In this document: positions 1-64,000 of the stretch, piece by piece | Layout: every line of letters starts with the position of its first letter | Numbering within the stretch: the first letter of the stretch is position 1 | Source of the DNA: Kangiella sp. TOML190 | GTDB taxonomy: Bacteria; Pseudomonadota; Gammaproteobacteria; Enterobacterales; Kangiellaceae | Reading direction: 5' to 3' | Length of the DNA stretch: 64,000 nt | Assembly (NCBI RefSeq): GCF_023706045.1 | Contig: NZ_BQYL01000001.1 | Location: 124,001 to 188,000, forward strand | Program-made: the position numbers and the translations under genes | The notes under the pieces: model-generated | Database searches by the model: none | What the model saw: only the letters and a program-made list of their open reading frames with translations | What the model was told of the DNA's origin: nothing

Positions 1-831
1 AGCAATATTGCCGCCAATAACTTGCTTATGAGAATACTTTTGTTTAACCCACTTCACCTTGTCTAACACGCCTTGTGAGTGACCGTGCGAAGTGTCCACC
101 AGAATAATATCAACGCCTGCTTCGATCAGAGCTTCCACTCGATCTTCGGTATCGACACCAGTGCCGACTGCCGCACCAACGCGCAAATGGCCTTCACGAT
201 CTTTACAAGCATTTGGCTTGTTTTCAGCATTACGAATATCTTTAACGGTGATCAAACCTTTTAAATCGAAAGCATCATCCACCACCAAGACCTTTTCAAT
301 ACGGTGCTTGTGTAATTTCTCTAAAACTTCTTGGTTAGAAGCATTCTCTTTAACCGTGACCAAACGCTCTTTCGGCGTCATCACATTCGAGATAGGCTGC
401 TCAAGATTGGTCTCAAAACGAATATCGCGGTTAGTCACAATCCCCACAAGCTGATCGCCATCAACCACTGGCATACCTGAAATTCCATGACGCTCAGTCA
501 TAGCTTTAACTTCGCCAATGGTGGTATTCGGTGGAATGGTAATAGGATCTTTAACAATACCGCTTTCGAATTTCTTAACGCGACGGACATTGGCCGCCTG
601 TTCTTCGATGGTCATGTTTTTATGAATAAAACCAATGCCACCCTCTTGCGCCAAAGCGATCGCCAAACGCGCTTCGGTTACCGTATCCATAGCGGCGGAA
701 ACTAAAGGAATATTCAAAGAAAAGTCGCGCGTGATTTGGGTGCGTAAGTCCGCATCCGCAGGTAGTACGGTCGAATGACCCGGTACTAATAAAACGTCGT
801 CAAAGGTTAGAGCTTCCTCTATAATGCGCAT
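1..831 (-). CDS. guaB: IMP dehydrogenase, C-terminal part cut by the window edge
   Basis: This gene encodes the cytosolic enzyme that oxidises IMP to XMP with NAD, the committed step of GMP synthesis. The window holds the first 277 codons; the usual length is about 487. The protein starts [20 protein letters not shown], has the SAAMDTVT motif near residue 45, and carries the two CBS repeats at about residues 95-205. It ends at VIGGNIA, just before the catalytic flavodoxin-like loop with the active cysteine, which lies off the left edge. The ATG at 831 follows an AGGG-type ribosome site. It diverges from xseA, the common gammaproteobacterial arrangement, and guaA probably follows beyond the window. 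Identification is secure. Confidence 0.97.
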
Positions 832-920
832 ATTATTTACCCTATTAACATGGGGTTACCACGTATTATTTGCCAGCTTTTCGCCCTGAATTAGGCCGCT
901 CTGGCTTGATGAAGCGCGTT

Positions 921-950
921 ATTATACCTTTTTAGTTAATACTAGGTAAA
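921..950 (-). promoter_or_regulatory. probable sigma-70 promoter of guaB
   Basis: On the minus strand a -35 element TTTACC (945-950) and a perfect -10 TATAAT (921-926) are separated by 18 bp. Transcription would begin near 914 and leave a leader of about 80 bases before the guaB ATG. I see no clear purine-repressor palindrome. The assignment is by eye only. Confidence 0.6.
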
Positions 951-997
951 CAAAAATAATCGACAAATTTAGGCCCATTTAAATAACCTTATAGATT

Positions 998-2362
998 ATG
1001 ATCCAGCCACTTTTACAGCCGCAAGAACCAAAAGAAACTAGAAAAGTCTTTTCCGTTTCTGAAATGGCCCTGACCATTCGCCGTCAACTAGAGCGTGAAA
1101 TTGGCCAAATCTGGATAACGGGTGAAATTTCCAATTTTATGCAACCTGCTTCTGGCCACTGGTATTTCACGCTAAAAGACAGCAATGCCCAGCTCAAATG
1201 CGCCATTTTCAAAAATCGTAACCGCGCAGCACGCTTTACCCCGGAAGATGGTCAACAGGTGCTAATTCGAGCAAAATTAAGCCTGTATGAGCCGCGCGGT
1301 GATCTACAGCTGATTGGCGAATATATTGAGCCTGCTGGCGAAGGCGCACTACAAGTGGCCTTTAATCGGCTCAAAGAAAAGCTCAAAGCTAAAGGCTTAT
1401 TCGATTCAGCGCGTAAAAAGCCGATCCCCAAAGTGCCTCAGAAAATTGGCATCGTAACTTCCGCCAGTGGCGCAGCTATCAGGGACGTTCTAACGGTGCT
1501 TAAGCGCCGTATGCCGCAAGTGCCCGTAATCATTTACCCCAGCTTGGTACAAGGTGATAAAGCGGCAGCTAATCTCATTCAGCAAATCGAAAAAGCTAAT
1601 CAAGATAATATTTGTGATGTGCTGCTGGTTACTCGTGGTGGCGGCTCGCTAGAGGATATGTGGTGTTTTAATGATGAAGCCTTAGCCGAAGCTATCTTTG
1701 CCAGCGAATTACCGATGGTTTCCGCAGTTGGGCATGAAGTAGATATCTCCATCAGCGATATGGTGGCCGATTTACGCGCACCAACGCCATCAGCCGCCGC
1801 TGAGTTACTGGTGCCTGATCAATCCGACTATCGTCAACAACTTAATCAGCTCAAAAGGCGTCTGGTTAATGAAACTCAGCATAAACTTGAAGTGACTCAA
1901 GCGTTACTCGATCGGTTAACGGCGCAAATTGTCCACCCCAAACAAACTCTAATTGAAAGCCGCGCTGAACTCCGAGAGCTAACCCAAAACTTATTAGTCG
2001 CTTTTAGGGAGCTGATAACCGAAAGCTCCAGTGATTTAATCGACTTAAATTACCGACTACAAGCTTTTGATCCGCAATTTGAGTTAGAGCAAAAAAAAGA
2101 CGATTTGGCTCTAAGCAAAGACCAGTTGATAGCAGCATTTAAAGCCCTGCTCAAAGACAAGCAACAACAAATGGCGCTGTCCATGCAACAGCTCAATGAT
2201 TTTAGTCCTTTAGCGACCCTGAAACGCGGCTATACCATTACTGAAAATGAATCAGGCAAACCTCTAACCTCAGTAAAACAAGCGCAAAAAGCAAAACGCT
2301 TAACAACGAAGTTTGCAGATGGGGAAATAATCAGTCTAATCAAGGGTCATGACGGTGACTAA
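998..2362 (+). CDS. xseA: exodeoxyribonuclease VII large subunit
   Basis: The 454-residue protein is the large subunit of exonuclease VII, which degrades single-stranded DNA to oligonucleotides in mismatch repair and damage processing. Residues about 18-112 form the OB-fold nucleic-acid domain (VFSVSEMALTIRR...IWITGEISNF), followed by the catalytic core. The conserved VTRGGGSLEDMW lies at 211-222 and GHEVD at 245-249, and a long coiled-coil C-terminal region follows. Length matches the family (about 450). It diverges from guaB and converges with the MscS-type gene, with only four bases between the stop codons. The small subunit xseB is not in the window. Confidence 0.96.
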   Translation: MIQPLLQPQEPKETRKVFSVSEMALTIRRQLEREIGQIWITGEISNFMQPASGHWYFTLKDSNAQLKCAIFKNRNRAARFTPEDGQQVLIRAKLSLYEPRGDLQLIGEYIEPAGEGALQVAFNRLKEKLKAKGLFDSARKKPIPKVPQKIGIVTSASGAAIRDVLTVLKRRMPQVPVIIYPSLVQGDKAAANLIQQIEKANQDNICDVLLVTRGGGSLEDMWCFNDEALAEAIFASELPMVSAVGHEVDISISDMVADLRAPTPSAAAELLVPDQSDYRQQLNQLKRRLVNETQHKLEVTQALLDRLTAQIVHPKQTLIESRAELRELTQNLLVAFRELITESSSDLIDLNYRLQAFDPQFELEQKKDDLALSKDQLIAAFKALLKDKQQQMALSMQQLNDFSPLATLKRGYTITENESGKPLTSVKQAQKAKRLTTKFADGEIISLIKGHDGD

Positions 2363-2366
2363 GAGC

Positions 2367-4115
2367 TTATTCTTCTGCTGCTTCATCTTCTCGATATAAA
2401 TGCACATCCCTTTGTGGGAACGGGATTGAGATGCCCTCTTTATCAAAGCGCATTTTCACTTCTCGGGTCACGTCCCAATAAACTTCCCAATAGTCAGTAG
2501 TGCGAACCCAAGGGCGCACAATAAAATTAACCGAAGAATCCCCTAGTTCATGCAAACGAATATTCGGCTCTGGCTTTTTTAACACCTGTTCGTGTTCATC
2601 CAAAATTTCATGCAAAACTTTTTCTGCATGCTCAATATCATCGTCATAGCCAATACCAAACACCATATCAACGCGGCGGACTTTTTGGGCTGTCACATTT
2701 TTGATCACATCACCCCAGATCTTATTGTTTGGGATCACTAAGGTTTGGTTATCAAAAGTCGTAATGGTAGTAGAAACCAAGCTCATTTTCTTAACCAATC
2801 CAGACACACCTGCTACTTCGACAAAATCGTCCACATCATAAGGCCGGTACAAAATGATCATACCACCGGCGGCAAAATTACCTAGGGTTTCTTGCAGTGC
2901 AAAACCCACGATAAAGCCAGCAACCCCTAAACCGGCTAACATCGGTGCTAAGGAGATCCCTACCAGCGATAAAGCAATAAAAATACCCACCAGCATTATC
3001 ATGCCACTGGCGAGCGAAGACAGGGTATCTTTCATTAGGGTTGAAACTTGCCGTTTGGAGCGCTCACTAGCGGCTATCATGCCTCGCTTAACCGCTTTTC
3101 CTAGTGCTCGAAAGACAAATATCACCAGAATAAAAATAAAAACATTAAATAATAAGTCAGGGCCTTTATTAACAAAATATTGGCGGGTCGACTGCCAACT
3201 TTCACTCATCAAATCAACCAAAATGTCACTTTCAATATCACTTACGGAAATAGTGCCGCCTTCTTGCAATAGTACGGATTTGTAGCTGGATGTATTCTGA
3301 CCTAATTTTTCTAGAACGTCAGAAACCTTTTGTAATCGCTCCAGATCTTCACTACTCATGGTATTGAATTGATTTATAGTCGCCGATAAATCAGTATTAG
3401 TAGAATCTTGTTGCAGCTGATTGGCTAATTTTTCAGAAGCGGAATTAGCAAACTTAATTCGGCCAACTAAGGTTTCGGCGTTTAAGAACAATATTCGAGC
3501 GAGCTTTTCTTTTAAGTCCGTCGCTGGCAGCCCTAACGACTTCCTATCTTCGATCAAGTCCGCAGCTGCTTGATAAGCCTGAATACGAACGTCTTTTAGA
3601 GCAGACAAGTAGGCTTCCATCAAAAAACGCTCCGAACCTGTTAGGGTTTGCAGCTTGGTAGTCATTTCATCAATTAACATACTTAATTCTGACGAACGCT
3701 CAAAGATCAAGTCAGGAACATCTGAAAATTCGTTACCGAAACGCTCAGCGACCGCTTGGCGTAACTCGCTATCTTCTGGAAGTTTGGCTGCGGCTTTAGC
3801 CAGCGCACCAAGATCTTGCAACAATCTAAAGCCGACCGTATCACGGCGATACATAAAAATATCTTGATCCGATTTGGGAGCTTTCTTTAGTTCATTACTA
3901 AGACGTCTAAAGTCTTCAATGCGCAGGTTTAGCTGCTGAGTCAAGTTATTGATCTGCTCAACATCACTACTAATTTCATCTGTAGTATCGACTTCTTCTA
4001 CTTTTTTTTTGGTTTTATAAGGAATATCTTGGCTAGCAGCACTGAGTGGGTAAGCGACAACAAGCAAGTTGAAGAACAAAAGTGATAACAAACAATTGCG
4101 AATAGATTCGAGCAT
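2367..4115 (-). CDS. MscS-family mechanosensitive channel with long periplasmic N-terminus
   Basis: This is an inner-membrane channel that would open under membrane tension and release solutes on osmotic downshift. A signal peptide (about residues 1-27) is followed by roughly 290 mostly helical residues predicted to be periplasmic (heptad-like stretches at 50-80 and 140-280). Two membrane spans follow at about 319-338 and 367-388, then the pore helix (MLAGLGVAGFIVGFALQE, 392-409) and the MscS beta and alpha/beta domains to residue 575 (YRPYDVDDFVEV; GDSSVNFIVRPW). At 582 residues it is twice the size of E. coli MscS (286) and much shorter than MscK/MscM. The exact subfamily is not recognised. 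It is a single gene, convergent with xseA. Confidence 0.9.
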   Translation of the reverse strand: MLESIRNCLLSLLFFNLLVVAYPLSAASQDIPYKTKKKVEEVDTTDEISSDVEQINNLTQQLNLRIEDFRRLSNELKKAPKSDQDIFMYRRDTVGFRLLQDLGALAKAAAKLPEDSELRQAVAERFGNEFSDVPDLIFERSSELSMLIDEMTTKLQTLTGSERFLMEAYLSALKDVRIQAYQAAADLIEDRKSLGLPATDLKEKLARILFLNAETLVGRIKFANSASEKLANQLQQDSTNTDLSATINQFNTMSSEDLERLQKVSDVLEKLGQNTSSYKSVLLQEGGTISVSDIESDILVDLMSESWQSTRQYFVNKGPDLLFNVFIFILVIFVFRALGKAVKRGMIAASERSKRQVSTLMKDTLSSLASGMIMLVGIFIALSLVGISLAPMLAGLGVAGFIVGFALQETLGNFAAGGMIILYRPYDVDDFVEVAGVSGLVKKMSLVSTTITTFDNQTLVIPNNKIWGDVIKNVTAQKVRRVDMVFGIGYDDDIEHAEKVLHEILDEHEQVLKKPEPNIRLHELGDSSVNFIVRPWVRTTDYWEVYWDVTREVKMRFDKEGISIPFPQRDVHLYREDEAAEE

Positions 4116-4347
4116 AAAAACTTCCTTGGCTAATTAACTCTTCAATTTAAGCTCAACCCGTAGGTACGCCAATACAGCCAGAAGCCTATCAACTGAAAGC
4201 TTCCTTAGAAATATCTTACACATTTTTGAAGATTTGACCAATTGCTCGGCATAAGCACGCGCCATAGTCGATCATGAAATAAACTTTAACAAAGCGATAG
4301 AACAGAAATGAGCAGGACTGATGCTGCAACTTAATCCATTAAAACAA

Positions 4348-5748
4348 CTACTTTTTACCAAATTTTTTAATGGCTCTTTTACGTTTGAGTCTTTGTCGGC
4401 GGGTAATTTCGTTTTTACGACCTTTAAAGGGATTATCACCCTCTTTAAGTTCTAGTCTAATGGGGGTGCCAATCAATTTTAGTTTATTCCTAAAGAAGTT
4501 GATCAAATAGCGTTTATAACTATCACCCAACTTAGAACAAGCAGTACCGTGAATCACGATAATGGGCGGGTTATGGCCACCCGGATGGGCATAGCGTAGT
4601 TTCACTCGACGACCTTTAATCATCGGCGGCTGATGTTTTTCATAGGCTTCTTCGAGCAGCTTGGTCAACTGCGAAGCAGTCATTTCGACTTGTGCTGACT
4701 CCCAAGCTTCATCTACAGATTCCCACAAATGACCAACGTTTGAGCCATGTAGCGCAGAGATAAAATGAATCTTGGCAAAATCAATAAAACCTAAGCGACG
4801 ATCGATTTCTTGCTTAACTTCATCACGATCCTCTTCTGTCATGCCATCCCACTTATTAATGGCAATCACCATCGAGCGGCCGGCATCAACAATATAACTA
4901 ATCAAACTTAAATCCTGATCGGTGATCGGCTCACGCGCATCCATCACCATAATGGCAACATTCGAGTCATTAATGGCTTGTAAGGTTTTTAACACCGAAA
5001 ACTTTTCTACCGCTTCTTTAACCTTGCCACGACGACGTACCCCCGCCGTATCGATCAAAGTATAATTTTTATCGCGGCGTTCCATTTCGATATATATCGA
5101 GTCGCGAGTGGTTCCAGGCATATCGTAAACCACCACCCGATCTTCACCCAAGAAGCGGTTTACCAAGGTAGATTTACCGACGTTTGGACGGCCAACAATC
5201 GATAATTTGACGCCTTGCGCGGTGTCTTCGGGCTCTGCATCAGGATCGAGTTCTGCTAGCTCAAGTTGCTCAAAAATATTGTCAATTACATTATTGACGC
5301 CGCGACCATGAGCCGCAGCCAGCGGCAAGACGTGCTCATAACCCAAACTATAATATTCAGCCATGGCCGCTTCTTCGTGCACACCATCAACTTTATTGAC
5401 TAGCATCAAGACTGGCTTATTTTGACGACGCAAATGCTCAGAAACGAATTCATCCGCACCGGTCATGCCAGTGCGAGCATCGACTAAAAATAAAACAATA
5501 TCGGCTTCATTAATCGCTTGTAGTGATTGTTCCGCCATCAAGCCGTCGATACCTTCTTCATCCCCAGCAATACCTCCGGTATCGACCACAATGAACTTTT
5601 GACCTTTTAAAGTCGCCTGTCCATACTGACGATCGCGGGTAAGCCCTGGTAAGTTCGCTACCAAGGCATCACGAGATTTTGTGAGTCGATTAAAGAGTGT
5701 CGATTTGCCGACATTAGGGCGGCCAACCAAGGCGATTACGGGTAACAT
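4348..5748 (-). CDS. der: ribosome-assembly GTPase Der (EngA)
   Basis: This essential GTPase acts in maturation of the 50S subunit. It has two tandem G domains: G1 P-loop GRPNVGKS at 9-16 with NKVD at 118-121, and a second GRPNVGKS at 186-193 with NKWD at 298-301. A C-terminal KH-like domain (about 355-440) ends in a very basic tail ([17 protein letters not shown]). The 466-residue length is normal. It sits 29 bases downstream of bamB, the conserved bamB-der order, and is the last gene of the leftward run; about 230 bases without a recognisable signal separate it from the channel gene. Confidence 0.98.
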
Positions 5749-5777
5749 ATTAGAGGTACCGAAGTATTAGCAATAAC

Positions 5778-6977
5778 CTATTCCGAATCCATTACAGCTT
5801 CAGTATCGATAGGCTTAAAATTAGGATTCTTAAAGGCATATAAATAGCCGTAGCGACTGGTGGCATAGATCATCTCAGGAGTAACGATAGGAGTACCGGC
5901 AACACCATAATCATCAAGGTGAGTTCGAGCGACGATTTCGCCAGTAGCTTTATCCAGCCAGTGTAAATAGCCTTCAAAGTCGCCTACCACAATAGTATTA
6001 CCATTATCCGCAGCAGCGGTTAAGTTACGGTATTTCAAAGCTTCTGATTTCCAAACGGGGTCGCCCGATTGGCGATCCAAAGCTTCCACTTCACCGTCCG
6101 TATTAATCAAATACACTTTTAGACTATCTACTAAAGGATCGCGCAGAACTGATGTCGAATGGCGCCATAAAAAACGACCATTTTGTAAGTCCAAAGCAAT
6201 CGCATAGCCATCAAAGCCTGCTGCATATAAGTTGCTACCATAAATCACTGGACTTGCGTCAACATCAACAATTCGCGAAATATCCGAACTACCGCGAGGA
6301 GTCGAAAGGCGCTGTTCCCATAGCAAATCACCGTTTTCAATATTGAAAGTCGCGATTTTACCGTTAGCAAAACCTGATACCGCAATACCACCAATTGCCA
6401 CTGGACTGGAAGTTCCGCGTAAAGTCAGCTTTGGCAAAACCCTATCGTAAAACCATAGCTGCTTACCGCTAGTAATATCCAAGCCAAAAATACGACCATC
6501 GGCAGTCCGAACCACTACTTTGCCGCTATCAATCGCTGGCGGTGCTAATACTTCACTAGAGACTTCAACTTTCCACTGCTCGGAGCCATCATTAACGTCG
6601 AGCAAAATCACTTCAGCGTTTTTAGTTCCTAAAGCAATCACCCCACCATTAGCAGTTACGCCGCCGGATAATTCCAGCCCGAACTCTTTTTCCCACAACA
6701 AATCACCGCTAACTTTATCGTAAGCAGTAACTAAACCCGTAGGATCAGCGGTAATGATTTTATCTTGCCAAATCGCCGGGATTAGACTATTAAACTGACC
6801 ATCATCACTATTACCAATGACTTCTCGCCATTGACGATCCAGCTCAAATTTTTCCTCAATATCCGCTAACTCGGTTGGCTCATTCAAAGGAGCATCAGCA
6901 CAAGCTGCCAGCAAAGCAATTGAGCTTGCTAAAGTTAAGGATTTTAACCAATGAGCTTTATTCTTTTTGTGTGACAT
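5778..6977 (-). CDS. bamB: outer-membrane assembly lipoprotein BamB
   Basis: BamB is the beta-propeller lipoprotein of the BAM complex that inserts beta-barrel proteins into the outer membrane. The 399-residue protein has a signal peptide ending in a lipobox ALLAAC, with lipidated Cys26 followed by Ala, which favours outer-membrane sorting. Repeating PQQ-type blades follow (WEKEF..., WKVEVSS..., LWFYDR..., LWEQRLS..., LWRHST..., VWKSEA...). It lies between yfgM and der exactly as in E. coli, 29 bases from der and 60 from yfgM. Confidence 0.97.
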   Translation of the reverse strand: MSHKKNKAHWLKSLTLASSIALLAACADAPLNEPTELADIEEKFELDRQWREVIGNSDDGQFNSLIPAIWQDKIITADPTGLVTAYDKVSGDLLWEKEFGLELSGGVTANGGVIALGTKNAEVILLDVNDGSEQWKVEVSSEVLAPPAIDSGKVVVRTADGRIFGLDITSGKQLWFYDRVLPKLTLRGTSSPVAIGGIAVSGFANGKIATFNIENGDLLWEQRLSTPRGSSDISRIVDVDASPVIYGSNLYAAGFDGYAIALDLQNGRFLWRHSTSVLRDPLVDSLKVYLINTDGEVEALDRQSGDPVWKSEALKYRNLTAAADNGNTIVVGDFEGYLHWLDKATGEIVARTHLDDYGVAGTPIVTPEMIYATSRYGYLYAFKNPNFKPIDTEAVMDSE

Positions 6978-7037
6978 AGATTTTTCCTACGAAAGTGTCA
7001 GTTCGATGGTTCAAGTTAGAGCTTAAAACGGCGCAAA

Positions 7038-7664
7038 CTACTCGATACCAAATTCAGTTAATCGCAGCGCCAATAAAGGGCTGGTAAAGCCTTCCGAAGC
7101 CTCTTTGGCTTGCTTAAACATGGCAATGGCTTCATCTTTTTTATCTTGCCCTAACAAGGCTTCTGCTTGAATATATTTGCTAGTGGCCTGATGGGCATCA
7201 GCAGTGACTGATTTAGCCACAGTTACCGCTTCGGCAAACTTTTCTTGTTGCAACAAAACCCGCGCTAAGCGAATTGTCGCCGTCGCTTTATAGGTGCTAT
7301 TACCTTTGTCAGCGACCCAGCGCAATTGTTCCGCAGCTTCGTCCAATTTATTCTGCTCAACATACTGCTGAGCTAACTTTAAGGCCGCCATTGAAGCATA
7401 ACTGCTGTCCGCATAGTCTTTAATCAGCTGATTAGCTTGCTCCACAAACTGTGGGTTTTCCGTTTGACCGGCTTGGATACTTTGCATCGCCGCAGCGTAA
7501 GCTTCTGAAGCTTGCTCTGCCTGCACTCTTTGCTGATCTTGATAATATCTCCAACCAAACAAACCACCAAAACCAATAATTGCCCCTAAAATAATGGCGC
7601 TACCATTTTCTTTCCAAAAATTCTTAATCGCTTCAACTTGTTGTTCTTCAGTTTCATAAGCCAT
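7038..7664 (-). CDS. yfgM: YfgM family inner-membrane TPR protein (SecYEG/PpiD ancillary factor)
   Basis: This 208-residue protein has a short cytosolic N-terminus (MAYETEEQQVEAIKNFWKENG, 21 residues, cytosolic), one membrane span at about 22-40 and a periplasmic region of tetratricopeptide-like helices. In E. coli, YfgM associates with the SecYEG translocon and the chaperone PpiD and helps hand over secreted proteins. Length (E. coli 206) and position between hisS and bamB match the conserved order. It is 20 bases downstream of hisS, so the two are probably co-transcribed. Confidence 0.95.
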   Translation of the reverse strand: MAYETEEQQVEAIKNFWKENGSAIILGAIIGFGGLFGWRYYQDQQRVQAEQASEAYAAAMQSIQAGQTENPQFVEQANQLIKDYADSSYASMAALKLAQQYVEQNKLDEAAEQLRWVADKGNSTYKATATIRLARVLLQQEKFAEAVTVAKSVTADAHQATSKYIQAEALLGQDKKDEAIAMFKQAKEASEGFTSPLLALRLTEFGIE

Positions 7665-7684
7665 GAATGGCCTCCTACATCTTT

Positions 7685-8959
7685 CTAAATTTCTAAAATT
7701 TGTTTTAACTGTTGAGTGATCTCGCTTTGCGAAACCAACAATTGTTCTTTATGTTCGCGCAAGAATTTAATGCCAACGGTTTGGTCATTAACTTCCTGCT
7801 CGCCCAGCACCAAAGCCACTTTGGCACCGCTTTTATCGGCTTTCTTAAACTGCTTTTTGAAATTACCGCCAGCAAAATTAGCTCGAATGCGCAAGGATGG
7901 CATTTCATCACGCAAGATTTCAGCAAGCTGCATGGCATTGATTTCCGCCGCATCGCCAAGCGCCACCATATAAACATCAGCATCGCTGATCTCAATTGGC
8001 GCTAGCTCTTCCATCAAAGACACAATCCGCTCAATACCCATGGCGAAACCCGACGCCGTAGTTGCATGACCGCCTAACTGTTCAGTTAGGCCATCATATC
8101 GACCGCCAGCACAAATAGTGCCTTGCGCCCCCAACTTATCAGTGATCCACTCAAACACAGTGCGGTTGTAATAATCTAAGCCGCGAACCAAATTTTGATT
8201 GACCTGATACTCAATACCATTAGCGTCTAAAATTTGGCATAAGCGCGCAAAATGCTCCTTGGATTCTTGATCCAAATAATCCACTAGCTTGGGCGCATCG
8301 GCAACCAATTCTTGAGTCTGCGGATTTTTTGAATCCAATATTCTTAACGGATTAGTCTGCAAGCGCTTTTGACTATCCTCATCAAGCTGATCTTTGATTG
8401 GCGTTAAAAATGCCACCAAAGCATCGCGGTATTCTGCGCGCACCTCATTCGATCCGAGCGAATTAATTTCCAAACGCACCGAGTCATTAATCCCAAGCGC
8501 TTTCCACAAACGAGCGGTCATTAAAATTAATTCAGCATCCACATCCGGCGTGGCAATACCAAAAGTTTCAACACCAAGCTGATGGAACTGGCGATAACGA
8601 CCTTTTTGCGGACGCTCATGGCGAAACATGGGGCCCATATACCAAAGCCTTTGTTCCTGATTATAAAGCAGGCCATGTTCAATCCCAGCGCGAACACAAG
8701 AGGCAGTACCCTCTGGACGCAAACTCAAGCTGTCACCGTTTCTATCGTCGAAAGTGTACATTTCCTTTTCGACAATATCGGTCACCTCACCCACCGCGCG
8801 TTTGAAAAGACTGGTCTTTTCAACTATTGGCATACGAATTTCGTTATAGCCATAGCTCGCCATTAGCTGACGCAAAATTGCTTCCAACTTCTGCCAATAG
8901 GGAGTTTGCTGCGGCAAAATATCGTTCATGCCACGAATTGCTTGAATTTTCTGACTCAA
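7685..8959 (-). CDS. hisS: histidyl-tRNA synthetase
   Basis: This cytosolic class II synthetase charges tRNA-His. The N-terminus has the typical [12 protein letters not shown], motif 2 is in [17 protein letters not shown], the histidine-binding loop is [15 protein letters not shown], and motif 3 is in GFAMGIERI. The C-terminal anticodon-binding domain starts near residue 330. Length 424 equals the E. coli enzyme. In most relatives it directly follows ispG; here two accessory genes and a 109-base gap lie upstream, so it may need its own promoter. Confidence 0.98.
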
Positions 8960-9068
8960 GGCGCGATCGCTCGAATTATTAAATTTCTCAAATAAGAGCG
9001 AGATTATAGCGGATTTCTAGCAAAACAGTAGGGTTTTCCTGCGATTAGAAGATTATTTTGAGGTAGTT

Positions 9069-9446
9069 TTAGTCGATTTCATAGCTAAGCTCATAAAAGT
9101 GCTGACAAGCTTCAATAATTATACCCAAAACACCTGAAATACCCTTTAACTGGCCAGTTCCAGAGTTCGGGATAATGTTGATATTTAAAGAATTAGTGCC
9201 ATTTTCCATTAATCCCTTATGCACTAATGAAAAGCCACCTTGTTTGCCTTCCAGCTCACCTTCAAAAAGCTCCAGTGCCACATAACCCGCAGAACCTTCG
9301 ACCTCAGTTCTATGACTGAGCATTTGGCCTTTGGCGCTACCCGATAAAGGTCCCTCATAGGTTTTATCCAACAAAAAGCGCCCCATATCAATCTCATCTT
9401 GAGCTGGGGTTAAATTAACTTCAAAACTGCCTTTAACTTTTTTCAT
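9069..9446 (-). CDS. DUF3224 domain protein
   Basis: The 125-residue protein matches the DUF3224 pattern from end to end: KGSFEVNLTPAQDE, GQMLSHRTEVEGSAGYVALE, GGFSLVHKG and a C-terminal NIIPNSGTGQLKGISG...FYELSYEI. The family has a small beta-barrel resembling allene oxide cyclase; its cellular role is not known to me. There is no signal peptide, so it should be cytosolic. It lies 8 bases downstream of the Sel1-type gene, both inserted between ispG and hisS, which suggests co-transcription with ispG. Confidence 0.8.
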   Translation of the reverse strand: MKKVKGSFEVNLTPAQDEIDMGRFLLDKTYEGPLSGSAKGQMLSHRTEVEGSAGYVALELFEGELEGKQGGFSLVHKGLMENGTNSLNINIIPNSGTGQLKGISGVLGIIIEACQHFYELSYEID

Positions 9447-9454
9447 AATACCTG

Positions 9455-9979
9455 CTACGACTTATTCTTCAATAAAGAGTCAATCGTATATAACGATGGA
9501 CTTTCCATATATTTATTATAAATGGTTGAATCTAAACGTTTTGCTTTATTGAAATGTTCCATTGCCTTTGCTTCGTTAACTTGTGTCCCTAACCCTTCAG
9601 AGTACATCCCAGCCAGACAATAATGCACATCAGCTAAACTACAGTCTTCAACTTGAATTAATAATTCAAATGCGGCTTCAAAATTTTGTTCGATTAACTC
9701 TCCAGCTAAGAACTGCTTTGATACTTCAAAAATAGAATATACATCACCTAACTCCATTGCTTTGAAAAAATACTCAAAGCTTAAATCTATATCTTGCTTC
9801 CAGTCTTTATTATCTTTTTCTAAATATAAATGCCCTAGCATCCGATATATTCTAGTGTCGTTAAATTGTTGATTTGATTTTAAAATGCTTTCAGCATTCA
9901 AAAATCTTTTATTTTCAATCGCCTCTTTCGCTTCATCTAAGACTTTCAACACTTTTCTGTTTTTAGTCCATTTAAACAT
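9455..9979 (-). CDS. Sel1/TPR-repeat hypothetical protein
   Basis: This 174-residue protein is built of helical repeats of the Sel1-like type: a TPR-like start ([21 protein letters not shown]), then [21 protein letters not shown] and [26 protein letters not shown], which is a near-consensus Sel1 unit at about 115-145. It has no signal peptide, so it is probably a cytosolic protein-binding scaffold; its partner is unknown. Its ATG overlaps the end of ispG by eight bases, suggesting translational coupling. The gene is visibly more AT-rich than its neighbours, consistent with later acquisition. Confidence 0.75.
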
Positions 9980-11108
9980 TTTCTATTGGTAATTCCTTTG
10001 CACCTTTCGTGATCTCTTCTTTCTGCGCTTGTTTAGCAGCGATTTTGCCACGAATTTGCTTTTCTAACTCGTCCACCAAATCTTCGTTGGCAACCTTATG
10101 GCTTTTCTCACCATTGGTGTAAAGCATGGATTTCTTAAAACCGCCGGTTAGCCCCACTTCCACTTCTTTGGCTTCACCCGGACCATTAACCACACAACCA
10201 ATCACCGCCACATCCACATGCTCATTCACGTCTTCAAGGCGCTCTTCTAATGCATTGACGGTTTTAATCACATCAAACTGCTGGCGTGAGCAAGATGGAC
10301 AAGCGATTAAATTTATTCCACGCTGGCGCAAGCCAAGGCTTTTTAGAATATCAAAGCCAACTTTAACTTCTTGCACCGGATCGGCCGCCAAGGAAATCCG
10401 AATGGTATCACCAATCCCTTCAGCCAATAACATACCTAAGCCTACTGAGGATTTTACCGTTCCCGAACGGAATGAACCGGCTTCGGTAATGCCTAAATGC
10501 AGCGGATTATCAATTTCTTTGGCTAGAATACGATACGCCGAAACCGTCATAAAGACGTCAGATGCTTTCAGGCTGATTTTGTAGTCTTTGAAGTTGTACT
10601 TTTCCAAATACTCGATATGGCGATAAGCAGATTCGACTAATGCTTCAGGGGTTGGTTCGCCATATTTTTCTTGTAAATCTTTTTCCAAAGATCCCGCATT
10701 AACCCCTATCCGGATAGGGATATTGCGCGCCTTGGCTGCATCGACAACCGCTTTAACCCGCGCTTCAGCGCCAATATTACCCGGATTAATCCGCAAACAA
10801 TCCACCCCATATTCTGCAACCTGTAAGGCAATCCGGTAGTCAAAATGAATATCCGCCACTAAAGGTACTGGCGACTGCTCTTTAATCAACTTAAAGGCTT
10901 CGGCAGCTTTCATGGTCGGCACCGAAACCCGCACAATATCAGCGCCGGTATCGGCCAAAGCGTTAATTTGTGTAAGGGTTGCCGCAACGTCACAAGTTTC
11001 GGTATTGGTCATACTTTGCACCGCAATCGGTGCATCGCCACCGACGGGCACAGTTCCCACCATAATTTGGCGCGATTGACGTCGTTTTATCCAAGAATTG
11101 CTGTTCAT
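9972..11108 (-). CDS. ispG: 4-hydroxy-3-methylbut-2-en-1-yl diphosphate synthase (flavodoxin)
   Basis: IspG converts methylerythritol cyclodiphosphate to HMBPP in the MEP isoprenoid pathway, using a 4Fe-4S cluster. The TIM-barrel part runs to about residue 260; cluster ligands are Cys270 and Cys273 (ACPSCSRQQ) and Cys305 in the [11 protein letters not shown] motif, with Glu312 as the probable fourth ligand. The 378-residue protein has a charged tail ([11 protein letters not shown]...) beyond the catalytic core. It follows rodZ by 101 bases in the conserved order, and its 3' end overlaps the Sel1-type gene. Confidence 0.98.
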
Positions 11109-11209
11109 ATGAATTGACTAGGTGCTTAAAGTAGCGTTATTTTAGCATCAGAATATGCTTAGTGATCGATTATTTTCCGGTTATTGCTTGTCAGTACTAT
11201 TTTTAAGTT

Positions 11210-11794
11210 CTATTTTTTAGCCGATTTTCTAAGGTTGTTTTCAAGGGTCCTACTGTTGATTTCAAGAACGCCTTCCGGGATCAATTCGCCCTCATTATCA
11301 TCGCTTTCCAGTAACTGCTCTTGCTGAGCTTCGGGTTTATCAAAACTATTAATAAATTTATTCCAGTAGCCTTTTTCTACCAAAAAGTAATAGACCGAAT
11401 AAAGCAGTGCCAAAACAATAGCAAGACTGACTAAGCGCGCAAATAACTTAACGGTTTTATGGCTCTTTTGAGGCGGATTAAGCTCAACTCGTTTGTAAGT
11501 GTGTTGAGACTGTTGCTCTAAGCCATTTTTTTGCGCGTAACGGTTGAAATTTTCAATAAATTCTTGCTCATCTAAACCTAAGAAGTGCGCATAGTTTTTG
11601 ACATACCCCTTGTAGAAAGCCAAAGGGAAACCCTCATAACGATCAGACTCAATATTTAAAATGGCCTGCTCGGTTAGCTTTAAACGGCTCGCCACTTCAT
11701 TAATATCAATTTCTTTTTGCTCCCGAGCTTGCTTTAGCAAACCACCTGGGCCAAATTCAAAATTTTCTGATACGTCTTTTTCGTCACTCATCAA
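11210..11794 (-). CDS. rodZ: short RodZ-like HTH membrane protein
   Basis: RodZ links the MreB cytoskeleton to the cell-wall elongation machinery. This copy keeps the cytosolic helix-turn-helix region (about residues 16-85: GGLLKQAREQKEIDINEVA...) and one membrane span at about 117-138, but has only some 55 residues beyond the membrane, and these are not the usual periplasmic DUF4115 beta-domain. E. coli RodZ has 337 residues against 194 here. The stop is followed by only 101 bases before ispG, so no hidden remnant fits. Position between pilF and ispG supports the name. Confidence 0.85.
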   Translation of the reverse strand: MMSDEKDVSENFEFGPGGLLKQAREQKEIDINEVASRLKLTEQAILNIESDRYEGFPLAFYKGYVKNYAHFLGLDEQEFIENFNRYAQKNGLEQQSQHTYKRVELNPPQKSHKTVKLFARLVSLAIVLALLYSVYYFLVEKGYWNKFINSFDKPEAQQEQLLESDDNEGELIPEGVLEINSRTLENNLRKSAKK

Positions 11795-11804
11795 TTTATT
11801 TTTA

Positions 11805-12599
11805 TTAGCTACTCATTCTTTTATAGATCCGAGCTTGTTCTGAACGCGGGAATAGTTGTATTAACTTTTCGCCATAAGATTCCATCGAAAAACGGTCGTT
11901 AAGGCGACGACCAATTTTATAACCCAATAACAAGCTATCGGCAGAAGGTTTAGACTTGCCTTCAAACTGCAATAAATAGGTTTCCGCCTTATTGTATTCA
12001 TTGGCCTCAAACGACATTAGGGCTAAACCATATAAAGGCTTAGTTAAGCGCGGATTAAAGGTCATAGCCTTTTTAAAATACAGTTCAGCTTTTTCATGAT
12101 CACCAGCTTCGATTGAACAAAAGCCTGCATTTTCATAGCTTTCGCCTACCGCAATATATTCCGGCTGATCCACTGCCTTCAGGAAATACTTAACCGCACC
12201 CTCATAATCTTTTTTCGAAGTACACAAAAAAGCACCATAAGCATTCATGTAATCTGGATTATTTTCATCCATATCCAACGCTTTTTGGTAGTACCTTTCC
12301 GCCTTATCAAACTCAAACACCTTCTGATAATAATAAGCCAGACCAAACATCACATCCGGCATATCAGGCGCATGCTTTTCCGCCATCAATAAGTTCTTTT
12401 TTGCTCGCTCCATTAAGCCACGCTGTACATAACCCATGCCCAGCGCAAGACGTTTTTCAGCCGCATCTTTTAAATTAGTCTTATCATCAGTTACAGTAAT
12501 GCCGTCCGTTACCGCATTGGTCGTGGTTTGTGTTTGAGTCGTCTCACAAGCAGTCAACACCAACACACTTAGTAGGGATAGCACGGTTGCAAACTTCAT
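11805..12599 (-). CDS. pilF: type IV pilus biogenesis lipoprotein PilF/PilW
   Basis: This outer-membrane TPR lipoprotein (pilotin) places and assembles the PilQ secretin for type IV pili. The 264-residue protein has a signal peptide with lipobox VLTAC (lipidated Cys18) and then about six TPR units (LALGMGYVQRG..., VMFGLAYYYQK..., YMNAYGAFLCTSKKDYEGAV..., PLYGLALMSFEANEYNKAE...). It lies 27 bases after rlmN and 10 before rodZ in the conserved operon. No other pilus gene is in the window, so actual pilus production cannot be judged. Confidence 0.95.
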   Translation of the reverse strand: MKFATVLSLLSVLVLTACETTQTQTTTNAVTDGITVTDDKTNLKDAAEKRLALGMGYVQRGLMERAKKNLLMAEKHAPDMPDVMFGLAYYYQKVFEFDKAERYYQKALDMDENNPDYMNAYGAFLCTSKKDYEGAVKYFLKAVDQPEYIAVGESYENAGFCSIEAGDHEKAELYFKKAMTFNPRLTKPLYGLALMSFEANEYNKAETYLLQFEGKSKPSADSLLLGYKIGRRLNDRFSMESYGEKLIQLFPRSEQARIYKRMSS

Positions 12600-12626
12600 A
12601 AATCGTCCTTTATATTCTCTCTTATA

Positions 12627-13781
12627 CTAATTATGTAATTCCACCTCGATTTCTTGTTTGAATCGTTGGTGCGAAATTTTATGTTCATCGCGTCGCGTTT
12701 GACGCTTGGTTTTATCAAGGATTTTACCCGCTAATTGACCACAAGCAGCATCAATATCGTCGCCACGAGTCCGTCTGGTAACCACAAGATACCCTTTCTT
12801 GATTAAAAAATCACTAAATAAATCAATGCTTTGTCGACTCGAAGTCTGATAATTCGACTGCGGAAAAGGGTTAAATGGAATCAAGTTAATCTTACAGGGA
12901 GTATCCTTCAATAAAAGTGCCAACTGTTTGGCATGTTCAAGACTGTCATTAATACCTTTGAGCATTACATATTCAATGGTTACCTTACGCGCGGCATTGG
13001 AACGCTCCAGATAATGATGGATCCCAGACATCAAATCTTTAATCGGATACTTTTTATTGATCGGCACCAATTCATCGCGCAAAGGATCATTGGGCGCGTG
13101 CAATGAAATCGCCAAAGCCACATCAATATCATCAATCAGACGCTTTAATTGTGGCACCATACCTGAGGTACTCAAGGTCACGCGGCGCTTTGACAATCCA
13201 TAAGCATTGTCGTCCATCATTAATTCCATCGAATTGACCACCGGCTCATAATTAGCCAATGGCTCACCCATCCCCATCATCACTACATTGGTGACCGCTC
13301 GGTCATCTGACTTATGCTTACCATTAAGATAGCGCGCCGCCAGCCAGACTTGGCCAATAATTTCAGCGGTAGAGAGGTTACGATTAAAGCCTTGATAACC
13401 CGTCGAGCAGAAGCTGCACTCTAAAGCACAGCCCACTTGCGAAGAAACGCATAAGGTGCCGCGGTGGCGTTCGGGAATAAAGACCGTTTCGATGGCTTGG
13501 CCGCCAGGAATATGCAGCGCCCATTTCACAGTGCCATCGGCAGACTCCTGCACATCCAGCACTTCGGGGCCTTTAATTTCCGCCACTTGTTTGAGTTTAG
13601 CACGACAGGCCTTGCTAATATTGGTCATTTGATCGAAGTCTTCGACTCCGAATTGATGGATCCACTTCAACACCTGAGTGGCGCGAAATGGCTTTTCACC
13701 AAGCTCTTTAAAGAACTCGACCATTCCACCGCGCGTCAGGTTGAGTAGATTAGTTTTTTCACTAACCGCTTGATTACTCAT
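12627..13781 (-). CDS. rlmN: dual-specificity 23S rRNA/tRNA (adenine-C2)-methyltransferase RlmN
   Basis: RlmN is a radical-SAM enzyme that methylates A2503 of 23S rRNA and A37 of some tRNAs at C2. The cluster motif CALECSFC places ligands at Cys118, Cys122 and Cys125; the second catalytic cysteine is in [12 protein letters not shown] near the C-terminus. TRGGMVEFF near residue 16 and [12 protein letters not shown] are also typical. Length 384 is normal. A terminator-like hairpin lies upstream, between ndk and rlmN. Confidence 0.98.
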
Positions 13782-13888
13782 TAGTTACCTTTACACAATG
13801 TAAACTGGACGCAGCCATTTGGCATCGACCAGTGAAATTTGGCTATATTTTAGGCTTTTATCCGATTAATAGCAAAATATCAGCCTAT

Positions 13889-13920
13889 AAAAAAAGCTTT
13901 CCACCGAAATGAAAAGCTTT
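13889..13920 (-). terminator. probable rho-independent terminator after ndk
   Basis: On the minus strand a 10-bp stem (AAAGCTTTTC pairing with GGAAAGCTTT, one U-G wobble) with an 8-base loop runs into a tract of seven T. It lies about 60 bases past the ndk stop and would separate ndk from rlmN. The stem is AT-rich, so termination may be partial. Confidence 0.6.
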
Positions 13921-13981
13921 CTTGCAATTTCTTGCCTAAAAACGTGGGGGTTTGTTCAAGTTCGAGACAAAACAATCGTTT

Positions 13982-14413
13982 TTATCGAGTGCGAGGGCAA
14001 ATTTCTGAAGCTTCGAAGAAATATGCAATTTCGCGCTCAGCAGACTCAGGGCTATCAGAGCCATGGGCAGCGTTTTCGTCTACAGAAACCGCGTAGTCCG
14101 CACGGATAGTGCCGCGTAATGCTTCTGCAGGATTAGTAGCACCCATGATTTCGCGATTGGCTTTGATGGCGTTTTCGCCTTCAAGAACCTGAACCATAAC
14201 TGGACCAGAAGTCATGAAATCAACTAAAGCGCCAAAGAAAGGACGCTCGGCATGCTCAGCGTAGAAGCCTTCGGCTTTTTCGCGTGACAAGTGGATCATT
14301 TTTGAAGCAACGATGCGCAAACCAGCACGCTCGAAACGGCTGTAGATTTCGCCAATAACGTTTTTCGCAACTGCGTCAGGTTTTACGATAGAAAAAGTAC
14401 GTTCGATAGCCAT
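13982..14413 (-). CDS. ndk: nucleoside diphosphate kinase
   Basis: This cytosolic enzyme moves the gamma-phosphate from ATP to other NDPs through a phosphohistidine. The 143-residue sequence is canonical: [12 protein letters not shown] at the start, and NAAHGSD with the catalytic His117. It stands at the head of the rlmN-pilF-rodZ cluster as in other gammaproteobacteria, with a terminator-like hairpin after it. Confidence 0.98.
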
Positions 14414-14530
14414 TTCGGACTCCGTTTATCAGGTTTTAGTCAATAATAGTATTCAAAATAATGGGCTAGCCGTGGCTAACCCAGAAATTGCGCGAAATTA
14501 TACAGAAAGCCTAGAAATTAGGCAACGCAC

Positions 14531-15220
14531 CTAAGGCGTGAAATATCGAGTCGGATCGCTAATACCCTGCCCTTCGAATCCTTGGCGGCGCAAAATACAC
14601 GAATCGCATTCGCCGCAAGCAAGCCCCTTATCAGTGGCTTTATAGCAAGATACCGTTTGGCTGTAATCGATCCCCAACTGAGTTCCTTTTGCAATAATTT
14701 GAGCCTTGGTCATATCCATTAGCGGCGCTGCAATGGTCAACTTTTGACCTTCAACTCCAGCTTTAGTAGCCAAATTCGCCATATTTTCGAAGGCTTGGAT
14801 AAACTCAGGGCGACAATCGGGATAGCCAGAATAATCCACTGCATTAACGCCAACAAAAATATGATTGGCCTGCAAAACTTCCGCCCAGCCAAGGGCAATC
14901 GATAGAAACACCGTGTTACGAGCAGGAACATAGGTCACTGGAATCGCTGCTTGCTCAGCGATTTCTTCATTGATCGGCACATCAATCGAATGGTCGGTTA
15001 AAGCTGAACCGCCAATTTCCGTCATGTCCAAATTGACTTCAATATGCTTCACTGCATTGAAAGTGTTGGAAATTTTCTTGGCTGCATTAAGCTCGGCCAA
15101 GCTACGCTGACCGTAATTAAAACTCATGGTATAGCACTCAAAGCCTTGCTCAACCGCCATCGCCAGGGCAGTAGTTGAGTCTAAACCACCAGAAAGTAAA
15201 ACCACTGCTTTTTTAGTCAT
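14531..15220 (-). CDS. queC: 7-cyano-7-deazaguanine synthase QueC
   Basis: QueC turns 7-carboxy-7-deazaguanine into preQ0 with ATP and ammonia, on the way to queuosine in tRNA. The PP-loop motif SGGLDSTT lies near residue 10 and the zinc site is Cys192, Cys202, Cys205 and Cys208 ([18 protein letters not shown]), numbered from the ATG at 15220. I prefer that ATG, preceded by AAGTGA six to seven bases away, over an in-frame GTG three codons upstream. The next gene upstream is queE, separated by a palindromic repeat. Confidence 0.96.
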
Positions 15221-15271
15221 AGTTATCACTTCATTTTATAAAAACAGAGTATAAAGCAGAAAAAAGTTTTT

Positions 15272-15350
15272 TAGACGAGGCTTTCAAAAAAATAGAACCG
15301 CAGTTTACTCTAGTAAATGAGGACTCTATTGTTTTGTTTCACGAAATATA
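15272..15350. repeat. palindromic intergenic element, copy 1 (core AGTTTACTCTAGTAAATGA)
   Basis: Between queE and queC lies an imperfect inverted repeat centred on TTTACT-CT-AGTAAA (15304-15317). The arms match only loosely: an A-rich run ending in TAGA on the left (about 15272-15297) and TCTATTGTTTTG plus a TTTC-type segment on the right. The 19-base core at 15302-15320 is identical to one at 63697-63715, where the arms pair far better. The pair defines a dispersed repeat family in this genome. Confidence 0.65.
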
Positions 15351-15366
15351 AGGAACTTTTAACAAT

Positions 15367-16011
15367 TTATACTCCTGTTTTTTCTCCCCAAATAATCTTA
15401 TGCAATTGCACCTGCATCCTTACCTTTAACTTATCCTTTAAAATCCATTCCGCCAGTTGTGAATACTCCACTTGACCATAAGATGGCGAAAATAACACTT
15501 CACACTTATCCAGTAAGTTGTATTGCTCAATGGTCATCTTGGCCCAATCAAAATCCTTGCGGCTGCAAATCACGAACTTTACCTGATCGCCTGATTTTAA
15601 ATGCTCAATATTGGCATACAAATTCCGCGCCATTTCGCCCGAATCTGGCGTTTTTAGATCCATCACCGTCATCACGCGTGGATCGAGTGGTGCTATATCG
15701 TTGGCACCACCCGTTTCGGTAGAAACTTGGTAACCTTTATCACAAAGCAGAGTAAAAAACGCAAATACCCGCTTTTGCGCCAATGGCTCGCCACCAGTGA
15801 TACACACATGATCACAATCGTATTGTGCAATTTCGGCAAGAATTTCTTCATAGCTCAGCCACTGGCCGCCACCAAAAGCATAGTCCGTGTCACAATAAAC
15901 ACAGCGCAGAGGGCATCCAGTTAGGCGCACAAAAACCGTCGGCAAGCCAACGGTTAGGCTTTCGCCTTGTAGGGAGTGGAATATTTCGGTGATTCGTAAT
16001 TTCATAGCCAT
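15367..16011 (-). CDS. queE: 7-carboxy-7-deazaguanine synthase QueE
   Basis: QueE is a radical-SAM enzyme that contracts the ring of carboxytetrahydropterin to CDG in queuosine synthesis. The ligands are Cys33, Cys37 and Cys40 in GCPLRCVYCDTDYAF, with ITGGEPLAQ as the SAM-binding glycine motif near residue 72. Its 214 residues fit the proteobacterial form. It lies just downstream of the cpoB terminator and upstream of queC, so the two pathway genes are neighbours but separated by a repeat element. Confidence 0.96.
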   Translation of the reverse strand: MAMKLRITEIFHSLQGESLTVGLPTVFVRLTGCPLRCVYCDTDYAFGGGQWLSYEEILAEIAQYDCDHVCITGGEPLAQKRVFAFFTLLCDKGYQVSTETGGANDIAPLDPRVMTVMDLKTPDSGEMARNLYANIEHLKSGDQVKFVICSRKDFDWAKMTIEQYNLLDKCEVLFSPSYGQVEYSQLAEWILKDKLKVRMQVQLHKIIWGEKTGV

Positions 16012-16087
16012 TGCTGCTAACGGCGCTTTGCGCCTTGCTTAAACTGCGCGAATTATAGTCGATCCTGAGCACTAAATAAAAGGCAAT

Positions 16088-16113
16088 AAAAAAGGGCTAA
16101 ACAGCCCTTTTTT
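16088..16113 (-). terminator. rho-independent terminator ending the tol-pal operon
   Basis: A perfect 11-bp stem (AAAAAAGGGCT / AGCCCTTTTTT) with an AAAC loop and T-runs on both strands lies 16 bases beyond the cpoB stop. It would end the ruvB-to-cpoB transcript before queE. Confidence 0.9.
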
Positions 16114-16128
16114 AACAAAGATTTGCGA

Positions 16129-16866
16129 TTAAAGTGCATCCAACTTTGCTTTAGCCAATTTACCAGCTGTAGTATTTGCAAAATCTTTAGCTACTTTTTG
16201 ATAGTAGCCTTTTGCGGCAACTTTATTGCCACGCGCCTCCTCCAACTGACCCAGCTTTAAAATTGCCACGTCGGTTTTGTTGGCGCCAGGAAACTCAGCA
16301 TAAACCGCCTTAAACTGGGCTTCCGCTTGTTCATATTCCTTATCTTTAAGATGTAACTGACCTAACCAAAAATGGGCATTGGATGCCAAGTCTTCTTCAG
16401 GATAGTTAGCAACAAAGCTTTTAAAGGAGCTTTTCGCAAAAGCATACTGTTTATCTTTATATTGAGTGAAAGCTTTATTGTAAGCAGCTTGTACTTCATC
16501 CCGAGTAGCTGCTAATGGCTTAGAGTTATTATCAGCATTGGCATCACCTGTCGCTACACCAGCTTGAATACGGCGATCCAAATCGATGTAAAGCTCGCGC
16601 TGCTGCTTGACCATTTGATTAAGGCGATAATCTTGCTCTTCCAACTGACCGCGCAGTTGACGAACCTCTTGCTGCAGCTGATTGACCTGTAACACTAACT
16701 CAGCAATCAATTGGCTTTGTTGTGAACTTCTTAAACCAGTCTGAGCTTTAAGATCTTGAGCATCAGTTACTGGCGCTGCCGCATAAGCAGAAGCCCCAGC
16801 GCCAATCCACAAGGCAACAAAGGTTGCCAAGGATTTTTTGTGTTTTTGCAGCTTTTTTTGCATCAT
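16129..16866 (-). CDS. cpoB: cell division coordinator CpoB (YbgF)
   Basis: CpoB is a periplasmic protein that binds TolA and couples outer-membrane constriction to peptidoglycan synthesis at division. The 245-residue protein has a signal peptide (about 1-30, ending AYAAA), a trimerising coiled coil (about 45-85, LQQEVRQLRGQLEEQDYRLNQM) and C-terminal TPRs from about residue 125 (AYNKAFTQYKDKQYAFAKSSF...). It is the last gene of the tol-pal operon, 42 bases after pal. Confidence 0.95.
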   Translation of the reverse strand: MMQKKLQKHKKSLATFVALWIGAGASAYAAAPVTDAQDLKAQTGLRSSQQSQLIAELVLQVNQLQQEVRQLRGQLEEQDYRLNQMVKQQRELYIDLDRRIQAGVATGDANADNNSKPLAATRDEVQAAYNKAFTQYKDKQYAFAKSSFKSFVANYPEEDLASNAHFWLGQLHLKDKEYEQAEAQFKAVYAEFPGANKTDVAILKLGQLEEARGNKVAAKGYYQKVAKDFANTTAGKLAKAKLDAL

Positions 16867-16908
16867 AAGATAACTACCTTAATTCAAACTTTCACTGATT
16901 TAGATGAA

Positions 16909-17439
16909 TTACTTATAATTCAGTTCCACACGACGGTTTTTAGCCCAAGTAGACTCTTCGTGACCAGCAACCGCGGGCGACTCTTCACCAAAGCTCACTA
17001 CTTCGATTTGGCTACCAGAAACCCCAAAAGTGCGTAGCAACTGAGCTACCGCTTTGGCACGGCGCTCACCTAACGCCAAGTTGTATTCCGGAGTACCACG
17101 CTCATCGGCATGGCCTTCTAAAATCACGCTACGATTGTCACGAACCATACGCTCAGCGTGCAAACGCAACATTTCCGTATATTCGCTGTCAATCACGTCT
17201 TGGTCAAAACCAAAATACACTGTGTTGCTGTTTAGCAAAGCCGCGATCCGAGCCGCTTCAGCTTCTTGTGCGCGACGTGCTGCTTCCGCCGCTTCACGAC
17301 GAGCAATCTCTTCTGCTGAAAGACCGGTATCAGTCGTATCAACGCCGCTAGTGTCAGTGTCGGCAGGCTTGGTAGTGCTACAAGCAGCAATCACCAAAGA
17401 AAAGGTTATCAGAGTTAATAATTTTAAAAAGTGTTGCAT
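16909..17439 (-). CDS. pal: peptidoglycan-associated lipoprotein Pal
   Basis: Pal anchors the outer membrane to peptidoglycan and works with TolB and TolA. The signal peptide ends in the lipobox VIAAC (Cys20), followed by an Asp/Thr-rich and Ala/Glu-rich linker and a C-terminal OmpA-like domain (YFGFDQDVIDSEY; ILEGHADERGTPEYNLALGERRA) with the diaminopimelate-binding Asp and Arg. The 176-residue length is normal. It lies 39 bases from tolB. Confidence 0.98.
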   Translation of the reverse strand: MQHFLKLLTLITFSLVIAACSTTKPADTDTSGVDTTDTGLSAEEIARREAAEAARRAQEAEAARIAALLNSNTVYFGFDQDVIDSEYTEMLRLHAERMVRDNRSVILEGHADERGTPEYNLALGERRAKAVAQLLRTFGVSGSQIEVVSFGEESPAVAGHEESTWAKNRRVELNYK

Positions 17440-17478
17440 TGTTCTCTCCTAAGAGTATTGTCAATTTAGATTTAAGTA

Positions 17479-18837
17479 TTACAAAATAAAAGGCGACCAA
17501 GCCGGAGCTTTAACTTCGCCGGTAGTGCTAGGATACGGCAAGCCAAACTTGCCATCCATTGAAACGGTGCTCAATACCTTATCACGTCCGGATATGGTTG
17601 AAAAAATAATCATACTGCCGTTCGGCGCGATTGAAATCGATTCATCCATAGTGGATTTGGTCAAAATTTCTAAATCCCCGTTTTTCAGGTTCTGTCGCGC
17701 GATATGAAAGTTACCATTATTTTGGTGTACCATCACAATATGCTCGCCGTCAGGGCTAAATTCTGCGCCGGCATTATGTCGCCCTTCAAAAGTCACGCGC
17801 TTAGTTTGCCCTGAATTTAAAAAGACTTGATAAATCTGCGGACGGCCGCCGCGATCGGAAGTAAAAATCAAGCTGTTGCCATCGGGCGACCAAGAAGGCT
17901 CGGTATCGATAGAATAGTGTTGAGTCATGCGTTGCAATTTTTTCGACGCTAAATCCATCACATAAATTTCCGGATTGCCGTCTTTAGACAAGACCATCGC
18001 CATTTTGCGACCGTCTGGCGACCAAGCCGGGGCACTGTTAAAGCCTTTAAAGCTGGCTATCTTCTGCCGCTGATTGGTATAAACGCTATGAATAAAAATC
18101 TCTGAGCGACCATTTTCGAAACTGACGTAAGCCAACTGCTCGCCATCCGGCGACCAAGCGGGCGACATGATCGGACGCTCGCTAGGGAATAAACGTTTAG
18201 CATCATAACCATCGCTATCGGCAACGAATAATTGGTATTTCTTTGGCGAATTAGGAACCACCTCAACGTAAGCAATTAAGGTAGCAAAAGCACCTCGCTC
18301 GCCGGTAAGCTTTTCATAGATTTCATCCGCCGCTACGTGCGCATTCCAGCGAAAATTACTTTGATTCAAAACCTTAGTAGCACGCAACAACAAGTTTTGC
18401 TCTTGCTCATGAGGTACACTGGAAAGCGTTACCTCATTTTCCAAATAGGCGTTGGCATTAAAAGGATCAATCAAGTCGTATGACACTTCATAGGTGCCTG
18501 GAATACTTTCGCGAACTTTGCCAATTAAAACCGCATCAACACCTAAACTACGCCAATCCACTAAATTGATGTCTGCAATATTCGAAGGCATCGCTGGTAA
18601 TTTTGATAGCTCGGTCGGTTTAAACTTACCGCTGCGGCGCAAATCATCCGAAATAATCTTAGCGAAATCGTGCGGCGCTTGAACTTGCACCGAGCTAGCC
18701 TCATAGGCAAACGGCACAACCGCAATTGGCCTAGCATCGTCACGCCCTTCGGTAATGATGATCTCGATTTCCGCGCTTAGCTTGAAAGACGCAAAAAATA
18801 CGACTAACCATGCTAATTTAACTAATTTTTTGTTCAT
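17479..18837 (-). CDS. tolB: Tol-Pal system periplasmic protein TolB
   Basis: TolB is the periplasmic shuttle between Pal and TolA. It has a signal peptide of about 22 residues, an N-terminal alpha/beta domain (PIAVVPFAYEA...), and a six-bladed beta-propeller with repeated PAWSPDG / PSWSPDG / AEFSPDG signatures from about residue 225. The 452-residue length is near the family's usual 430. Position between tolA and pal is canonical. Confidence 0.98.
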   Translation of the reverse strand: MNKKLVKLAWLVVFFASFKLSAEIEIIITEGRDDARPIAVVPFAYEASSVQVQAPHDFAKIISDDLRRSGKFKPTELSKLPAMPSNIADINLVDWRSLGVDAVLIGKVRESIPGTYEVSYDLIDPFNANAYLENEVTLSSVPHEQEQNLLLRATKVLNQSNFRWNAHVAADEIYEKLTGERGAFATLIAYVEVVPNSPKKYQLFVADSDGYDAKRLFPSERPIMSPAWSPDGEQLAYVSFENGRSEIFIHSVYTNQRQKIASFKGFNSAPAWSPDGRKMAMVLSKDGNPEIYVMDLASKKLQRMTQHYSIDTEPSWSPDGNSLIFTSDRGGRPQIYQVFLNSGQTKRVTFEGRHNAGAEFSPDGEHIVMVHQNNGNFHIARQNLKNGDLEILTKSTMDESISIAPNGSMIIFSTISGRDKVLSTVSMDGKFGLPYPSTTGEVKAPAWSPFIL

Positions 18838-18870
18838 TTTATCTCTCCAATAGTCAGAACTATTGTTTGA

Positions 18871-19776
18871 TTACTGCTTAAAACTGGGGTCGAACTTAAT
18901 GGTGGCATCTTTTAATACCGCCATCACCTGCGGATCGTCAGAAACTGGAAACGGAGCCGACTTTCTAATAGCTGTGGTTCCGGTATCGCAATAGTCCAAA
19001 TCACCATCGGTACTTTTAATACCTAACAAAATCCCACCTGGGCCAATAGTAAAGTTAATGACACAATTACCATCGCCGCTGGGCATATTCCAGTTGCGCC
19101 TTACTTTGGCACCAATGGCATTCCGAAGCTTTTCCACTTCGCTCATGATCTGACTTTGGCGCACCGCACCTTTATCCGCTTCAAACAGCTCATCATCCAG
19201 CGAAGCCTCTAACGCTTCCAGCTCTTTGCGTTTACGCTCTGCTTCTTCACGTTTTTTCCGCTCCGCCTCTTTACGCTTACGCTCGGCTTCCGCCTTTTTC
19301 TTTTTTTCCGCTTCTTTTTTCTTGCGCTCAGCTTCTGCTTTGCGCTTCTTTTCTGCCTCGGCTTTACGCTTTTTCTCAGCTTCGGCTTTTTTTTGCTGCT
19401 CTAATTTTTTCTGTTCCAGTTGCTCTTGCTTTAGCTTCTGTTGTTTTAGCTTTTCGGCTTGCTCTTGCTCTAACTTTTGCTGCTTGAGTCTTTCTTGCTC
19501 AAGCTCTTTTTGCTTTTGCTCTTCAAGCTTCTGCTGCTCTAACTTTTTTTTAGTCTCATCCAGCTCTTTTTGCCGTTGCTGCTTTTTCTTAAGGCTAGTG
19601 GCGTCTTTTTTTGGAATTTCCGGCGCCGTGACTAAACGTGCTTTAACCGGCGAATCCACAAACTGTTTATTGGTCTCATCAGGGCTGAAAGCAAAGTTCC
19701 ATAGCAACAATCCAATTAAGCCCACATGGAGCAAAATTGCTAGCGCAACCGGTACTATATTCTTCTTATATGGCAA
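18871..19776 (-). CDS. tolA: Tol-Pal system protein TolA
   Basis: TolA spans the periplasm and transmits proton-motive force from TolQR to Pal. It has one membrane span (about 8-29), a long Lys/Glu/Gln/Ala helix from about 60 to 200 with repeats such as KRKAEAEKKRK, and a compact C-terminal TolA domain (about 212-301) with two cysteines (GNCVINF, LDYCDTG) that probably form a disulfide. At 301 residues it is shorter than E. coli TolA (421) mainly in the helix. The skewed composition produces a long but meaningless open frame on the opposite strand. Confidence 0.95.
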   Translation of the reverse strand: MPYKKNIVPVALAILLHVGLIGLLLWNFAFSPDETNKQFVDSPVKARLVTAPEIPKKDATSLKKKQQRQKELDETKKKLEQQKLEEQKQKELEQERLKQQKLEQEQAEKLKQQKLKQEQLEQKKLEQQKKAEAEKKRKAEAEKKRKAEAERKKKEAEKKKKAEAERKRKEAERKKREEAERKRKELEALEASLDDELFEADKGAVRQSQIMSEVEKLRNAIGAKVRRNWNMPSGDGNCVINFTIGPGGILLGIKSTDGDLDYCDTGTTAIRKSAPFPVSDDPQVMAVLKDATIKFDPSFKQ

Positions 19777-19839
19777 ATTAATTACCTACTTTTATAAAAC
19801 TGCTTTCAATGCTACTTTTAAAACTTGTCGCTAAAAATA

Positions 19840-20274
19840 TTACTTGGCAGGATTGGTCATTAAGCTGACTTTTTCCACTCCAGCCACTTCATTCATCATG
19901 CTTAACAGCTCCACCACCTTGCCATAGTCCGCGCCTTCATCACCACCGACTAAAATCAGCAATTCGGGTTTTTGCTGCAAACGGGTCTGTACCAGATCCA
20001 CCGCTTCTTCAAGCGCATAAGCGATCTCATCGCGATCTCCACTGGTAATAAAGTGGTACTCGCCATCCGAGTTTATCTCAATAATGATGGAGTTTTCGGC
20101 CGTCGCTTCAGACGGCGGCGCGCTGGCACTGGGCAGATCAACCTCCACACCTGCGGTAATGGCGGTAGCCGTAATCATTAGAATCACCATCAATACCAAC
20201 ATCACGTCAATATAGGGAACCACATTGATTTCCGCTTTAGGGCGACGGCGAGCGCGACGAATTAACTGTGCCAT
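19840..20274 (-). CDS. tolR: Tol-Pal system protein TolR
   Basis: TolR is an ExbD-type subunit of the TolQR proton-driven motor. It has one N-terminal membrane span (about 18-40, with the conserved Asp23 in VVPYIDVMLVLMVI), then a periplasmic dimerisation domain. Length is 144 residues. It lies 10 bases after tolQ and 63 before tolA. Confidence 0.97.
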   Translation of the reverse strand: MAQLIRRARRRPKAEINVVPYIDVMLVLMVILMITATAITAGVEVDLPSASAPPSEATAENSIIIEINSDGEYHFITSGDRDEIAYALEEAVDLVQTRLQQKPELLILVGGDEGADYGKVVELLSMMNEVAGVEKVSLMTNPAK

Positions 20275-20284
20275 AAGCTCTCAA

Positions 20285-20968
20285 CTACGCCTTACTGTGG
20301 GCTTTACGATGCAGCACGCCTGAAAACTCTTCTAAAAAGTTCTCATACTGAGTTTCAATCCGCTGCAAGCGATTGGTGAAACGGTTATAAGCAATTACCG
20401 CAGGAATAGCCGCAAACAAACCCATCGCTGTGGCAATCAAAGCCTCGGCGATGCCGGGCGCTACCATGGCTAAGGTTGCTTGTTTGACCGAACCTAAGGC
20501 GATAAAAGAATTCATAATCCCCCAAACAGTACCAAATAGGCCGATATAAGGAGTTACCGAACCAACAGTGGCTAAAAAGGATAAGTTTCGCTCTAGTTTT
20601 TCGATTTCACGGCTGTGCGCAACCCGCATGGCGCGGTGAGTACCGTCCATCACCGCATCGGCGGAAGTTCCGCTTTGGCTGCGTAAGCGCACAAATTCAC
20701 GATAACCAGATTGGAATAATGACTCCAAACCTACCGCGGGTTTGGCTCTTTGATTCAAATCCGAAAACAATTTACTTAAGTCGATACCCGACCAGAATTT
20801 ATCTTCAAACTTGCGGCCGTTTCTGGCAGCGGAATTAAGTACCGTTGAGCGTTGGAAAATCATCGCCCAAGAAACAATAGAAATTAATAGCAATAACGCC
20901 ATAATCGCTTGCACGACCACACTTGCCTTTAGAATCAAGTCGGCAATCGACATTTCAGCACCAGTCAC
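20285..20968 (-). CDS. tolQ: Tol-Pal system protein TolQ
   Basis: TolQ is an ExbB/MotA-type proton-channel subunit with three membrane spans (about residues 13-35, 130-150 and 165-190); the conserved GTVWGIMNSFIALG is present. I place the start at the GTG at 20968, which has GAGGAG seven bases upstream; an ATG at 20953 is an alternative. The start overlaps the 3' end of ybgC, as expected for coupled translation. About 228 residues, normal for the family. Confidence 0.95.
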   Translation of the reverse strand: MTGAEMSIADLILKASVVVQAIMALLLLISIVSWAMIFQRSTVLNSAARNGRKFEDKFWSGIDLSKLFSDLNQRAKPAVGLESLFQSGYREFVRLRSQSGTSADAVMDGTHRAMRVAHSREIEKLERNLSFLATVGSVTPYIGLFGTVWGIMNSFIALGSVKQATLAMVAPGIAEALIATAMGLFAAIPAVIAYNRFTNRLQRIETQYENFLEEFSGVLHRKAHSKA

Positions 20969-21383
20969 TGGCAATCTCCTCTACTAAATAATCAGGCATA
21001 GACGTCGGGATCATAGTATTGACGTCCACGCAGGCGACTTTAATGGTCGCTTCGTTCAATAATTTTTGTTCAGCGTCATCACTAACAATTTGCTGATGAA
21101 AAACCACGCTAGCTTTGCGCGATTTTACGATTGTAGTTTTAACTAATAACTTTTCATTAAAGCGCGCTGGCGCAAAATAACGGGCATCAATATGCGCCAC
21201 TGCGAAGGCCAAACCTTGCTCAATCAAAAGGTCCTGATCATACCCAAGGCTGCGCAGCCATTCTGTGCGCCCGCGCTCATAAAATTTCAGATAATTGGCG
21301 TAATAAACCACACCCGCCACATCAGTATCTTCATAATAGACTCGAACCGGCCAAATAAATTCAGGCTTTTTTATATCATTCAT
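20955..21383 (-). CDS. ybgC: acyl-CoA thioesterase YbgC
   Basis: This hotdog-fold thioesterase, the usual first gene of the tol-pal operon, is thought to hydrolyse short acyl-CoAs or interact with acyl carrier protein. The signature YYEDTDVAGVVYYANYLKFYERGRTEWLR spans about residues 16-45 and contains the catalytic aspartate (19 or 21). Length is 142 residues, and its 3' end overlaps tolQ. Confidence 0.95.
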   Translation of the reverse strand: MNDIKKPEFIWPVRVYYEDTDVAGVVYYANYLKFYERGRTEWLRSLGYDQDLLIEQGLAFAVAHIDARYFAPARFNEKLLVKTTIVKSRKASVVFHQQIVSDDAEQKLLNEATIKVACVDVNTMIPTSMPDYLVEEIASDWC

Positions 21384-21469
21384 CTAAAGTTATTAACGTA
21401 TCGTTTTGTAAATCGTGTTAGTTCGCTGCTAATTTAGTCTTTTGACTGGGCAATTGAACCAACAACCAC

Positions 21470-22489
21470 TCAATCAAATAAGTCACCATCACCAGGAATA
21501 ATCTCAAAATGTTGGTATGCAAGCTTGGTCGCAATACGCCCTCTAGGCGTGCGCTGAATAAAGCCCTGCTGGATCAAAAAAGGTTCCAACACATCATCAA
21601 TGGTATCTCTTTCTTCGCCAATCGCCGCCGCTAGTGTATCTAAGCCCACTGGGCCGCCGGAAAATTTCTCGATAATGGTCAGCAACAATTTTCTGTCCAT
21701 CATATCGAAGCCCTTATCATCCACATCGAGCATATCCAAAGCGCGACTGGCCACTTCTTGATCAATGGCACCATCGGCTTTAATTTCTGCATAATCACGC
21801 ACGCGGCGCAGCAATCGATTGGCAATCCGCGGCGTACCGCGCGAGCGTCGGGCAATTTCTTGTGCGCCAGAGCTATCCATCGTCAAACCAATAATTTTAC
21901 CTGCGCGCTCGACAATGCTCGTTAAGTCTTTGATGTTATAAAACTCTAATCGTTGCACTATGCCAAAACGATCGCGCAGCGGCGAGGTTAAAGAACCGGC
22001 TCTGGTGGTTGCGCCAACCAAAGTAAAGGGCGGCAAATCCAGCTTAATCGAGCGGGCTGCAGGGCCTTCGCCAATCATAATATCCAGCTGATAATCCTCC
22101 ATCGCTGGATACAATACTTCCTCGATATGCGGGCTAAGGCGATGGATTTCGTCAATAAACAAGACGTCATTCGGTTCAAGATTGGTCAACATTGCCGCCA
22201 AATCGCCCGCCTTTTCCAATACTGGGCCTGAGGTGTGCTTAATCCCAACCCCCATTTCATTGGAGATAATGTTAGCTAAAGTCGTTTTACCCAGACCGGG
22301 CGGACCAAAAATTAGAACGTGATCAAGCGCTTCTTGGCGTTTTTTGGCCGCCGAAAGAAAGATCTCCATCTGCTCACACACCTTTTGCTGGCCCACATAA
22401 TCTTTAAGTTCCGTGGGTCTAATGGCGCGATCAAAATGATCTTCTTCCGCAACTTGCTCGGGATTGATGATTCGGTCGTGTTCTATCAT
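21470..22489 (-). CDS. ruvB: Holliday junction branch-migration helicase RuvB
   Basis: RuvB is the AAA+ motor that, with RuvA, drives branch migration in recombinational repair. Walker [10 protein letters not shown] lies at 62-70 and Walker B DEIH at 113-116; the arginine finger is in [18 protein letters not shown], and a winged-helix domain closes the protein (TPRGR, near 320). Length 339 is normal. ruvA and ruvC, usually just upstream, are not adjacent; an ABC-F gene lies there instead. Confidence 0.98.
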
Positions 22490-22677
22490 GCGGCTGCTTG
22501 TCAGTTATTCTCTATTTTCAAGGTATCTTTTTAATGTTTATCAATGACTTAGTGTTACTTTTATGGTGTCATTATCGAGCGTTTTGCAATTGGCATCTAG
22601 TCTAGCAAGTGTTTCGGCGATAGGAAACTGGCAAGGCATGGAAATCCATAATTGGCCATGATTGCGCTAAGCGAACA

Positions 22678-24609
22678 CTATTGAGCCGCTTCCAGCTCTT
22701 CGTTAAGCATCAGCCAGTCCTCTTCAAGCACCTCAAGCTGTTGATTTACTTGAGTATATTCACTGGTCAAGGTCATCAGCTGTGCTTTATTGGACTCCTC
22801 ATACAAACTTGGTAGCGCCATTTGCGTATCCAGCTCACTCTTTCGCTGTTGCAAAGTTTCCAGCTGTTTATCCAATTGCTTCAACTTTTTCAGTAGCGGT
22901 TGTAACTGTTGGCGCTTTTGCGCCTCAATTTGCCGCTGCTCTTTACGCGACAAGGTCATATCAGGTTTTTCTTGAGGAGCAGCTTCTTGATGGTCTGTCG
23001 TTTCTTGAGCGCTATTTCTAGTTAGCTTTTCCTGCTCAAGCGTCCATTTGGCATAATCGTCTAGATCGCCTTTAAACTGCTCAACCCCGCCATTAGCCAC
23101 CAAGTACAAATCGTCACAAACGGTTTTGAGCATATGGCGATCGTGCGAGACCAATAAGATCGCACCTTCAAAATTCTGGAAAGCCACCGTCATCGCATGG
23201 CGCATTTCCAGATCCAAGTGGTTGGTGGGTTCATCGAGCAATAAGACATTCGGCTTAGAATAGACCAGCAACGCTAGAACCAAACGCGCTTTTTCTCCGC
23301 CAGAAAAAGGGGCCACAGGCTCCAAAGCCTTGTCACCGTTAAAATCAAAACCACCAAGAAAGTTTCGAAGCTCTTGCTCAGTTTTTTCGGGATAATCGCG
23401 CTGCAAATGCTGCAAAGGCGACATATCAGGATGTAGCTGATCGAGCTGATGCTGAGCAAAGTAGCCAATATTTATGGTCTTTGCCGCCACTCGCTCGCCT
23501 GCCAACAAAGGAATGTGTTGCACTAGGGATTTGATAAGCGTGGATTTACCAGCTCCGTTTTTACCCAATAAGCCAATGCGATCGCCGGGTAATAACGAAA
23601 AACCAATCTGATTTAAAATGGTGATCTGCTCTTTATCAGTTTGATAACCCAAAGCGGCATCTTTAATTTGTAGCAATGGCGCTGGCACATGCCCTAGCTC
23701 TGGAAAAGCAAAATCAAAAGGCGAATCCACATGCGCTGGCGCGATCAGCTCCATGCGCTCTAAGGCTTTGACCCGCGATTGCGCCTGTTTAGCCTTGCTC
23801 GCCTTGGCCTTGAAGCGGGTGACAAAGGATTGCATGTGGGCAATTTCTTTTTGTTGCCGCTCGAACTGACTTTGTTGCTGCGCTAACTGTTCGGCACGCT
23901 GAATTTCGAAATCAGAATAGTTACCGGTGTAAACTTTTATCGCTTGCTGTTCGATATGGGCGATTCGATTGACCACCCGATCCAGAAAGTCTCTATCGTG
24001 AGAAATCAATAAAATCGCGCCTTGATAGGCTTTTAGCCATTTTTCCAGCCACACCACCGCTTCTAAATCAAGATGGTTTGTTGGCTCATCCAGTAATAAT
24101 AAATCCGAACGACACATAAGCGCTTGCGCTAAATTTAAACGCATCCGCCAGCCACCTGAAAAGCTGTTAACCGCTAGATTTTCCTGCGCAGCGCTAAACC
24201 CCAAGCCGTGCATCAGCGCACCCGCCCGCGAATGAGCCGTATAAGCGTCAATATCCGCCAGCTTCTGGTGTAACTCACCAATCGCATCGCCATGGTTACC
24301 CGCTTCTGCGATGGCTAATTGTCGTTGCAGCTCAATTAACTCTGCATCGCCTTGTAAAACATAATCAATGGCGGCAATAGAAACCGTTGGCGTTTCTTGG
24401 CGCACGCTGGAAATCACAATACCATTGGATTTTGAGAAATCACCATCGTCTTCTTCCAACTCTCCTCTTACTAATGCAAATAGCGAAGACTTACCGGTAC
24501 CATTAGCGCCGGTCACCCCTACTTTATCCTGCGGATTAACAATAAAAGATGCCTGCTCAAACAGCACCTTTTTACCGCGTCTTAGGGAAGTGTTTTCGAA
24601 AAACAGCAT
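22678..24609 (-). CDS. yheS: ABC-F family ATPase, YheS type
   Basis: ABC-F proteins are soluble twin-ATPase factors that act on the ribosome. P-loops are GANGTGKS (34-41) and GKNGAGKST (near 352), with signatures SGGWRMRL and SGGEKARL and two LLLDEPTNHLDLE Walker B motifs. Between the cassettes is the linker with KAKQAQSRVKALERMELIAPAHVDSPF, nearly identical to my recollection of E. coli YheS, and a charged coiled-coil C-terminal domain follows after about residue 545. Length is 643. It has its own promoter and no membrane part, so it is not a transporter. Confidence 0.93.
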   Translation of the reverse strand: MLFFENTSLRRGKKVLFEQASFIVNPQDKVGVTGANGTGKSSLFALVRGELEEDDGDFSKSNGIVISSVRQETPTVSIAAIDYVLQGDAELIELQRQLAIAEAGNHGDAIGELHQKLADIDAYTAHSRAGALMHGLGFSAAQENLAVNSFSGGWRMRLNLAQALMCRSDLLLLDEPTNHLDLEAVVWLEKWLKAYQGAILLISHDRDFLDRVVNRIAHIEQQAIKVYTGNYSDFEIQRAEQLAQQQSQFERQQKEIAHMQSFVTRFKAKASKAKQAQSRVKALERMELIAPAHVDSPFDFAFPELGHVPAPLLQIKDAALGYQTDKEQITILNQIGFSLLPGDRIGLLGKNGAGKSTLIKSLVQHIPLLAGERVAAKTINIGYFAQHQLDQLHPDMSPLQHLQRDYPEKTEQELRNFLGGFDFNGDKALEPVAPFSGGEKARLVLALLVYSKPNVLLLDEPTNHLDLEMRHAMTVAFQNFEGAILLVSHDRHMLKTVCDDLYLVANGGVEQFKGDLDDYAKWTLEQEKLTRNSAQETTDHQEAAPQEKPDMTLSRKEQRQIEAQKRQQLQPLLKKLKQLDKQLETLQQRKSELDTQMALPSLYEESNKAQLMTLTSEYTQVNQQLEVLEEDWLMLNEELEAAQ

Positions 24610-24644
24610 AGTGGCGAGAATTAATCGTAAAAAGAATTGCGCCT

Positions 24645-24672
24645 ATTATATAGCGCAACCGAAGTGGCACAA
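24645..24672 (-). promoter_or_regulatory. probable yheS promoter with overlapping inverted repeat
   Basis: On the minus strand TTGTGC (24667-24672) and TATAAT (24645-24650) are 16 bp apart. The -10 lies inside an inverted repeat TTGCGC / GCGCAA (24637-24642 and 24653-24658), which could be an operator or chance. Confidence 0.5.
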
Positions 24673-24761
24673 GCGGATAAAGTCATGTTGTTACATTTGG
24701 CTGCATGCTATCATTTTCAACACGATTTTAGAGTAACCGGCAAGGCCACTAAAAGCTTAGT

Positions 24762-25313
24762 ATGTTCGAAGTTATTATCTTAGCATTGGCATTAAGCATG
24801 GATGCCTTCGCTGTATCCATTGGCCTAGGCGCTAAACAAAATAAAAACACGGGTTCATTAGCGATAATGGCGGGGCTCTACTTTGGCCTATTCCAAGGCT
24901 TGATGCCTTTGCTGGGTTATCTTGGCGGCCTAGGAGTTTTGGGTTGGATGCAATCTTTTGCGCCTTGGATCGCTTTCTTGCTATTGCTGTTAATCGGTAG
25001 CAAAATGATTTACGAGTCGTTTTCACACAGCATCGAAAATAATATCCCCAGCACTAGCCACAAAGTCATGCTGATTTTATCCATAGCCACCAGCATTGAT
25101 GCCATGGCAGCAGGTTTTACCCTAACTTTGTTACCAGTAAACCCTTTTATCGCTTGCTTGATTATTGGTGTTACCACCTTTGCTTTTAGCTGGGTTGGCG
25201 TCCTTCTTGGGCATCAAGTCGGCAATAAAAATGGCACTTGGTTGGAAAGTAAAGCCGAACTTCTCGGCGGCGTTATCCTTATCCTGATCGGCTTTAAAAT
25301 CGTATTGTCTTAG
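24762..25313 (+). CDS. mntP: manganese efflux pump MntP
   Basis: MntP exports Mn(II) from the cytosol. The 183-residue protein has six predicted membrane spans arranged as two homologous halves, each with the signature acidic motif ([14 protein letters not shown] near residue 10 and [15 protein letters not shown] near 107). In E. coli the gene is under a yybP-ykoY riboswitch and MntR; I could not recognise either in the 150-base upstream region. A strong bidirectional terminator follows. Confidence 0.96.
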
Positions 25314-25330
25314 GCAAAGAATGTTCAAAA

Positions 25331-25359
25331 AAGCCAGAGTTTTGTGCTCTGGCTTTTTT
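25331..25359. terminator. bidirectional rho-independent terminator between mntP and the glycosyltransferase
   Basis: A GCCAGAG / CTCTGGC stem with a 7-base loop is flanked by A-runs on the left and six T on the right, so it can stop transcripts of both convergent genes. Confidence 0.92.
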
Positions 25360-25379
25360 ACGCTATTTAATAAGGTAGG

Positions 25380-26735
25380 TTAAATCGTTTGCTTAGCCGT
25401 TTGTTGACCAATTCCGATTCGACTCCACTTTTGCCATTTCAGCGATTCGCGTTTGAACAGACGCTTTAGGCTTCGAACCAAAGCCTGAAACTCGACAAAA
25501 TCAATAGCGTACAGCAACAACCAAGCAATTGGCGCTAGGCCCAGCAAGTTGCTATGAAAATCTTTTTTTGAATCGGTCAAGATCTGGCCGGTAACCATCA
25601 CCGTTGAGAACAGAATCATAATGGCAAGGGGCAAATAGTCGCTGCTAATAAAAGTATAAGCAAAGAAGAAGGTCAATAAGAGTCCCTGCAAGAGCAATAA
25701 GATTTCAGAATACACAGCTAACGGCAGGATCACCCAGGATAAATAAGGATTTTGATGGTGTTTACTAAAAAATAATTCCTTATGCCTTAGATAAGTCAAA
25801 ATACGACCATATTTCCAGCGCAAACGCTGATTACACAAACCTTTCCAATCCGACGGGCCTTCGGTATAAATTACCGCGTTGTGCGCATAGCGAGTTTTGT
25901 AGCCATGACCTAAAATGCGCATCGACATTTCTACATCTTCAGTAATCAACTCTGGGTCAAAACCTTTTAGATCCACCAATACCTTTCTACGGTAAGCGGC
26001 GGCTGCACCGCCAATAATATACACAGAGTTAAACACCGAATCGGCACGCTTGAAGAAAAAGCCGCAGACGTACTCTAGCTGCTGAATGAGCTCGATGGGC
26101 TTTTTGCGATTTCCAATAATCACATTACCAGCAACAGCGCCTACATAAGGATCGTTAAAACGTTGAACGAAATTTTCCACCGCGTCAGGATCCATCACAC
26201 AGTCGGCATCAACCGTAATAACGATCTCGCCATCCGCCAACTCCAAACCTTCATTTAGAGCTTTCGCTTTACCACCATTGGGTAGCGATAAATATTTGAT
26301 TTCACGCGTATCAGGCTCTGGCTCGTATTGCGCAATAAATTGGCGCACCAAGCTGTCAGTCTTGTCAGTTGAACCGTCGTTGATCACCACCAACTGCAAA
26401 TTTTGATAGTTTGAATTTAGAACCGACATCATGGTTTTAACAATACCCACTTCTTCGTTCCAGGCCGGTAACAAAACACTTACTTTAGGGTTGGTGTGTT
26501 CTTGCACCAAATGATGCTTTTCTTTATAGCTGTACCATATTGCCGACACCAGCTGTAACACCAGCTTGATAAGTAAGGGTAGCACCATCATAAAAAGTAC
26601 TAACCGAGTACCATCAAGGCTACTAATAGGTGATTCACTAGCGGTCAGGGCTAAATAAAAAATAGCCATGGTTGCTGAATATAGGCCAAAAAACAACCCA
26701 AAAGTCTTTAGCTTCTGTTTCAAATTTTCACTCAT
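25380..26735 (-). CDS. processive family 2 glycosyltransferase, PgaC/IcaA-like
   Basis: This membrane enzyme probably polymerises a beta-linked polysaccharide such as poly-N-acetylglucosamine. It has membrane spans at about 10-31 and 45-68, a cytosolic GT2 domain (about 83-310) with VDADC (Asp176, Asp178), TED (265-267) and the processive-synthase motif QRLRW (303-307), and further spans at about 325-420. Length 451 matches PgaC. No pgaA, pgaB, pgaD or cyclic-diguanylate gene is next to it, so the polymer is not known. It could instead be a BcsA- or HasA-like synthase of other specificity. Confidence 0.82.
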   Translation of the reverse strand: MSENLKQKLKTFGLFFGLYSATMAIFYLALTASESPISSLDGTRLVLFMMVLPLLIKLVLQLVSAIWYSYKEKHHLVQEHTNPKVSVLLPAWNEEVGIVKTMMSVLNSNYQNLQLVVINDGSTDKTDSLVRQFIAQYEPEPDTREIKYLSLPNGGKAKALNEGLELADGEIVITVDADCVMDPDAVENFVQRFNDPYVGAVAGNVIIGNRKKPIELIQQLEYVCGFFFKRADSVFNSVYIIGGAAAAYRRKVLVDLKGFDPELITEDVEMSMRILGHGYKTRYAHNAVIYTEGPSDWKGLCNQRLRWKYGRILTYLRHKELFFSKHHQNPYLSWVILPLAVYSEILLLLQGLLLTFFFAYTFISSDYLPLAIMILFSTVMVTGQILTDSKKDFHSNLLGLAPIAWLLLYAIDFVEFQALVRSLKRLFKRESLKWQKWSRIGIGQQTAKQTI

Positions 26736-26903
26736 AGGGTTTAACGATTATTGGGCCACGGGACGAATAGCTAGTTTTCATTGGCTTTTAACACCTGAGT
26801 TCAAACTTACTCGTCGGGGACTTAATCTAACGTGGCTAAAATTCAGGCGGAATTATTGCACAAGCATCGGTGCATACAAAGCTCTAGACTTGACTCGGAT
26901 CAC

Positions 26904-26945
26904 AAAAAAAAGAGACAAGCTTGTGGCTTGCCTCTCACTTTTTGT
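26904..26945 (-). terminator. rho-independent terminator of the M28 peptidase gene
   Basis: On the minus strand GAGAGGCAAGC and GCTTGTCTC form a stem (one mismatch) with a CACAA loop and then a tract of eight T. It lies about 55 bases past the peptidase stop. Confidence 0.88.
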
Positions 26946-26999
26946 AGGAACTTTTACAATGTGAAATATGTCACACTATATTCGTGTTTTGATTAAATT

Positions 27000-28403
27000 T
27001 TACTCGATATCCGTTCCAAAATCGCCATCCATCTGCGCGCTTAAGTAAGCTAGCACCACATAAGCTGCGGTGTTTTGGTCAAGCGCTGCTTTATCAATTT
27101 TATCCAGTGTATCGTCTGGCGTATGGTGGTAATCGAAATAATCGGTACCGTCTTGGCGTAAAGAAAATACCGAAACCCCCAATTGGCGTAAAGGAATCAG
27201 ATCGGGTCCACCACCAGCTCGGTTATTGCCATAAGAAATACCTAATGGCTCCATGATCTCGGCAATTTTCTTAGCCACCGGCAGAGCATCGGCTTTTACT
27301 CGCGAGTCGATGCGCCAGATTTTGCCAGCTCCAAAATCAGACTCAGCGCCGGTAATAATATTGTTTAAATCATTTTTATGCGCTTCGGCATAGGCCTTTG
27401 CTCCTACCAAGCCTTGCTCTTCGTTTGCCCACATAATGACTCGAATGGAGCGTTTTGGTCGTTGCGGTAGCCGCGCGATCAACTCCGCCGCGGCGGTAGT
27501 AATGGCAACCCCAGCGCCATCATCAAGCGCACCCGTTCCCAAATCCCAAGAATCTAAATGGCCACCAATAAGCACATACTCTTCCGGCTTTTCAGAACCG
27601 GTAATTTCGCCAATCACGTTATAGGAGGTGTATTCTTGGCCATCACGCGCTCCCAGAGTCATTTTGACTTCTACTGGCTTGCCGCGCTTAAGCATATTTT
27701 CCAATAAATCCGCATCAGGCGCAGACAATGCCGCCGCAGGAATGCGAACTACATCATCGGCATAGCGCATCATGCCAGTGTGCGCCATTCGATGTGAATC
27801 AGTACCAATCGAGCGGATTAAAATGCCCACCGCGCCTTTTTTGGCAGCTTCAACTGCGCCAGAACCGCGCGCCGAAACCGCGGGACCATAGCCAGAGCCA
27901 TCACGCGCTTTTTTCATCTTGTACTTAATAAAAACAATTTTGCCTTTAGCATCATTATCGGGCGCATTTTTTAAATCCTCTAAAGTTTCATAAGCCTTAA
28001 TTTCAGCAGTTAACCCTTCGGCAGCAGTACCAATACTAAAGCCCAAAGCAGTGATTACCAGTGGCTGCGGATAGGGCGAAATCACTTCAGCAGTTTCCAC
28101 TCCGCGCTTCCAAGTCGGAAAGGTCACCGGCTCTTTCCAAACCTTATCAAAGCCTAATTCTTTGAGTTTCGCTTCGCCCCACTTGACTGCGGCGGCATCG
28201 CCAGGTGTTCCCGCCATTCTTGGCCCCACTTCAGTGGTTAAGGACTCTACAATGGCGTAACCTTTGGAGCTTTTTAACGCTTCATCTCGAAGCTGCTCGG
28301 CAATTTTTATATCTTCAGCATCCAAGCTAGGAGCTTGAGCAAAGGTTGCCAATGGGGTGTGAAATAAAGCCAAAATGGTAAAAGCAAAGCTAGCGAGTTT
28401 CAT
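27000..28403 (-). CDS. secreted M28 family zinc aminopeptidase
   Basis: The protein should be exported and cleave N-terminal residues from peptides, using two zinc ions. From the ATG at 28403 (preceded by GAGAGAG; an upstream in-frame TTG is less likely) it has a signal peptide ending near FAQA (about residue 23), a PA-type insert at about 120-250, and the M28 catalytic core: GGHLDSWD (His282), DDGAG (Asp294/295), NEEQG (Glu328/329), ESDFG and a C-terminal DYHHTPDD. The 467-residue length fits bacterial carboxypeptidase-Q-like proteins. It stands alone, with its own terminator. Confidence 0.9.
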   Translation of the reverse strand: MKLASFAFTILALFHTPLATFAQAPSLDAEDIKIAEQLRDEALKSSKGYAIVESLTTEVGPRMAGTPGDAAAVKWGEAKLKELGFDKVWKEPVTFPTWKRGVETAEVISPYPQPLVITALGFSIGTAAEGLTAEIKAYETLEDLKNAPDNDAKGKIVFIKYKMKKARDGSGYGPAVSARGSGAVEAAKKGAVGILIRSIGTDSHRMAHTGMMRYADDVVRIPAAALSAPDADLLENMLKRGKPVEVKMTLGARDGQEYTSYNVIGEITGSEKPEEYVLIGGHLDSWDLGTGALDDGAGVAITTAAAELIARLPQRPKRSIRVIMWANEEQGLVGAKAYAEAHKNDLNNIITGAESDFGAGKIWRIDSRVKADALPVAKKIAEIMEPLGISYGNNRAGGGPDLIPLRQLGVSVFSLRQDGTDYFDYHHTPDDTLDKIDKAALDQNTAAYVVLAYLSAQMDGDFGTDIE

Positions 28404-28487
28404 AAATTTCTCTCTCAATAGTTCTAGGCTTGACAGCGCAGACCAGTAACGGTTGAATGGGCTATTCTTCCTGATGAGGCCAAATTG

Positions 28488-28973
28488 ATGTCTACCATAT
28501 ACGATTACTCGGCGGTTTTAAATAACGGTAAAGAAATTTCTTTAAGCGAATACCAAGGTAAAGTGTTACTAGTTGTAAATACTGCCAGCGCCTGCGGTTT
28601 TACGCCACAATATAAGGGTTTGCAGGAACTATATACTAAATACCAAGAGCAAGGGTTTGAGATCTTAGCGTTTCCCTGCAACCAGTTTAAGAATCAAGAA
28701 AAAGGCTCCGATGAGGAAATTAAAAACTTTTGTGATCTGAACTTTAATATTTCCTTTCCACTCTTTTCAAAGGTTGATGTCAATGGCGATGACACCCACC
28801 CTGCTTTTGCTTACTTAAAAGACAATGCGCGCGGTTTTTTTGGCAGCACCAACATCAAGTGGAACTTTACGAAATTTTTAGTGGGCAAGGATGGTAAAGT
28901 CGTCAAACGCTTCGCCACTGTGACTAAACCACAAAAACTAGAAAGTGCGATTGAGCGAGAATTAGCAAAATAA
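28488..28973 (+). CDS. thiol glutathione peroxidase family protein
   Basis: This 161-residue cytosolic protein reduces peroxides with a cysteine rather than selenocysteine at the active site: NTASACGFT with Cys36. The other tetrad members are visible in FPCNQFKNQEKG (Gln) and KWNFTKFLV (Trp, Asn). A second cysteine in FPCNQF could resolve the disulfide, as in thioredoxin-dependent members. The ATG at 28488 follows GAGG about ten bases upstream; the adjacent TTG is not needed. BtuE-type naming would be possible. Confidence 0.92.
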   Translation: MSTIYDYSAVLNNGKEISLSEYQGKVLLVVNTASACGFTPQYKGLQELYTKYQEQGFEILAFPCNQFKNQEKGSDEEIKNFCDLNFNISFPLFSKVDVNGDDTHPAFAYLKDNARGFFGSTNIKWNFTKFLVGKDGKVVKRFATVTKPQKLESAIERELAK

Positions 28974-28980
28974 AATCCTT

Positions 28981-29077
28981 TGTCATTACGAGGAGTGATA
29001 GCGATGAAGTAATCTCAAATTAGCAAGCATTAGTATTCGAGATCGCTCCATAGCAAAGAGCGCTGCTCACAATGACA
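28981..29077. repeat. GTCATT-type intergenic inverted repeat (97 bp)
   Basis: The segment starts TGTCATTACGAGGAG and ends CTGCTCACAATGACA, with inner GTAATCTCAAAT and CGAGATCGCTCC also facing each other as an imperfect inverted repeat. This is the pattern GTCATTGCGAGGAG...GCAATCTC...GAGATTGC...CTCGCAATGAC that I know from many bacterial genomes as a dispersed non-coding element. It sits between gpx and the SDR gene, ending 18 bases before the SDR start codon. Confidence 0.8.
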
Positions 29078-29095
29078 AGCCCATAAGGTTTCAAG

Positions 29096-29941
29096 ATGCC
29101 CAACATAAACAACACCCAATTAAAAGACAAAGTCGTTATCATCACTGGCGCTAGCCGCGGCATTGGTCGTGAAATTGCGCTTACCTGTGCTAAAGCAGGC
29201 GCTATCGTGATTATTGCGGCAAAATCTGCCGAGCCGCATCCCAAACTTCCCGGTACTATCCATAGCGTTGCCAAGGAGATCGAAGATTTAGGTGGTCGCG
29301 CAGTTCCTGTCCAAATTGATGTACGCGATGAAAAAGCCATTAAAAAACTTTGTAACACTATAGCCGAAGAATTTGGCGGTATTGATATCGTTGTGAATAA
29401 CGCAGGGGCTATTAGCCTGACTAAAGTAGAAGATACCTCACCGGTGCGTTATGACTTGATGCAACAGATCAACTCGCGCGCGGTTTATGTCTTTGCTCAT
29501 TACGCTTTGCCTTATCTTAAACGTTCGGATAACCCGCATATTTTAAGTTTGTCGCCGCCCATCAATATGAATATCCAATGGCTCAAGGACTACTCGCCTT
29601 ACACCCTATCGAAGTATGGTATGAGCTTGCTATCCAAAGGTATGGCTGAAGAATTTAAAGAGTACGGTATTGCGGTCAATACCCTATGGCCACAAACCTA
29701 CATCGCCACCGCCGCGATTGAGTTTGCCGTAGGCAATAAAGAAATGCTCAATTACGCTCGAACACCCGCCATTATGGCAGACGCGGCCAAGGTAATATTA
29801 ACCCACCCCAGCCAAAACTATACCGGCTTATGGTTAATTGATGAAGAAGTGTTAAAAGCTGCCGGGGAAACTGATTTCTCGAAGTATGCTTATAACCCAG
29901 AGTTTGAGGCGCATATTAAAAAGGACTTGTTTTTGGATTAG
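29096..29941 (+). CDS. SDR family oxidoreductase, HSDL2-like
   Basis: This is a classical short-chain dehydrogenase with cofactor motif TGASRGIG at 17-24, NNAG at 101-104, and the catalytic pair Tyr169 and Lys173 (SPYTLSKYG). The SPPINMNIQWLKDYSPYT stretch and the WPQTYIATAAIEFAVG segment are typical of the hydroxysteroid-dehydrogenase-like-2 group, whose members act on lipid or acyl substrates. The true substrate is unknown. The 281-residue protein lacks a sterol-carrier domain. Its ATG follows AAGG nine bases upstream. Confidence 0.88.
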   Translation: MPNINNTQLKDKVVIITGASRGIGREIALTCAKAGAIVIIAAKSAEPHPKLPGTIHSVAKEIEDLGGRAVPVQIDVRDEKAIKKLCNTIAEEFGGIDIVVNNAGAISLTKVEDTSPVRYDLMQQINSRAVYVFAHYALPYLKRSDNPHILSLSPPINMNIQWLKDYSPYTLSKYGMSLLSKGMAEEFKEYGIAVNTLWPQTYIATAAIEFAVGNKEMLNYARTPAIMADAAKVILTHPSQNYTGLWLIDEEVLKAAGETDFSKYAYNPEFEAHIKKDLFLD

Positions 29942-29964
29942 CTCTTTGTTGCCCTAATAACTAG

Positions 29965-30070
29965 CCTAAAACAGTAATTGAATAGCGTCAATTTGCAGGA
30001 CTGCAAATTGAGTTATGAGGAACAGGGATGTTCCATCATAACGACGCGTTAATGAATTTACTGTTTTAGG
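29965..30070. repeat. nested palindromic element with perfect 13-bp outer arms
   Basis: Outer arms CCTAAAACAGTAA (29965-29977) and TTACTGTTTTAGG (30058-30070) are perfect inverted copies, extended inward imperfectly. Inside are two hairpins: CAATTTGCAG-GA-CTGCAAATTG (29989-30010, perfect 10-bp stem) and TATGAGGAACA / TGTTCCATCATA (30014-30040, one bulge). Folded as single strand it gives a cruciform with two side arms. I see no coding sequence in it. Confidence 0.75.
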
Positions 30071-30114
30071 GAAGCCGCGGGGCGCAGTGATTGGGAGTCC
30101 TTTCTTTTAGTTAG

Positions 30115-30138
30115 TTTTCTTTGGACGAGCAAAGAAAA
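30115..30138. repeat. perfect 9-bp hairpin downstream of the nested element
   Basis: TTTTCTTTG-GACGAG-CAAAGAAAA is a perfect hairpin in the 3' flank. I recall the phrase CTTTGGACAAGCAAAGAAAAGTAAC from intergenic repeats of other gammaproteobacteria; this looks like a decayed version. It may mark the far end of the same composite element (29965 to about 30138). No T-tract follows, so it is not an obvious terminator. Confidence 0.55.
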
Positions 30139-30155
30139 TTCTCATGGATAACAGG

Positions 30156-30518
30156 CTATAAAGCGCTAAAAAGAATAGCTACGTCTTTTAAGGAAGACTC
30201 TTTCTTATAGACATCGCCATTATTTGTATAGGATATTTCAAGCTGATCCTCTGACTTCCAAATCACTTTAGGTAAATTTTCGTCATGATGACCATCAGCA
30301 ATAAATATATTTCCAGGTTCGTTAGCAAGTTCCTCATTAATATCCAAAATCGAAATGTGATTGGAAAAACCTGTTGTAGCTCCGCAACTCCTTTCAAAAA
30401 CCACTATTTTTTGTCTTAAATCTGGGCTTGGAGTCTCGCTAATAATCTGATTACCACACATATCACAAGCAGGTAATAGAGTAATAAAGCCTAAAATAAA
30501 AAGTATTCTCACGAACAC
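30156..30518 (-). CDS. small hypothetical lipoprotein
   Basis: The 120-residue protein has a signal peptide with lipobox LLPAC (Cys18) followed by Asp, a residue that would favour retention in the inner membrane by the E. coli rule. The mature part is rich in beta-type segments (QKIVVFERSCGATTGFSNHISIL, GNIFIADGHH, VIWKSEDQLEISY) and has further cysteines at about 21 and 44. I recall similar short lipoproteins with the FERxCGATTGFS phrase, but no function. It overlaps the end of acpS by ten bases, so it probably belongs to that operon. Confidence 0.7.
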   Translation of the reverse strand: MFVRILFILGFITLLPACDMCGNQIISETPSPDLRQKIVVFERSCGATTGFSNHISILDINEELANEPGNIFIADGHHDENLPKVIWKSEDQLEISYTNNGDVYKKESSLKDVAILFSAL

Positions 30519-30904
30519 TCCGCTACGGCAAAAGCCACGGCATAATGTTTTTCATCGGAAATAGTAACTTGCACTTTTTGGATATAATTTTGCTTAGCCC
30601 ATTGTTCAGCTTTACCGGTTAACGTCACTACCGGTTTACCCAAAACATCATGCGAAATCGACAGCTGAACAAAATCAATGCCTTTGCGCATTCCGGTACC
30701 GAGCGCTTTGGAAATCGCTTCTTTGGCGGCAAATTTTTTAGCTAAAAAAGCGACTTTGCTTTTGGGATGTTTTTCGGATATTTCTTGGTATTTTATCAAC
30801 TCTGACTCTGACAAGATCCGCTGTGCAAATTTATCACCATTACGCTCAAGCGATTGTTCTATCCGCTCTAAAGAAATAATGTCGGTACCAATGCCAAAAA
30901 TCAT
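30509..30904 (-). CDS. acpS: holo-[acyl-carrier-protein] synthase
   Basis: AcpS transfers the 4'-phosphopantetheine arm from CoA to acyl carrier protein. The 131-residue sequence has GIGTDIISLERIE with the magnesium-binding Asp8 and KKFAAKEAISKALGTGM with the second acidic ligand. It follows pdxJ by 11 bases, the conserved pdxJ-acpS pair. Confidence 0.97.
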   Translation of the reverse strand: MIFGIGTDIISLERIEQSLERNGDKFAQRILSESELIKYQEISEKHPKSKVAFLAKKFAAKEAISKALGTGMRKGIDFVQLSISHDVLGKPVVTLTGKAEQWAKQNYIQKVQVTISDEKHYAVAFAVAECS

Positions 30905-30915
30905 GATGCTTTAAC

Positions 30916-31680
30916 CTAGTCTTGATAAGCCCATTGGCGCGCTTCGATCATCAGTTTTTTCATATCAGAAACCGCTTTATCTAAGCCCGATAAAACCGCT
31001 CGGCCAATAATGGCATGACCAATATTAAGTTCGATAATGTCTTTGATTGCTGCAATCGGCTGCACATTATGATAATGCAAACCGTGACCGGCATTGACCA
31101 ACAGTCCTTCGCTAACGGCATGAGTTACGCCCTGTTGGATTCTGACTAATTCTTCTTGTTGCATTTGCTCGCTTTTCGCATCGGCATATTCGCCGGTATG
31201 CAGTTCAATATATTCAGCGCCCGTTCGGGCGGCGGCGTCAATTTGCTTTTGATTGGCATCAATAAATAGCGATACTTTTATCCCTGCTTCCGCCATTCGA
31301 TGGCAAGCCTCTTTAATTTTTGATTCCTGACCTTTAACGTCCAAGCCGCCTTCGGTAGTCAACTCTTCGCGTTTTTCTGGCACTAGGCAAACGTAAGCCG
31401 GCTTTGTTTTCTCGGCAATGGCAAGCATTTCATCCGTCACAGCCATTTCCAAATTCATCCGCGTTTGAATGGTACTGGCAAGCTGCTCGACATCGCGATC
31501 AGTAATATGGCGACGGTCTTCGCGCAGATGAATGGTGATCCCGTCGGCGCCATTTTGCTCAGCGTTAAAAGCGGCTTGCACCGGATCAGGGTATTGGGTA
31601 CCACGCGCATTGCGCAGAGTAGCAATGTGGTCGATATTGACCCCAAGTAAAATAGGCTGGAAGTGGTTGATGGGCGTCAT
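30916..31680 (-). CDS. pdxJ: pyridoxine 5'-phosphate synthase
   Basis: PdxJ condenses 1-deoxyxylulose 5-phosphate with aminoacetone 3-phosphate to pyridoxine 5'-phosphate. The TIM-barrel sequence is canonical: [22 protein letters not shown] at the N-terminus, [14 protein letters not shown], and [12 protein letters not shown]. Length 254 is usual. It lies between recO and acpS as in other gammaproteobacteria. Confidence 0.98.
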
Positions 31681-31754
31681 AAGCTACCCCTTAGTATTGG
31701 TACTAGTTTTGGCATTAGTATTCGAGTTAAAATAATAGTGATAGGCTAGTAAGC

Positions 31755-32471
31755 TTAGGCTTGAAGTGCAAGCGTTTGTTGCAAAAGTTTACGACTATTA
31801 AGCTCCTTGCCATCCAGAATGTGATCGATAATATGCTTGTTGACGGTTCTGGCTATAGCAACGCTACCCTTGTGTTGCCACTGACGCTGTGCCACTGCGT
31901 TAATTAAATCGCCTTTGATTAACAAGCCGCGCTTTAATGACTCAATAGCAAAGCCTTGCTGCGGAATATAAGAGTACTCCTGTTTTTCATCGATTAAGTC
32001 GCCATGGATATCCGCCGTCCAGTCGATGGCATAACCCAGCTCATCGAGCAAATACAGTTCAAACTCACGCAATAGGATTTGCGGGCTATCGCTGCTTTGT
32101 AATAATTCTAGCGTTTGTTGATACACTTCGAACAGCTCTAGGTGTGGATCCCATTGAATCAGTAGTTTTAGCAGTAACTCGTTCAGATAAAGCCCGCAAA
32201 GATTGTTGATACCGTTTAACTGAAACGGTAATCCGCAACTATCCAGCTGCTTTAGTGTTTTTAAATTTGCGCGCCCTAACCAACTGATGGATAAGGGATA
32301 AAAGGGTTGCAGCAAAGCACGCTTTTGGTTCTTGTTCGAGGCCGAACGCGCTCCTTTAGCCACTAAGCTCACCCGTCCTTCCTCCAACGTAAAAGCTTCC
32401 ACCAACAAACTGGTTTCCTTAAAAGGTCGTGTATGCAGAATAAAAGCTGGAGTTAGAGTATCTTTTGACAT
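31755..32471 (-). CDS. recO: DNA repair protein RecO
   Basis: RecO anneals single strands and helps load RecA in the RecFOR pathway. The 238-residue protein has an N-terminal OB-fold (about 8-80: AFILHTRPFKETSLLVEAFTLEEGRVSLVAKGARS) and a helical C-terminal half with YLNELLLKLL. It is separated from era by 242 bases in which I see no gene. Confidence 0.95.
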   Translation of the reverse strand: MSKDTLTPAFILHTRPFKETSLLVEAFTLEEGRVSLVAKGARSASNKNQKRALLQPFYPLSISWLGRANLKTLKQLDSCGLPFQLNGINNLCGLYLNELLLKLLIQWDPHLELFEVYQQTLELLQSSDSPQILLREFELYLLDELGYAIDWTADIHGDLIDEKQEYSYIPQQGFAIESLKRGLLIKGDLINAVAQRQWQHKGSVAIARTVNKHIIDHILDGKELNSRKLLQQTLALQA

Positions 32472-32713
32472 TGTATTAACTGCTATAGCTAGCTAGGTTA
32501 TCGCGGCGGTGCTTTTTGCAGTGGCCACTAGTAAATGGTAGGTAATATTTCGTAGGAATTTTTTGACTAACATAACAGCTTATTAAACTCATATTATGTG
32601 ATATTTTTTTATTGTTCGAAACAAAAAGAAAAGATAAACACGGAGCTTATATTAATAAGTGAGTATTTTAGCTTTTCTTTTTAACAAAGAAGAATGGAAA
32701 AATAGCCATAATA

Positions 32714-33625
32714 TTATAGGTCTTCGTAACCAAGGGATCGCAGCGCTCGCTCATCATCCGCCCAACCATCTTTCACTTTCACCCAGATTTCTAAAAATAC
32801 TTTTTGCCCAAACTGCTCTTCCATATCTAGGCGTGCATCTTTACCAATTTGCTTAAGGCGCGCGCCTTGCTTACCAATAATAATGGATTTCTGGCTATTG
32901 CGCTCTACCAAAATCAATGCATTAATATGCAAAACGCCATTATCTTGCTGCTTAAACTGCTCAATCTCGACAGTGGAAGAATAAGGAATTTCATCGCCCA
33001 AAGTGCGCATTAATTTTTCCCGAACCAATTCCGCCGCCATAAAACGTGAGCTACGATCGGTAATGTAATCTTCTGGGTAAAACAAATCCCCTTGCGGTAA
33101 CCAGTCTTTTAAGGCTTGCACTAGCGGTTCTAAATTATCACCTTTTAGTGCAGAGCCCGGAAATACCACATCAAAATTATGCTTTTCACCGAGCGTTTGC
33201 AAGTGCGGCAATAATTCTTCTTTGTCCTTAACCTTATCGACTTTGTTAACAAATAAAATGGTTTTGCCTTGATATTGCTTTAACTTTTCCAGCACTAATT
33301 CATCATCTTCATTCCACACGGTACCATCGACCACAAAAATAATGATATCCACATAATCCACCGAACTAGCGGCGGCTCGATTCATATAACGGTTAATGGT
33401 GCGCGCTTCTTTTTTATGAATACCCGGCGTATCGACAAATAGGATCTGCGCATCCTCGTCGGTATAAATCCCTAATACCCGATGACGGGTAGTCTGAGGC
33501 TTGCGCGAGGTAATACTGACTTTTTGCCCTAAAATATGGTTCATCAAAGTAGACTTTCCCACATTCGGACGGCCTAAAACCGCTACATAGCCGCAACGAA
33601 AATCAGGATTAGTGTCAGTGCTCAT
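32714..33625 (-). CDS. era: 16S rRNA-binding GTPase Era
   Basis: Era is an essential GTPase for 30S maturation. It has a G domain with GRPNVGKS at 18-25, the [12 protein letters not shown] switch, DTPGIH and NKVDKV, then a C-terminal KH domain (about 205-290, [24 protein letters not shown]). Length 303 matches E. coli (301). It starts 6 bases after rnc, so the two are tightly coupled. Confidence 0.98.
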
Positions 33626-33631
33626 CTGTGG

Positions 33632-34330
33632 TTAGCCTTTTTGGAGATCCAGCAATAAGTTTAGCATTTTTTCGGCGGCAGCTTGTTCAGCATTACGACG
33701 ACTTGAGCCATCACCTTGAGTAATGGTTTCACCGTTAAAAGCTATCTGACAGCTGACTTCAAAGTGCTGCTGATGCGCTTCGCCAGATACTTCAAGCAGC
33801 TGGTACTGTGGAAGCTCCGCTTTGCGAGATTGTAACCACTCTTGTAAACGAGTTTTTGGGTCCTTGACTACCGTTTCGGCAGAAATGTCATCAATTCGGG
33901 AATAATATAACTTGAGAATCAAGTCTTTGGCGGTTGCAAACCCTGAGTCTAAATAGATAGCGCCTAATAAGGCCTCGAAAGCATCGGCTAAAATGGAACC
34001 ACGGCGATAACCGCCAGTTTTTAGCTCCCCTTCGCCTAAATAAAGACAGTCACCCAATTCAATTTCTTTGGCGATCACCGATAAGGTTTTACCTTTGACC
34101 AAACTTGAACGAAAGCGACTGAGCTTGCCTTCATCCATTTTAGGAAACTTTTGATACAGCGCCTCGGCAATCACCATACCTAAAATGGCATCGCCCAAAA
34201 ACTCCAGACGTTCATTATGAGCGCCAGAAGCACTACGATGAGTAAGCGCCTGTTTAAATAGTTTGGGGTTGGAAAATTGATAATCAAGACGTCTTAATAA
34301 GCGCTCTTGCAGACTTTTCTTATTAGGCAT
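33632..34330 (-). CDS. rnc: ribonuclease III
   Basis: RNase III cuts double-stranded RNA in rRNA and mRNA processing. The endonuclease signature ERLEFLGDA lies at 40-48, with catalytic Glu43 and Asp47; a second acidic pair is in DAFEALLGAIYLD. A double-stranded-RNA-binding domain covers about 155-228. Length is 232. Order lepB-DUF4845-rnc-era is conserved. Confidence 0.98.
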   Translation of the reverse strand: MPNKKSLQERLLRRLDYQFSNPKLFKQALTHRSASGAHNERLEFLGDAILGMVIAEALYQKFPKMDEGKLSRFRSSLVKGKTLSVIAKEIELGDCLYLGEGELKTGGYRRGSILADAFEALLGAIYLDSGFATAKDLILKLYYSRIDDISAETVVKDPKTRLQEWLQSRKAELPQYQLLEVSGEAHQQHFEVSCQIAFNGETITQGDGSSRRNAEQAAAEKMLNLLLDLQKG

Positions 34331-34362
34331 AAGGTTAATTAAAACATCTTGATCAACAGTCG

Positions 34363-34743
34363 TTATTGCAGAGGCTGTTCGTGTTCAAACTCTACTAAAG
34401 CGCTGACATTGCCAAATAAAGAAACTTTCTTGTCATATTTAATAACAATCACTTTACCGTTGGCGGTGTCTTTAATGGTGGCATCTTCTCCTTTAACAGA
34501 ATCGATACTATTAATATTGAATCTATTTTGGAGTAAACTTTTAATTTTTTTATTAGTTTCGCCTGCCACCTTTTGCTCATATAAAGAAGTCATAGAACTT
34601 TTTACACTGCCATATTCCATATAAACAGGTACTAACTTGATGGTAATATAGATAAAAAATAACACCACCATAACGATAATCAACCAACCCGCTGCCGTTG
34701 CACCCTGTATTTTTTGTTTCATTGATAAGTTTTTATTTAACAT
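34363..34743 (-). CDS. DUF4845 membrane protein
   Basis: This small inner-membrane protein has one span near residues 14-35 (AAGWLIIVMVVLFFIYITIKLVPVY) and a periplasmic tail. DUF4845 proteins are commonly found between lepB and rnc in gammaproteobacteria; their function is unknown. I use the ATG at 34743, which follows a GGGGG stretch; a longer reading from a TTG overlapping lepB is possible. Confidence 0.85.
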   Translation of the reverse strand: MLNKNLSMKQKIQGATAAGWLIIVMVVLFFIYITIKLVPVYMEYGSVKSSMTSLYEQKVAGETNKKIKSLLQNRFNINSIDSVKGEDATIKDTANGKVIVIKYDKKVSLFGNVSALVEFEHEQPLQ

Positions 34744-34780
34744 TAACTTGCCCCCAGTTATTCCTATTTGCTGTAATTCC

Positions 34781-35689
34781 TTAATCAATGGCTCCTACTC
34801 TACCAAAACTTATGCCCTTTGGTAAATGCCAACCAAAAAGAACAGGCTCATCGGTAAAGGTCATAAATAGCCACTTAGCGGCGGCACGACCAATAATCGC
34901 TTCTCTATCAATAAAAGCTTGGGAGTTTTCTTCATACCAAGCACGCGCATCACGACTGTTATCACGGTGATCGCCCATAGCAAAATATTTGCCTTCAGGT
35001 AGTGTTACTTGCCACTGCTGATCGTGAGCTCCACCACGGTACTTTTTGTCCACAAACAACAGCTCATGCTGGTTACCCAACACATCTTGCTGATATAAAT
35101 CAAATTGATAGCGCGATTGGTCAACCAACTCAGGCACTTCTGTTGACACCAACTCTGGCTTAATCACAAACTTTTCGCATTTTTGCTCAGGCAAACATTT
35201 AGTTTCAATGGTTAAGATACCGCGATTCCAAGTTAGCGTATCGCCCGGCAAGCCGTACAAACGCTTAATATAGGCGGGCTGAATGGCTTTAGTTGGATCA
35301 TCCAGATTTGGCGGATGGAACACAATCACATCACCACGCTGCGGCTCACCAACAGGAATAATCTGGGTGTTAGTCACCGGCAGGCGAATGCCGTAAGCGT
35401 ATTTATTGACCAGAATAAAATCACCATCGTACAAGCCTGGATTCATACTACCCGATGGGATCCGGTAAGGCTCATACAAAAAAGAGCGTAAAATCAAAAC
35501 ACCGAAAATAATCGGAAACATGGAGCGAGAAATATCAATGGCAAAAGGTAAAACCTCATGACCTTTTTCATCGTATTCACGGCCTTTAGCTTCGCGCTCT
35601 TTGCTCCATTTTAACTTATCAATCAGCGCAATAACCCCTGTGACCACAGCACCAATCGTTAAATAAAATCCAAAATCGTAATAAATCAT
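34781..35689 (-). CDS. lepB: signal peptidase I
   Basis: LepB removes signal peptides from exported proteins at the outer face of the inner membrane. The 302-residue protein has two N-terminal membrane segments (about 6-23 and 57-72), catalytic Ser81 in RIPSGSM and Lys142 in YIKRLYGLPGD, plus the box-E sequence GDHRDNSRDARAW. It follows lepA by 157 bases. Confidence 0.97.
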   Translation of the reverse strand: MIYYDFGFYLTIGAVVTGVIALIDKLKWSKEREAKGREYDEKGHEVLPFAIDISRSMFPIIFGVLILRSFLYEPYRIPSGSMNPGLYDGDFILVNKYAYGIRLPVTNTQIIPVGEPQRGDVIVFHPPNLDDPTKAIQPAYIKRLYGLPGDTLTWNRGILTIETKCLPEQKCEKFVIKPELVSTEVPELVDQSRYQFDLYQQDVLGNQHELLFVDKKYRGGAHDQQWQVTLPEGKYFAMGDHRDNSRDARAWYEENSQAFIDREAIIGRAAAKWLFMTFTDEPVLFGWHLPKGISFGRVGAID

Positions 35690-35846
35690 TGTCTGCCTAT
35701 TATTAAATTTTATATTTCAAGGTTTATTTAGGGATTTTATGCCCAGACGCGGCAAAAGTATTCGAGACGCGGAATTTATATTGATATATAAATGAGCACC
35801 CGAGAATAGTTTTAACCAAATATGAGGATAAAATAACACAAACAAA

Positions 35847-37652
35847 CTATTTGTCTTTGCCAACGTGCAGAACAGCAAGAAATGCTTCTTGTGGTATTTC
35901 TACTTTGCCTACCTGCTTCATGCGTTTTTTACCGGCTTTTTGTTTTTCTAATAATTTGCGTTTACGCGAAACATCGCCGCCATAACATTTCGCCAAAACG
36001 TTTTTACGCAAGGCTTTAACCGTGGAGCGAGCAATGATGTGATTGCCGATAGCCGCCTGAATCGCCACTTCAAACATCTGGCGCGGAATAATTTCCTTCA
36101 TTTTCTCGACCAACTCGCGGCCTTTGTATTGCGCTTGATCGGCATGCACGATTAACGCCAATGCATCCACTCGCTCGCCGTTAATTAAAATATCAGTTCT
36201 AACTAGCTTATCTTCTTGGAAACGCTTAAAACTGTAATCCAAGGAAGCGTAACCACGACTGACCGACTTTAGACGATCGAAAAAGTCCAATACCGCTTCA
36301 TTCATAGGCAAATCATAGCTTAAGGACACTTGATTACCGGCGTATTGCATTTTGGTTTGCATTCCACGCTTTTCCACGCACAAGGTAATGACCGCACCCA
36401 AATGTTCCTGCGGCACTAAAATATTAGCCTCACAAATAGGTTCGCGAATGGCCTTAATGTTTGATACAGGTGGTAACTTCGAAGGATTGTCTACGTATAA
36501 AGTTTCACCATCGGTAGTTTCCACTTCGTAAATTACCGTCGGCGCGGTAGTGATTAAATCCAAGTTGTATTCGCGCTCTAAGCGTTCTTGAATAATCTCC
36601 ATATGAAGCATTCCCAAGAAGCCACAGCGGAAACCAAAACCTAGCGCAGTTGAATTTTCTGGTTCATAAAACAAAGACGCATCGTTAAGGCTTAATTTAG
36701 CCAAGGCATCACGAAAACTTTCATAGTCGTCAGAATTAACGGGGAACAGTCCTGCATAAACCTGCGGTTTGACTTGCTTAAAACCTGGCAAGGCTTGTTC
36801 GGCGGGATCTTTAGCCGTGGTAATGGTGTCGCCCACTGGCGCACCTTGAATTTCTTTAATCCCGGCAATAACAAAGCCTACTTCACCCGCTTTGAGCTCG
36901 CCTAAATCTTGGCGCTTAGGGGTAAAGATCCCGACATGATCCACCACATGGTTTTTACCAGTGGACATCACCTGCATCTTTTCGTTTTTCTTAATAGTTC
37001 CCTGCATCACACGCACTAGCGAGACTACCCCGAGGTAATTATCAAACCAAGAGTCAATAATCAAAGCCTGCAAAGGCGCATCAGGATCACCATAGGCAGG
37101 CGGCACGTCTTTAACAATGGCTTCGAGCAACTCTTCAATGCCTAAACCCGTTTTAGCCGAGCATTGCACCGCTTCCATCGCCTCGATCCCGACAATGTCT
37201 TCAATCTCTTGGATCACTCTTTCCGGTTCCGCGGAAGGCAAATCAATTTTATTTAGCACCGGAACGACTTCTAGATCCTGCTCAATGGCAGTATAACAAT
37301 TAGCCAAGGTTTGCGCTTCCACCCCTTGCGCAGCATCCACCACCAGCAAAGCGCCTTCACAAGCCGCTAGCGAACGCGAAACTTCGTAGGAAAAATCCAC
37401 GTGGCCTGGGGTATCAATAAAGTTTAACTGATAAGTATGGCCGTCTTTGGCTGCATAATTCAAAGTAACGCTTTGTGCCTTAATGGTGATCCCACGCTCA
37501 CGCTCCAGATCCATCGAATCCAATACCTGCGCTTCCATTTCTCGCTCCGAGAGACCGCCACAATGCTGGATCAATCGATCGGACAGGGTAGACTTGCCAT
37601 GATCGATGTGGGCAATGATGGAAAAATTTCGAATGTAATCAGTATAGGCCAT
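35847..37652 (-). CDS. lepA: elongation factor 4 (LepA)
   Basis: LepA is a ribosome-associated GTPase that can back-translocate stalled ribosomes and contributes to 30S assembly. The P-loop AHIDHGKS lies at 14-21, with DTPGHVDF and NKIDLP following, domains II and III after about residue 185, and the LepA-specific C-terminal domain ending in [19 protein letters not shown]. Length 601 is normal. It heads the lepA-to-acpS leftward run and is separated from mucD by a terminator. Confidence 0.98.
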
Positions 37653-37749
37653 TGGGGCTCAATCTCTAAAGTGCAAGGCTAGCTCAAAGCGCAGTATTGT
37701 AGCCCAAATGCCAAGTATTAAAAAGCATAGAACTCGCGGCTTTGGATAT

Positions 37750-37790
37750 AAAAAAAGCCAGTCAACTTAAACAGTTTAAGCGACTGGCTT
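37750..37790 (-). terminator. rho-independent terminator after mucD
   Basis: On the minus strand AAGCCAGTC pairs with GACTGGCTT around an inner CTTAAA-CTG-TTTAAG stem, followed by seven T. It lies about 20 bases past the mucD stop and would insulate lepA from the stress operon. Confidence 0.9.
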
Positions 37791-37808
37791 GATGTTTTAC
37801 AGCGGATG

Positions 37809-39101
37809 TTAATTTAAATAAATAATCCGATAGTCACTACCATTACGGCCGGTCACCAATACCAGCAACTTATTAGCACGTTTTAGCTCGTTCATCACGC
37901 GGTAAAAATCCTCGGTATTCTCAATATCATTACGATTAATTTCAGTAATAATATCGCCTTGGCTGATACCAGCGCGTTGCGCCGGACTACCCGGCTCTAC
38001 TTTGGTTACCACGACTCCAGAGTCCACTCCTAACTGCTGACGAAGGCTGTTACCAAGATTATTGACTTCAATACCTAAACGATTTTCGCTTTCTTGGGGC
38101 TGTACCGAAGCGAAATCATCATCCCGCTCGACCAATTTAGCACTAAAACTTTTGGCTTTTCCATCGCGATAGCCTTTAAGCTTGATTTTGCTGCCAGGCT
38201 CCATTTGCGCAATAAAGTAAGGCAAATCCTGATGACTACGCACCCGATTACCCTCAATTTCAGTAATAATATCGCCACGCTGGATGCCAGCTTTTTGCGC
38301 GGGTGAATCCTGTTGCACACTATTAATCAGCGCACCGCCTACCGTCGGAAGATCAAAATAGTCAACGACTCCTTGATCCACTTCTTCATAACCCACGCCC
38401 AAATAACCGCGAATGACCTTACCGTTAGCCTGCAATTGATCGCCAACAGAGTCGGCTAAATCGATCGGAATTGAAAACGACAGACCGGTCGAAATCATCG
38501 GGTTATAAATCATGGAGTTGATGCCGACCACTTCGCCATCAAGGTTAATCAAAGGGCCGCCCGAGTTGCCGCTATTGATTGCCACATCGGTCTGAATAAA
38601 AGGCACAAAGGGTGAACCCACGCCACCACGCCCTTTGGCGCTGACGATGCCAGCGGTAACGGTTTGTTCTAGGTTAAAAGGCGCACCAAAAGCTAAAACC
38701 CATTCGCCAACTTTGAGGTCACGCGAAGTACCAATTTTTACGGGCTTAAGCTTTAAACCTTTCGGTTCGATTTTTAGTAAGGCCACGTCAGACAGGGCGT
38801 CGCTACCAATAATTTTGGCATCGTATTCACGACCATTATTCAGCTTCACCGCTACTTTATCGCTATTGTTAACCACATGGTGGTTGGTCAGAATATGACC
38901 CTTGGAATCGATAATAAAGCCCGAACCGCCCGCTTTGCCAATGGAGCGGCCTCTTTGCCGAACATCCACCTTAACGCTAACCACGCTGGGCTGAATTTCT
39001 TCTACCAGCTTAGTAAAATCGGGGAATCGTTCAGCTTGAGCGGTGCTCGCAAGCACCAAGCTAGTAAAAATAAAACTCAACATGAGTAAGCTTTTTTTCA
39101 T
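37809..39101 (-). CDS. mucD: periplasmic Do-type serine protease MucD/DegP
   Basis: This HtrA-family protease-chaperone degrades or refolds damaged periplasmic proteins. A signal peptide (about 1-23, AQA cleavage site) is followed by the trypsin-like domain with His75 (TNHHVV), Asp105 (SDVALL) and Ser180 (GNSGGP) and two PDZ domains (about 235-320 and 345-428). Length is 430. The position next to rseC and rpoE is the MucD arrangement of pseudomonads, and a sigma-E-like promoter lies upstream. Confidence 0.95.
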   Translation of the reverse strand: MKKSLLMLSFIFTSLVLASTAQAERFPDFTKLVEEIQPSVVSVKVDVRQRGRSIGKAGGSGFIIDSKGHILTNHHVVNNSDKVAVKLNNGREYDAKIIGSDALSDVALLKIEPKGLKLKPVKIGTSRDLKVGEWVLAFGAPFNLEQTVTAGIVSAKGRGGVGSPFVPFIQTDVAINSGNSGGPLINLDGEVVGINSMIYNPMISTGLSFSIPIDLADSVGDQLQANGKVIRGYLGVGYEEVDQGVVDYFDLPTVGGALINSVQQDSPAQKAGIQRGDIITEIEGNRVRSHQDLPYFIAQMEPGSKIKLKGYRDGKAKSFSAKLVERDDDFASVQPQESENRLGIEVNNLGNSLRQQLGVDSGVVVTKVEPGSPAQRAGISQGDIITEINRNDIENTEDFYRVMNELKRANKLLVLVTGRNGSDYRIIYLN

Positions 39102-39148
39102 TATGACGTCTCTCTCCTAAAAATTAAGCTACTTAAACATCTATAGGG

Positions 39149-39176
39149 TTTGAGAGCCTGTTTTTCAATGGGTTCC
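39149..39176 (-). promoter_or_regulatory. sigma-E-like promoter of mucD
   Basis: On the minus strand GGAACCC (39170-39176) and TCAAA (39149-39153) are separated by 16 bp, close to the sigma-E/AlgU consensus GGAACTT-N16-TCTGA/TCAAA. It begins about 50 bases before the mucD start. Two -35 bases deviate, so it would be weaker than the rpoE copy. Confidence 0.55.
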
Positions 39177-39195
39177 CATTAGATAACCGATTATT

Positions 39196-39669
39196 CTAAG
39201 AAGATGTTTCGATCTGTTTCACGGCTATCGGTCTCTTGACAATTCTTAACAAAACTGGCTCTAAACGTTTGTTTTTGCTGTTTTTTTGTCCAATCAGCCT
39301 AACTCCATAAAAGCCTAACAAGAGTCCCATTAGGGCCATTGCAATGACATAGGGTTCGGCTAAAGCTGCAAACAACCAGCGACTTAAAAAAGCCGTTAAC
39401 ATCATGCACGCTAAAGGAAGCAAATAAACCAGAAAAGAACTTTTCACCACCAAATCTTCAGGGATCCCGACTTCAACTTGATCGCCTACTCGGGCTTTAA
39501 GTTGATTGGTCATCGGCGTAATAAAGGATCTTTCGCCAAAAGCCTTGCTGATAATTCCCGTGCCGCAACTGCTATTAACTTGACAACTATTGCACGAAGT
39601 TTTGCCTAAGGTTTGTACCCAAGCGGTCTCACCTTTGATTTCTACAACTTGACCCGTTTCTGTCAGCAT
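39196..39669 (-). CDS. rseC: RseC/MucC family membrane protein
   Basis: RseC proteins are inner-membrane proteins of the sigma-E operon, also linked to SoxR reduction. The 157-residue protein has the cytosolic cysteine cluster Cys26, Cys29 and Cys35 (TSCNSCQVNSSCGTG) and two membrane spans (about 78-97 and 104-122). It lies between rseA and mucD, but a terminator separates it from rseA, and rseB is missing from the interval. Confidence 0.92.
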   Translation of the reverse strand: MLTETGQVVEIKGETAWVQTLGKTSCNSCQVNSSCGTGIISKAFGERSFITPMTNQLKARVGDQVEVGIPEDLVVKSSFLVYLLPLACMMLTAFLSRWLFAALAEPYVIAMALMGLLLGFYGVRLIGQKNSKNKRLEPVLLRIVKRPIAVKQIETSS

Positions 39670-39728
39670 AAAGGTTTCATCACCAGTTAGTGGTTGCCAT
39701 TCGATTTAGCTAGAGGCTAATTTGGGGC

Positions 39729-39759
39729 AAAAAAATACCCATTAATAATAATGGGTATT
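39729..39759 (-). terminator. strong terminator between rseA and rseC
   Basis: A perfect 11-bp stem (AATACCCATTA / TAATGGGTATT) with an ATAA loop lies 45 bases after the rseA stop; on the minus strand it runs into seven T. It should uncouple rseC-mucD from rpoE-rseA transcription. Confidence 0.88.
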
Positions 39760-39803
39760 ATAGGCTTTATTTGCTTAAGAGGGCAGTAATAAGCAAAGCC
39801 GCG

Positions 39804-40484
39804 CTAGTTTTTCGCTTCAGCTTCCTCTTTTTTGCTATCTTTTCCTAATTCGATCTCTTGTTTTTGCATTTCAACTTTATTTGGTTCACTAACCACATCC
39901 TCCACTGGCACGCTGATGGCTAGAGCCTTTTGATTAGAAACGGTACGAATTACTGGTAGGCCTTGGGCGTTACGCGCCTGATTGAACAAGGCCATTTGCT
40001 GTTGGGCTTGTTGATTGGGCTGCTGCGCTTTGACTTGAGTTGCCGCTAGAGTTTGCGGCTGGATAGTTTCCGTCGGCGTAATATTACCGGTACTCATCAA
40101 GGCGACTAAAGCTACAGATGCCGCTATCGCAAAACCACCAACCGTTTTGGCTGTCTTGCGCGGGAAACTGACCACCGTGGTTTCGGCTGCGGTTTCCTCC
40201 AGCGAGCTGTTATCATCAGCTTGATCCGAGGAACTAGGAGCAAACTTAGGCGCAAAGATGGTCGCTTCTTTATCTAGAGCGGCCATCACTTGATCGGCAA
40301 TCGACACTTTTGGACTGATGGCTTCTTCGCGCATCAAACCGCCAATTAATTGATAGCGCTCGAAAGCTTGTTTCGCTTGCATGTCGTCAGTCAGTTGCAA
40401 CCACTCATTATCGGATTGGATATCGCCATCAAGGTATTTACTGGCAATTTCTGCTGAACTGAACTCTGTATCGTTAAATTTCAA
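39804..40484 (-). CDS. rseA: sigma-E anti-sigma factor RseA
   Basis: RseA is the membrane anti-sigma factor that holds RpoE until proteolysis in envelope stress. The N-terminal RseA domain (about 10-85: ASKYLDGDIQSDNEWLQLTDD...YQLIGGLMREE) is recognisable, the membrane span is about 114-131 (VGGFAIAASVALVALMS), and the periplasmic tail is Gln-rich and ends in a Lys/Glu-rich stretch. The start is a TTG at 40484 with AGAGG eight bases upstream. It lies 225 bases from rpoE, unusually far, with its own sigma-E-like promoter. Confidence 0.88.
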   Translation of the reverse strand: MKFNDTEFSSAEIASKYLDGDIQSDNEWLQLTDDMQAKQAFERYQLIGGLMREEAISPKVSIADQVMAALDKEATIFAPKFAPSSSDQADDNSSLEETAAETTVVSFPRKTAKTVGGFAIAASVALVALMSTGNITPTETIQPQTLAATQVKAQQPNQQAQQQMALFNQARNAQGLPVIRTVSNQKALAISVPVEDVVSEPNKVEMQKQEIELGKDSKKEEAEAKN

Positions 40485-40583
40485 CCGCTAGACCTCTATT
40501 TTTTTAATATCTCCATTAAAAACAAAAAGTTATTAATGGAAAACGGTACTACTAGTGTTACTAAAGTGTATTTTTGTTAATCA

Positions 40584-40610
40584 ATTGACTTATGCTTTGG
40601 TAAAAAGTTC
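40584..40610 (-). promoter_or_regulatory. sigma-E-like promoter in front of rseA
   Basis: On the minus strand GAACTT (40605-40610) and TCAAT (40584-40588) lie 16 bp apart, giving a transcript start about 95 bases before the rseA TTG. The match to GAACTT-N16-TCNRA is good, though the leading G of GGAACTT is missing. Confidence 0.55.
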
Positions 40611-40709
40611 ACAAAAAATGTAAATAATCGTGTCAATTTGCTAAAAACAGCACTTTTTACCTTAATAAACTTTCGATTAACCCTTTACTCCCCGCCTAAA
40701 CTAAATAAC

Positions 40710-41351
40710 TTATGAACGCCAACCCTGCTCTAACAAAGGAGCAATCTTCTGATCGATGGCATCACGTGCCCGAAAAATTCGTGAGCGAACCGTGCCTACC
40801 GGACAGTCCATCACCTCAGAAATTTCCTCGTAACTCATGCCTTCCATCTCACGCAAACTAATTGCAGTTTTTAGATCTTCTGGCAGTTCATCAATGGTTG
40901 AAAAAATCAATTCTCGGATTTCATCGCGGAACATTAAACGCTCCGGACTGCCAGTATCGCGTAGCGCATCGCCACCGTCGTACTGCTCAGCTTCGATCGC
41001 ATCGATATCGGAGCCGGGTGGCCGACGGCCCTTGGAAACTAGGTGGTTTTTGGCGGTATTGATGGCGATCCGATAGAGCCAAGTATAAAAAGCACTATCG
41101 CCTCGGAAGCCAGGCAAGGCGCGATAGGCTTTAATAAAGGCTTCTTGCGACACGTCCATCACCTCGTCAGCATCTTTCACGAAGCGCGAGATAAGATTCA
41201 TGATCTTGTGCTGATATTTTCGTACCAACAGATCAAAGGCCGACTTGTCACCTGCCTGAACCCGCGCGACTAGGCTCTGATCTTGGTTGGGCTCAGGTTT
41301 AGCACCCAGATTTAATTTGGTGTTGTCACTTTTAATGGCTTTTGCCTTCAT
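40710..41351 (-). CDS. rpoE: RNA polymerase sigma-E factor (RpoE/AlgU)
   Basis: This ECF sigma factor directs the envelope-stress regulon. Region 2 is in LVRKYQHKIMNLISRFVKDADEVMDVSQEAFIKAYRALPGFRGDSAFYTWLYRIAINTAKN (named in part: FIKAYRALPGFRGDSAFYTW) and region 4 in MEGMSYEEISEVMDCPVGTVRSRIFRARDAI. The 213-residue length includes about 20 extra N-terminal residues. Upstream is a near-consensus sigma-E promoter, so autoregulation is likely. It diverges from nadB, the standard gammaproteobacterial arrangement. Confidence 0.96.
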   Translation of the reverse strand: MKAKAIKSDNTKLNLGAKPEPNQDQSLVARVQAGDKSAFDLLVRKYQHKIMNLISRFVKDADEVMDVSQEAFIKAYRALPGFRGDSAFYTWLYRIAINTAKNHLVSKGRRPPGSDIDAIEAEQYDGGDALRDTGSPERLMFRDEIRELIFSTIDELPEDLKTAISLREMEGMSYEEISEVMDCPVGTVRSRIFRARDAIDQKIAPLLEQGWRS

Positions 41352-41515
41352 AGTTACTATTCTTATGTTAATTTTAAACGCTTATTCGGATAAAGCAAAA
41401 CTACGCCGACAAAACTTGAGCATTGTTGGTCTGAATCAATAGGCGTCATGCACTGCTTGTGATACATTTGCTGGTAAACTGTGAACCATTGCTATTTTTT
41501 TATTATCCGTTATTA

Positions 41516-41543
41516 ATGACCCAATGGTGGGATAAAAAGTTCC
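41516..41543 (-). promoter_or_regulatory. autoregulatory sigma-E promoter of rpoE
   Basis: On the minus strand GGAACTT (41537-41543) is followed after 16 bp by GTCAT (41516-41520), close to the GGAACTT-N16-GTCNAA consensus. Transcription would start about 155 bases before the rpoE ATG. Confidence 0.7.
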
Positions 41544-41595
41544 AAAAAAAATACTCTATGATCAATCACCTACTCTTTTCGCAAGCAATTCTTTC

Positions 41596-43185
41596 ATGAG
41601 CGCTATAGAGCATCACACTGACGTTTTAGTGATTGGAAGCGGCGCAGCGGGTTTATCGGCAGCACTACGCTTAGCCCATCTTGGCAACATCACAGTGCTT
41701 TCCAAAGCCGAAGTCACCGAAGGCTCAACCTTCTATGCCCAAGGGGGTATTGCCGCGGTATTGCATGAAAATGATAGTGTCGACTCGCATGTGGAAGACA
41801 CCCTGATTGCCGGTGGCGGGCTCTGTAAGGAAGCGGCGGTACGTTTTACCGTGGAACATTCCACCGAAGCAATCCATTGGCTGATTGATCGGGGGGTGGC
41901 TTTTAGTAAGCAAGATCAAGAATACCACCTAACCCGCGAAGGCGGTCACAGCCAAAGGCGCATTATCCATTCGGACGATGCCACAGGTAAAGCTGTCTCC
42001 ACCACCCTAGTCGCTGCGGTTCGTGCCGAAGCCAACATCACCTTGTTGGAACATTACATAGCGCTCGATTTAATTACCGAGCACAAACTGGGAAACAAGC
42101 ATCAAGCCAATCGTTGCCTTGGTGCCTATGTTTTTAACTTGACTCATGATCGGGTCGAAACCATCAGCGCGCGCTTTGTTATTCTGGCTACTGGCGGCGC
42201 TAGCAAAGTCTACCTTTATACCTCCAATCCTGACGTTGCCAGTGGCGATGGAATTGCCATGGCTTGGCGCGCTGGCTGCTCTGTTGCCAACTTAGAATTC
42301 AACCAATTCCACCCCACTTGTCTTTATCATCCAGCAGCCCGCAGTTTTTTAATCACTGAAGCTTTACGTGGCGAAGGCGCAGTATTACGCCGTCCGAATG
42401 GCGAACGCTTTATGCATGAATACGATAAACGCGGCGAATTGGCACCGCGGGATATAGTGGCGCAAACCATTGACCATGAAATCAAAAAGCTTGGCGTGGA
42501 TTGTGTTTATCTCGACATCAGTCATAAAGACCCCGATTTCATCAAACAGCACTTCCCCACCATCTACGCCAAACTCATGGAGTTTGGGATCGACATGACT
42601 ACCGATGCAATCCCTGTCGTACCAGCCGCACACTATACCTGCGGCGGCGTGATGGTCGATCTTAATAGCCAAACCGATCTGGCAGGACTCTACGCAATTG
42701 GCGAAGTGGCTTATACCGGTTTGCATGGGGCTAATCGTATGGCCAGTAACTCGCTATTGGAATGCTTGGTTTTTGCCCAATCGGCAGCAGAAAATATCGA
42801 GCAGCAGTGGTCGCAAGTAACTTTAAATAGCCAGATACCTCATTGGGACGATAGCCAAGTGACCGACTCAGATGAGGAAGTGGTACTGAACCACAATTGG
42901 CATGAACTGCGACAATTGATGTGGAATTATGTGGGTATCGTACGCAGCGATAAGCGCTTGCAACGGGCCTTAAGTCGGATCGAATTGTTAAAGCAAGAGA
43001 TCCACGATTATTATGCCAACTTTAAAGTCTCCAACGATTTAATCGAACTGCGTAATCTGGTCATAGTGGCGGAGTTGATTGTGCGCTGCGCCTTGCAACG
43101 CAAAGAAAGTCGCGGTCTTCACTTTACCCTCGATTATCCCGATAAGTTAGAAAACGCTGTAGAAACTAAGCTAAATCCTTATTAA
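41596..43185 (+). CDS. nadB: L-aspartate oxidase
   Basis: NadB oxidises L-aspartate to iminoaspartate for NAD synthesis, using FAD. The dinucleotide motif [16 protein letters not shown] lies at about 12-27, followed by [26 protein letters not shown] and a C-terminal helical domain with RDKRLQRAL-like sequence ([15 protein letters not shown]). The second FAD-binding segment is [29 protein letters not shown]. Length 529 is close to E. coli (540). It diverges from rpoE over a 244-base intergenic region. Confidence 0.98.
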
Positions 43186-43205
43186 ACTTTTGCGTCCAAA
43201 TCGCG

Positions 43206-43649
43206 TTAACTTATAAAACCTAGGGTTCGCGACAAATCCCGGTAATCCTTATCAGCAAAACAATCTCGCGGCAGCCACAGGCTGGATCTTTTAAACCGTT
43301 TTGTGGAATGGGGTGACTTATGTCGGTAGTGCAACAAGACCCAGTGTTTAAAGCGTCTTGTGTTGGCTAATAGTTCGATCATGACTTTATGTCCTTGGGC
43401 ATCCAACAAGAACCATTCGCTGCCATTAAAGCTCAGTCCTTTAAGTGATTTAAAGCTGCGTTTTAGCCACCACCAATGGACATAACCCAGCGCCAACACG
43501 CCACTGCTGATCGCGATGAGCATACAGCTATTTACCTCAACTATTGATAAAACCCTCAATACCAGTGGAACACAGGCAATTAATAACCAACAGACGAGTA
43601 TCCAGCGCAAACTCTGCTTAGGGATTTTGAAATGAAGGTAGAGTTGCAA
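43206..43649 (-). CDS. ygfX: YgfX family membrane protein
   Basis: YgfX (CptA) is the partner encoded next to SdhE; in E. coli it has been described as a toxin-like protein affecting FtsZ/MreB. The 147-residue protein has two closely spaced membrane spans (about 15-33 and 40-58) and a C-terminal LPRDCFADKDYRDLSRTLG that is typical of the family. The start is a TTG with GGAAG four bases upstream. It follows sdhE by 30 bases. Confidence 0.85.
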   Translation of the reverse strand: MQLYLHFKIPKQSLRWILVCWLLIACVPLVLRVLSIVEVNSCMLIAISSGVLALGYVHWWWLKRSFKSLKGLSFNGSEWFLLDAQGHKVMIELLANTRRFKHWVLLHYRHKSPHSTKRFKRSSLWLPRDCFADKDYRDLSRTLGFIS

Positions 43650-43679
43650 TCGGCTTCCTTGCTGCTGCCTAAATAAAAA

Positions 43680-43943
43680 CTAATTCACTCTCTGCTCGAT
43701 AAACTGACGAATTTTAGCGGTCAGCTCTGAAAATTCAGATTTTGCCGTTTCAAACCCCATCAACCAAGCGTAAAGATCCGGGTCGTCCTGTTGCAGATAG
43801 TCAGAAAACAACTTGATCTCGCTTGCCGACATAGCGGCATAATGCTGCTCTAGGTAAGGCGTTAGAATCACATCCAACTCTAACATGCCGCGACGACTGG
43901 CCCATAATAAGGCTTTATAATTATCTTGAGACTCTTTAGTCAT
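43680..43943 (-). CDS. sdhE: FAD assembly factor SdhE
   Basis: SdhE helps attach FAD covalently to the succinate dehydrogenase flavoprotein. The 87-residue protein has the signature RRGMLELD (RGxxE) near residue 17 and the acidic LQQDDPDLYAWLMG segment. It is followed by ygfX and diverges from ygfZ, the usual neighbourhood. Confidence 0.95.
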   Translation of the reverse strand: MTKESQDNYKALLWASRRGMLELDVILTPYLEQHYAAMSASEIKLFSDYLQQDDPDLYAWLMGFETAKSEFSELTAKIRQFIEQRVN

Positions 43944-44114
43944 GGTTGGTCATCATTCTGTTGATCATAGTTTTTGGCGCTAACGCTTGGTGTTAGCCTT
44001 GGCTTTAAAAAATAAAATTGACCCCAATATTTCGAACTATTATAACCGCTTAACTATCAAAGCACTAAAATTATCAGTAAAATCCTGTTAGTTGCTTTAA
44101 GCCAAACTCCATTA

Positions 44115-44996
44115 ATGCCAAGAGTCCACAACAAAACAGCCATGAATAACACTACTGCCTATTATCAAACCATTGAGGACTATGGTCTGCTGAGGATCGC
44201 AGGAACCGATGCCAAGAAATTCTTGCAAGGCCAAATCACCGCCGACATGGAACTGGTTACCGAGCAGCAAGCGCAATTAGGCGGCTATTGTAATGTGCAA
44301 GGCAGGCTACACGCGATTTTTTATGTGCTCAAAATACAAGACGATTATTGGTTACTGATGCCGCAAAACGTAATCGAGCACTGCCAAGCGACCTTGTCTA
44401 AATATGCGGTATTTTTTCAGGTCAACATAGATCAGGACCAGTCTCTTGCTCTTGTGGCTAGTCAACAGCCAGCTACCAATCGCCAGCATTTGAGTGTCGA
44501 TCCTGACTCAAAGACTTTAACTATCGGTAAGCTTAACCTGCATTTGCTCGAGCCTGCCGATAAACAAGAGCTTCTTAATCAGCTTAAAGACTCCACGGAA
44601 ATCGCTGAGCAACAACAGCACCTGCTGAACTTTGCGCAGATCCAACTCGCGATCCCAATGGTTTTTGCTGAAACTATCGAAAAACTGTTACCCCACTCCA
44701 TTGGCTTACCTCAAGCAGGCGGCGTCAACTTTGAAAAAGGCTGCTATACCGGACAAGAAATTGTCGCTCGAATGCATTACCGCGGCAACCTTAAGACTCA
44801 TGCTCACAAACTAAAACTGAACTCCAGCTTGATTGCACCGGTAACCGAGGTCAACAATCAAGCGGATAAAAAGCTTGGTGAGCTTATTTACAGCGCCCAA
44901 GTCGGCAGCCAAATCATAGCGCTAGCCAGCTTGAGCGATAAGGCCTTGGAGCAAGACCTTTATATTGATAACACAGCGGTGACGCTAACCACTTAA
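44115..44996 (+). CDS. ygfZ: folate-binding Fe-S cluster maintenance protein YgfZ
   Basis: YgfZ is a GcvT-like folate-binding protein needed to repair or assemble certain iron-sulfur enzymes. The strictly conserved motif KGCYTGQE is at residues 208-215 with the essential Cys210. The N-terminal half has LRIAGTDAKKFLQGQITADM, also typical. Two ATGs, at 44115 and 44142, are possible starts; neither has a clear ribosome site. Confidence 0.94.
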   Translation: MPRVHNKTAMNNTTAYYQTIEDYGLLRIAGTDAKKFLQGQITADMELVTEQQAQLGGYCNVQGRLHAIFYVLKIQDDYWLLMPQNVIEHCQATLSKYAVFFQVNIDQDQSLALVASQQPATNRQHLSVDPDSKTLTIGKLNLHLLEPADKQELLNQLKDSTEIAEQQQHLLNFAQIQLAIPMVFAETIEKLLPHSIGLPQAGGVNFEKGCYTGQEIVARMHYRGNLKTHAHKLKLNSSLIAPVTEVNNQADKKLGELIYSAQVGSQIIALASLSDKALEQDLYIDNTAVTLTT

Positions 44997-45038
44997 TCGT
45001 TGGTGCGCTCCTATATTGCTAAGATGAGGCTAGCTTTG

Positions 45039-45680
45039 TTAGTCTTTTTCTAGAGCGTAACGTGCCGCATCCAACAATAACTCGGGTTTAATACGAACCT
45101 TGTAATTGGGGTTGATGTATTCAAATTGGATAACACCTTGGGTATCTAAAACAAAAGCTGCTGGCACCGGCAAAATGCTTCGCTCATCTCCAGCTAAAGT
45201 TTGGGTTTTCCCACCAATGGCTTTCACCTTATTGCTGTAGGTCTTAGGAATATAAAATGCTAAACCAAACTGGCGAGTCGCTTGTAAATTAAAATCCGAA
45301 ATCAATTGATACTTAAGTTTGCGTTCACTAATCGATTTTTTTAATGCATCTGGCGTATCAGGGCTAATCGCCACCAACTGATAGCCTAACTCAATCAAGT
45401 CTTTTTCAATCTCTTGTAACTGACTTAATTGAGCATTACAAAAAGGACACCAACCACCGCGATAAAATAATATTACTGTTGGTTTTTTTGCTGCCAACTG
45501 GCGTAAATTGACTGGGCTACCCGCTGCATCAAACAGGGTAACCTCGGGAATGGTTTCTCCAATTAATAGTGGACGAATATCCGTTGGCATCTCCGCAATA
45601 AAGTCTTTTTGTTCGGCGCTTGCAACAAACGACGCCAACCCGATCATTAGAGCAATGATTAAATAGCTAATGGTTTTCAT
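45039..45680 (-). CDS. exported peroxiredoxin-like protein (AhpC/TSA family)
   Basis: The 213-residue protein has a signal peptide (about 1-22, ending VASA) and a thioredoxin-fold domain with FYRGGWCPFCNAQLSQL, holding Cys78 and Cys81 in a CxxC. The fold resembles BCP/PrxQ-type peroxiredoxins, but CPFC is also thioredoxin-like, so it may reduce peroxides or act as a thiol-disulfide enzyme in the periplasm. The ATG at 45680 is preceded by AGAAGG; an upstream in-frame TTG gives six more residues and a worse signal peptide. Confidence 0.85.
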   Translation of the reverse strand: MKTISYLIIALMIGLASFVASAEQKDFIAEMPTDIRPLLIGETIPEVTLFDAAGSPVNLRQLAAKKPTVILFYRGGWCPFCNAQLSQLQEIEKDLIELGYQLVAISPDTPDALKKSISERKLKYQLISDFNLQATRQFGLAFYIPKTYSNKVKAIGGKTQTLAGDERSILPVPAAFVLDTQGVIQFEYINPNYKVRIKPELLLDAARYALEKD

Positions 45681-45904
45681 GGTAATAACCCTTCTCAAGT
45701 TGTTTTAATAGCTTAAACCAGTCTTGTTTAGATAGCTATCGACTGAGATCGTTACAGACAATTGACGAAAATTTTGGCTTGTGAAGTTCTGAATGTTTTT
45801 AATTTGAGCGAAAAACGAAATCGGAATAATTAACAAGCGGCTTTCAGCTGAATCAGAATTTGGGTTAACCACAGGGTGTAACATGTTACTAAGAATAACA
45901 GCGT

Positions 45905-46204
45905 TTAATAGATCTCGATGTCATCAATGAATAACCAAATAACTAGCAAGCTCAATAGCATCATCGCCGCCAAGGCGCTAAAAAGCATCATGCCACTACT
46001 GCTAAAAGCGCCAAGCAAAGCTTGATACCAATCAAACCGACTAGCGCTACCGACAGCATAGACCGCGGCCATCGCTCCAAGACAAGCAAAGCCACCTAAG
46101 ATCCAGATACGTCTTTGCAAACGCTTTTCAACTCGAGCCATTAGCGCCTGCACGAAAGCATCGGGAATTAATTTTTGATGATATTGTAATAACTGCTCTA
46201 ACAT
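45905..46204 (-). CDS. two-span membrane protein, possible anti-sigma factor
   Basis: This 99-residue protein has a short cytosolic N-terminus (LLQYHQKLIPDAFVQALMARVEKRLQRR) and two membrane spans (about 33-52 and 68-92), with no recognised domain. It follows the ECF sigma gene by 24 bases on the same strand, the position of a cognate anti-sigma factor. That role is inferred from position and topology only. Confidence 0.65.
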   Translation of the reverse strand: MLEQLLQYHQKLIPDAFVQALMARVEKRLQRRIWILGGFACLGAMAAVYAVGSASRFDWYQALLGAFSSSGMMLFSALAAMMLLSLLVIWLFIDDIEIY

Positions 46205-46228
46205 AAAATCACCTTATCAAATTACTCT

Positions 46229-46771
46229 TCAAGCCACCAATTGGCTTCTATCGAGTAATTTATGAAGTTTTACTTTAGCACGTTGAATGTGCGATTTAAC
46301 AGTCCCCAACGGTATTTGGGTTACTGCCACAATCTCGGAATGGCTCATGGCCGCTGACATAAATAAAGTCATCACCACCCTTTCATCCGCAGATAAAACC
46401 TGCATTAATTTTTCAGCTAATAGATCCGCTTCAATTTCACTCTGCGGATTATTAACCAGTATCGCCTGATTTTCGTCAAGCTGCAGCAGCGGATGCTTTT
46501 GTATATGTCGCAAAAATAAGCGATACGCGATGGTATGAAGCCAAGATTTAAAACTGCCGGTAGCTTTAAAAGTATGTAACTTTTGATAGGCCATTAGAAA
46601 TGTCTCTTGTGCTAAATCATCCGCCTGCGCCTGATCGCCAGCGGTGAGCCGCCTTAGAAACTGCCGGATCATTGATTGATAACGCACCACTAACTGACTA
46701 AATGGCGCCTGCTCATCACCGCTGATGGCCAAAGCCACCAGCTCAAGATCCGTTTTGGATGCTAAATTCAT
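46229..46771 (-). CDS. ECF-type RNA polymerase sigma factor
   Basis: The 180-residue protein has sigma region 2 (FSQLVVRYQSMIRQFLRRL...DDLAQETFLMAYQKLHTF, SFKSWLHTIAYRLFLRH) and region 4 (SAAMSHSEIVAVTQIPLGTVKSHIQRAKVKL). It is clearly distinct from RpoE in the same window. I use the ATG at 46771; a TTG two codons upstream is also open. It lies between a DUF6249 gene and a small membrane protein gene, a compact three-gene cassette. The target promoters are unknown. Confidence 0.9.
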   Translation of the reverse strand: MNLASKTDLELVALAISGDEQAPFSQLVVRYQSMIRQFLRRLTAGDQAQADDLAQETFLMAYQKLHTFKATGSFKSWLHTIAYRLFLRHIQKHPLLQLDENQAILVNNPQSEIEADLLAEKLMQVLSADERVVMTLFMSAAMSHSEIVAVTQIPLGTVKSHIQRAKVKLHKLLDRSQLVA

Positions 46772-46780
46772 TCCCAATGG

Positions 46781-47152
46781 TTAGTCGTTGTAACGATTAA
46801 GTTTCCACACCAACAAGAAACCAGCGCCAATAAATAAAGGCAATAAGGAAATAATTCTAAAAAATTCTTTTGGCTCTGGAGAGCTAAACATAAAGCTCGC
46901 CACAACTCCAGCAACACCTAATGCTGATAAAATAATACCTCGGCGTAGATCTTTAATTCGCGGAGGTTGAACCGCTTTGCTATGGCTAAGCTTCTCCAGC
47001 AGTTCTGGCGTTAAGTTGGAGCCATTTTCTACCGCTTTTTGCACCGTTTTCATGGTGGCGAGCTTGTTTTTGTGGCCATAATAAAAAAAGCTGATGATAA
47101 CCGCCGCCAACGAAATAAACATCACAATTGGAATCCAAAGTTCTTCACCCAT
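46781..47152 (-). CDS. DUF6249 membrane protein of the ECF cassette
   Basis: This 123-residue protein has an N-terminal span (about 6-25), a cytosolic loop with NGSNLTPELLEKLSHSK and RIKDLRRGIILSALGVAGV, and two more spans (about 69-87 and 94-115). The pattern matches the DUF6249 family as I remember it, often beside ECF sigma genes. It starts the cassette (ATG with AGAGG seven bases upstream) and ends only a few bases before the sigma gene. It may be a sensor or regulator; nothing is established. Confidence 0.75.
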   Translation of the reverse strand: MGEELWIPIVMFISLAAVIISFFYYGHKNKLATMKTVQKAVENGSNLTPELLEKLSHSKAVQPPRIKDLRRGIILSALGVAGVVASFMFSSPEPKEFFRIISLLPLFIGAGFLLVWKLNRYND

Positions 47153-47282
47153 AATAAACCTCTTTTTGATCGATAAATAAGAAATAACCTCTAGTTGCTT
47201 ATATGAGCATGGCTACCCTCTATTTGGATGCAATTATTTTTAGTATTCACCAAAAACTGCTAATTACCATTAGTATCGACTA

Positions 47283-47320
47283 GAAAACAAAAAGAGCCGC
47301 TTGGCGGCTCTTTTGTTTTC
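47283..47320. terminator. bidirectional terminator after the DUF885 gene
   Basis: GAGCCGC-TTG-GCGGCTC is flanked by AAAACAAAAA and TTTTGTTTTC, forming an almost perfect 17-bp palindromic stem. It lies just beyond the DUF885 stop and insulates the ECF cassette. Confidence 0.9.
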
Positions 47321-47346
47321 TAGGTATTGCAACTTTCCATAAACCG

Positions 47347-49275
47347 CTATTTATGGGATTCAATCCAACTCTTAATTTTCGACTCAAGAATATTCAGCGG
47401 CAAAGAACCGTCTTTTAACACTTGGTAGTGAAATTCTCGAACATCGAACTTATCACCCAGCTCCAACTCCGCTAAATTTCTAAGTTCACGAATTTTCAGC
47501 TGGCCAATCTTATAGGCTAGTGCCTGACTGGGGATCGCCATAAAACGTTCCGCTTCCGACACACGCCGCGCTTCAGCGACAGGTGAATTCATTTGCATAT
47601 ACTCTAATACTTGCTCACGAGTCCAGCCTTTAGCATGTAAACCGGTATCCACCACCAAGCGAATGGCGCGCCATAATTCAGCACTTAAAGCACCAAAGTA
47701 TTGATAAGGATCCGTATAGACACCCAACTCTTTACCCAAAGACTCTGCATACAAGCCCCACCCTTCGATATAAGCAGTGGTTCCGCCAAAACGCCTAAAG
47801 TCTGGAATATCCTCTAGCTCTTGTTGGGTAGAGAGTTGGAAGTGGTGGCCAGGAACGGCTTCGTGCAAATACAAAGATTCGACCGCCCAGCTAGGGCGTG
47901 CCGATAAATCATAGGTATTTACATAGAAAATTCCAGGGCGGCTACCGTCTGGCGAAGCACTCTGGTAAGAGGCTCCCGAAGCCGACTGCTCACGAAATGG
48001 CTCTACCGCACGGATCTCGAACTGCGCTTCAGGAATCACTTTAAATAGACTCGGCGCCGCTGCATCAAGGCTTTCGCGCAAGCTTTCATAGGCATCCAGC
48101 ATCGCTTGTTTATCTTTAAAAATAAATTGATCGTTGGTTTTGGTAAATTCAAAAAACTCCTGCATAGAACCAGTAAATTCAACCTCCTGCATCACTTTTT
48201 TCATTTCTTGATGAATTCTAGCCACTTCATCCAAACCAATCTGATGGATTTGATCAGGAGTTAAATCGGTACTGGTAGTTTGTTTAACCTTGAAGGCATA
48301 CCAATCTTTACCGTTGGGAAGCGCCACCATGCCATCTGTATCTCTCGCCGCTGGTAAATATTCCTTTTCGATAAAGTCGTGCATTTTTTGATAGGTTGGA
48401 ACTACGATCGATTTAATCGCTTCAACGTAAGCACTGGACAAACGTTTTTTATCTTCCAACGAAAAACTCTCTGGCATGTTTTTCACTGGCCCATAAAACA
48501 AGCTCTTTTCCACGTCATCAACTAGATGCGCTTGCAGTTGAGGTAGTACCTTGACCATTAGTACCTTAGGTTGCACCACCCCTTTTTCAATTCCTTGACG
48601 CATATTGCCAATCGCCGTGTCCGCTGCTGTTGGTAATTCGGATAGTCGACTAAGCCAGTTTTCGTAGTCTTTCACTGTCTTAAAAGGTTGTGCGGACTGA
48701 CCAGAACCTAACATCGCGAAGAAATTAAAAGGGTTATAGAATTGCTGGATAGGCTGCAGATGATCAAGATACTGCTCAGCGGCTTTTTCCGCCAATCGCT
48801 CGTCCTTAAAAATTTGATAGCTGAGTAAATCTTGTCCCGACAACTTTGAAGCATCGATTTGATTAATTTTATTCAGAAACTCTTGGTTAAAAGCTTTGCG
48901 TATGGCCAAACCTTCTTTCGAACCAAAATCCCCCAATCTATCGTTGTAGCGATTGTCGCCTTGGAACGTTGCCATAATTGGATTTAGCTGCAAATGGCGC
49001 TGCCAATAGTTTTTATAGATCTGGTTAGCTTTATCCGCTTCACTAAGCTTGTAGAGCGGCGTTTCCGGCTTAGCTTGCTCAGCTTTAACCACAGTATTTT
49101 CTACTGGCTGGCTAGCATCTTGACTAATCGCATCAGCTTTTTCTACCGCCGCGCTATCGCTCTGAGGAGTATTCTGGGATTTGCTATCAGGGTTCGACTT
49201 CTGATCTTGGTTACATGAAATCAATAACAGGCTGGTTACCACGATAGCAGTCAACTTAAGCTTAATGGATTGCAC
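47347..49275 (-). CDS. DUF885 family metallopeptidase lipoprotein
   Basis: The 642-residue protein has a signal peptide with lipobox LLISC (Cys21, followed by Asn) and then a Ser/Gln/Asp-rich linker to about residue 70. The DUF885 domain carries the zinc-binding motif HEAVPGHH at 471-478 and the downstream YIEGWGLYAE glutamate, typical of this predicted thermolysin-superfamily group. It is likely an envelope-anchored dipeptidase or oligopeptidase. It stands alone between a terminator and its own promoter. Confidence 0.88.
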   Translation of the reverse strand: MQSIKLKLTAIVVTSLLLISCNQDQKSNPDSKSQNTPQSDSAAVEKADAISQDASQPVENTVVKAEQAKPETPLYKLSEADKANQIYKNYWQRHLQLNPIMATFQGDNRYNDRLGDFGSKEGLAIRKAFNQEFLNKINQIDASKLSGQDLLSYQIFKDERLAEKAAEQYLDHLQPIQQFYNPFNFFAMLGSGQSAQPFKTVKDYENWLSRLSELPTAADTAIGNMRQGIEKGVVQPKVLMVKVLPQLQAHLVDDVEKSLFYGPVKNMPESFSLEDKKRLSSAYVEAIKSIVVPTYQKMHDFIEKEYLPAARDTDGMVALPNGKDWYAFKVKQTTSTDLTPDQIHQIGLDEVARIHQEMKKVMQEVEFTGSMQEFFEFTKTNDQFIFKDKQAMLDAYESLRESLDAAAPSLFKVIPEAQFEIRAVEPFREQSASGASYQSASPDGSRPGIFYVNTYDLSARPSWAVESLYLHEAVPGHHFQLSTQQELEDIPDFRRFGGTTAYIEGWGLYAESLGKELGVYTDPYQYFGALSAELWRAIRLVVDTGLHAKGWTREQVLEYMQMNSPVAEARRVSEAERFMAIPSQALAYKIGQLKIRELRNLAELELGDKFDVREFHYQVLKDGSLPLNILESKIKSWIESHK

Positions 49276-49311
49276 TTAGGATTCTCCGTCTTTTAATAAT
49301 AATTGCCGTTT

Positions 49312-49339
49312 ATAATACCCTGTCTTAACGAAATCGCAA
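49312..49339 (-). promoter_or_regulatory. possible promoter of the DUF885 gene
   Basis: On the minus strand TTGCGA (49334-49339) and TATTAT (49312-49317) are 16 bp apart, with about 35 bases to the ATG. Visual match only. Confidence 0.4.
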
Positions 49340-49564
49340 TTCACAAGCTCACTCTTTTCAATACTTTTCACATTGATTAAGTGCCTTATTCTTCGATCTT
49401 TACTCCTCCTGAATAGCTAGAATTTAGAGTTTTACTGGCTTGTGACCATAACTTTTACGAAAAAAACGATAGAACTACTAAACCCTTTGCATCCAAAAAC
49501 CATCTTAACAGTATCTTTAATTTAATATCTTTGAACAAAACTCTTACATTCAGCGAGGGAAATT

Positions 49565-50428
49565 ATGAATAGATTAGCTAAAACCATAGCAACCGCAGGC
49601 TTATTAACGCTCAGTACGGCTCTATGGTCGCTAGATACGCAGCGTCAATTAAGCCTTGATGTTAACGGACTTGATGAGTTTATTGTGGACGTAGGCGCAG
49701 GCTCGCTAAGCATCGAAGGTAAACCGGGCGCAACACAAATAGCCGTTGAAGCGAGAATTACCATTGATGGTGTTGATAAAGACGAAGCGGAGCAATGGAT
49801 GCAGGATTATATGGATTTGTCATTAAAACAAGTTAAGGGTAAAGCCTTACTCTGCGCCACCTTTAGTTACAATAAACGCTCTGACTGCTCCACTGCTAAA
49901 AAACTAGGTTCAAGCTGGTTTGGCTGGAACGATGAGCGCAAGATTGATCTAGTGGTGACCATGCCACAACATTTGTCGCTAGAGGTTGACGATGGTTCTG
50001 GTTCGATGCAGCTAAGCAATCTTAAAGCCGATGTTTTTATTGACGACGGCTCTGGTGATATTGAAATTAACAATATTGCAGGACACCTGCAGGTTGACGA
50101 TGGTTCAGGTAACTTAGAAATCACCAACATTAGGGGCAACTTAGAGGTAGATGACGGCTCAGGAAACTTAAGCATAACGGACGTCGAAGGCGATCTCTAT
50201 GTAGAAGATGGCTCCGGCAAGCTGATCATTGATCAGGTGACAGGTGAAGCCGAAATTGAAGACGGCTCTGGCGATATCAAAATCACCAACGTCGCCAAAA
50301 AGGTTTATATCGACGATGGCTCTGGCTCGGTTCATGCCTGCCACTTAGGAGCGGATCTAACTGTAGATGATGGTTCAGGCGAAGTAGATACCTGCGACGA
50401 TATTAAAGGCAAAGTAGTTATTAAGTAG
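49565..50428 (+). CDS. exported beta-solenoid protein with eight DDGSG repeats
   Basis: The 287-residue protein has a signal peptide (about 1-22), an N-terminal domain with a degenerate repeat-like VDVGAGSLSIEG at 41-52, and from residue 141 eight tandem 18-residue repeats of the form V-[DE]-D-G-S-G-x-[LIV]-x-I-x-x-[VLI]-x-G-x-[LV]-x. The regular period and alternating hydrophobics predict a right-handed solenoid like the DUF4097/GIN-type adhesin domains. Acidic DDGSG turns stacked in register could bind calcium, which is inference. Cysteines occur at 97, 108, 259 and 277, so disulfides may cap the solenoid. GAGGGA gives a clear ribosome site. No partner gene is evident. Confidence 0.85.
   Translation: MNRLAKTIATAGLLTLSTALWSLDTQRQLSLDVNGLDEFIVDVGAGSLSIEGKPGATQIAVEARITIDGVDKDEAEQWMQDYMDLSLKQVKGKALLCATFSYNKRSDCSTAKKLGSSWFGWNDERKIDLVVTMPQHLSLEVDDGSGSMQLSNLKADVFIDDGSGDIEINNIAGHLQVDDGSGNLEITNIRGNLEVDDGSGNLSITDVEGDLYVEDGSGKLIIDQVTGEAEIEDGSGDIKITNVAKKVYIDDGSGSVHACHLGADLTVDDGSGEVDTCDDIKGKVVIK
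49985..50416 (+). repeat. eight in-frame 54-bp tandem repeats
   Basis: Each unit encodes 18 residues beginning V/I-D/E-D-G-S-G; starts are at codons 141, 159, 177, 195, 213, 231, 249 and 267. Nucleotide identity between units is moderate (GATGGTTC, GACGGCTC and similar alternate), so the array is old rather than freshly amplified. Confidence 0.9.
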
Positions 50429-50484
50429 CGAAACGATAGCCGCTTTTGAGCTGCTTATTCCGATTCCCTAGCAAGTCATAGCGA

Positions 50485-50512
50485 CAATAGGAGGACATTG
50501 TTCATCCTATTG
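50485..50512. repeat. 8-bp stem-loop in the solenoid-fabA intergenic region
   Basis: CAATAGGA (50485-50492) and TCCTATTG (50505-50512) form a perfect stem with a 12-base loop. It lies in the 394 bases between the solenoid gene and fabA; the rest of that stretch holds the terminator at 50567 and the FadR-like site, and I see no gene in it. Confidence 0.5.
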
Positions 50513-50566
50513 CTTATCCTTCCGCAGTCGGGTCAACTTGACTTTCTGCGCTACGCTTTGGCTTTT

Positions 50567-50593
50567 GCCCTAGCAGCTCGCTAGGGCTTTTTT
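50567..50593 (+). terminator. rho-independent terminator after the solenoid gene
   Basis: GCCCTAGC-AGCTC-GCTAGGGC is a perfect 8-bp stem followed by six T, about 140 bases past the stop codon. Confidence 0.9.
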
Positions 50594-50686
50594 AATCCTT
50601 CTCCGTTTATCCTTTAAATTCCCTTCTCGGCTCGGCGAATGCTGCCTCTTGAAGCACGATCAATTCACAGTTAGCGTTTGAATATA

Positions 50687-50703
50687 ATCTGATCCAACCA
50701 GAT
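50687..50703. promoter_or_regulatory. FadR-like operator upstream of fabA
   Basis: The 17-mer ATCTGATCCAACCAGAT has ATCTG/CAGAT arms and matches the FadR consensus ANCTGGTCNGACNNGTT at all but about three fixed positions. A -10-like CATAAT (50721-50726) would put its centre near -38, the activating position known for E. coli fabA. A second -10, TATAAT at 50683-50688, overlaps it and would instead make it a repressor site. The FadR protein itself is not in the window. Confidence 0.45.
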
Positions 50704-50822
50704 TCATCCTTTAAATTAGGCATAATAGCCAATCTTTCAATACAGCCAAGCGTTTGAATTTGTCAATTCAAGGCAAATCCAGCAAGGCCAACCACTTTAG
50801 GCGCAAAGCCAAGGCAAACAAT

Positions 50823-51368
50823 ATGCATGCGGTAAAATTAGACTCCACCGAAAAACACGGCCCTTCATCTTTTAGTAGAGAAGAGTTGATACGATGTGGC
50901 GAAGGTGGAATGTTTGGTGAGGGAAACGCTAAACTGCCAATCGGCAATATGTTAATGATGGATCGCATCACCAAAATTCAGCAAGCTGGCGGCGCCTTCG
51001 ATAAAGGTCAAATTGTAGCAGAACTGGATATAACCCCAGATTTGTGGTTTTTTGGTTGTCACTTTAAAGGGGATCCAGTAATGCCCGGCTGCCTTGGAGT
51101 GGATGCCTTGTGGCAGCTTTCAGGTTTCTTTCTGCCTTGGCTGGGCCACCCTGGCAAAGGCCGTGCTTTAGGCGCCGGGGAAATTAAATTTACTGGCCAA
51201 GTACTTCCCACAGCCAAGCTTGTGACTTATATTATCGACATCAAACGAGTCATTACGCGAAAATTAAAGATGGTCATTGCCGACGGGCGTATGTTGGTAG
51301 ATGATCGTGAAATTTATACGGCTAAAGATTTAAGGGTTGGTTTGTTCCAATCTACCGATGATTTCTAG
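50823..51368 (+). CDS. fabA: 3-hydroxydecanoyl-[ACP] dehydratase/isomerase FabA
   Basis: FabA dehydrates 3-hydroxydecanoyl-ACP and isomerises the product to the cis-3 form, the entry to unsaturated fatty acids. The hotdog-fold sequence is canonical: [32 protein letters not shown] with catalytic His80 and Asp94, [21 protein letters not shown] choose the ATG at 50823 (181 residues; AAGG eight bases upstream); a TTG 23 codons earlier gives an unlikely basic extension. E. coli FabA has 172 residues. It is paired with fabB 30 bases downstream. Confidence 0.97.
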
Positions 51369-51398
51369 CCCTAAAATACCAACAGTTAAGGTTTAACT

Positions 51399-52616
51399 AT
51401 GAAAAGAGTTGTTGTCACTGGCATGGGAGTCGTTTCTTGCCTTGGAAATTCGGTTGATGAAGTGGCCGAATCTTTGCTCCAAGGCCGTTCAGGGATCAAG
51501 AAAATAGAAGCTTATGAAGAGCATGGCCTGCGTAGCCATTTGGCGGGTAAACCCGATATCGACGTCAGCGAACATATTGACCGAAAAAAACTGCGTTTTA
51601 TGGGTGATGCGGCGGCTTATGCTTATATTGCTATGCAACAAGCCATTGACGACGCAGGCTTAACCGATGAGCAGGTTTCACATCCTCGTACGGGCCTGAT
51701 CATGGGCTCTGGCGGCGGCTCGCAAGGCACTCAAGTCGAATCGATCGATATTGCCAAAGAGCGTGGACCTAAGCGGATTGGGCCTTACGCGGTTCCAAAA
51801 ACCATGGGCAGTACCACTTCGGCTTGTTTAGCGACGCCTTTCAAAATTTTAGGGGTTAACTACAGCATCACATCGGCTTGTGCCACCAGTGCGCATTGTA
51901 TCGGCAATGCCTATGAGCAAATCCAATTGGGCAAGCAAGACATTGTGTTTGCTGGCGGCGGCGAAGAAGAGGACTGGCGTTTAACCGTATTGTTCGATGC
52001 TATGGGCGCCCTTTCGAGTAAGTACAACGATACCCCTGAAACTGCATCGCGACCTTATGATGCTACCCGCGATGGTTTTGTGATATCCTCTGGCGGCGGC
52101 TGCTTAGTGCTTGAGGAGTACGAACACGCCAAAGCACGCGGTGCCAATATTTACGCTGAGATTACTGGCTACGGCGCAACCTCTGATGGTTACGATATGG
52201 TTGCTCCATCGGGTGAAGGTGCGGTGCGCTGTATGCAAATGGCACTAGCCAACGCCAAGCAGCCGATCGACTATATCAACACTCATGGCACCAGTACGCC
52301 AGTTGGTGATACCGCCGAATTAAAAGCGATTCAAGAGGTGTTCGCAGACGCAGAACAGCTACCTTATATCGGCTCAACTAAATCTTTAGCGGGTCATTCG
52401 CTTGGGGCAACAGGCGTGCATGAAGCGATTTATTCCCTGATCATGATGAAGAATAAATTTATCGCAGCTTCTGCCAACATTAATCAGCTCGACGAAAAAG
52501 CCGAAGGTTTACCCATTGTTCGCGAGCGTATTGACGAGGCCAATATTGAGAGCTTCCTATCCAACAGCTTTGGATTCGGTGGCACCAACTGTTCCTTGCT
52601 GTTTGAAAAGGTTTAG
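51399..52616 (+). CDS. fabB: 3-oxoacyl-[ACP] synthase I FabB
   Basis: FabB elongates unsaturated acyl-ACPs with malonyl-ACP. The catalytic Cys is in [14 protein letters not shown] (near residue 160), and the two histidines are in [11 protein letters not shown] and AGHSLGATG. The C-terminal [14 protein letters not shown] is also canonical. Length 405 matches E. coli (406). The fabA-fabB operon ends in a strong terminator. Confidence 0.98.
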
Positions 52617-52642
52617 CCGACCTTTCTTGCTCACAAAAAAAG

Positions 52643-52665
52643 AGGCGCACATAGCGCCTTTTTTT
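52643..52665. terminator. bidirectional terminator between fabB and the methyltransferase-like gene
   Basis: AGGCGC-ACATA-GCGCCT with seven T on the right and an A-run on the left serves both convergent genes. Confidence 0.9.
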
Positions 52666-52676
52666 GTTTCTCAATT

Positions 52677-53462
52677 TTAGGGCTTTCTAAACTTCAGTGT
52701 CCAACGATCCGTTTGCCCAGTTACTGATTCATGCCCTACTTCCTGAGTTAAGTCGTCTTGTGGGCGATAATGAAGATTAGAGTAATCTACCAACACAAAA
52801 CCCGCCGCTTGAATTTCCTTAATTGCTAACACCGGATCAATACGGCGGCGTTGTTCGCTACTAAATGGCGTCATATGGCGACGAGTATGATCAATCACCC
52901 CATAAATACCGCCGGATTTTAAGGCTTTAAAAGCCGCCTTGTTGATATTCATGCGGCCAGCTTTATCAAAATTATGATAGTTACGGAAGGTCAATACCAT
53001 ATCCACAGGCTCAACCTCAAACTCGAAAGGCTCGATGCTACTTAAACGGGTTTCTTGATCACGACTGGTTTTAGCCTCGACGCTAAGCACCTTTATTTTT
53101 TCAAAACCGGCTTTATCCTTTAAGTTTTCTTCAATACGGCGGGTAAACAAAGCACCATAATACTGGCCTCGCTCAGCAAGAGCTGGTGCCAATAATTTGG
53201 TGTACCAACCAGCGCCTGGAATTAATTCAATGACTGACATATCATCTGCAAAACCGAAAAATTCTAAAGTTTGAATGGGCTTTCGATTAGCGTCGCGCTT
53301 AGTGTCTTTCTCATCCCGTATTTCAGATTTCATAGCTTGAGAAATATTGGATTTCCAGGTAGCAGATTCGAGTTCGCTCGAAACCTCATGATGTTCTATC
53401 GGATCTGCCATAACGGTAATTGATAGACCTAAACATACAATAGCGGTTAATGATTTTTTCAT
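52677..53462 (-). CDS. exported class I methyltransferase-like protein
   Basis: The 261-residue protein has a signal peptide (about 1-19, cleavage after VMA) and a Rossmann-like methyltransferase domain with motif I as VIELIPGAGWYT (about 77-88), LTFRNYHNF in the motif IV position, and the GGIYGVIDHTRR strand. It resembles the COG4798 group of predicted methyltransferases that carry export signals. A SAM-dependent enzyme outside the cytosol has no obvious methyl donor, so the activity is in doubt. It is a single gene with terminators on both sides. Confidence 0.8.
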   Translation of the reverse strand: MKKSLTAIVCLGLSITVMADPIEHHEVSSELESATWKSNISQAMKSEIRDEKDTKRDANRKPIQTLEFFGFADDMSVIELIPGAGWYTKLLAPALAERGQYYGALFTRRIEENLKDKAGFEKIKVLSVEAKTSRDQETRLSSIEPFEFEVEPVDMVLTFRNYHNFDKAGRMNINKAAFKALKSGGIYGVIDHTRRHMTPFSSEQRRRIDPVLAIKEIQAAGFVLVDYSNLHYRPQDDLTQEVGHESVTGQTDRWTLKFRKP

Positions 53463-53579
53463 GCTTGTTCCTGAGTGTTAAGTTATTTTCTAACCTCAAA
53501 ATAATGGATAACCACCAAGGTTAGCTCTGGTTTTATTAATCTATTATTAAAACGCGAAAATTGGCTTGCTGTCAAAAAT

Positions 53580-53609
53580 AAAAAATGCCTCACAATGGAG
53601 GCATTTTTT
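53580..53609 (-). terminator. rho-independent terminator of the subtilase gene
   Basis: A perfect 11-12 bp stem (AAAAATGCCTC / GAGGCATTTTT) with an ACAATG loop runs into T on the minus strand about 20 bases after the protease stop. Confidence 0.92.
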
Positions 53610-53629
53610 GTAACTCCTATAGTAAAAAG

Positions 53630-55060
53630 TTATTCTTCATCATCTTCCAAAAATCTTACGTTTAGAATACCTTCGGCGTGAGGATAATCAAAATCTTCAT
53701 CATCATCAGTCACGAACGAAGGATAGATGGCATTATCCACTAGCATTTGACGCACATTTTGCAGTGCAGAAAAATCTAAGCTTTGGGTATATTTTTCCAT
53801 CACTAAAGCAGCAGCTCCAGCAACCGCCGGCGATGCCATTGAAGTACCACTTAGTAGTGTATTAGCATGGGTGCGGTTCAGTGATGTAATACTGTTACCC
53901 GGAGCACCAATGGTAATAACGCCCGAATTAACACTGCTCCAACTATTAGGGCCTTCACCGTAATTACTAAAGCCACTAAAGACCACTTCATCAAAGTCAG
54001 CGTCATAGCTGGTGTAAGAACTTACCGCAATGGTAGAGTCAAATTGCGCTGGGCTAAATCCAGCCGCATCCGCTGAGCTATTACCCGCTGCCACGACAAT
54101 GACCATACCTTGATGAGCCGCATTACAGTAAGTCTCGGCCACAAAATGATCACCGGTGTAGCCAGTTTCATCACAAGTGCCAGCATCGCTACCATCACCG
54201 CCACCTAGACTCAAGTTAGCCACCGCTGCTTCACCGCGTCCTAGCATATCAAACACTGACCAGTTCAAACCGGCTAAAATCGCCGAGCCTGGGCAAGAGC
54301 CTGTGTAGTTACAGACTTTCACAGCATGGATAGTCGCTTCAGGAGCAACGCCTAAACTGTTGATAGCGTTATCAGCTGCGGCAACAGTTCCTGCCACGTG
54401 AGTACCGTGTCCGTTATCATCTGAAAACGGTAAAGGACACAAACGACTATCGCTTGGCTTAAAGCAGAACACTGGCGCATAGGATAATCCCATATTGTCT
54501 TTGATGTCGTTTTGGTGCGTATCAACACCAGAATCAAGCACATAAACGTGCTGGCCGCTACCTTTGTAGCTAGAAGCGTAGGAGCCAGAATCCATTGGCG
54601 CTTGCGGTACTACTTGCGGCCAATCGATTAACTTACGTTTTTTCTTGTAAGTTTTACTTTGTTTATTGTTGGCTGGATGCAACAACTGATACATCACATC
54701 TTCATAAACGGCTTCCACATTGGGATCGCTTTGCAAGGCATCTCTTTGTGCCTTAGTTACTTTTGCTGAGAAACCAAAATAAGCAGTGTCATAAACATGA
54801 TTTGGCTTGATTCTCATTTTCTGAGCATAAGACTGTACCGCAGATTTTCGCACTTGCGCTTGCGAACGGAAAAATTGTGCGCGGCTCGCAGGCGTTGCAT
54901 TTCGCTGCGCGCTTTGCGCTGAAATGGCAAAAGGTGCATTAGGGTTTTTCAGCTTTACAATAACGTCATAGGTTTGTTCTGCCAACGCAATTTGGGTGGT
55001 TCCTAACAATGCTGTTGAGCATAGAGTAACCAATAGTTTTCTATTAAACTTAGTTTTCAT
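53630..55060 (-). CDS. secreted subtilisin-like serine protease (S8A)
   Basis: The 476-residue preproprotease has a signal peptide (about 1-28), an inhibitor-I9 propeptide (about 30-127, ending VEAVYEDVMY), and a subtilase domain with Asp176 (VLDSGVD), His218 (NGHGTHVAGTV), oxyanion Asn327 (VVAAGNSS) and Ser407 (LSGTSMASP). Several cysteines in the catalytic domain (about 199, 208, 250, 256, 296, 312) suggest disulfides. The acidic tail DDDEDFDYPHAEG...DDEE lacks a secretion or pre-peptidase C-terminal domain. It probably feeds external protein digestion. A hypothetical lipoprotein gene lies 34 bases upstream. Confidence 0.94.
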   Translation of the reverse strand: MKTKFNRKLLVTLCSTALLGTTQIALAEQTYDVIVKLKNPNAPFAISAQSAQRNATPASRAQFFRSQAQVRKSAVQSYAQKMRIKPNHVYDTAYFGFSAKVTKAQRDALQSDPNVEAVYEDVMYQLLHPANNKQSKTYKKKRKLIDWPQVVPQAPMDSGSYASSYKGSGQHVYVLDSGVDTHQNDIKDNMGLSYAPVFCFKPSDSRLCPLPFSDDNGHGTHVAGTVAAADNAINSLGVAPEATIHAVKVCNYTGSCPGSAILAGLNWSVFDMLGRGEAAVANLSLGGGDGSDAGTCDETGYTGDHFVAETYCNAAHQGMVIVVAAGNSSADAAGFSPAQFDSTIAVSSYTSYDADFDEVVFSGFSNYGEGPNSWSSVNSGVITIGAPGNSITSLNRTHANTLLSGTSMASPAVAGAAALVMEKYTQSLDFSALQNVRQMLVDNAIYPSFVTDDDEDFDYPHAEGILNVRFLEDDEE

Positions 55061-55094
55061 GATGTTTTACCTCTTAATAAAATAACCAGTTAGA

Positions 55095-55955
55095 TTACTC
55101 ATTGATAAATTTCGAAACCACTTTATGGTTAAAGACGACTTTAAACTTCTCTGGTATTTTGATGCTCATTCCATTATCAAAATACAACTCGAGATCCACA
55201 GGTTGTAGATCAGTTGTGTTATCAAGAATAGCCTGCATCACATCGTCAGAAGAAGCTTGGTTTCTAAATAAAACACCAAGGTTGTTAGTGCCGTTGATAT
55301 CTACAGAGATTTTGTAGGGAGCAACGTCCACTTTATTACGATCAAACTTAATAGCATTAATGTTTAACTCTAAGCCATTTAAGTTACCACCGTTTTGCAC
55401 CAGAGCATTAAACAACTCGGTTGCGTTTTTAACTTGAGACTGTAGATCCCAATCAAAAGAATCAATTTCTACTTCTGGCTCAGCAATAGCGATAATTAAG
55501 AAAGGTTCAATCCACTCGCCATCAGCATTTAAAGGTGCAGATTGATCAAAGTTATCAATAAAACCGTCCGCATCAGGATCGGTATCAATTGCTTTCCAAT
55601 ACTTAAGATATTGACCGCCAGAGAAACCGGTTGCTTTATTAAAATAATCCGCATCAGTAAAGACGCCTGGACGAGAAGCGGCTGAGTTTACAACTTCATT
55701 GCGATAGGTTTGGATAGTATTTTTAAATTGGAAATTAGGCTTTTGCCAATTACGGTTGTTGTATTTGGCGGAATAGACGTAAGAGCCATTCCAATCATCT
55801 TCATACTCTACAATGGTTACACGTATATTATTAAGATGTGCTTCCTTTTGCGTTTTGTGTCCAGGGTGTCCCACATAATCCGAATACCCACAACCAGCCA
55901 TAAGAGCGACGCCTCCAGCTAAGGCAACTGGTAATATTTTTTTCTTAATCGACAT
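55095..55955 (-). CDS. hypothetical lipoprotein upstream of the subtilase
   Basis: The start is the ATG at 55955, which follows a perfect GGAGGT six bases away; a longer reading from 56012 is not supported. The 286-residue protein has a lipobox LMAGC (Cys22) followed by Gly, and a mature domain with a DTDPDADGFIDNFDQ stretch that resembles a calcium-binding loop (about 123-137). I do not recognise a family. Being 34 bases before the S8 gene on the same strand, it is likely co-transcribed and could be a surface partner or substrate; that is inference. Confidence 0.75.
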   Translation of the reverse strand: MSIKKKILPVALAGGVALMAGCGYSDYVGHPGHKTQKEAHLNNIRVTIVEYEDDWNGSYVYSAKYNNRNWQKPNFQFKNTIQTYRNEVVNSAASRPGVFTDADYFNKATGFSGGQYLKYWKAIDTDPDADGFIDNFDQSAPLNADGEWIEPFLIIAIAEPEVEIDSFDWDLQSQVKNATELFNALVQNGGNLNGLELNINAIKFDRNKVDVAPYKISVDINGTNNLGVLFRNQASSDDVMQAILDNTTDLQPVDLELYFDNGMSIKIPEKFKVVFNHKVVSKFINE

Positions 55956-56181
55956 TTCGACCTCCAAAAAATTGTCAGAATTTAGCTTGATAGAACCAAG
56001 CCACTTTTTCAATGCGCAGAATCCATGCAGTAAGGAATGACCGTATCAGAAACAGTACCAGAATTGATTTTCCTTCAGCTATGTGTATTATAATTTTGGT
56101 GTTGCGTTTTAAACAACACCGTTAATTTGTAACTCTAATCTTCTTAACTCGCAAGCTCTAAACCAAAGGAATTTTTAAGAC

Positions 56182-57570
56182 GTGAAGAAACTCACAATAA
56201 TTATTTTTTTTGTGTTAGGTTTCAATGCAAGCTTGCATTGCCAAGTCCAACCAGCTCCCAAAATAACGCCGCAATTAATTTGTTTTGAAAATAACAAAAA
56301 GTGCTTCGCCTTGGAGAAGATTTTACAATCGTCAAAAAAGTTTACAGTGAAAAAACTTTCTAAGAATCGGCGGCTAATCATTTTTGCACAACAAATCGAT
56401 TTAAACCTGTTCGAACAATTAGTAAAGAAATATCAAGCAACAGCAATCCAAAAACGACAAGCGCTACAACAAAGCGTAAACCTACTAAATCATAATTCGG
56501 TCAGCAGCCTAAAACGCCTTTTAGCAAAGTTTTATCGGCAAAAAGTCATAAAGAACTTAAATTCGATTGCTATCAATAATGCGCTAGAAGTACACATTAA
56601 TGCTCAGTACCTTAAGTGGTTTGATCAGTTTGTAATTGCTGCTGATCATTTGAATATCACTCCAAAAAATTCAACAACCGCTAGTGCTACTTTGCTACAA
56701 AATCACGAACAGAGACGTAATAAAACCTCCTCTTCCAAAGCTTCTTTAGTCTTAGCCATCATTGATTCTGGAGTCAGTACCAAGCACCAAGATTTACAGC
56801 ATATAACCAACATTAAACAATTCAATCCTAAAGATGGCAGTTATCATTTGCACGACTCGGCCCTTGGGCATGGCACTGGCGTCTTCAGTTTGCTCGCTCA
56901 AAAAAACACATTTGCAGAAGAACACAATCAACAAATTGAATTTTTATCCTGCAATGGACTACCGCAAGGAAAATACAATTTTCTAACTGTGCTGAAATGT
57001 TTGAACTGGTTATTTTTACAGCCGCAAGTAGATATGATTCTTAATCCTTGGTTAGTCGATAAGGCTGGCTGCAATTTAGAATTGGCAGCCGCTTTAAACA
57101 TGACTTGGGCGGCTAATAGTTTTGTGGTTTTTCCGTCTGGGAATTATGGCCCCGAGCAAAGTTTCTCACCTGCCAATTATCGTTTGTACGACGGTTCGCC
57201 AATTTTAAGCATAGGCTCGATAGATCAAGCAGGTAAGCTTAATCAGAACTCTAGCTTTGCCACAAGCAGTTGCGATAACAACTTTTCCGCCCCTAGATTT
57301 GTAGAAGCTGCCGATGCTTTGAAAGTAGCAGTTCCTTTTACCGAAAGTAGTTATCAACAGGTCTCTGGAACTTCCTACGCCATTGCCCTTTTTGCTCGTA
57401 AGCTGGCGAGTTTGATAATGGAGAATCCTAATGTATCTAACAAAGACATGTATGACGCATTAGTCCGCTCTGGGCAGAACCAACAAGCAAAAGAAGCTTA
57501 TGGTTATGGCGTGCTTGATTTACAAAAAGCTCAACAACAATTAAGCGAAAAGATACATGGCAACCAGTAA
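56182..57570 (+). CDS. divergent subtilase-like protein
   Basis: The start is a GTG at 56182 with AAAGGAA twelve bases upstream. The 462-residue protein has a signal peptide (about 1-20) and a basic, Lys/Gln-rich N-terminal 180 residues without an I9 signature, then a subtilase core with all key residues: Asp195 (IIDSGVS), His230 (LGHGTGV), Asn321 (FPSGNYG) and Ser397 (VSGTSYA). Spacing between His and Ser is short and the usual GTHVAG is GTGVFS. It diverges from the lipoprotein-S8 pair. It may be an active but specialised protease, or bind peptides only. Confidence 0.8.
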   Translation: MKKLTIIIFFVLGFNASLHCQVQPAPKITPQLICFENNKKCFALEKILQSSKKFTVKKLSKNRRLIIFAQQIDLNLFEQLVKKYQATAIQKRQALQQSVNLLNHNSVSSLKRLLAKFYRQKVIKNLNSIAINNALEVHINAQYLKWFDQFVIAADHLNITPKNSTTASATLLQNHEQRRNKTSSSKASLVLAIIDSGVSTKHQDLQHITNIKQFNPKDGSYHLHDSALGHGTGVFSLLAQKNTFAEEHNQQIEFLSCNGLPQGKYNFLTVLKCLNWLFLQPQVDMILNPWLVDKAGCNLELAAALNMTWAANSFVVFPSGNYGPEQSFSPANYRLYDGSPILSIGSIDQAGKLNQNSSFATSSCDNNFSAPRFVEAADALKVAVPFTESSYQQVSGTSYAIALFARKLASLIMENPNVSNKDMYDALVRSGQNQQAKEAYGYGVLDLQKAQQQLSEKIHGNQ

Positions 57571-57630
57571 AGCAAGATTGATACGAGTAGAGCTTCTATG
57601 CTAAAGCTGTTTATTCGAAAGACACGGCTT

Positions 57631-57687
57631 TGATCTTTTTAAAATGCGAAGTTTAGTTTTCTAAAAAAGCCAATTTTAAAAAGATCA
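57631..57687. repeat. perfect 15-bp inverted repeat with 27-base spacer
   Basis: TGATCTTTTTAAAAT (57631-57645) and ATTTTAAAAAGATCA (57673-57687) are exact inverted copies in the 145-base gap between the convergent subtilase-like gene and lysS. No T-tract follows the right arm, so it does not look like a standard terminator. Confidence 0.6.
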
Positions 57688-57715
57688 GAATCGTAGTGTT
57701 AAAAGAAAAAAGGCT

Positions 57716-59215
57716 CTATTCCGGGCGCATATGCGGGAATAGCAATACATCGCGAATACTTGGCGAATCGGTAAGTAGCATCACCAGACGATCAATACCA
57801 ATCCCCTCGCCTGCGGTTGGCGGCAAACCATACTCCAAGGCACGAATGTAATCGGCATCATAATGCATGGCTTCATCATCGCCCGCATCTTTAGCTTCAA
57901 CTTGTGCTTTAAAGCGCTCCGCTTGATCTTCGGCATCATTAAGCTCGGAGAAGCCATTGGCCAATTCACGACCACCGGCAAAGAACTCAAAACGATCGGT
58001 AATAAAAGGATTTTCATCATTCCTGCGCGCCAGCGGAGAGACTTCGGCTGGATAGGCCATTATAAAGGTTGGCTGAATTAATTTTGCTTCTGCCAACTCT
58101 TCAAAAATTTCAATTTGAACTTTACCTAAACCCCAAGACTCTTCTAACTTAAGGTGGAATTTCTTAGCCACTTCACGCGCAGACTCTAAATTCGCTAGCT
58201 GCTCCATGCTAATGCTCGGTTCATGCTTGATAATCGCTTCTAGCACTGTCATACGCTCAAACGGCTTACCAAAATCATAAGTCTCACCAGCCGATTCAAA
58301 CACGGTTTTACCCAAAACAGCCTCTACTGTATAGCGCAGCATGTCTTCGGTTAAGTTCATCAGATCTTGGTAATCTGCATAACCCCAGTAAAATTCCAAC
58401 ATGGTGAATTCAGGATTATGCCGAGTTGATAAACCTTCGTTGCGGAAGTTGCGATTGATCTCAAAAACTTTTTCCAAACCGCCCACCACCAAGCGTTTTA
58501 AATACAACTCTGGCGCAACGCGCAAAAACAGCGGCATATCCAAAGCATTATGATGAGTCTCAAACGGACGTGCTGTCGCACCACCAGGGATCACGTGCAT
58601 CATTGGCGTTTCTACTTCTAAGAAATCACGCGCTTCCAAAAAATCGCGGATCGCTTTAACCACTTTTGAGCGAGCGACAAAAGTCGCGCGCGAATCTTGG
58701 TTCACGATCAGATCCACATAGCGCTGACGATAACGCGTTTCTTGATCCGACAAGCCACCCCACTTATCTGGCAGTGGGCGCAAAGCTTTGGTTAATAACT
58801 TGATTGAGGAAGCCTTAACCGATAACTCGCCCTTATTGGTTTTAAACACACTACCTTCGATACCAACGATATCGCCAATATCCCAAGTTTTAAAATCATC
58901 ATAAACCTCATCGCCGACCTGATCTTTGCGTACATAGGACTGAATGCGACCAGACATATCTTGGATGGTGATAAAAGAAGCTTTACCCATATTACGGAAC
59001 AACATGATACGACCGGCAACCTTAACCTTCTGTCCGATTTCTTCGAGCTCAGCTTTGTCGTTCTCGCCAAACTCAGCCACCAAATTTGCAGCTACCGTAT
59101 CGCGCCGAAAATCATTCGGGAAAGCAATCCCCTGTTTTCGTTTTTCCGCCAACTTTTGCTTGCGCAGAGTAATTTGCTCGTTGACGTCAACTACTGGGTT
59201 TTCTTGATTGCTCAT
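57716..59215 (-). CDS. lysS: lysyl-tRNA synthetase (class II)
   Basis: LysS charges tRNA-Lys. From the ATG at 59215 (AGAGGTG about ten bases upstream; a longer reading to 59305 is rejected) the protein has 499 residues, against 505 in E. coli. The N-terminal OB-fold anticodon domain ([24 protein letters not shown]) is followed by class II motifs: motif 2 in [23 protein letters not shown] and motif 3 in [18 protein letters not shown]. It follows prfB, the conserved prfB-lysS order. Confidence 0.97.
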
Positions 59216-59350
59216 GTTTTTTGTTTCACCTCTTTCATCAATACGATGATCATTTCTTACTACTTTAAATACATTTTTTAGAGCGCTTTTGCTAAACATA
59301 ACCACATCTAAGCGTTATGAGCGTAGCAAAGGCAAGCGTAATAGCTTAGA

Positions 59351-60446
59351 TTAAACGCCGGCTTTAAGGCTAGCCTCAATAAATCCGTCCAAATCACCAT
59401 CAAGTACAGCTTGAGTATTCGATGACTCATGACCAGTTCGTAAATCTTTAATTCGCGATTGATCCAGCACATAGGATCGGATCTGACTGCCCCAGCCAAT
59501 ATCCGACTTACCCTCTTCCATCGCCTGCTGCTCAGCCTGTTGCTTTTGAATTTCTAGCTCATACAACTTGGCTTTAAGCATTTTCATGGCCTCAGCACGA
59601 TTTTTGTGCTGCGAGCGATCATTTTGACACTGTACCACTACATTGGTCGGCAAGTGGGTGATCCGGATCGCCGAATCGGTTTTATTAACGTGCTGACCGC
59701 CTGCGCCCGAGGCACGGAAAGTATCAGTGCGCAGATCCGCAGGATTAATATCAATCTCGATATCGTCATCCACTTCCGGATAAACAAAAACGGAAGCAAA
59801 GGAAGTATGGCGACGATTGCCCGAATCAAAAGGCGACTTGCGCACCAAGCGATGCACCCCAGTTTCGGTTCTTAGCCAGCCGTATGCATATTCGCCATCA
59901 ATTTTAATAGTCGCATTCTTCAAACCCGCGACCTCGCCCGCCGACTCTTCGGTGACTTCTACCTTAAAGCCGCGACTTTCCGCCCAACGCAGATACATCC
60001 GAAATATCATGCTGGCCCAATCTTGTGCCTCGGTACCACCAGAGCCTGACTGAATATCCAAGTAACAATTATTTTCGTCCATCTCGCCAGAGAACATACG
60101 GCGAAACTCTAATTTGGCTAGTTTTTTCTCAAAATCTGCCGCCTCAGCCTCAATTAAAGCCACCGAGTCAGCATCATTCTCCTCAACCGACATTTCCAAT
60201 AAATCTTGGTTGTCAGAAATTCCCTCTTCTAGCTTAAGGATGGTCTCGACCACCGCTTCTAACTTAGCTCGTTCTTGGCCTAAGGCTTGAGCACGCTCCT
60301 GATCGTTCCAAACGTCAGGCTGCTCTAATTCACGGGAAACTTCTTCTAATCGTTCTTGCTTAATATCGAAGTCAAAGATACCCCCTCAGCGTTAGTAAAC
60401 GCTCAGCCATATCTTTTAAATGTTCTCGGATAGGATTAACTTCCAA
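59351..60446 (-). CDS. prfB: peptide chain release factor 2, expressed by programmed +1 frameshift
   Basis: RF2 releases the chain at UGA and UAA codons. The first frame runs from a TTG at 60446 (GGA-type ribosome site about seven bases upstream) through [23 protein letters not shown] to a UGA at 60372-60374. After a +1 shift it continues [11 protein letters not shown]... to the stop at 59351, giving about 364 residues (E. coli 365). The stop-codon recognition motif is Ser-Pro-Phe (KSPFDSG) and the catalytic GGQ is in [15 protein letters not shown]. An ATG-started reading of only 300 residues (60253) would miss the N-terminus. Confidence 0.96.
60371..60386 (-). other. prfB: prfB programmed frameshift site
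   Basis: The minus strand reads AGG GGG TAT CTT TGA C, the conserved signal: a Shine-Dalgarno-like AGGGGG three bases before CTT, a slippery CTT and an in-frame UGA followed by C. High RF2 terminates at UGA; low RF2 allows slippage to UUU and reading of GAC. This gives autoregulation by RF2 level, as known in E. coli. Confidence 0.95.
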
Positions 60447-60612
60447 AATGCTTTCCAATCGTTATAGGCAAGTGCCCAAAGGTCGTGTATTTTAACCAAT
60501 ATCCTGATCAGTGCCTAGCCCAATTGGGCTTCAAGCCTATTTAAATGACAAGAATGTTTATTATGACCAGCAAAGAAACTGTTATCACTAGGATAACCTA
60601 GTCTCTCACGCA

Positions 60613-60650
60613 ATAAAAAGCAGCTAACCAACAAGGTTAACTGCTTTTAT
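60613..60650 (-). terminator. rho-independent terminator of the S9 peptidase gene
   Basis: AAAAGCAG-C-TAACC pairs with GGTTAACTGCTTTT over 14 bp with one mismatch and an AACAA loop; the minus strand continues in T-rich sequence about 40 bases past the peptidase stop. Confidence 0.85.
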
Positions 60651-60690
60651 AATGAACTTTAGCCCCAAATGATTAACGGCAATTAATCGG

Positions 60691-62616
60691 CTAGAGCGTT
60701 TCTTTCAACCATCGAAAAAATTCACGCTGCCAAACAATACCGTTTTGCGGTGTTAGAACCCAGTGATTCTCTTCTGGGAAATATAAAAATCGGCTTTTCA
60801 AACCTCGTAACTTGGCAGCTTGGAATGCCTGAATACCCTGCCCAGGAGGAACTCGATAGTCCTTACCACCATGAATCACTAACATTGGGGCATCCCATTT
60901 TCCAACAAAATTACTGGGATTAAATTCTGTATAGGCTTTTTGAGCAGCGGCATTATCTTTATCCCAATAAGCACCGCCTATATCGTAATTAACAAAGAAC
61001 ATTTCTTCTGTTGTTCCATACATGCTACGCAAATCGAAAACCCCATCATGAGCAATAAAGGTTTTAAAGCGCTTATCGTGGTGACCGGCTAGATAAAACA
61101 CTGAATAACCACCAAAACTTGCACCAATAGCACCTAAGCGATTCTTATCAACATAGCTTTCTTTTGTAACGTCATCGATAGCATCTAAATAATCTTGCAT
61201 GGCACCGCCACCCCAGTCTTTACTGATGGCACGATTCCAATCAACCCCATGACCTGGCATACCACGGCGATTTGGTGCCACGATGATATAACCTTGCGAG
61301 GCCATTAGCTGGAAATTCCAGCGATAAGAGTAAAATTGTGACAACGCAGATTGCGGGCCACCTTGAGCGTATAGCAAGGTCGGGTATTTTTTACTTTTGT
61401 TAAAGCCGGGCGGATAAATGACCCATACCAACATATCATTGCCGTCTTTGGTTTTTACCATACGCTTTTTCACGGTTGGTAATTTCAAACCCGCGTACAA
61501 CTCATCATTTACCTTAGTTAAGGCTTTTAGCGCTTTGCTCTCCTTATCAAAAGTAAAAATTTCCTTTGCCGAGTTCATGCTATTACGGGTAACAATAACC
61601 TTTCCTTGAACTTCGCCAACAATGCCATTCACATCGAACTGACCATCGGTCAATTGAATGATTTTTGGTGCGTCAGAGCCTTTGCCAGCAACAGCGACTT
61701 TAAATAACTGTTGAGTGCCGTCAACTGGTGCTATGAAGTAAATATGGTCACCATCATTATTCCAGAAAAAACTATTAACGGTTCCGTCCCAATGAGCGGT
61801 TAAATTAATATCTTTATTGCCATCTTTGATGATGATGTCACTTTTATCGGCTTCATAACCTGGTGTTTTCATCTGTAGCCATGCCAACTGACCTTTGGTT
61901 GAAAATGCTGGGTACTTATCATAGCCAAGATTATTTTTGGTCAAGTTTGTGGTCGTTTTCTTGGCTAAATTATATTGATAAATATCTGTGTTGGTACTGG
62001 TGACATAATCGGTTCCAGCCTTTTTCTTGCTCACATAAATAATATTTTTGCCTTCTGGGCCCCAAATATAATCTTCAGGCCCGCCAAAAGGCGATTGCGG
62101 AGTTGAGTATGGCTCATCAGGCATAATGCCGACCATCTTTTCGGTCGCTAAATCCTGATAAAAAACATGATTAAAACTACCATCATTCCACTCATCCCAA
62201 TGGCGATAGTCCAAATCATCAAATACATAGGCATCGGCATTTGATAACGAAGAATACCTTTCTTTAGCCAACACTTTATTCAGCTTTACAGGCTTATGTA
62301 ATAATTTTTTTGTTCCATCCGGAGACAAGTCTCTATCAGCCATTAGGCCTTGATAATTTTCGACCAACTGAGTCGCGCCGTCTTTAATGGCAACTTGATA
62401 AACTTTGCTACTGAAATCATTATCCTTAACGCTTGGTACCGTCACTTTATAAAACACATGGGTTTTCGCATGATTAATCCCCAATGGACTCACCCGCTTC
62501 ACTTCCCACAGCAATTCTGGTGTCATCACTTTATCTTTGGCATCTAACTGCGGTGAAACTGTCGTCGCCAATCCTAGCAAGAGACCATAGTGAGTTATCA
62601 TTTTTCTAAACTTCAT
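60691..62616 (-). CDS. secreted S9 prolyl oligopeptidase family protein
   Basis: The 641-residue protein has a signal peptide (about 1-26), an eight-bladed-type beta-propeller N-terminal part with WNDGSFNHVFYQ-like and NNDGDHIYFIAP segments, and a C-terminal alpha/beta-hydrolase domain from about 385. The catalytic triad is Ser500 (GASFGGYS), Asp586 (HGGKDYRVPP) and His618 (EENHWVL). It should be a periplasmic dipeptidyl- or acylaminoacyl-peptidase cutting short peptides. It is a single gene with its own terminator. Confidence 0.93.
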   Translation of the reverse strand: MKFRKMITHYGLLLGLATTVSPQLDAKDKVMTPELLWEVKRVSPLGINHAKTHVFYKVTVPSVKDNDFSSKVYQVAIKDGATQLVENYQGLMADRDLSPDGTKKLLHKPVKLNKVLAKERYSSLSNADAYVFDDLDYRHWDEWNDGSFNHVFYQDLATEKMVGIMPDEPYSTPQSPFGGPEDYIWGPEGKNIIYVSKKKAGTDYVTSTNTDIYQYNLAKKTTTNLTKNNLGYDKYPAFSTKGQLAWLQMKTPGYEADKSDIIIKDGNKDINLTAHWDGTVNSFFWNNDGDHIYFIAPVDGTQQLFKVAVAGKGSDAPKIIQLTDGQFDVNGIVGEVQGKVIVTRNSMNSAKEIFTFDKESKALKALTKVNDELYAGLKLPTVKKRMVKTKDGNDMLVWVIYPPGFNKSKKYPTLLYAQGGPQSALSQFYSYRWNFQLMASQGYIIVAPNRRGMPGHGVDWNRAISKDWGGGAMQDYLDAIDDVTKESYVDKNRLGAIGASFGGYSVFYLAGHHDKRFKTFIAHDGVFDLRSMYGTTEEMFFVNYDIGGAYWDKDNAAAQKAYTEFNPSNFVGKWDAPMLVIHGGKDYRVPPGQGIQAFQAAKLRGLKSRFLYFPEENHWVLTPQNGIVWQREFFRWLKETL

Positions 62617-62783
62617 ACCATCTACTCTTCATGAACATTAGCAGATAAGAATACAGAAACGAGTTTATAAAAGAAAGGTGCTAGTCAATGATCTAAAAGT
62701 GGTGTATTTTTTATTCAAACAAAGAACACATCAGATCCAATTTCGGTTCGTAATGTCAGTGAAGCCAACAAAAAGTGAATTTT

Positions 62784-63407
62784 ATGGGCAACTCAAACTA
62801 TCCACCGTCAATTCACCTAGAAGATGACATTAAGAAATTGACTCCTTTGATGCGTCAATTCCCTTTTGCAACCGTAATTTCTGTTCACCAAGGTGAAATT
62901 GAAGTGACTCAAGCGCCTCTTGTATTTCAAGAAGTTAGTGGCAGGATATATCTTTATGGGCACCTAGCTGGAAACAATGCTCATGGCGATTATTTAGCAA
63001 ATGCTAACGTCACTGTGATTTTCCATGGACCCAATTGCTACATCTCGCCTAATGACTACGCAACGAAACAACTGCCTACTTGGAATAGTTTATCAGTACA
63101 TATCAAGGGCAATTGTCAAACCACCAAAGATCCTGATGAGCTTTACCGAATTTTAGAAATGATGGCCGATCAATTTGAAGAAGATAGCCCATCTGATAAG
63201 CCGAATTACAAGATACAAAGAACTGAAGAAAAAACCGCACGCCTGATTCTTCATATCACCGGTTTTAAGATTGAAGTTACCGAAATTATTGGCCGCTATA
63301 AACTATCGAAAGATAAAACAAGAGAAGATATTCAGTTGGCGGGAGAAAAATTGAAAAAATCAGTGCCAAGTTGTCCAAATGAAGTTATCGACCACTTAAT
63401 ACAGTAA
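62784..63407 (+). CDS. PaiB family FMN-binding protein
   Basis: This 207-residue cytosolic protein has the split-barrel flavin-binding fold of the PaiB group: FPFATVISVHQGEIEVTQAPLVF, YLYGHLAGNNAH, VIFHGPNCYISPNDY and PTWNSLSVHIKG are all family signatures. In Bacillus PaiB is linked to negative control of proteases and sporulation; here its role is unknown, and a detoxifying or flavin-reductase-like role is equally possible. The ATG at 62784 is used; a GTG three codons upstream is also open. Its 3' end overlaps the convergent small gene by 12 bases. Confidence 0.85.
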   Translation: MGNSNYPPSIHLEDDIKKLTPLMRQFPFATVISVHQGEIEVTQAPLVFQEVSGRIYLYGHLAGNNAHGDYLANANVTVIFHGPNCYISPNDYATKQLPTWNSLSVHIKGNCQTTKDPDELYRILEMMADQFEEDSPSDKPNYKIQRTEEKTARLILHITGFKIEVTEIIGRYKLSKDKTREDIQLAGEKLKKSVPSCPNEVIDHLIQ

Positions 63408-63611
63408 TTCTATAACGCCTATTATCACCACTACCAACAAGAGTGCAAACCAAATAAATGATAAGCCAATATCTCCTACCATGTATGTTGTTGGTTTTTC
63501 TTTATAATATTCGTGATATTCTCTTCTATAGTTACTAGACGTTAAATATCTCCAAGCTTTAAAAAGATTAGAGAAACTAGTTATCGAAGACAGAGAATCA
63601 AATAATTCCAT
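63396..63611 (-). CDS. small single-span membrane protein
   Basis: A 71-residue open frame with a polar N-terminus (RREYHEYYKEKPTTYMVGD) and one C-terminal membrane span (about 48-69, LSFIWFALLLVVVIIGVIELL). I recognise no family. It begins with an ATG in an AT-rich stretch, its end overlaps the PaiB-like gene tail to tail, and composition is plausible for a real gene, but support is only the open frame and the clean hydrophobic segment. Confidence 0.5.
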   Translation of the reverse strand: MELFDSLSSITSFSNLFKAWRYLTSSNYRREYHEYYKEKPTTYMVGDIGLSFIWFALLLVVVIIGVIELLY

Positions 63612-63646
63612 ATTGAGTCCAAATTCCTATATTTTTCTTTGTTCAT

Positions 63647-63765
63647 AAAATTCCTAGACTAAACTTAGGCGAGACAAATTTAAAATTTCTGAGAGGAGTT
63701 TACTCTAGTAAATGACCCGATGAAATTTTAGATTTAACAAAGCCTAAGTGACGGATAGGAATTTT
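63647..63765. repeat. palindromic intergenic element, copy 2 (core AGTTTACTCTAGTAAATGA)
   Basis: A 119-bp imperfect palindrome: outer arms start AAAATTCCTA and end TAGGAATTTT, inner arms CTTAGGC (63664-63670) and GCCTAAG (63742-63748), then AAATTTAAAATTTC (63676-63689) facing GAAATTTTAGATTT (63722-63735), with the TTTACT-CT-AGTAAA core in the middle. It begins right at the stop codon of the DUF4442 gene and may also end its transcript. Copy 1 is at 15272-15350. Confidence 0.8.
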
Positions 63766-64000
63766 AACGACGTTTAGGAGTCCAAGCCCATACCATCTGA
63801 GCTCCAATGGGTTCTTTTCCTTCTTCATCGGTAACCGTAACTGCTACCTCAACTTCGCCTTTCTCGGTATTGAGAATATTTTCAATTTGCTCATCAGTTA
63901 AATGTGCTTTGGCGGTTAAGGCGCCAACCGCTCTTTTAACATAATTGATATTCATGGATTTAATCACAGGGATCTTATCGTCAGGCACATTCATACCTAC
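63764..64000 (-). CDS. DUF4442 hotdog-fold protein, 5' end beyond the window
   Basis: Only the last 78 codons are in the window. The sequence (KSMNINYVKRAVGALTAKAHL..., GEVEVAVTVTDEEGKEPIGAQMVWAWTPKRR) matches the C-terminal half of DUF4442 proteins, thioesterase-like hotdog folds of about 150 residues. An internal ATG at 63994 exists, but the family continues upstream, so the true start lies past the edge. Function is unknown, possibly acyl-CoA binding or hydrolysis. Confidence 0.75.
   Translation of the reverse strand, partial: VGMNVPDDKIPVIKSMNINYVKRAVGALTAKAHLTDEQIENILNTEKGEVEVAVTVTDEEGKEPIGAQMVWAWTPKRR

Follow-up and report, generated by a model that had tools for sequence, protein, structure and literature searches.

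How a small, apparently exported protein of Kangiella comes to be built on a strict acidic repeat, and what such a protein could do in the cell envelope, is the question raised by an open reading frame in the 64,000-nucleotide stretch of DNA analysed here (hereafter the window), which belongs to a genome consisting of a single contig of 2.45 Mb. The gene (49565..50428, + strand) starts with an ATG at 49565, has its stop codon ending at 50428, and is preceded by a putative Shine-Dalgarno-like GAGGG located 5 bases 5' of the ATG (49555..49559, + strand). On the evidence of the open reading frame, a structural model and profile kinship, it encodes a probably exported, 287-aa beta-helix of the Toastrack type, in which eight coils carry [DE]DGSG. 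The protein can be divided into a predicted signal-peptide-like segment (residues 1-22; 49565..49630, + strand), an N-terminal Toastrack part delimited by alignment, model and profile comparison, which contains a GAGSL turn and an IDLVVTMP strand (residues 23-137; 49631..49975, + strand), and, as judged from the repeat count and the model, eight coils of 18 residues (roughly residues 138-281; 49976..50407, + strand).

The [DE]DGSG motif recurs at residues 142, 160, 178, 196, 214, 232, 250 and 268, giving eight copies at an exact spacing of 18 residues, whereas at most two copies (mean 0.006) arose when its residues were shuffled 20,000 times. The strict 18-residue array that the earlier note had described for the last half of the protein is thus fully borne out. 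The last coil contains one additional residue near its end (TCDDIKG). Identity between coils ranges from 28-67% at the protein level, with coils 3 and 4 forming the most similar pair (67%), and from 43-67% at the DNA level, and the array is not among the repeats reported by Tandem Repeats Finder. Given this DNA divergence and the absence from the Tandem Repeats Finder output, the array is old and probably maintained by selection, rather than the product of a recent DNA expansion. The other six Kangiella proteins have seven coils each compared to the eight found here, and the lineage of the window protein has therefore probably acquired an extra coil. Among 30 relatives outside Kangiella, 29 contain 6-10 turns by script count, and a single turn was counted in the remaining one (L079), which has a different turn type. 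Elsewhere in the window, short 24-base tandem arrays at 19229-19389 probably represent a coding repeat.

Turn statistics and the family alignment are based on 37 proteins, namely the window protein, L002-L022, L024, L025, L062-L064, L068 and L071-L079, of which L011 and L062 were not trimmed to their start codons. The alignment leaves out L023, which matched with divergent turns, L026-L030, which have another turn type or only a paralogue, L031, which lies on the same contig as L002, and L065-L067, L069, L070 and L080, which have another turn type or an open reading frame that was not picked by the script.

Profile comparison assigns the window protein to the Toastrack superfamily, which in the terms of one passage of PMC11237479 unites DUF4097, DUF2154 and DUF2807, with 4QRK and 4OPW as named structures. 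Comparison by hhalign with a profile of ten proteins obtained from DUF4097 searches (L033-L041 and L106, without L032) gave a match of 99.5% (E 3.5e-22), in which the 185 aligned columns take in the N-terminal part; this profile includes the genome's own second Toastrack protein. The best NCBIfam match of the window protein is LiaG (NF049997; E 4.4e-16), which is matched by 37/37 members at E <= 0.001; its 58.9 bits compare with an equivalog cut-off of 285. Pfam DUF4097 (PF13349, gathering cut-off 22.9 bits) left the window protein unmatched even at E 10, and among the 37 members, DUF4097 was matched by seven and DUF2807 by one at E <= 0.001, the window protein being in neither group. Judged by these profiles, the protein is therefore placed within the Toastrack superfamily, outside the LiaG equivalog and outside the curated Pfam model. 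LiaX matched the window protein weakly (E 0.0031). Several other candidates were discarded: the best sub-threshold Pfam match, to the beta-helical trimerization domain PF21930 (24 bits against a cut-off of 27, over 28 residues; 10/37 members at E <= 0.001), was set aside because it was judged to reflect shared beta-helix repeats; a PDB sequence search with the single protein returned only lysozyme (E 1.6), a chance match; and a PDB search with the family profile returned 3rwx (E 0.074) and centrin (E 0.13), neither of them significant. The genome also encodes a second Toastrack (DUF4097) protein (260 aa; L106:1111-1890, genome position about 1,243,900), which has TVNG-type turns and passes the Pfam DUF4097 cut-off; when the entire genome was searched with DUF4097, that gene alone was returned and not the window gene.

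An AlphaFold2 model computed from the 37-sequence alignment (pLDDT 89.7, pTM 0.85), which replaced a single-sequence model that was poor beyond the coils (pLDDT 62.9), has its coils at 95-99 and a low-confidence stretch at residues 111-121 of the N-terminal part. In the model, each 18-residue coil consists of two strands joined by the [DE]DGSG turn, with a further turn leading into the next coil. VIA-align matched this model over residues 22-279 to 3jx8 (Z 18.5, 225 aligned residues, 3.2 Å) and to 4opw (Z 17.3), over residues 21-279 to 3lyc (Z 18.3) and 3ljy (Z 17.7), over residues 21-260 to 3pet (Z 16.6), and over residues 23-207 to 4qrk (Z 13.9, 157 aligned residues), and the alignments to 4opw and 4qrk match the superfamily's plan of a beta-helix with a special N-terminal strand region to the modelled window protein. 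The same fold was also found in PDB 7muc chain AM, from the Legionella Dot/Icm C1 reconstruction (Z 14.7). Foldseek returned the same PDB entries with a best E of 7e-7, but at low TM-scores of 0.20-0.47 by query length and rmsd values of 7.7-13.3. We take 3jx8 and 3lyc to be DUF2807 structures, and 3ljy, 4opw and 3pet are termed so in a section of PMC10949514. These five GIN-type Bacteroidales structures, a group to which PGN_1547 also belongs, align with the greater part of the chain (Z 16.6-18.5) but share only 9-12% identity with the window protein. A beta-helix fold is thus well supported by the prediction and its structural matches, and the window protein is, as far as profiles and model can tell, a new member of a poorly understood superfamily. 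The turn motif sets it apart, with DGSG in place of the T-V-S-G or T-G-S-G of Toastrack. The solenoid proposed in the earlier note agrees with the two strands per coil and the Toastrack-type crystal matches, and its naming of DUF4097/GIN proteins as the nearest relatives with the hhalign, VIA-align, LiaG and Foldseek results.

The N-terminus reads as a Sec signal, with a charged start followed by a hydrophobic stretch; residues 1-22 have low pLDDT, and relatives carry Sec-like or lipoprotein-like starts. The window protein is thus probably Sec-exported and most likely periplasmic, possibly with an uncleaved membrane anchor. A canonical lipobox is present in 12/37 family proteins and in 0/7 Kangiella proteins (the pattern returned 14/37, from which L012 and L064, with Cys at residue 9-10, were discounted; TTGC in L009 lies outside the pattern and was not counted). 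With Sec-like starts and lipoboxes in relatives, this Toastrack family looks exported, unlike the intracellular location predicted for Toastrack in a passage of PMC11237479. According to parts of PMC9239133, LiaG is a DUF4097-domain protein whose DUF4097 domain is extracellular, with a beta-propeller motif, and these accounts conflict with each other on DUF4097 (an intracellular beta-helix versus an extracellular domain with a beta-propeller motif). Solved structures and secreted-looking relatives favour an exportable beta-helix for DUF4097. LiaG of Bacillus subtilis is membrane-anchored, whereas the window protein has only a signal-peptide-like start.

Matches at E <= 0.001 were found in 31/61 related genomes, including the window's own. 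Within Kangiella, the repeat gene is present in 7/20 genomes (two of the 20 being <90% complete); 17/17 genomes in the rest of the family matched, some by weak, paralogous matches only, as did 7/24 genomes in the rest of the order. At E <= 1e-10, matches were found in 10/369 genomes of a class sample and in 15/398 of a phylum sample, the window's own genome being counted in both; the two samples overlap with each other and with the related-genome sample. A contig search confirmed one relative among 91 candidate stretches, the remaining relatives originating from the genome search. A phage collection contained no match. Plasmid records yielded nine matches, seven in large Pseudoalteromonas replicons and two in Listeria; record NZ_CP030101.1 is a 2.9 Mb Listeria monocytogenes sequence, the size of which suggests a chromosome filed as a plasmid.

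In all seven Kangiella carriers the repeat gene lies between a divergent gene that we take from its sequence to be DUF885-like (47347..49275, - strand) and a downstream fabA-like gene, presumably fabA by its motif (50823..51368, + strand), which constitutes a fixed flank in Kangiella; presumably, fabB is also among the flanking genes. One extra gene intervenes in two carriers, on the DUF885 side in L043 and on the fabA side in L047. A terminator-like hairpin (8 pairs, 6 of them G-C) followed by a T run was identified by a hairpin scan between the repeat gene and fabA (50567..50587, + strand), which suggests that the repeat gene has a transcript of its own; the region contains three terminator-like sites, compared with a shuffle mean of 1.7 (sd 1.4). 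A sigma-70-family (ECF-like) gene adjoining a gene for a DUF6249 protein was observed at 46229-47152 (- strand), about 2.4-2.8 kb from the repeat gene. Both adjoin the DUF885-like gene in 4/6 other Kangiella carriers; the 14-kb loci L045 and L046 contain neither. Neighbours outside Kangiella differ, and no conserved operon partners were found there. The gene is preceded by those for a LysR regulator and a ketol-acid reductoisomerase in one related genus, and a second genus has a metallo-beta-lactamase-fold gene and a Na+/H+ antiporter nearby; all of these look incidental.

The fabA gene was found in 19/20 Kangiella genomes. Among the 12 fabA-containing genomes without the repeat gene, four (G010, G018, G002 and G005) have a DUF885-like gene directly beside fabA, and the other eight have no DUF885 match inside the fetched 1.5-kb flank of fabA. 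In these four Kangiella genomes (loci L093-L096), the junction of the DUF885-like gene and fabA has the appearance of an empty site for a clade-specific gene. In a FabA tree, the seven carriers are separated from the other genomes by a branch with a support of 88/99, which is under the 95 mark for ultrafast bootstrap. On this tree, one gain or one loss would explain the carrier pattern in Kangiella. Since most of the examined Kangiella lack the gene, the genus can do without it.

To compare the turns, each coil was numbered from the first D/E of [DE]DGSG as position 0. Positions -3, -1, +6, +8 and +11 are hydrophobic in 86-100% of coils and should therefore form an inward core. This coil count took only D[GSAN]SG coils, so that Asp conservation within it holds by construction; the alignment and the position-0 counts are freer of this restriction. 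In the alignment of 37 proteins, six of the eight columns of the second turn Asp show a conservation of 90% or more, and the turn Ser and the last Gly vary little or not at all in seven of eight; in the last coil, the turn Asp is absent from most relatives (EGSG, AGSG and similar). Capping of tight turns is a known property of Asp, Asn, Ser and Thr, and the invariant Asp therefore most likely holds the turn. In paralogous Toastrack turns (TVSG, TGSG etc.), the Asp-equivalent position is occupied by T in 53, S in 24, D in 18 and N in 1 of 117 cases (T/S/D 95/117), with a pattern that also picks up some non-turn stretches, and these substitutions point to the second Asp most likely being a turn cap. 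Position 0, by contrast, is predicted to be exposed and is an acidic edge at the genus level, nearly strict in Kangiella (acidic in 48/50 coils, or 47/49 with a pattern that misses one L004 coil, DDGSGW) and loose elsewhere (110/214 coils of relatives outside the genus, 8 of the 214 being out-of-register GSGG matches). The other residues at this position in the relatives include N in 31, K in 21, T in 18, V in 11, S in 10 and R in 6 coils. As the turn falls at the same place in every coil by the strand register of the model, the turns should stack along one edge, in line with the earlier proposal of acidic turns along one face. The window protein has a net charge of -30 for residues 23-287 and the highest acidic-over-basic excess per length among the 50 window open reading frames of at least 150 aa. 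Among the 30 relatives, acid-acid neighbours at position 0 number 69, versus 58.3 in shuffles, with 0/5000 shuffles reaching 69; this excess would fit an acidic patch, although the test is weak because related sequences were treated as independent. Alternating charges or a salt-bridge ladder were rejected, with acid-base neighbours being fewer than in shuffles (22 vs 28.3).

The window protein contains four cysteines, Cys97 (49853..49855, + strand) and Cys108 (49886..49888, + strand) in the N-terminal half, with counterparts only in L002 and L003 among the 37 proteins, and two in the array, Cys259 in coil 7 (50339..50341, + strand) and Cys277 at the equivalent position of coil 8, 18 residues on (50393..50395, + strand). 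The two cysteines that the earlier note had placed in the last two coils are those of the array. A pair placed one coil apart at equal coil position is present in 7/7 Kangiella proteins, compared to a cysteine pair in the array of 0/30 non-Kangiella relatives. As C259 and C277 occupy the same position in adjacent coils, their side chains should be close enough for a disulfide, and the pair probably forms a clamp at the C-terminal end of the rod, which leaves the cap proposed earlier plausible.

Taken together, we hypothesize, with a probability of roughly 60%, that the window gene encodes a probably Sec-exported single-domain Toastrack beta-helix forming an acidic rod, which would provide the envelope with a passive scaffold for binding or assembly. 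According to the model and homology, the N-terminal Toastrack part would be followed by eight two-stranded coils whose hydrophobic residues at the five positions named above would point inward; DGSG would form a tight turn capped by its Asp, the preceding D/E would be exposed and stack into the acidic edge, and the two array cysteines may close the C-terminal end as a disulfide clamp. By analogy with proposals for LiaG and GIN proteins, a role of such a rigid rod as a scaffold or binding rod in the envelope appears most likely.

One alternative is that the modelling produced a spurious solenoid and that the repeat region becomes ordered only on binding. The turns are rich in Asp, Gly and Ser, and AlphaFold2 over-predicts beta-solenoids for perfect repeats, as reported in a part of PMC11795689, which calls for caution; yet the repeats here are imperfect and diverged with a clean alternating hydrophobic pattern, and crystal homologues and profile kinship back the fold, so that we regard an artefact as scarcely credible. 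A further alternative retains the fold and takes the acidic edge to be a surface for calcium or other divalent cations, with ions bridging adjacent turns and calcium-dependent folding or binding. RTX beta-rolls are the obvious comparison, in which GGxGxDxUx repeats bind calcium and the 18-residue coil likewise has two short strands. The nearly strict acidity of position 0 in Kangiella, the net charge and the excess of acid-acid neighbours would all suit such a surface, and the structural matches include an RTX chain (7usl_C), although at Z 9.0, far under the GIN structures. However, the window protein contains no match to GGxGxD or its relaxed form, and its acidic residues are placed otherwise. 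EF-hand loops have Asp at position 1, D/N/S at positions 3 and 5 and an acid at position 12; the window protein yielded no EF-hand or DxDxDG match, and Val or Ile replaces loop position 1 in 8/8 coils. The VIA-align matches listed include no EF-hand protein or protease-type roll, an absence that carries no weight, and the centrin profile match is, as noted, not significant. Furthermore, position 0 is K/R/H in 28/214 (Lys/Arg in 27) and N/T/S in 59/214 relatives' coils, the second Asp position is mostly Thr, Ser or Asp in paralogous turns, and the adjacency test has the weakness given above. The cation binding by acidic turns that the earlier note had suggested is thus possible but unsupported; the turns look more like structural corners than calcium sites, and we consider a cation surface improbable. 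Similarly improbable is a continuous edge for metals or cationic ligands along the stacked DGSG turns, in which the double-acid ladder of Kangiella (two carboxylates per coil in eight coils, with the disulfide at its end) would hold a row of Ca2+/Mg2+, a cationic peptide or a polyamine, as a Toastrack analogue of the RTX roll with another turn chemistry. If true, an ion row on the acidic ladder would constitute a new metal-binding scaffold; the evidence leans against it. No mention of DDGSG was found in the papers searched.

Two further readings assign the rod a more specific task. It might be a surface adhesin that is displayed on the outer membrane and mediates attachment or the formation of biofilms, as reported in a section of PMC10949514 for the DUF2807 protein PGN_1547, the deletion of which impaired both. 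The close structural matches 3ljy, 4opw and 3pet are titled 'putative adhesins', but this wording is a structure title and not a test, and while a third of the family carries a lipobox, none of the Kangiella proteins does and the sequence shows no sign of an outer-membrane anchor, which makes an adhesin unlikely. Alternatively, the protein might belong to a Lia/PSP envelope-stress pathway together with PspC or PspA. A link between Toastrack and PspC/PspA is drawn in a passage of PMC11237479, and the C-terminal domain of LiaX controls the membrane response in Enterococcus, as stated in part of PMC11601895. The uniform LiaG matches of the family, one PspC in the genome and the sigma-70-family gene nearby agree with this reading. 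By contrast, the genome search found no PspA (0/1 genomes matching PF04012, covering PspA/LiaH, at E <= 0.001), no psp or lia gene and no lia operon was recognised among the neighbours (eight proteins family-searched, others read or unnamed), and the sigma gene is missing from the two carrier loci named above, which renders a stress-pathway role very doubtful.

An acidic scaffold in the envelope, our preferred reading, bears on a fold whose domains are widespread and whose molecular role is still open in the literature, as described in parts of the sources cited here. The subfamily is small, regular, stand-alone and secreted-looking and thus offers a simple system for examining an extracellular role of the Toastrack fold, and it argues against Toastrack being an intracellular domain in general, as predicted in the passage of PMC11237479 referred to above.
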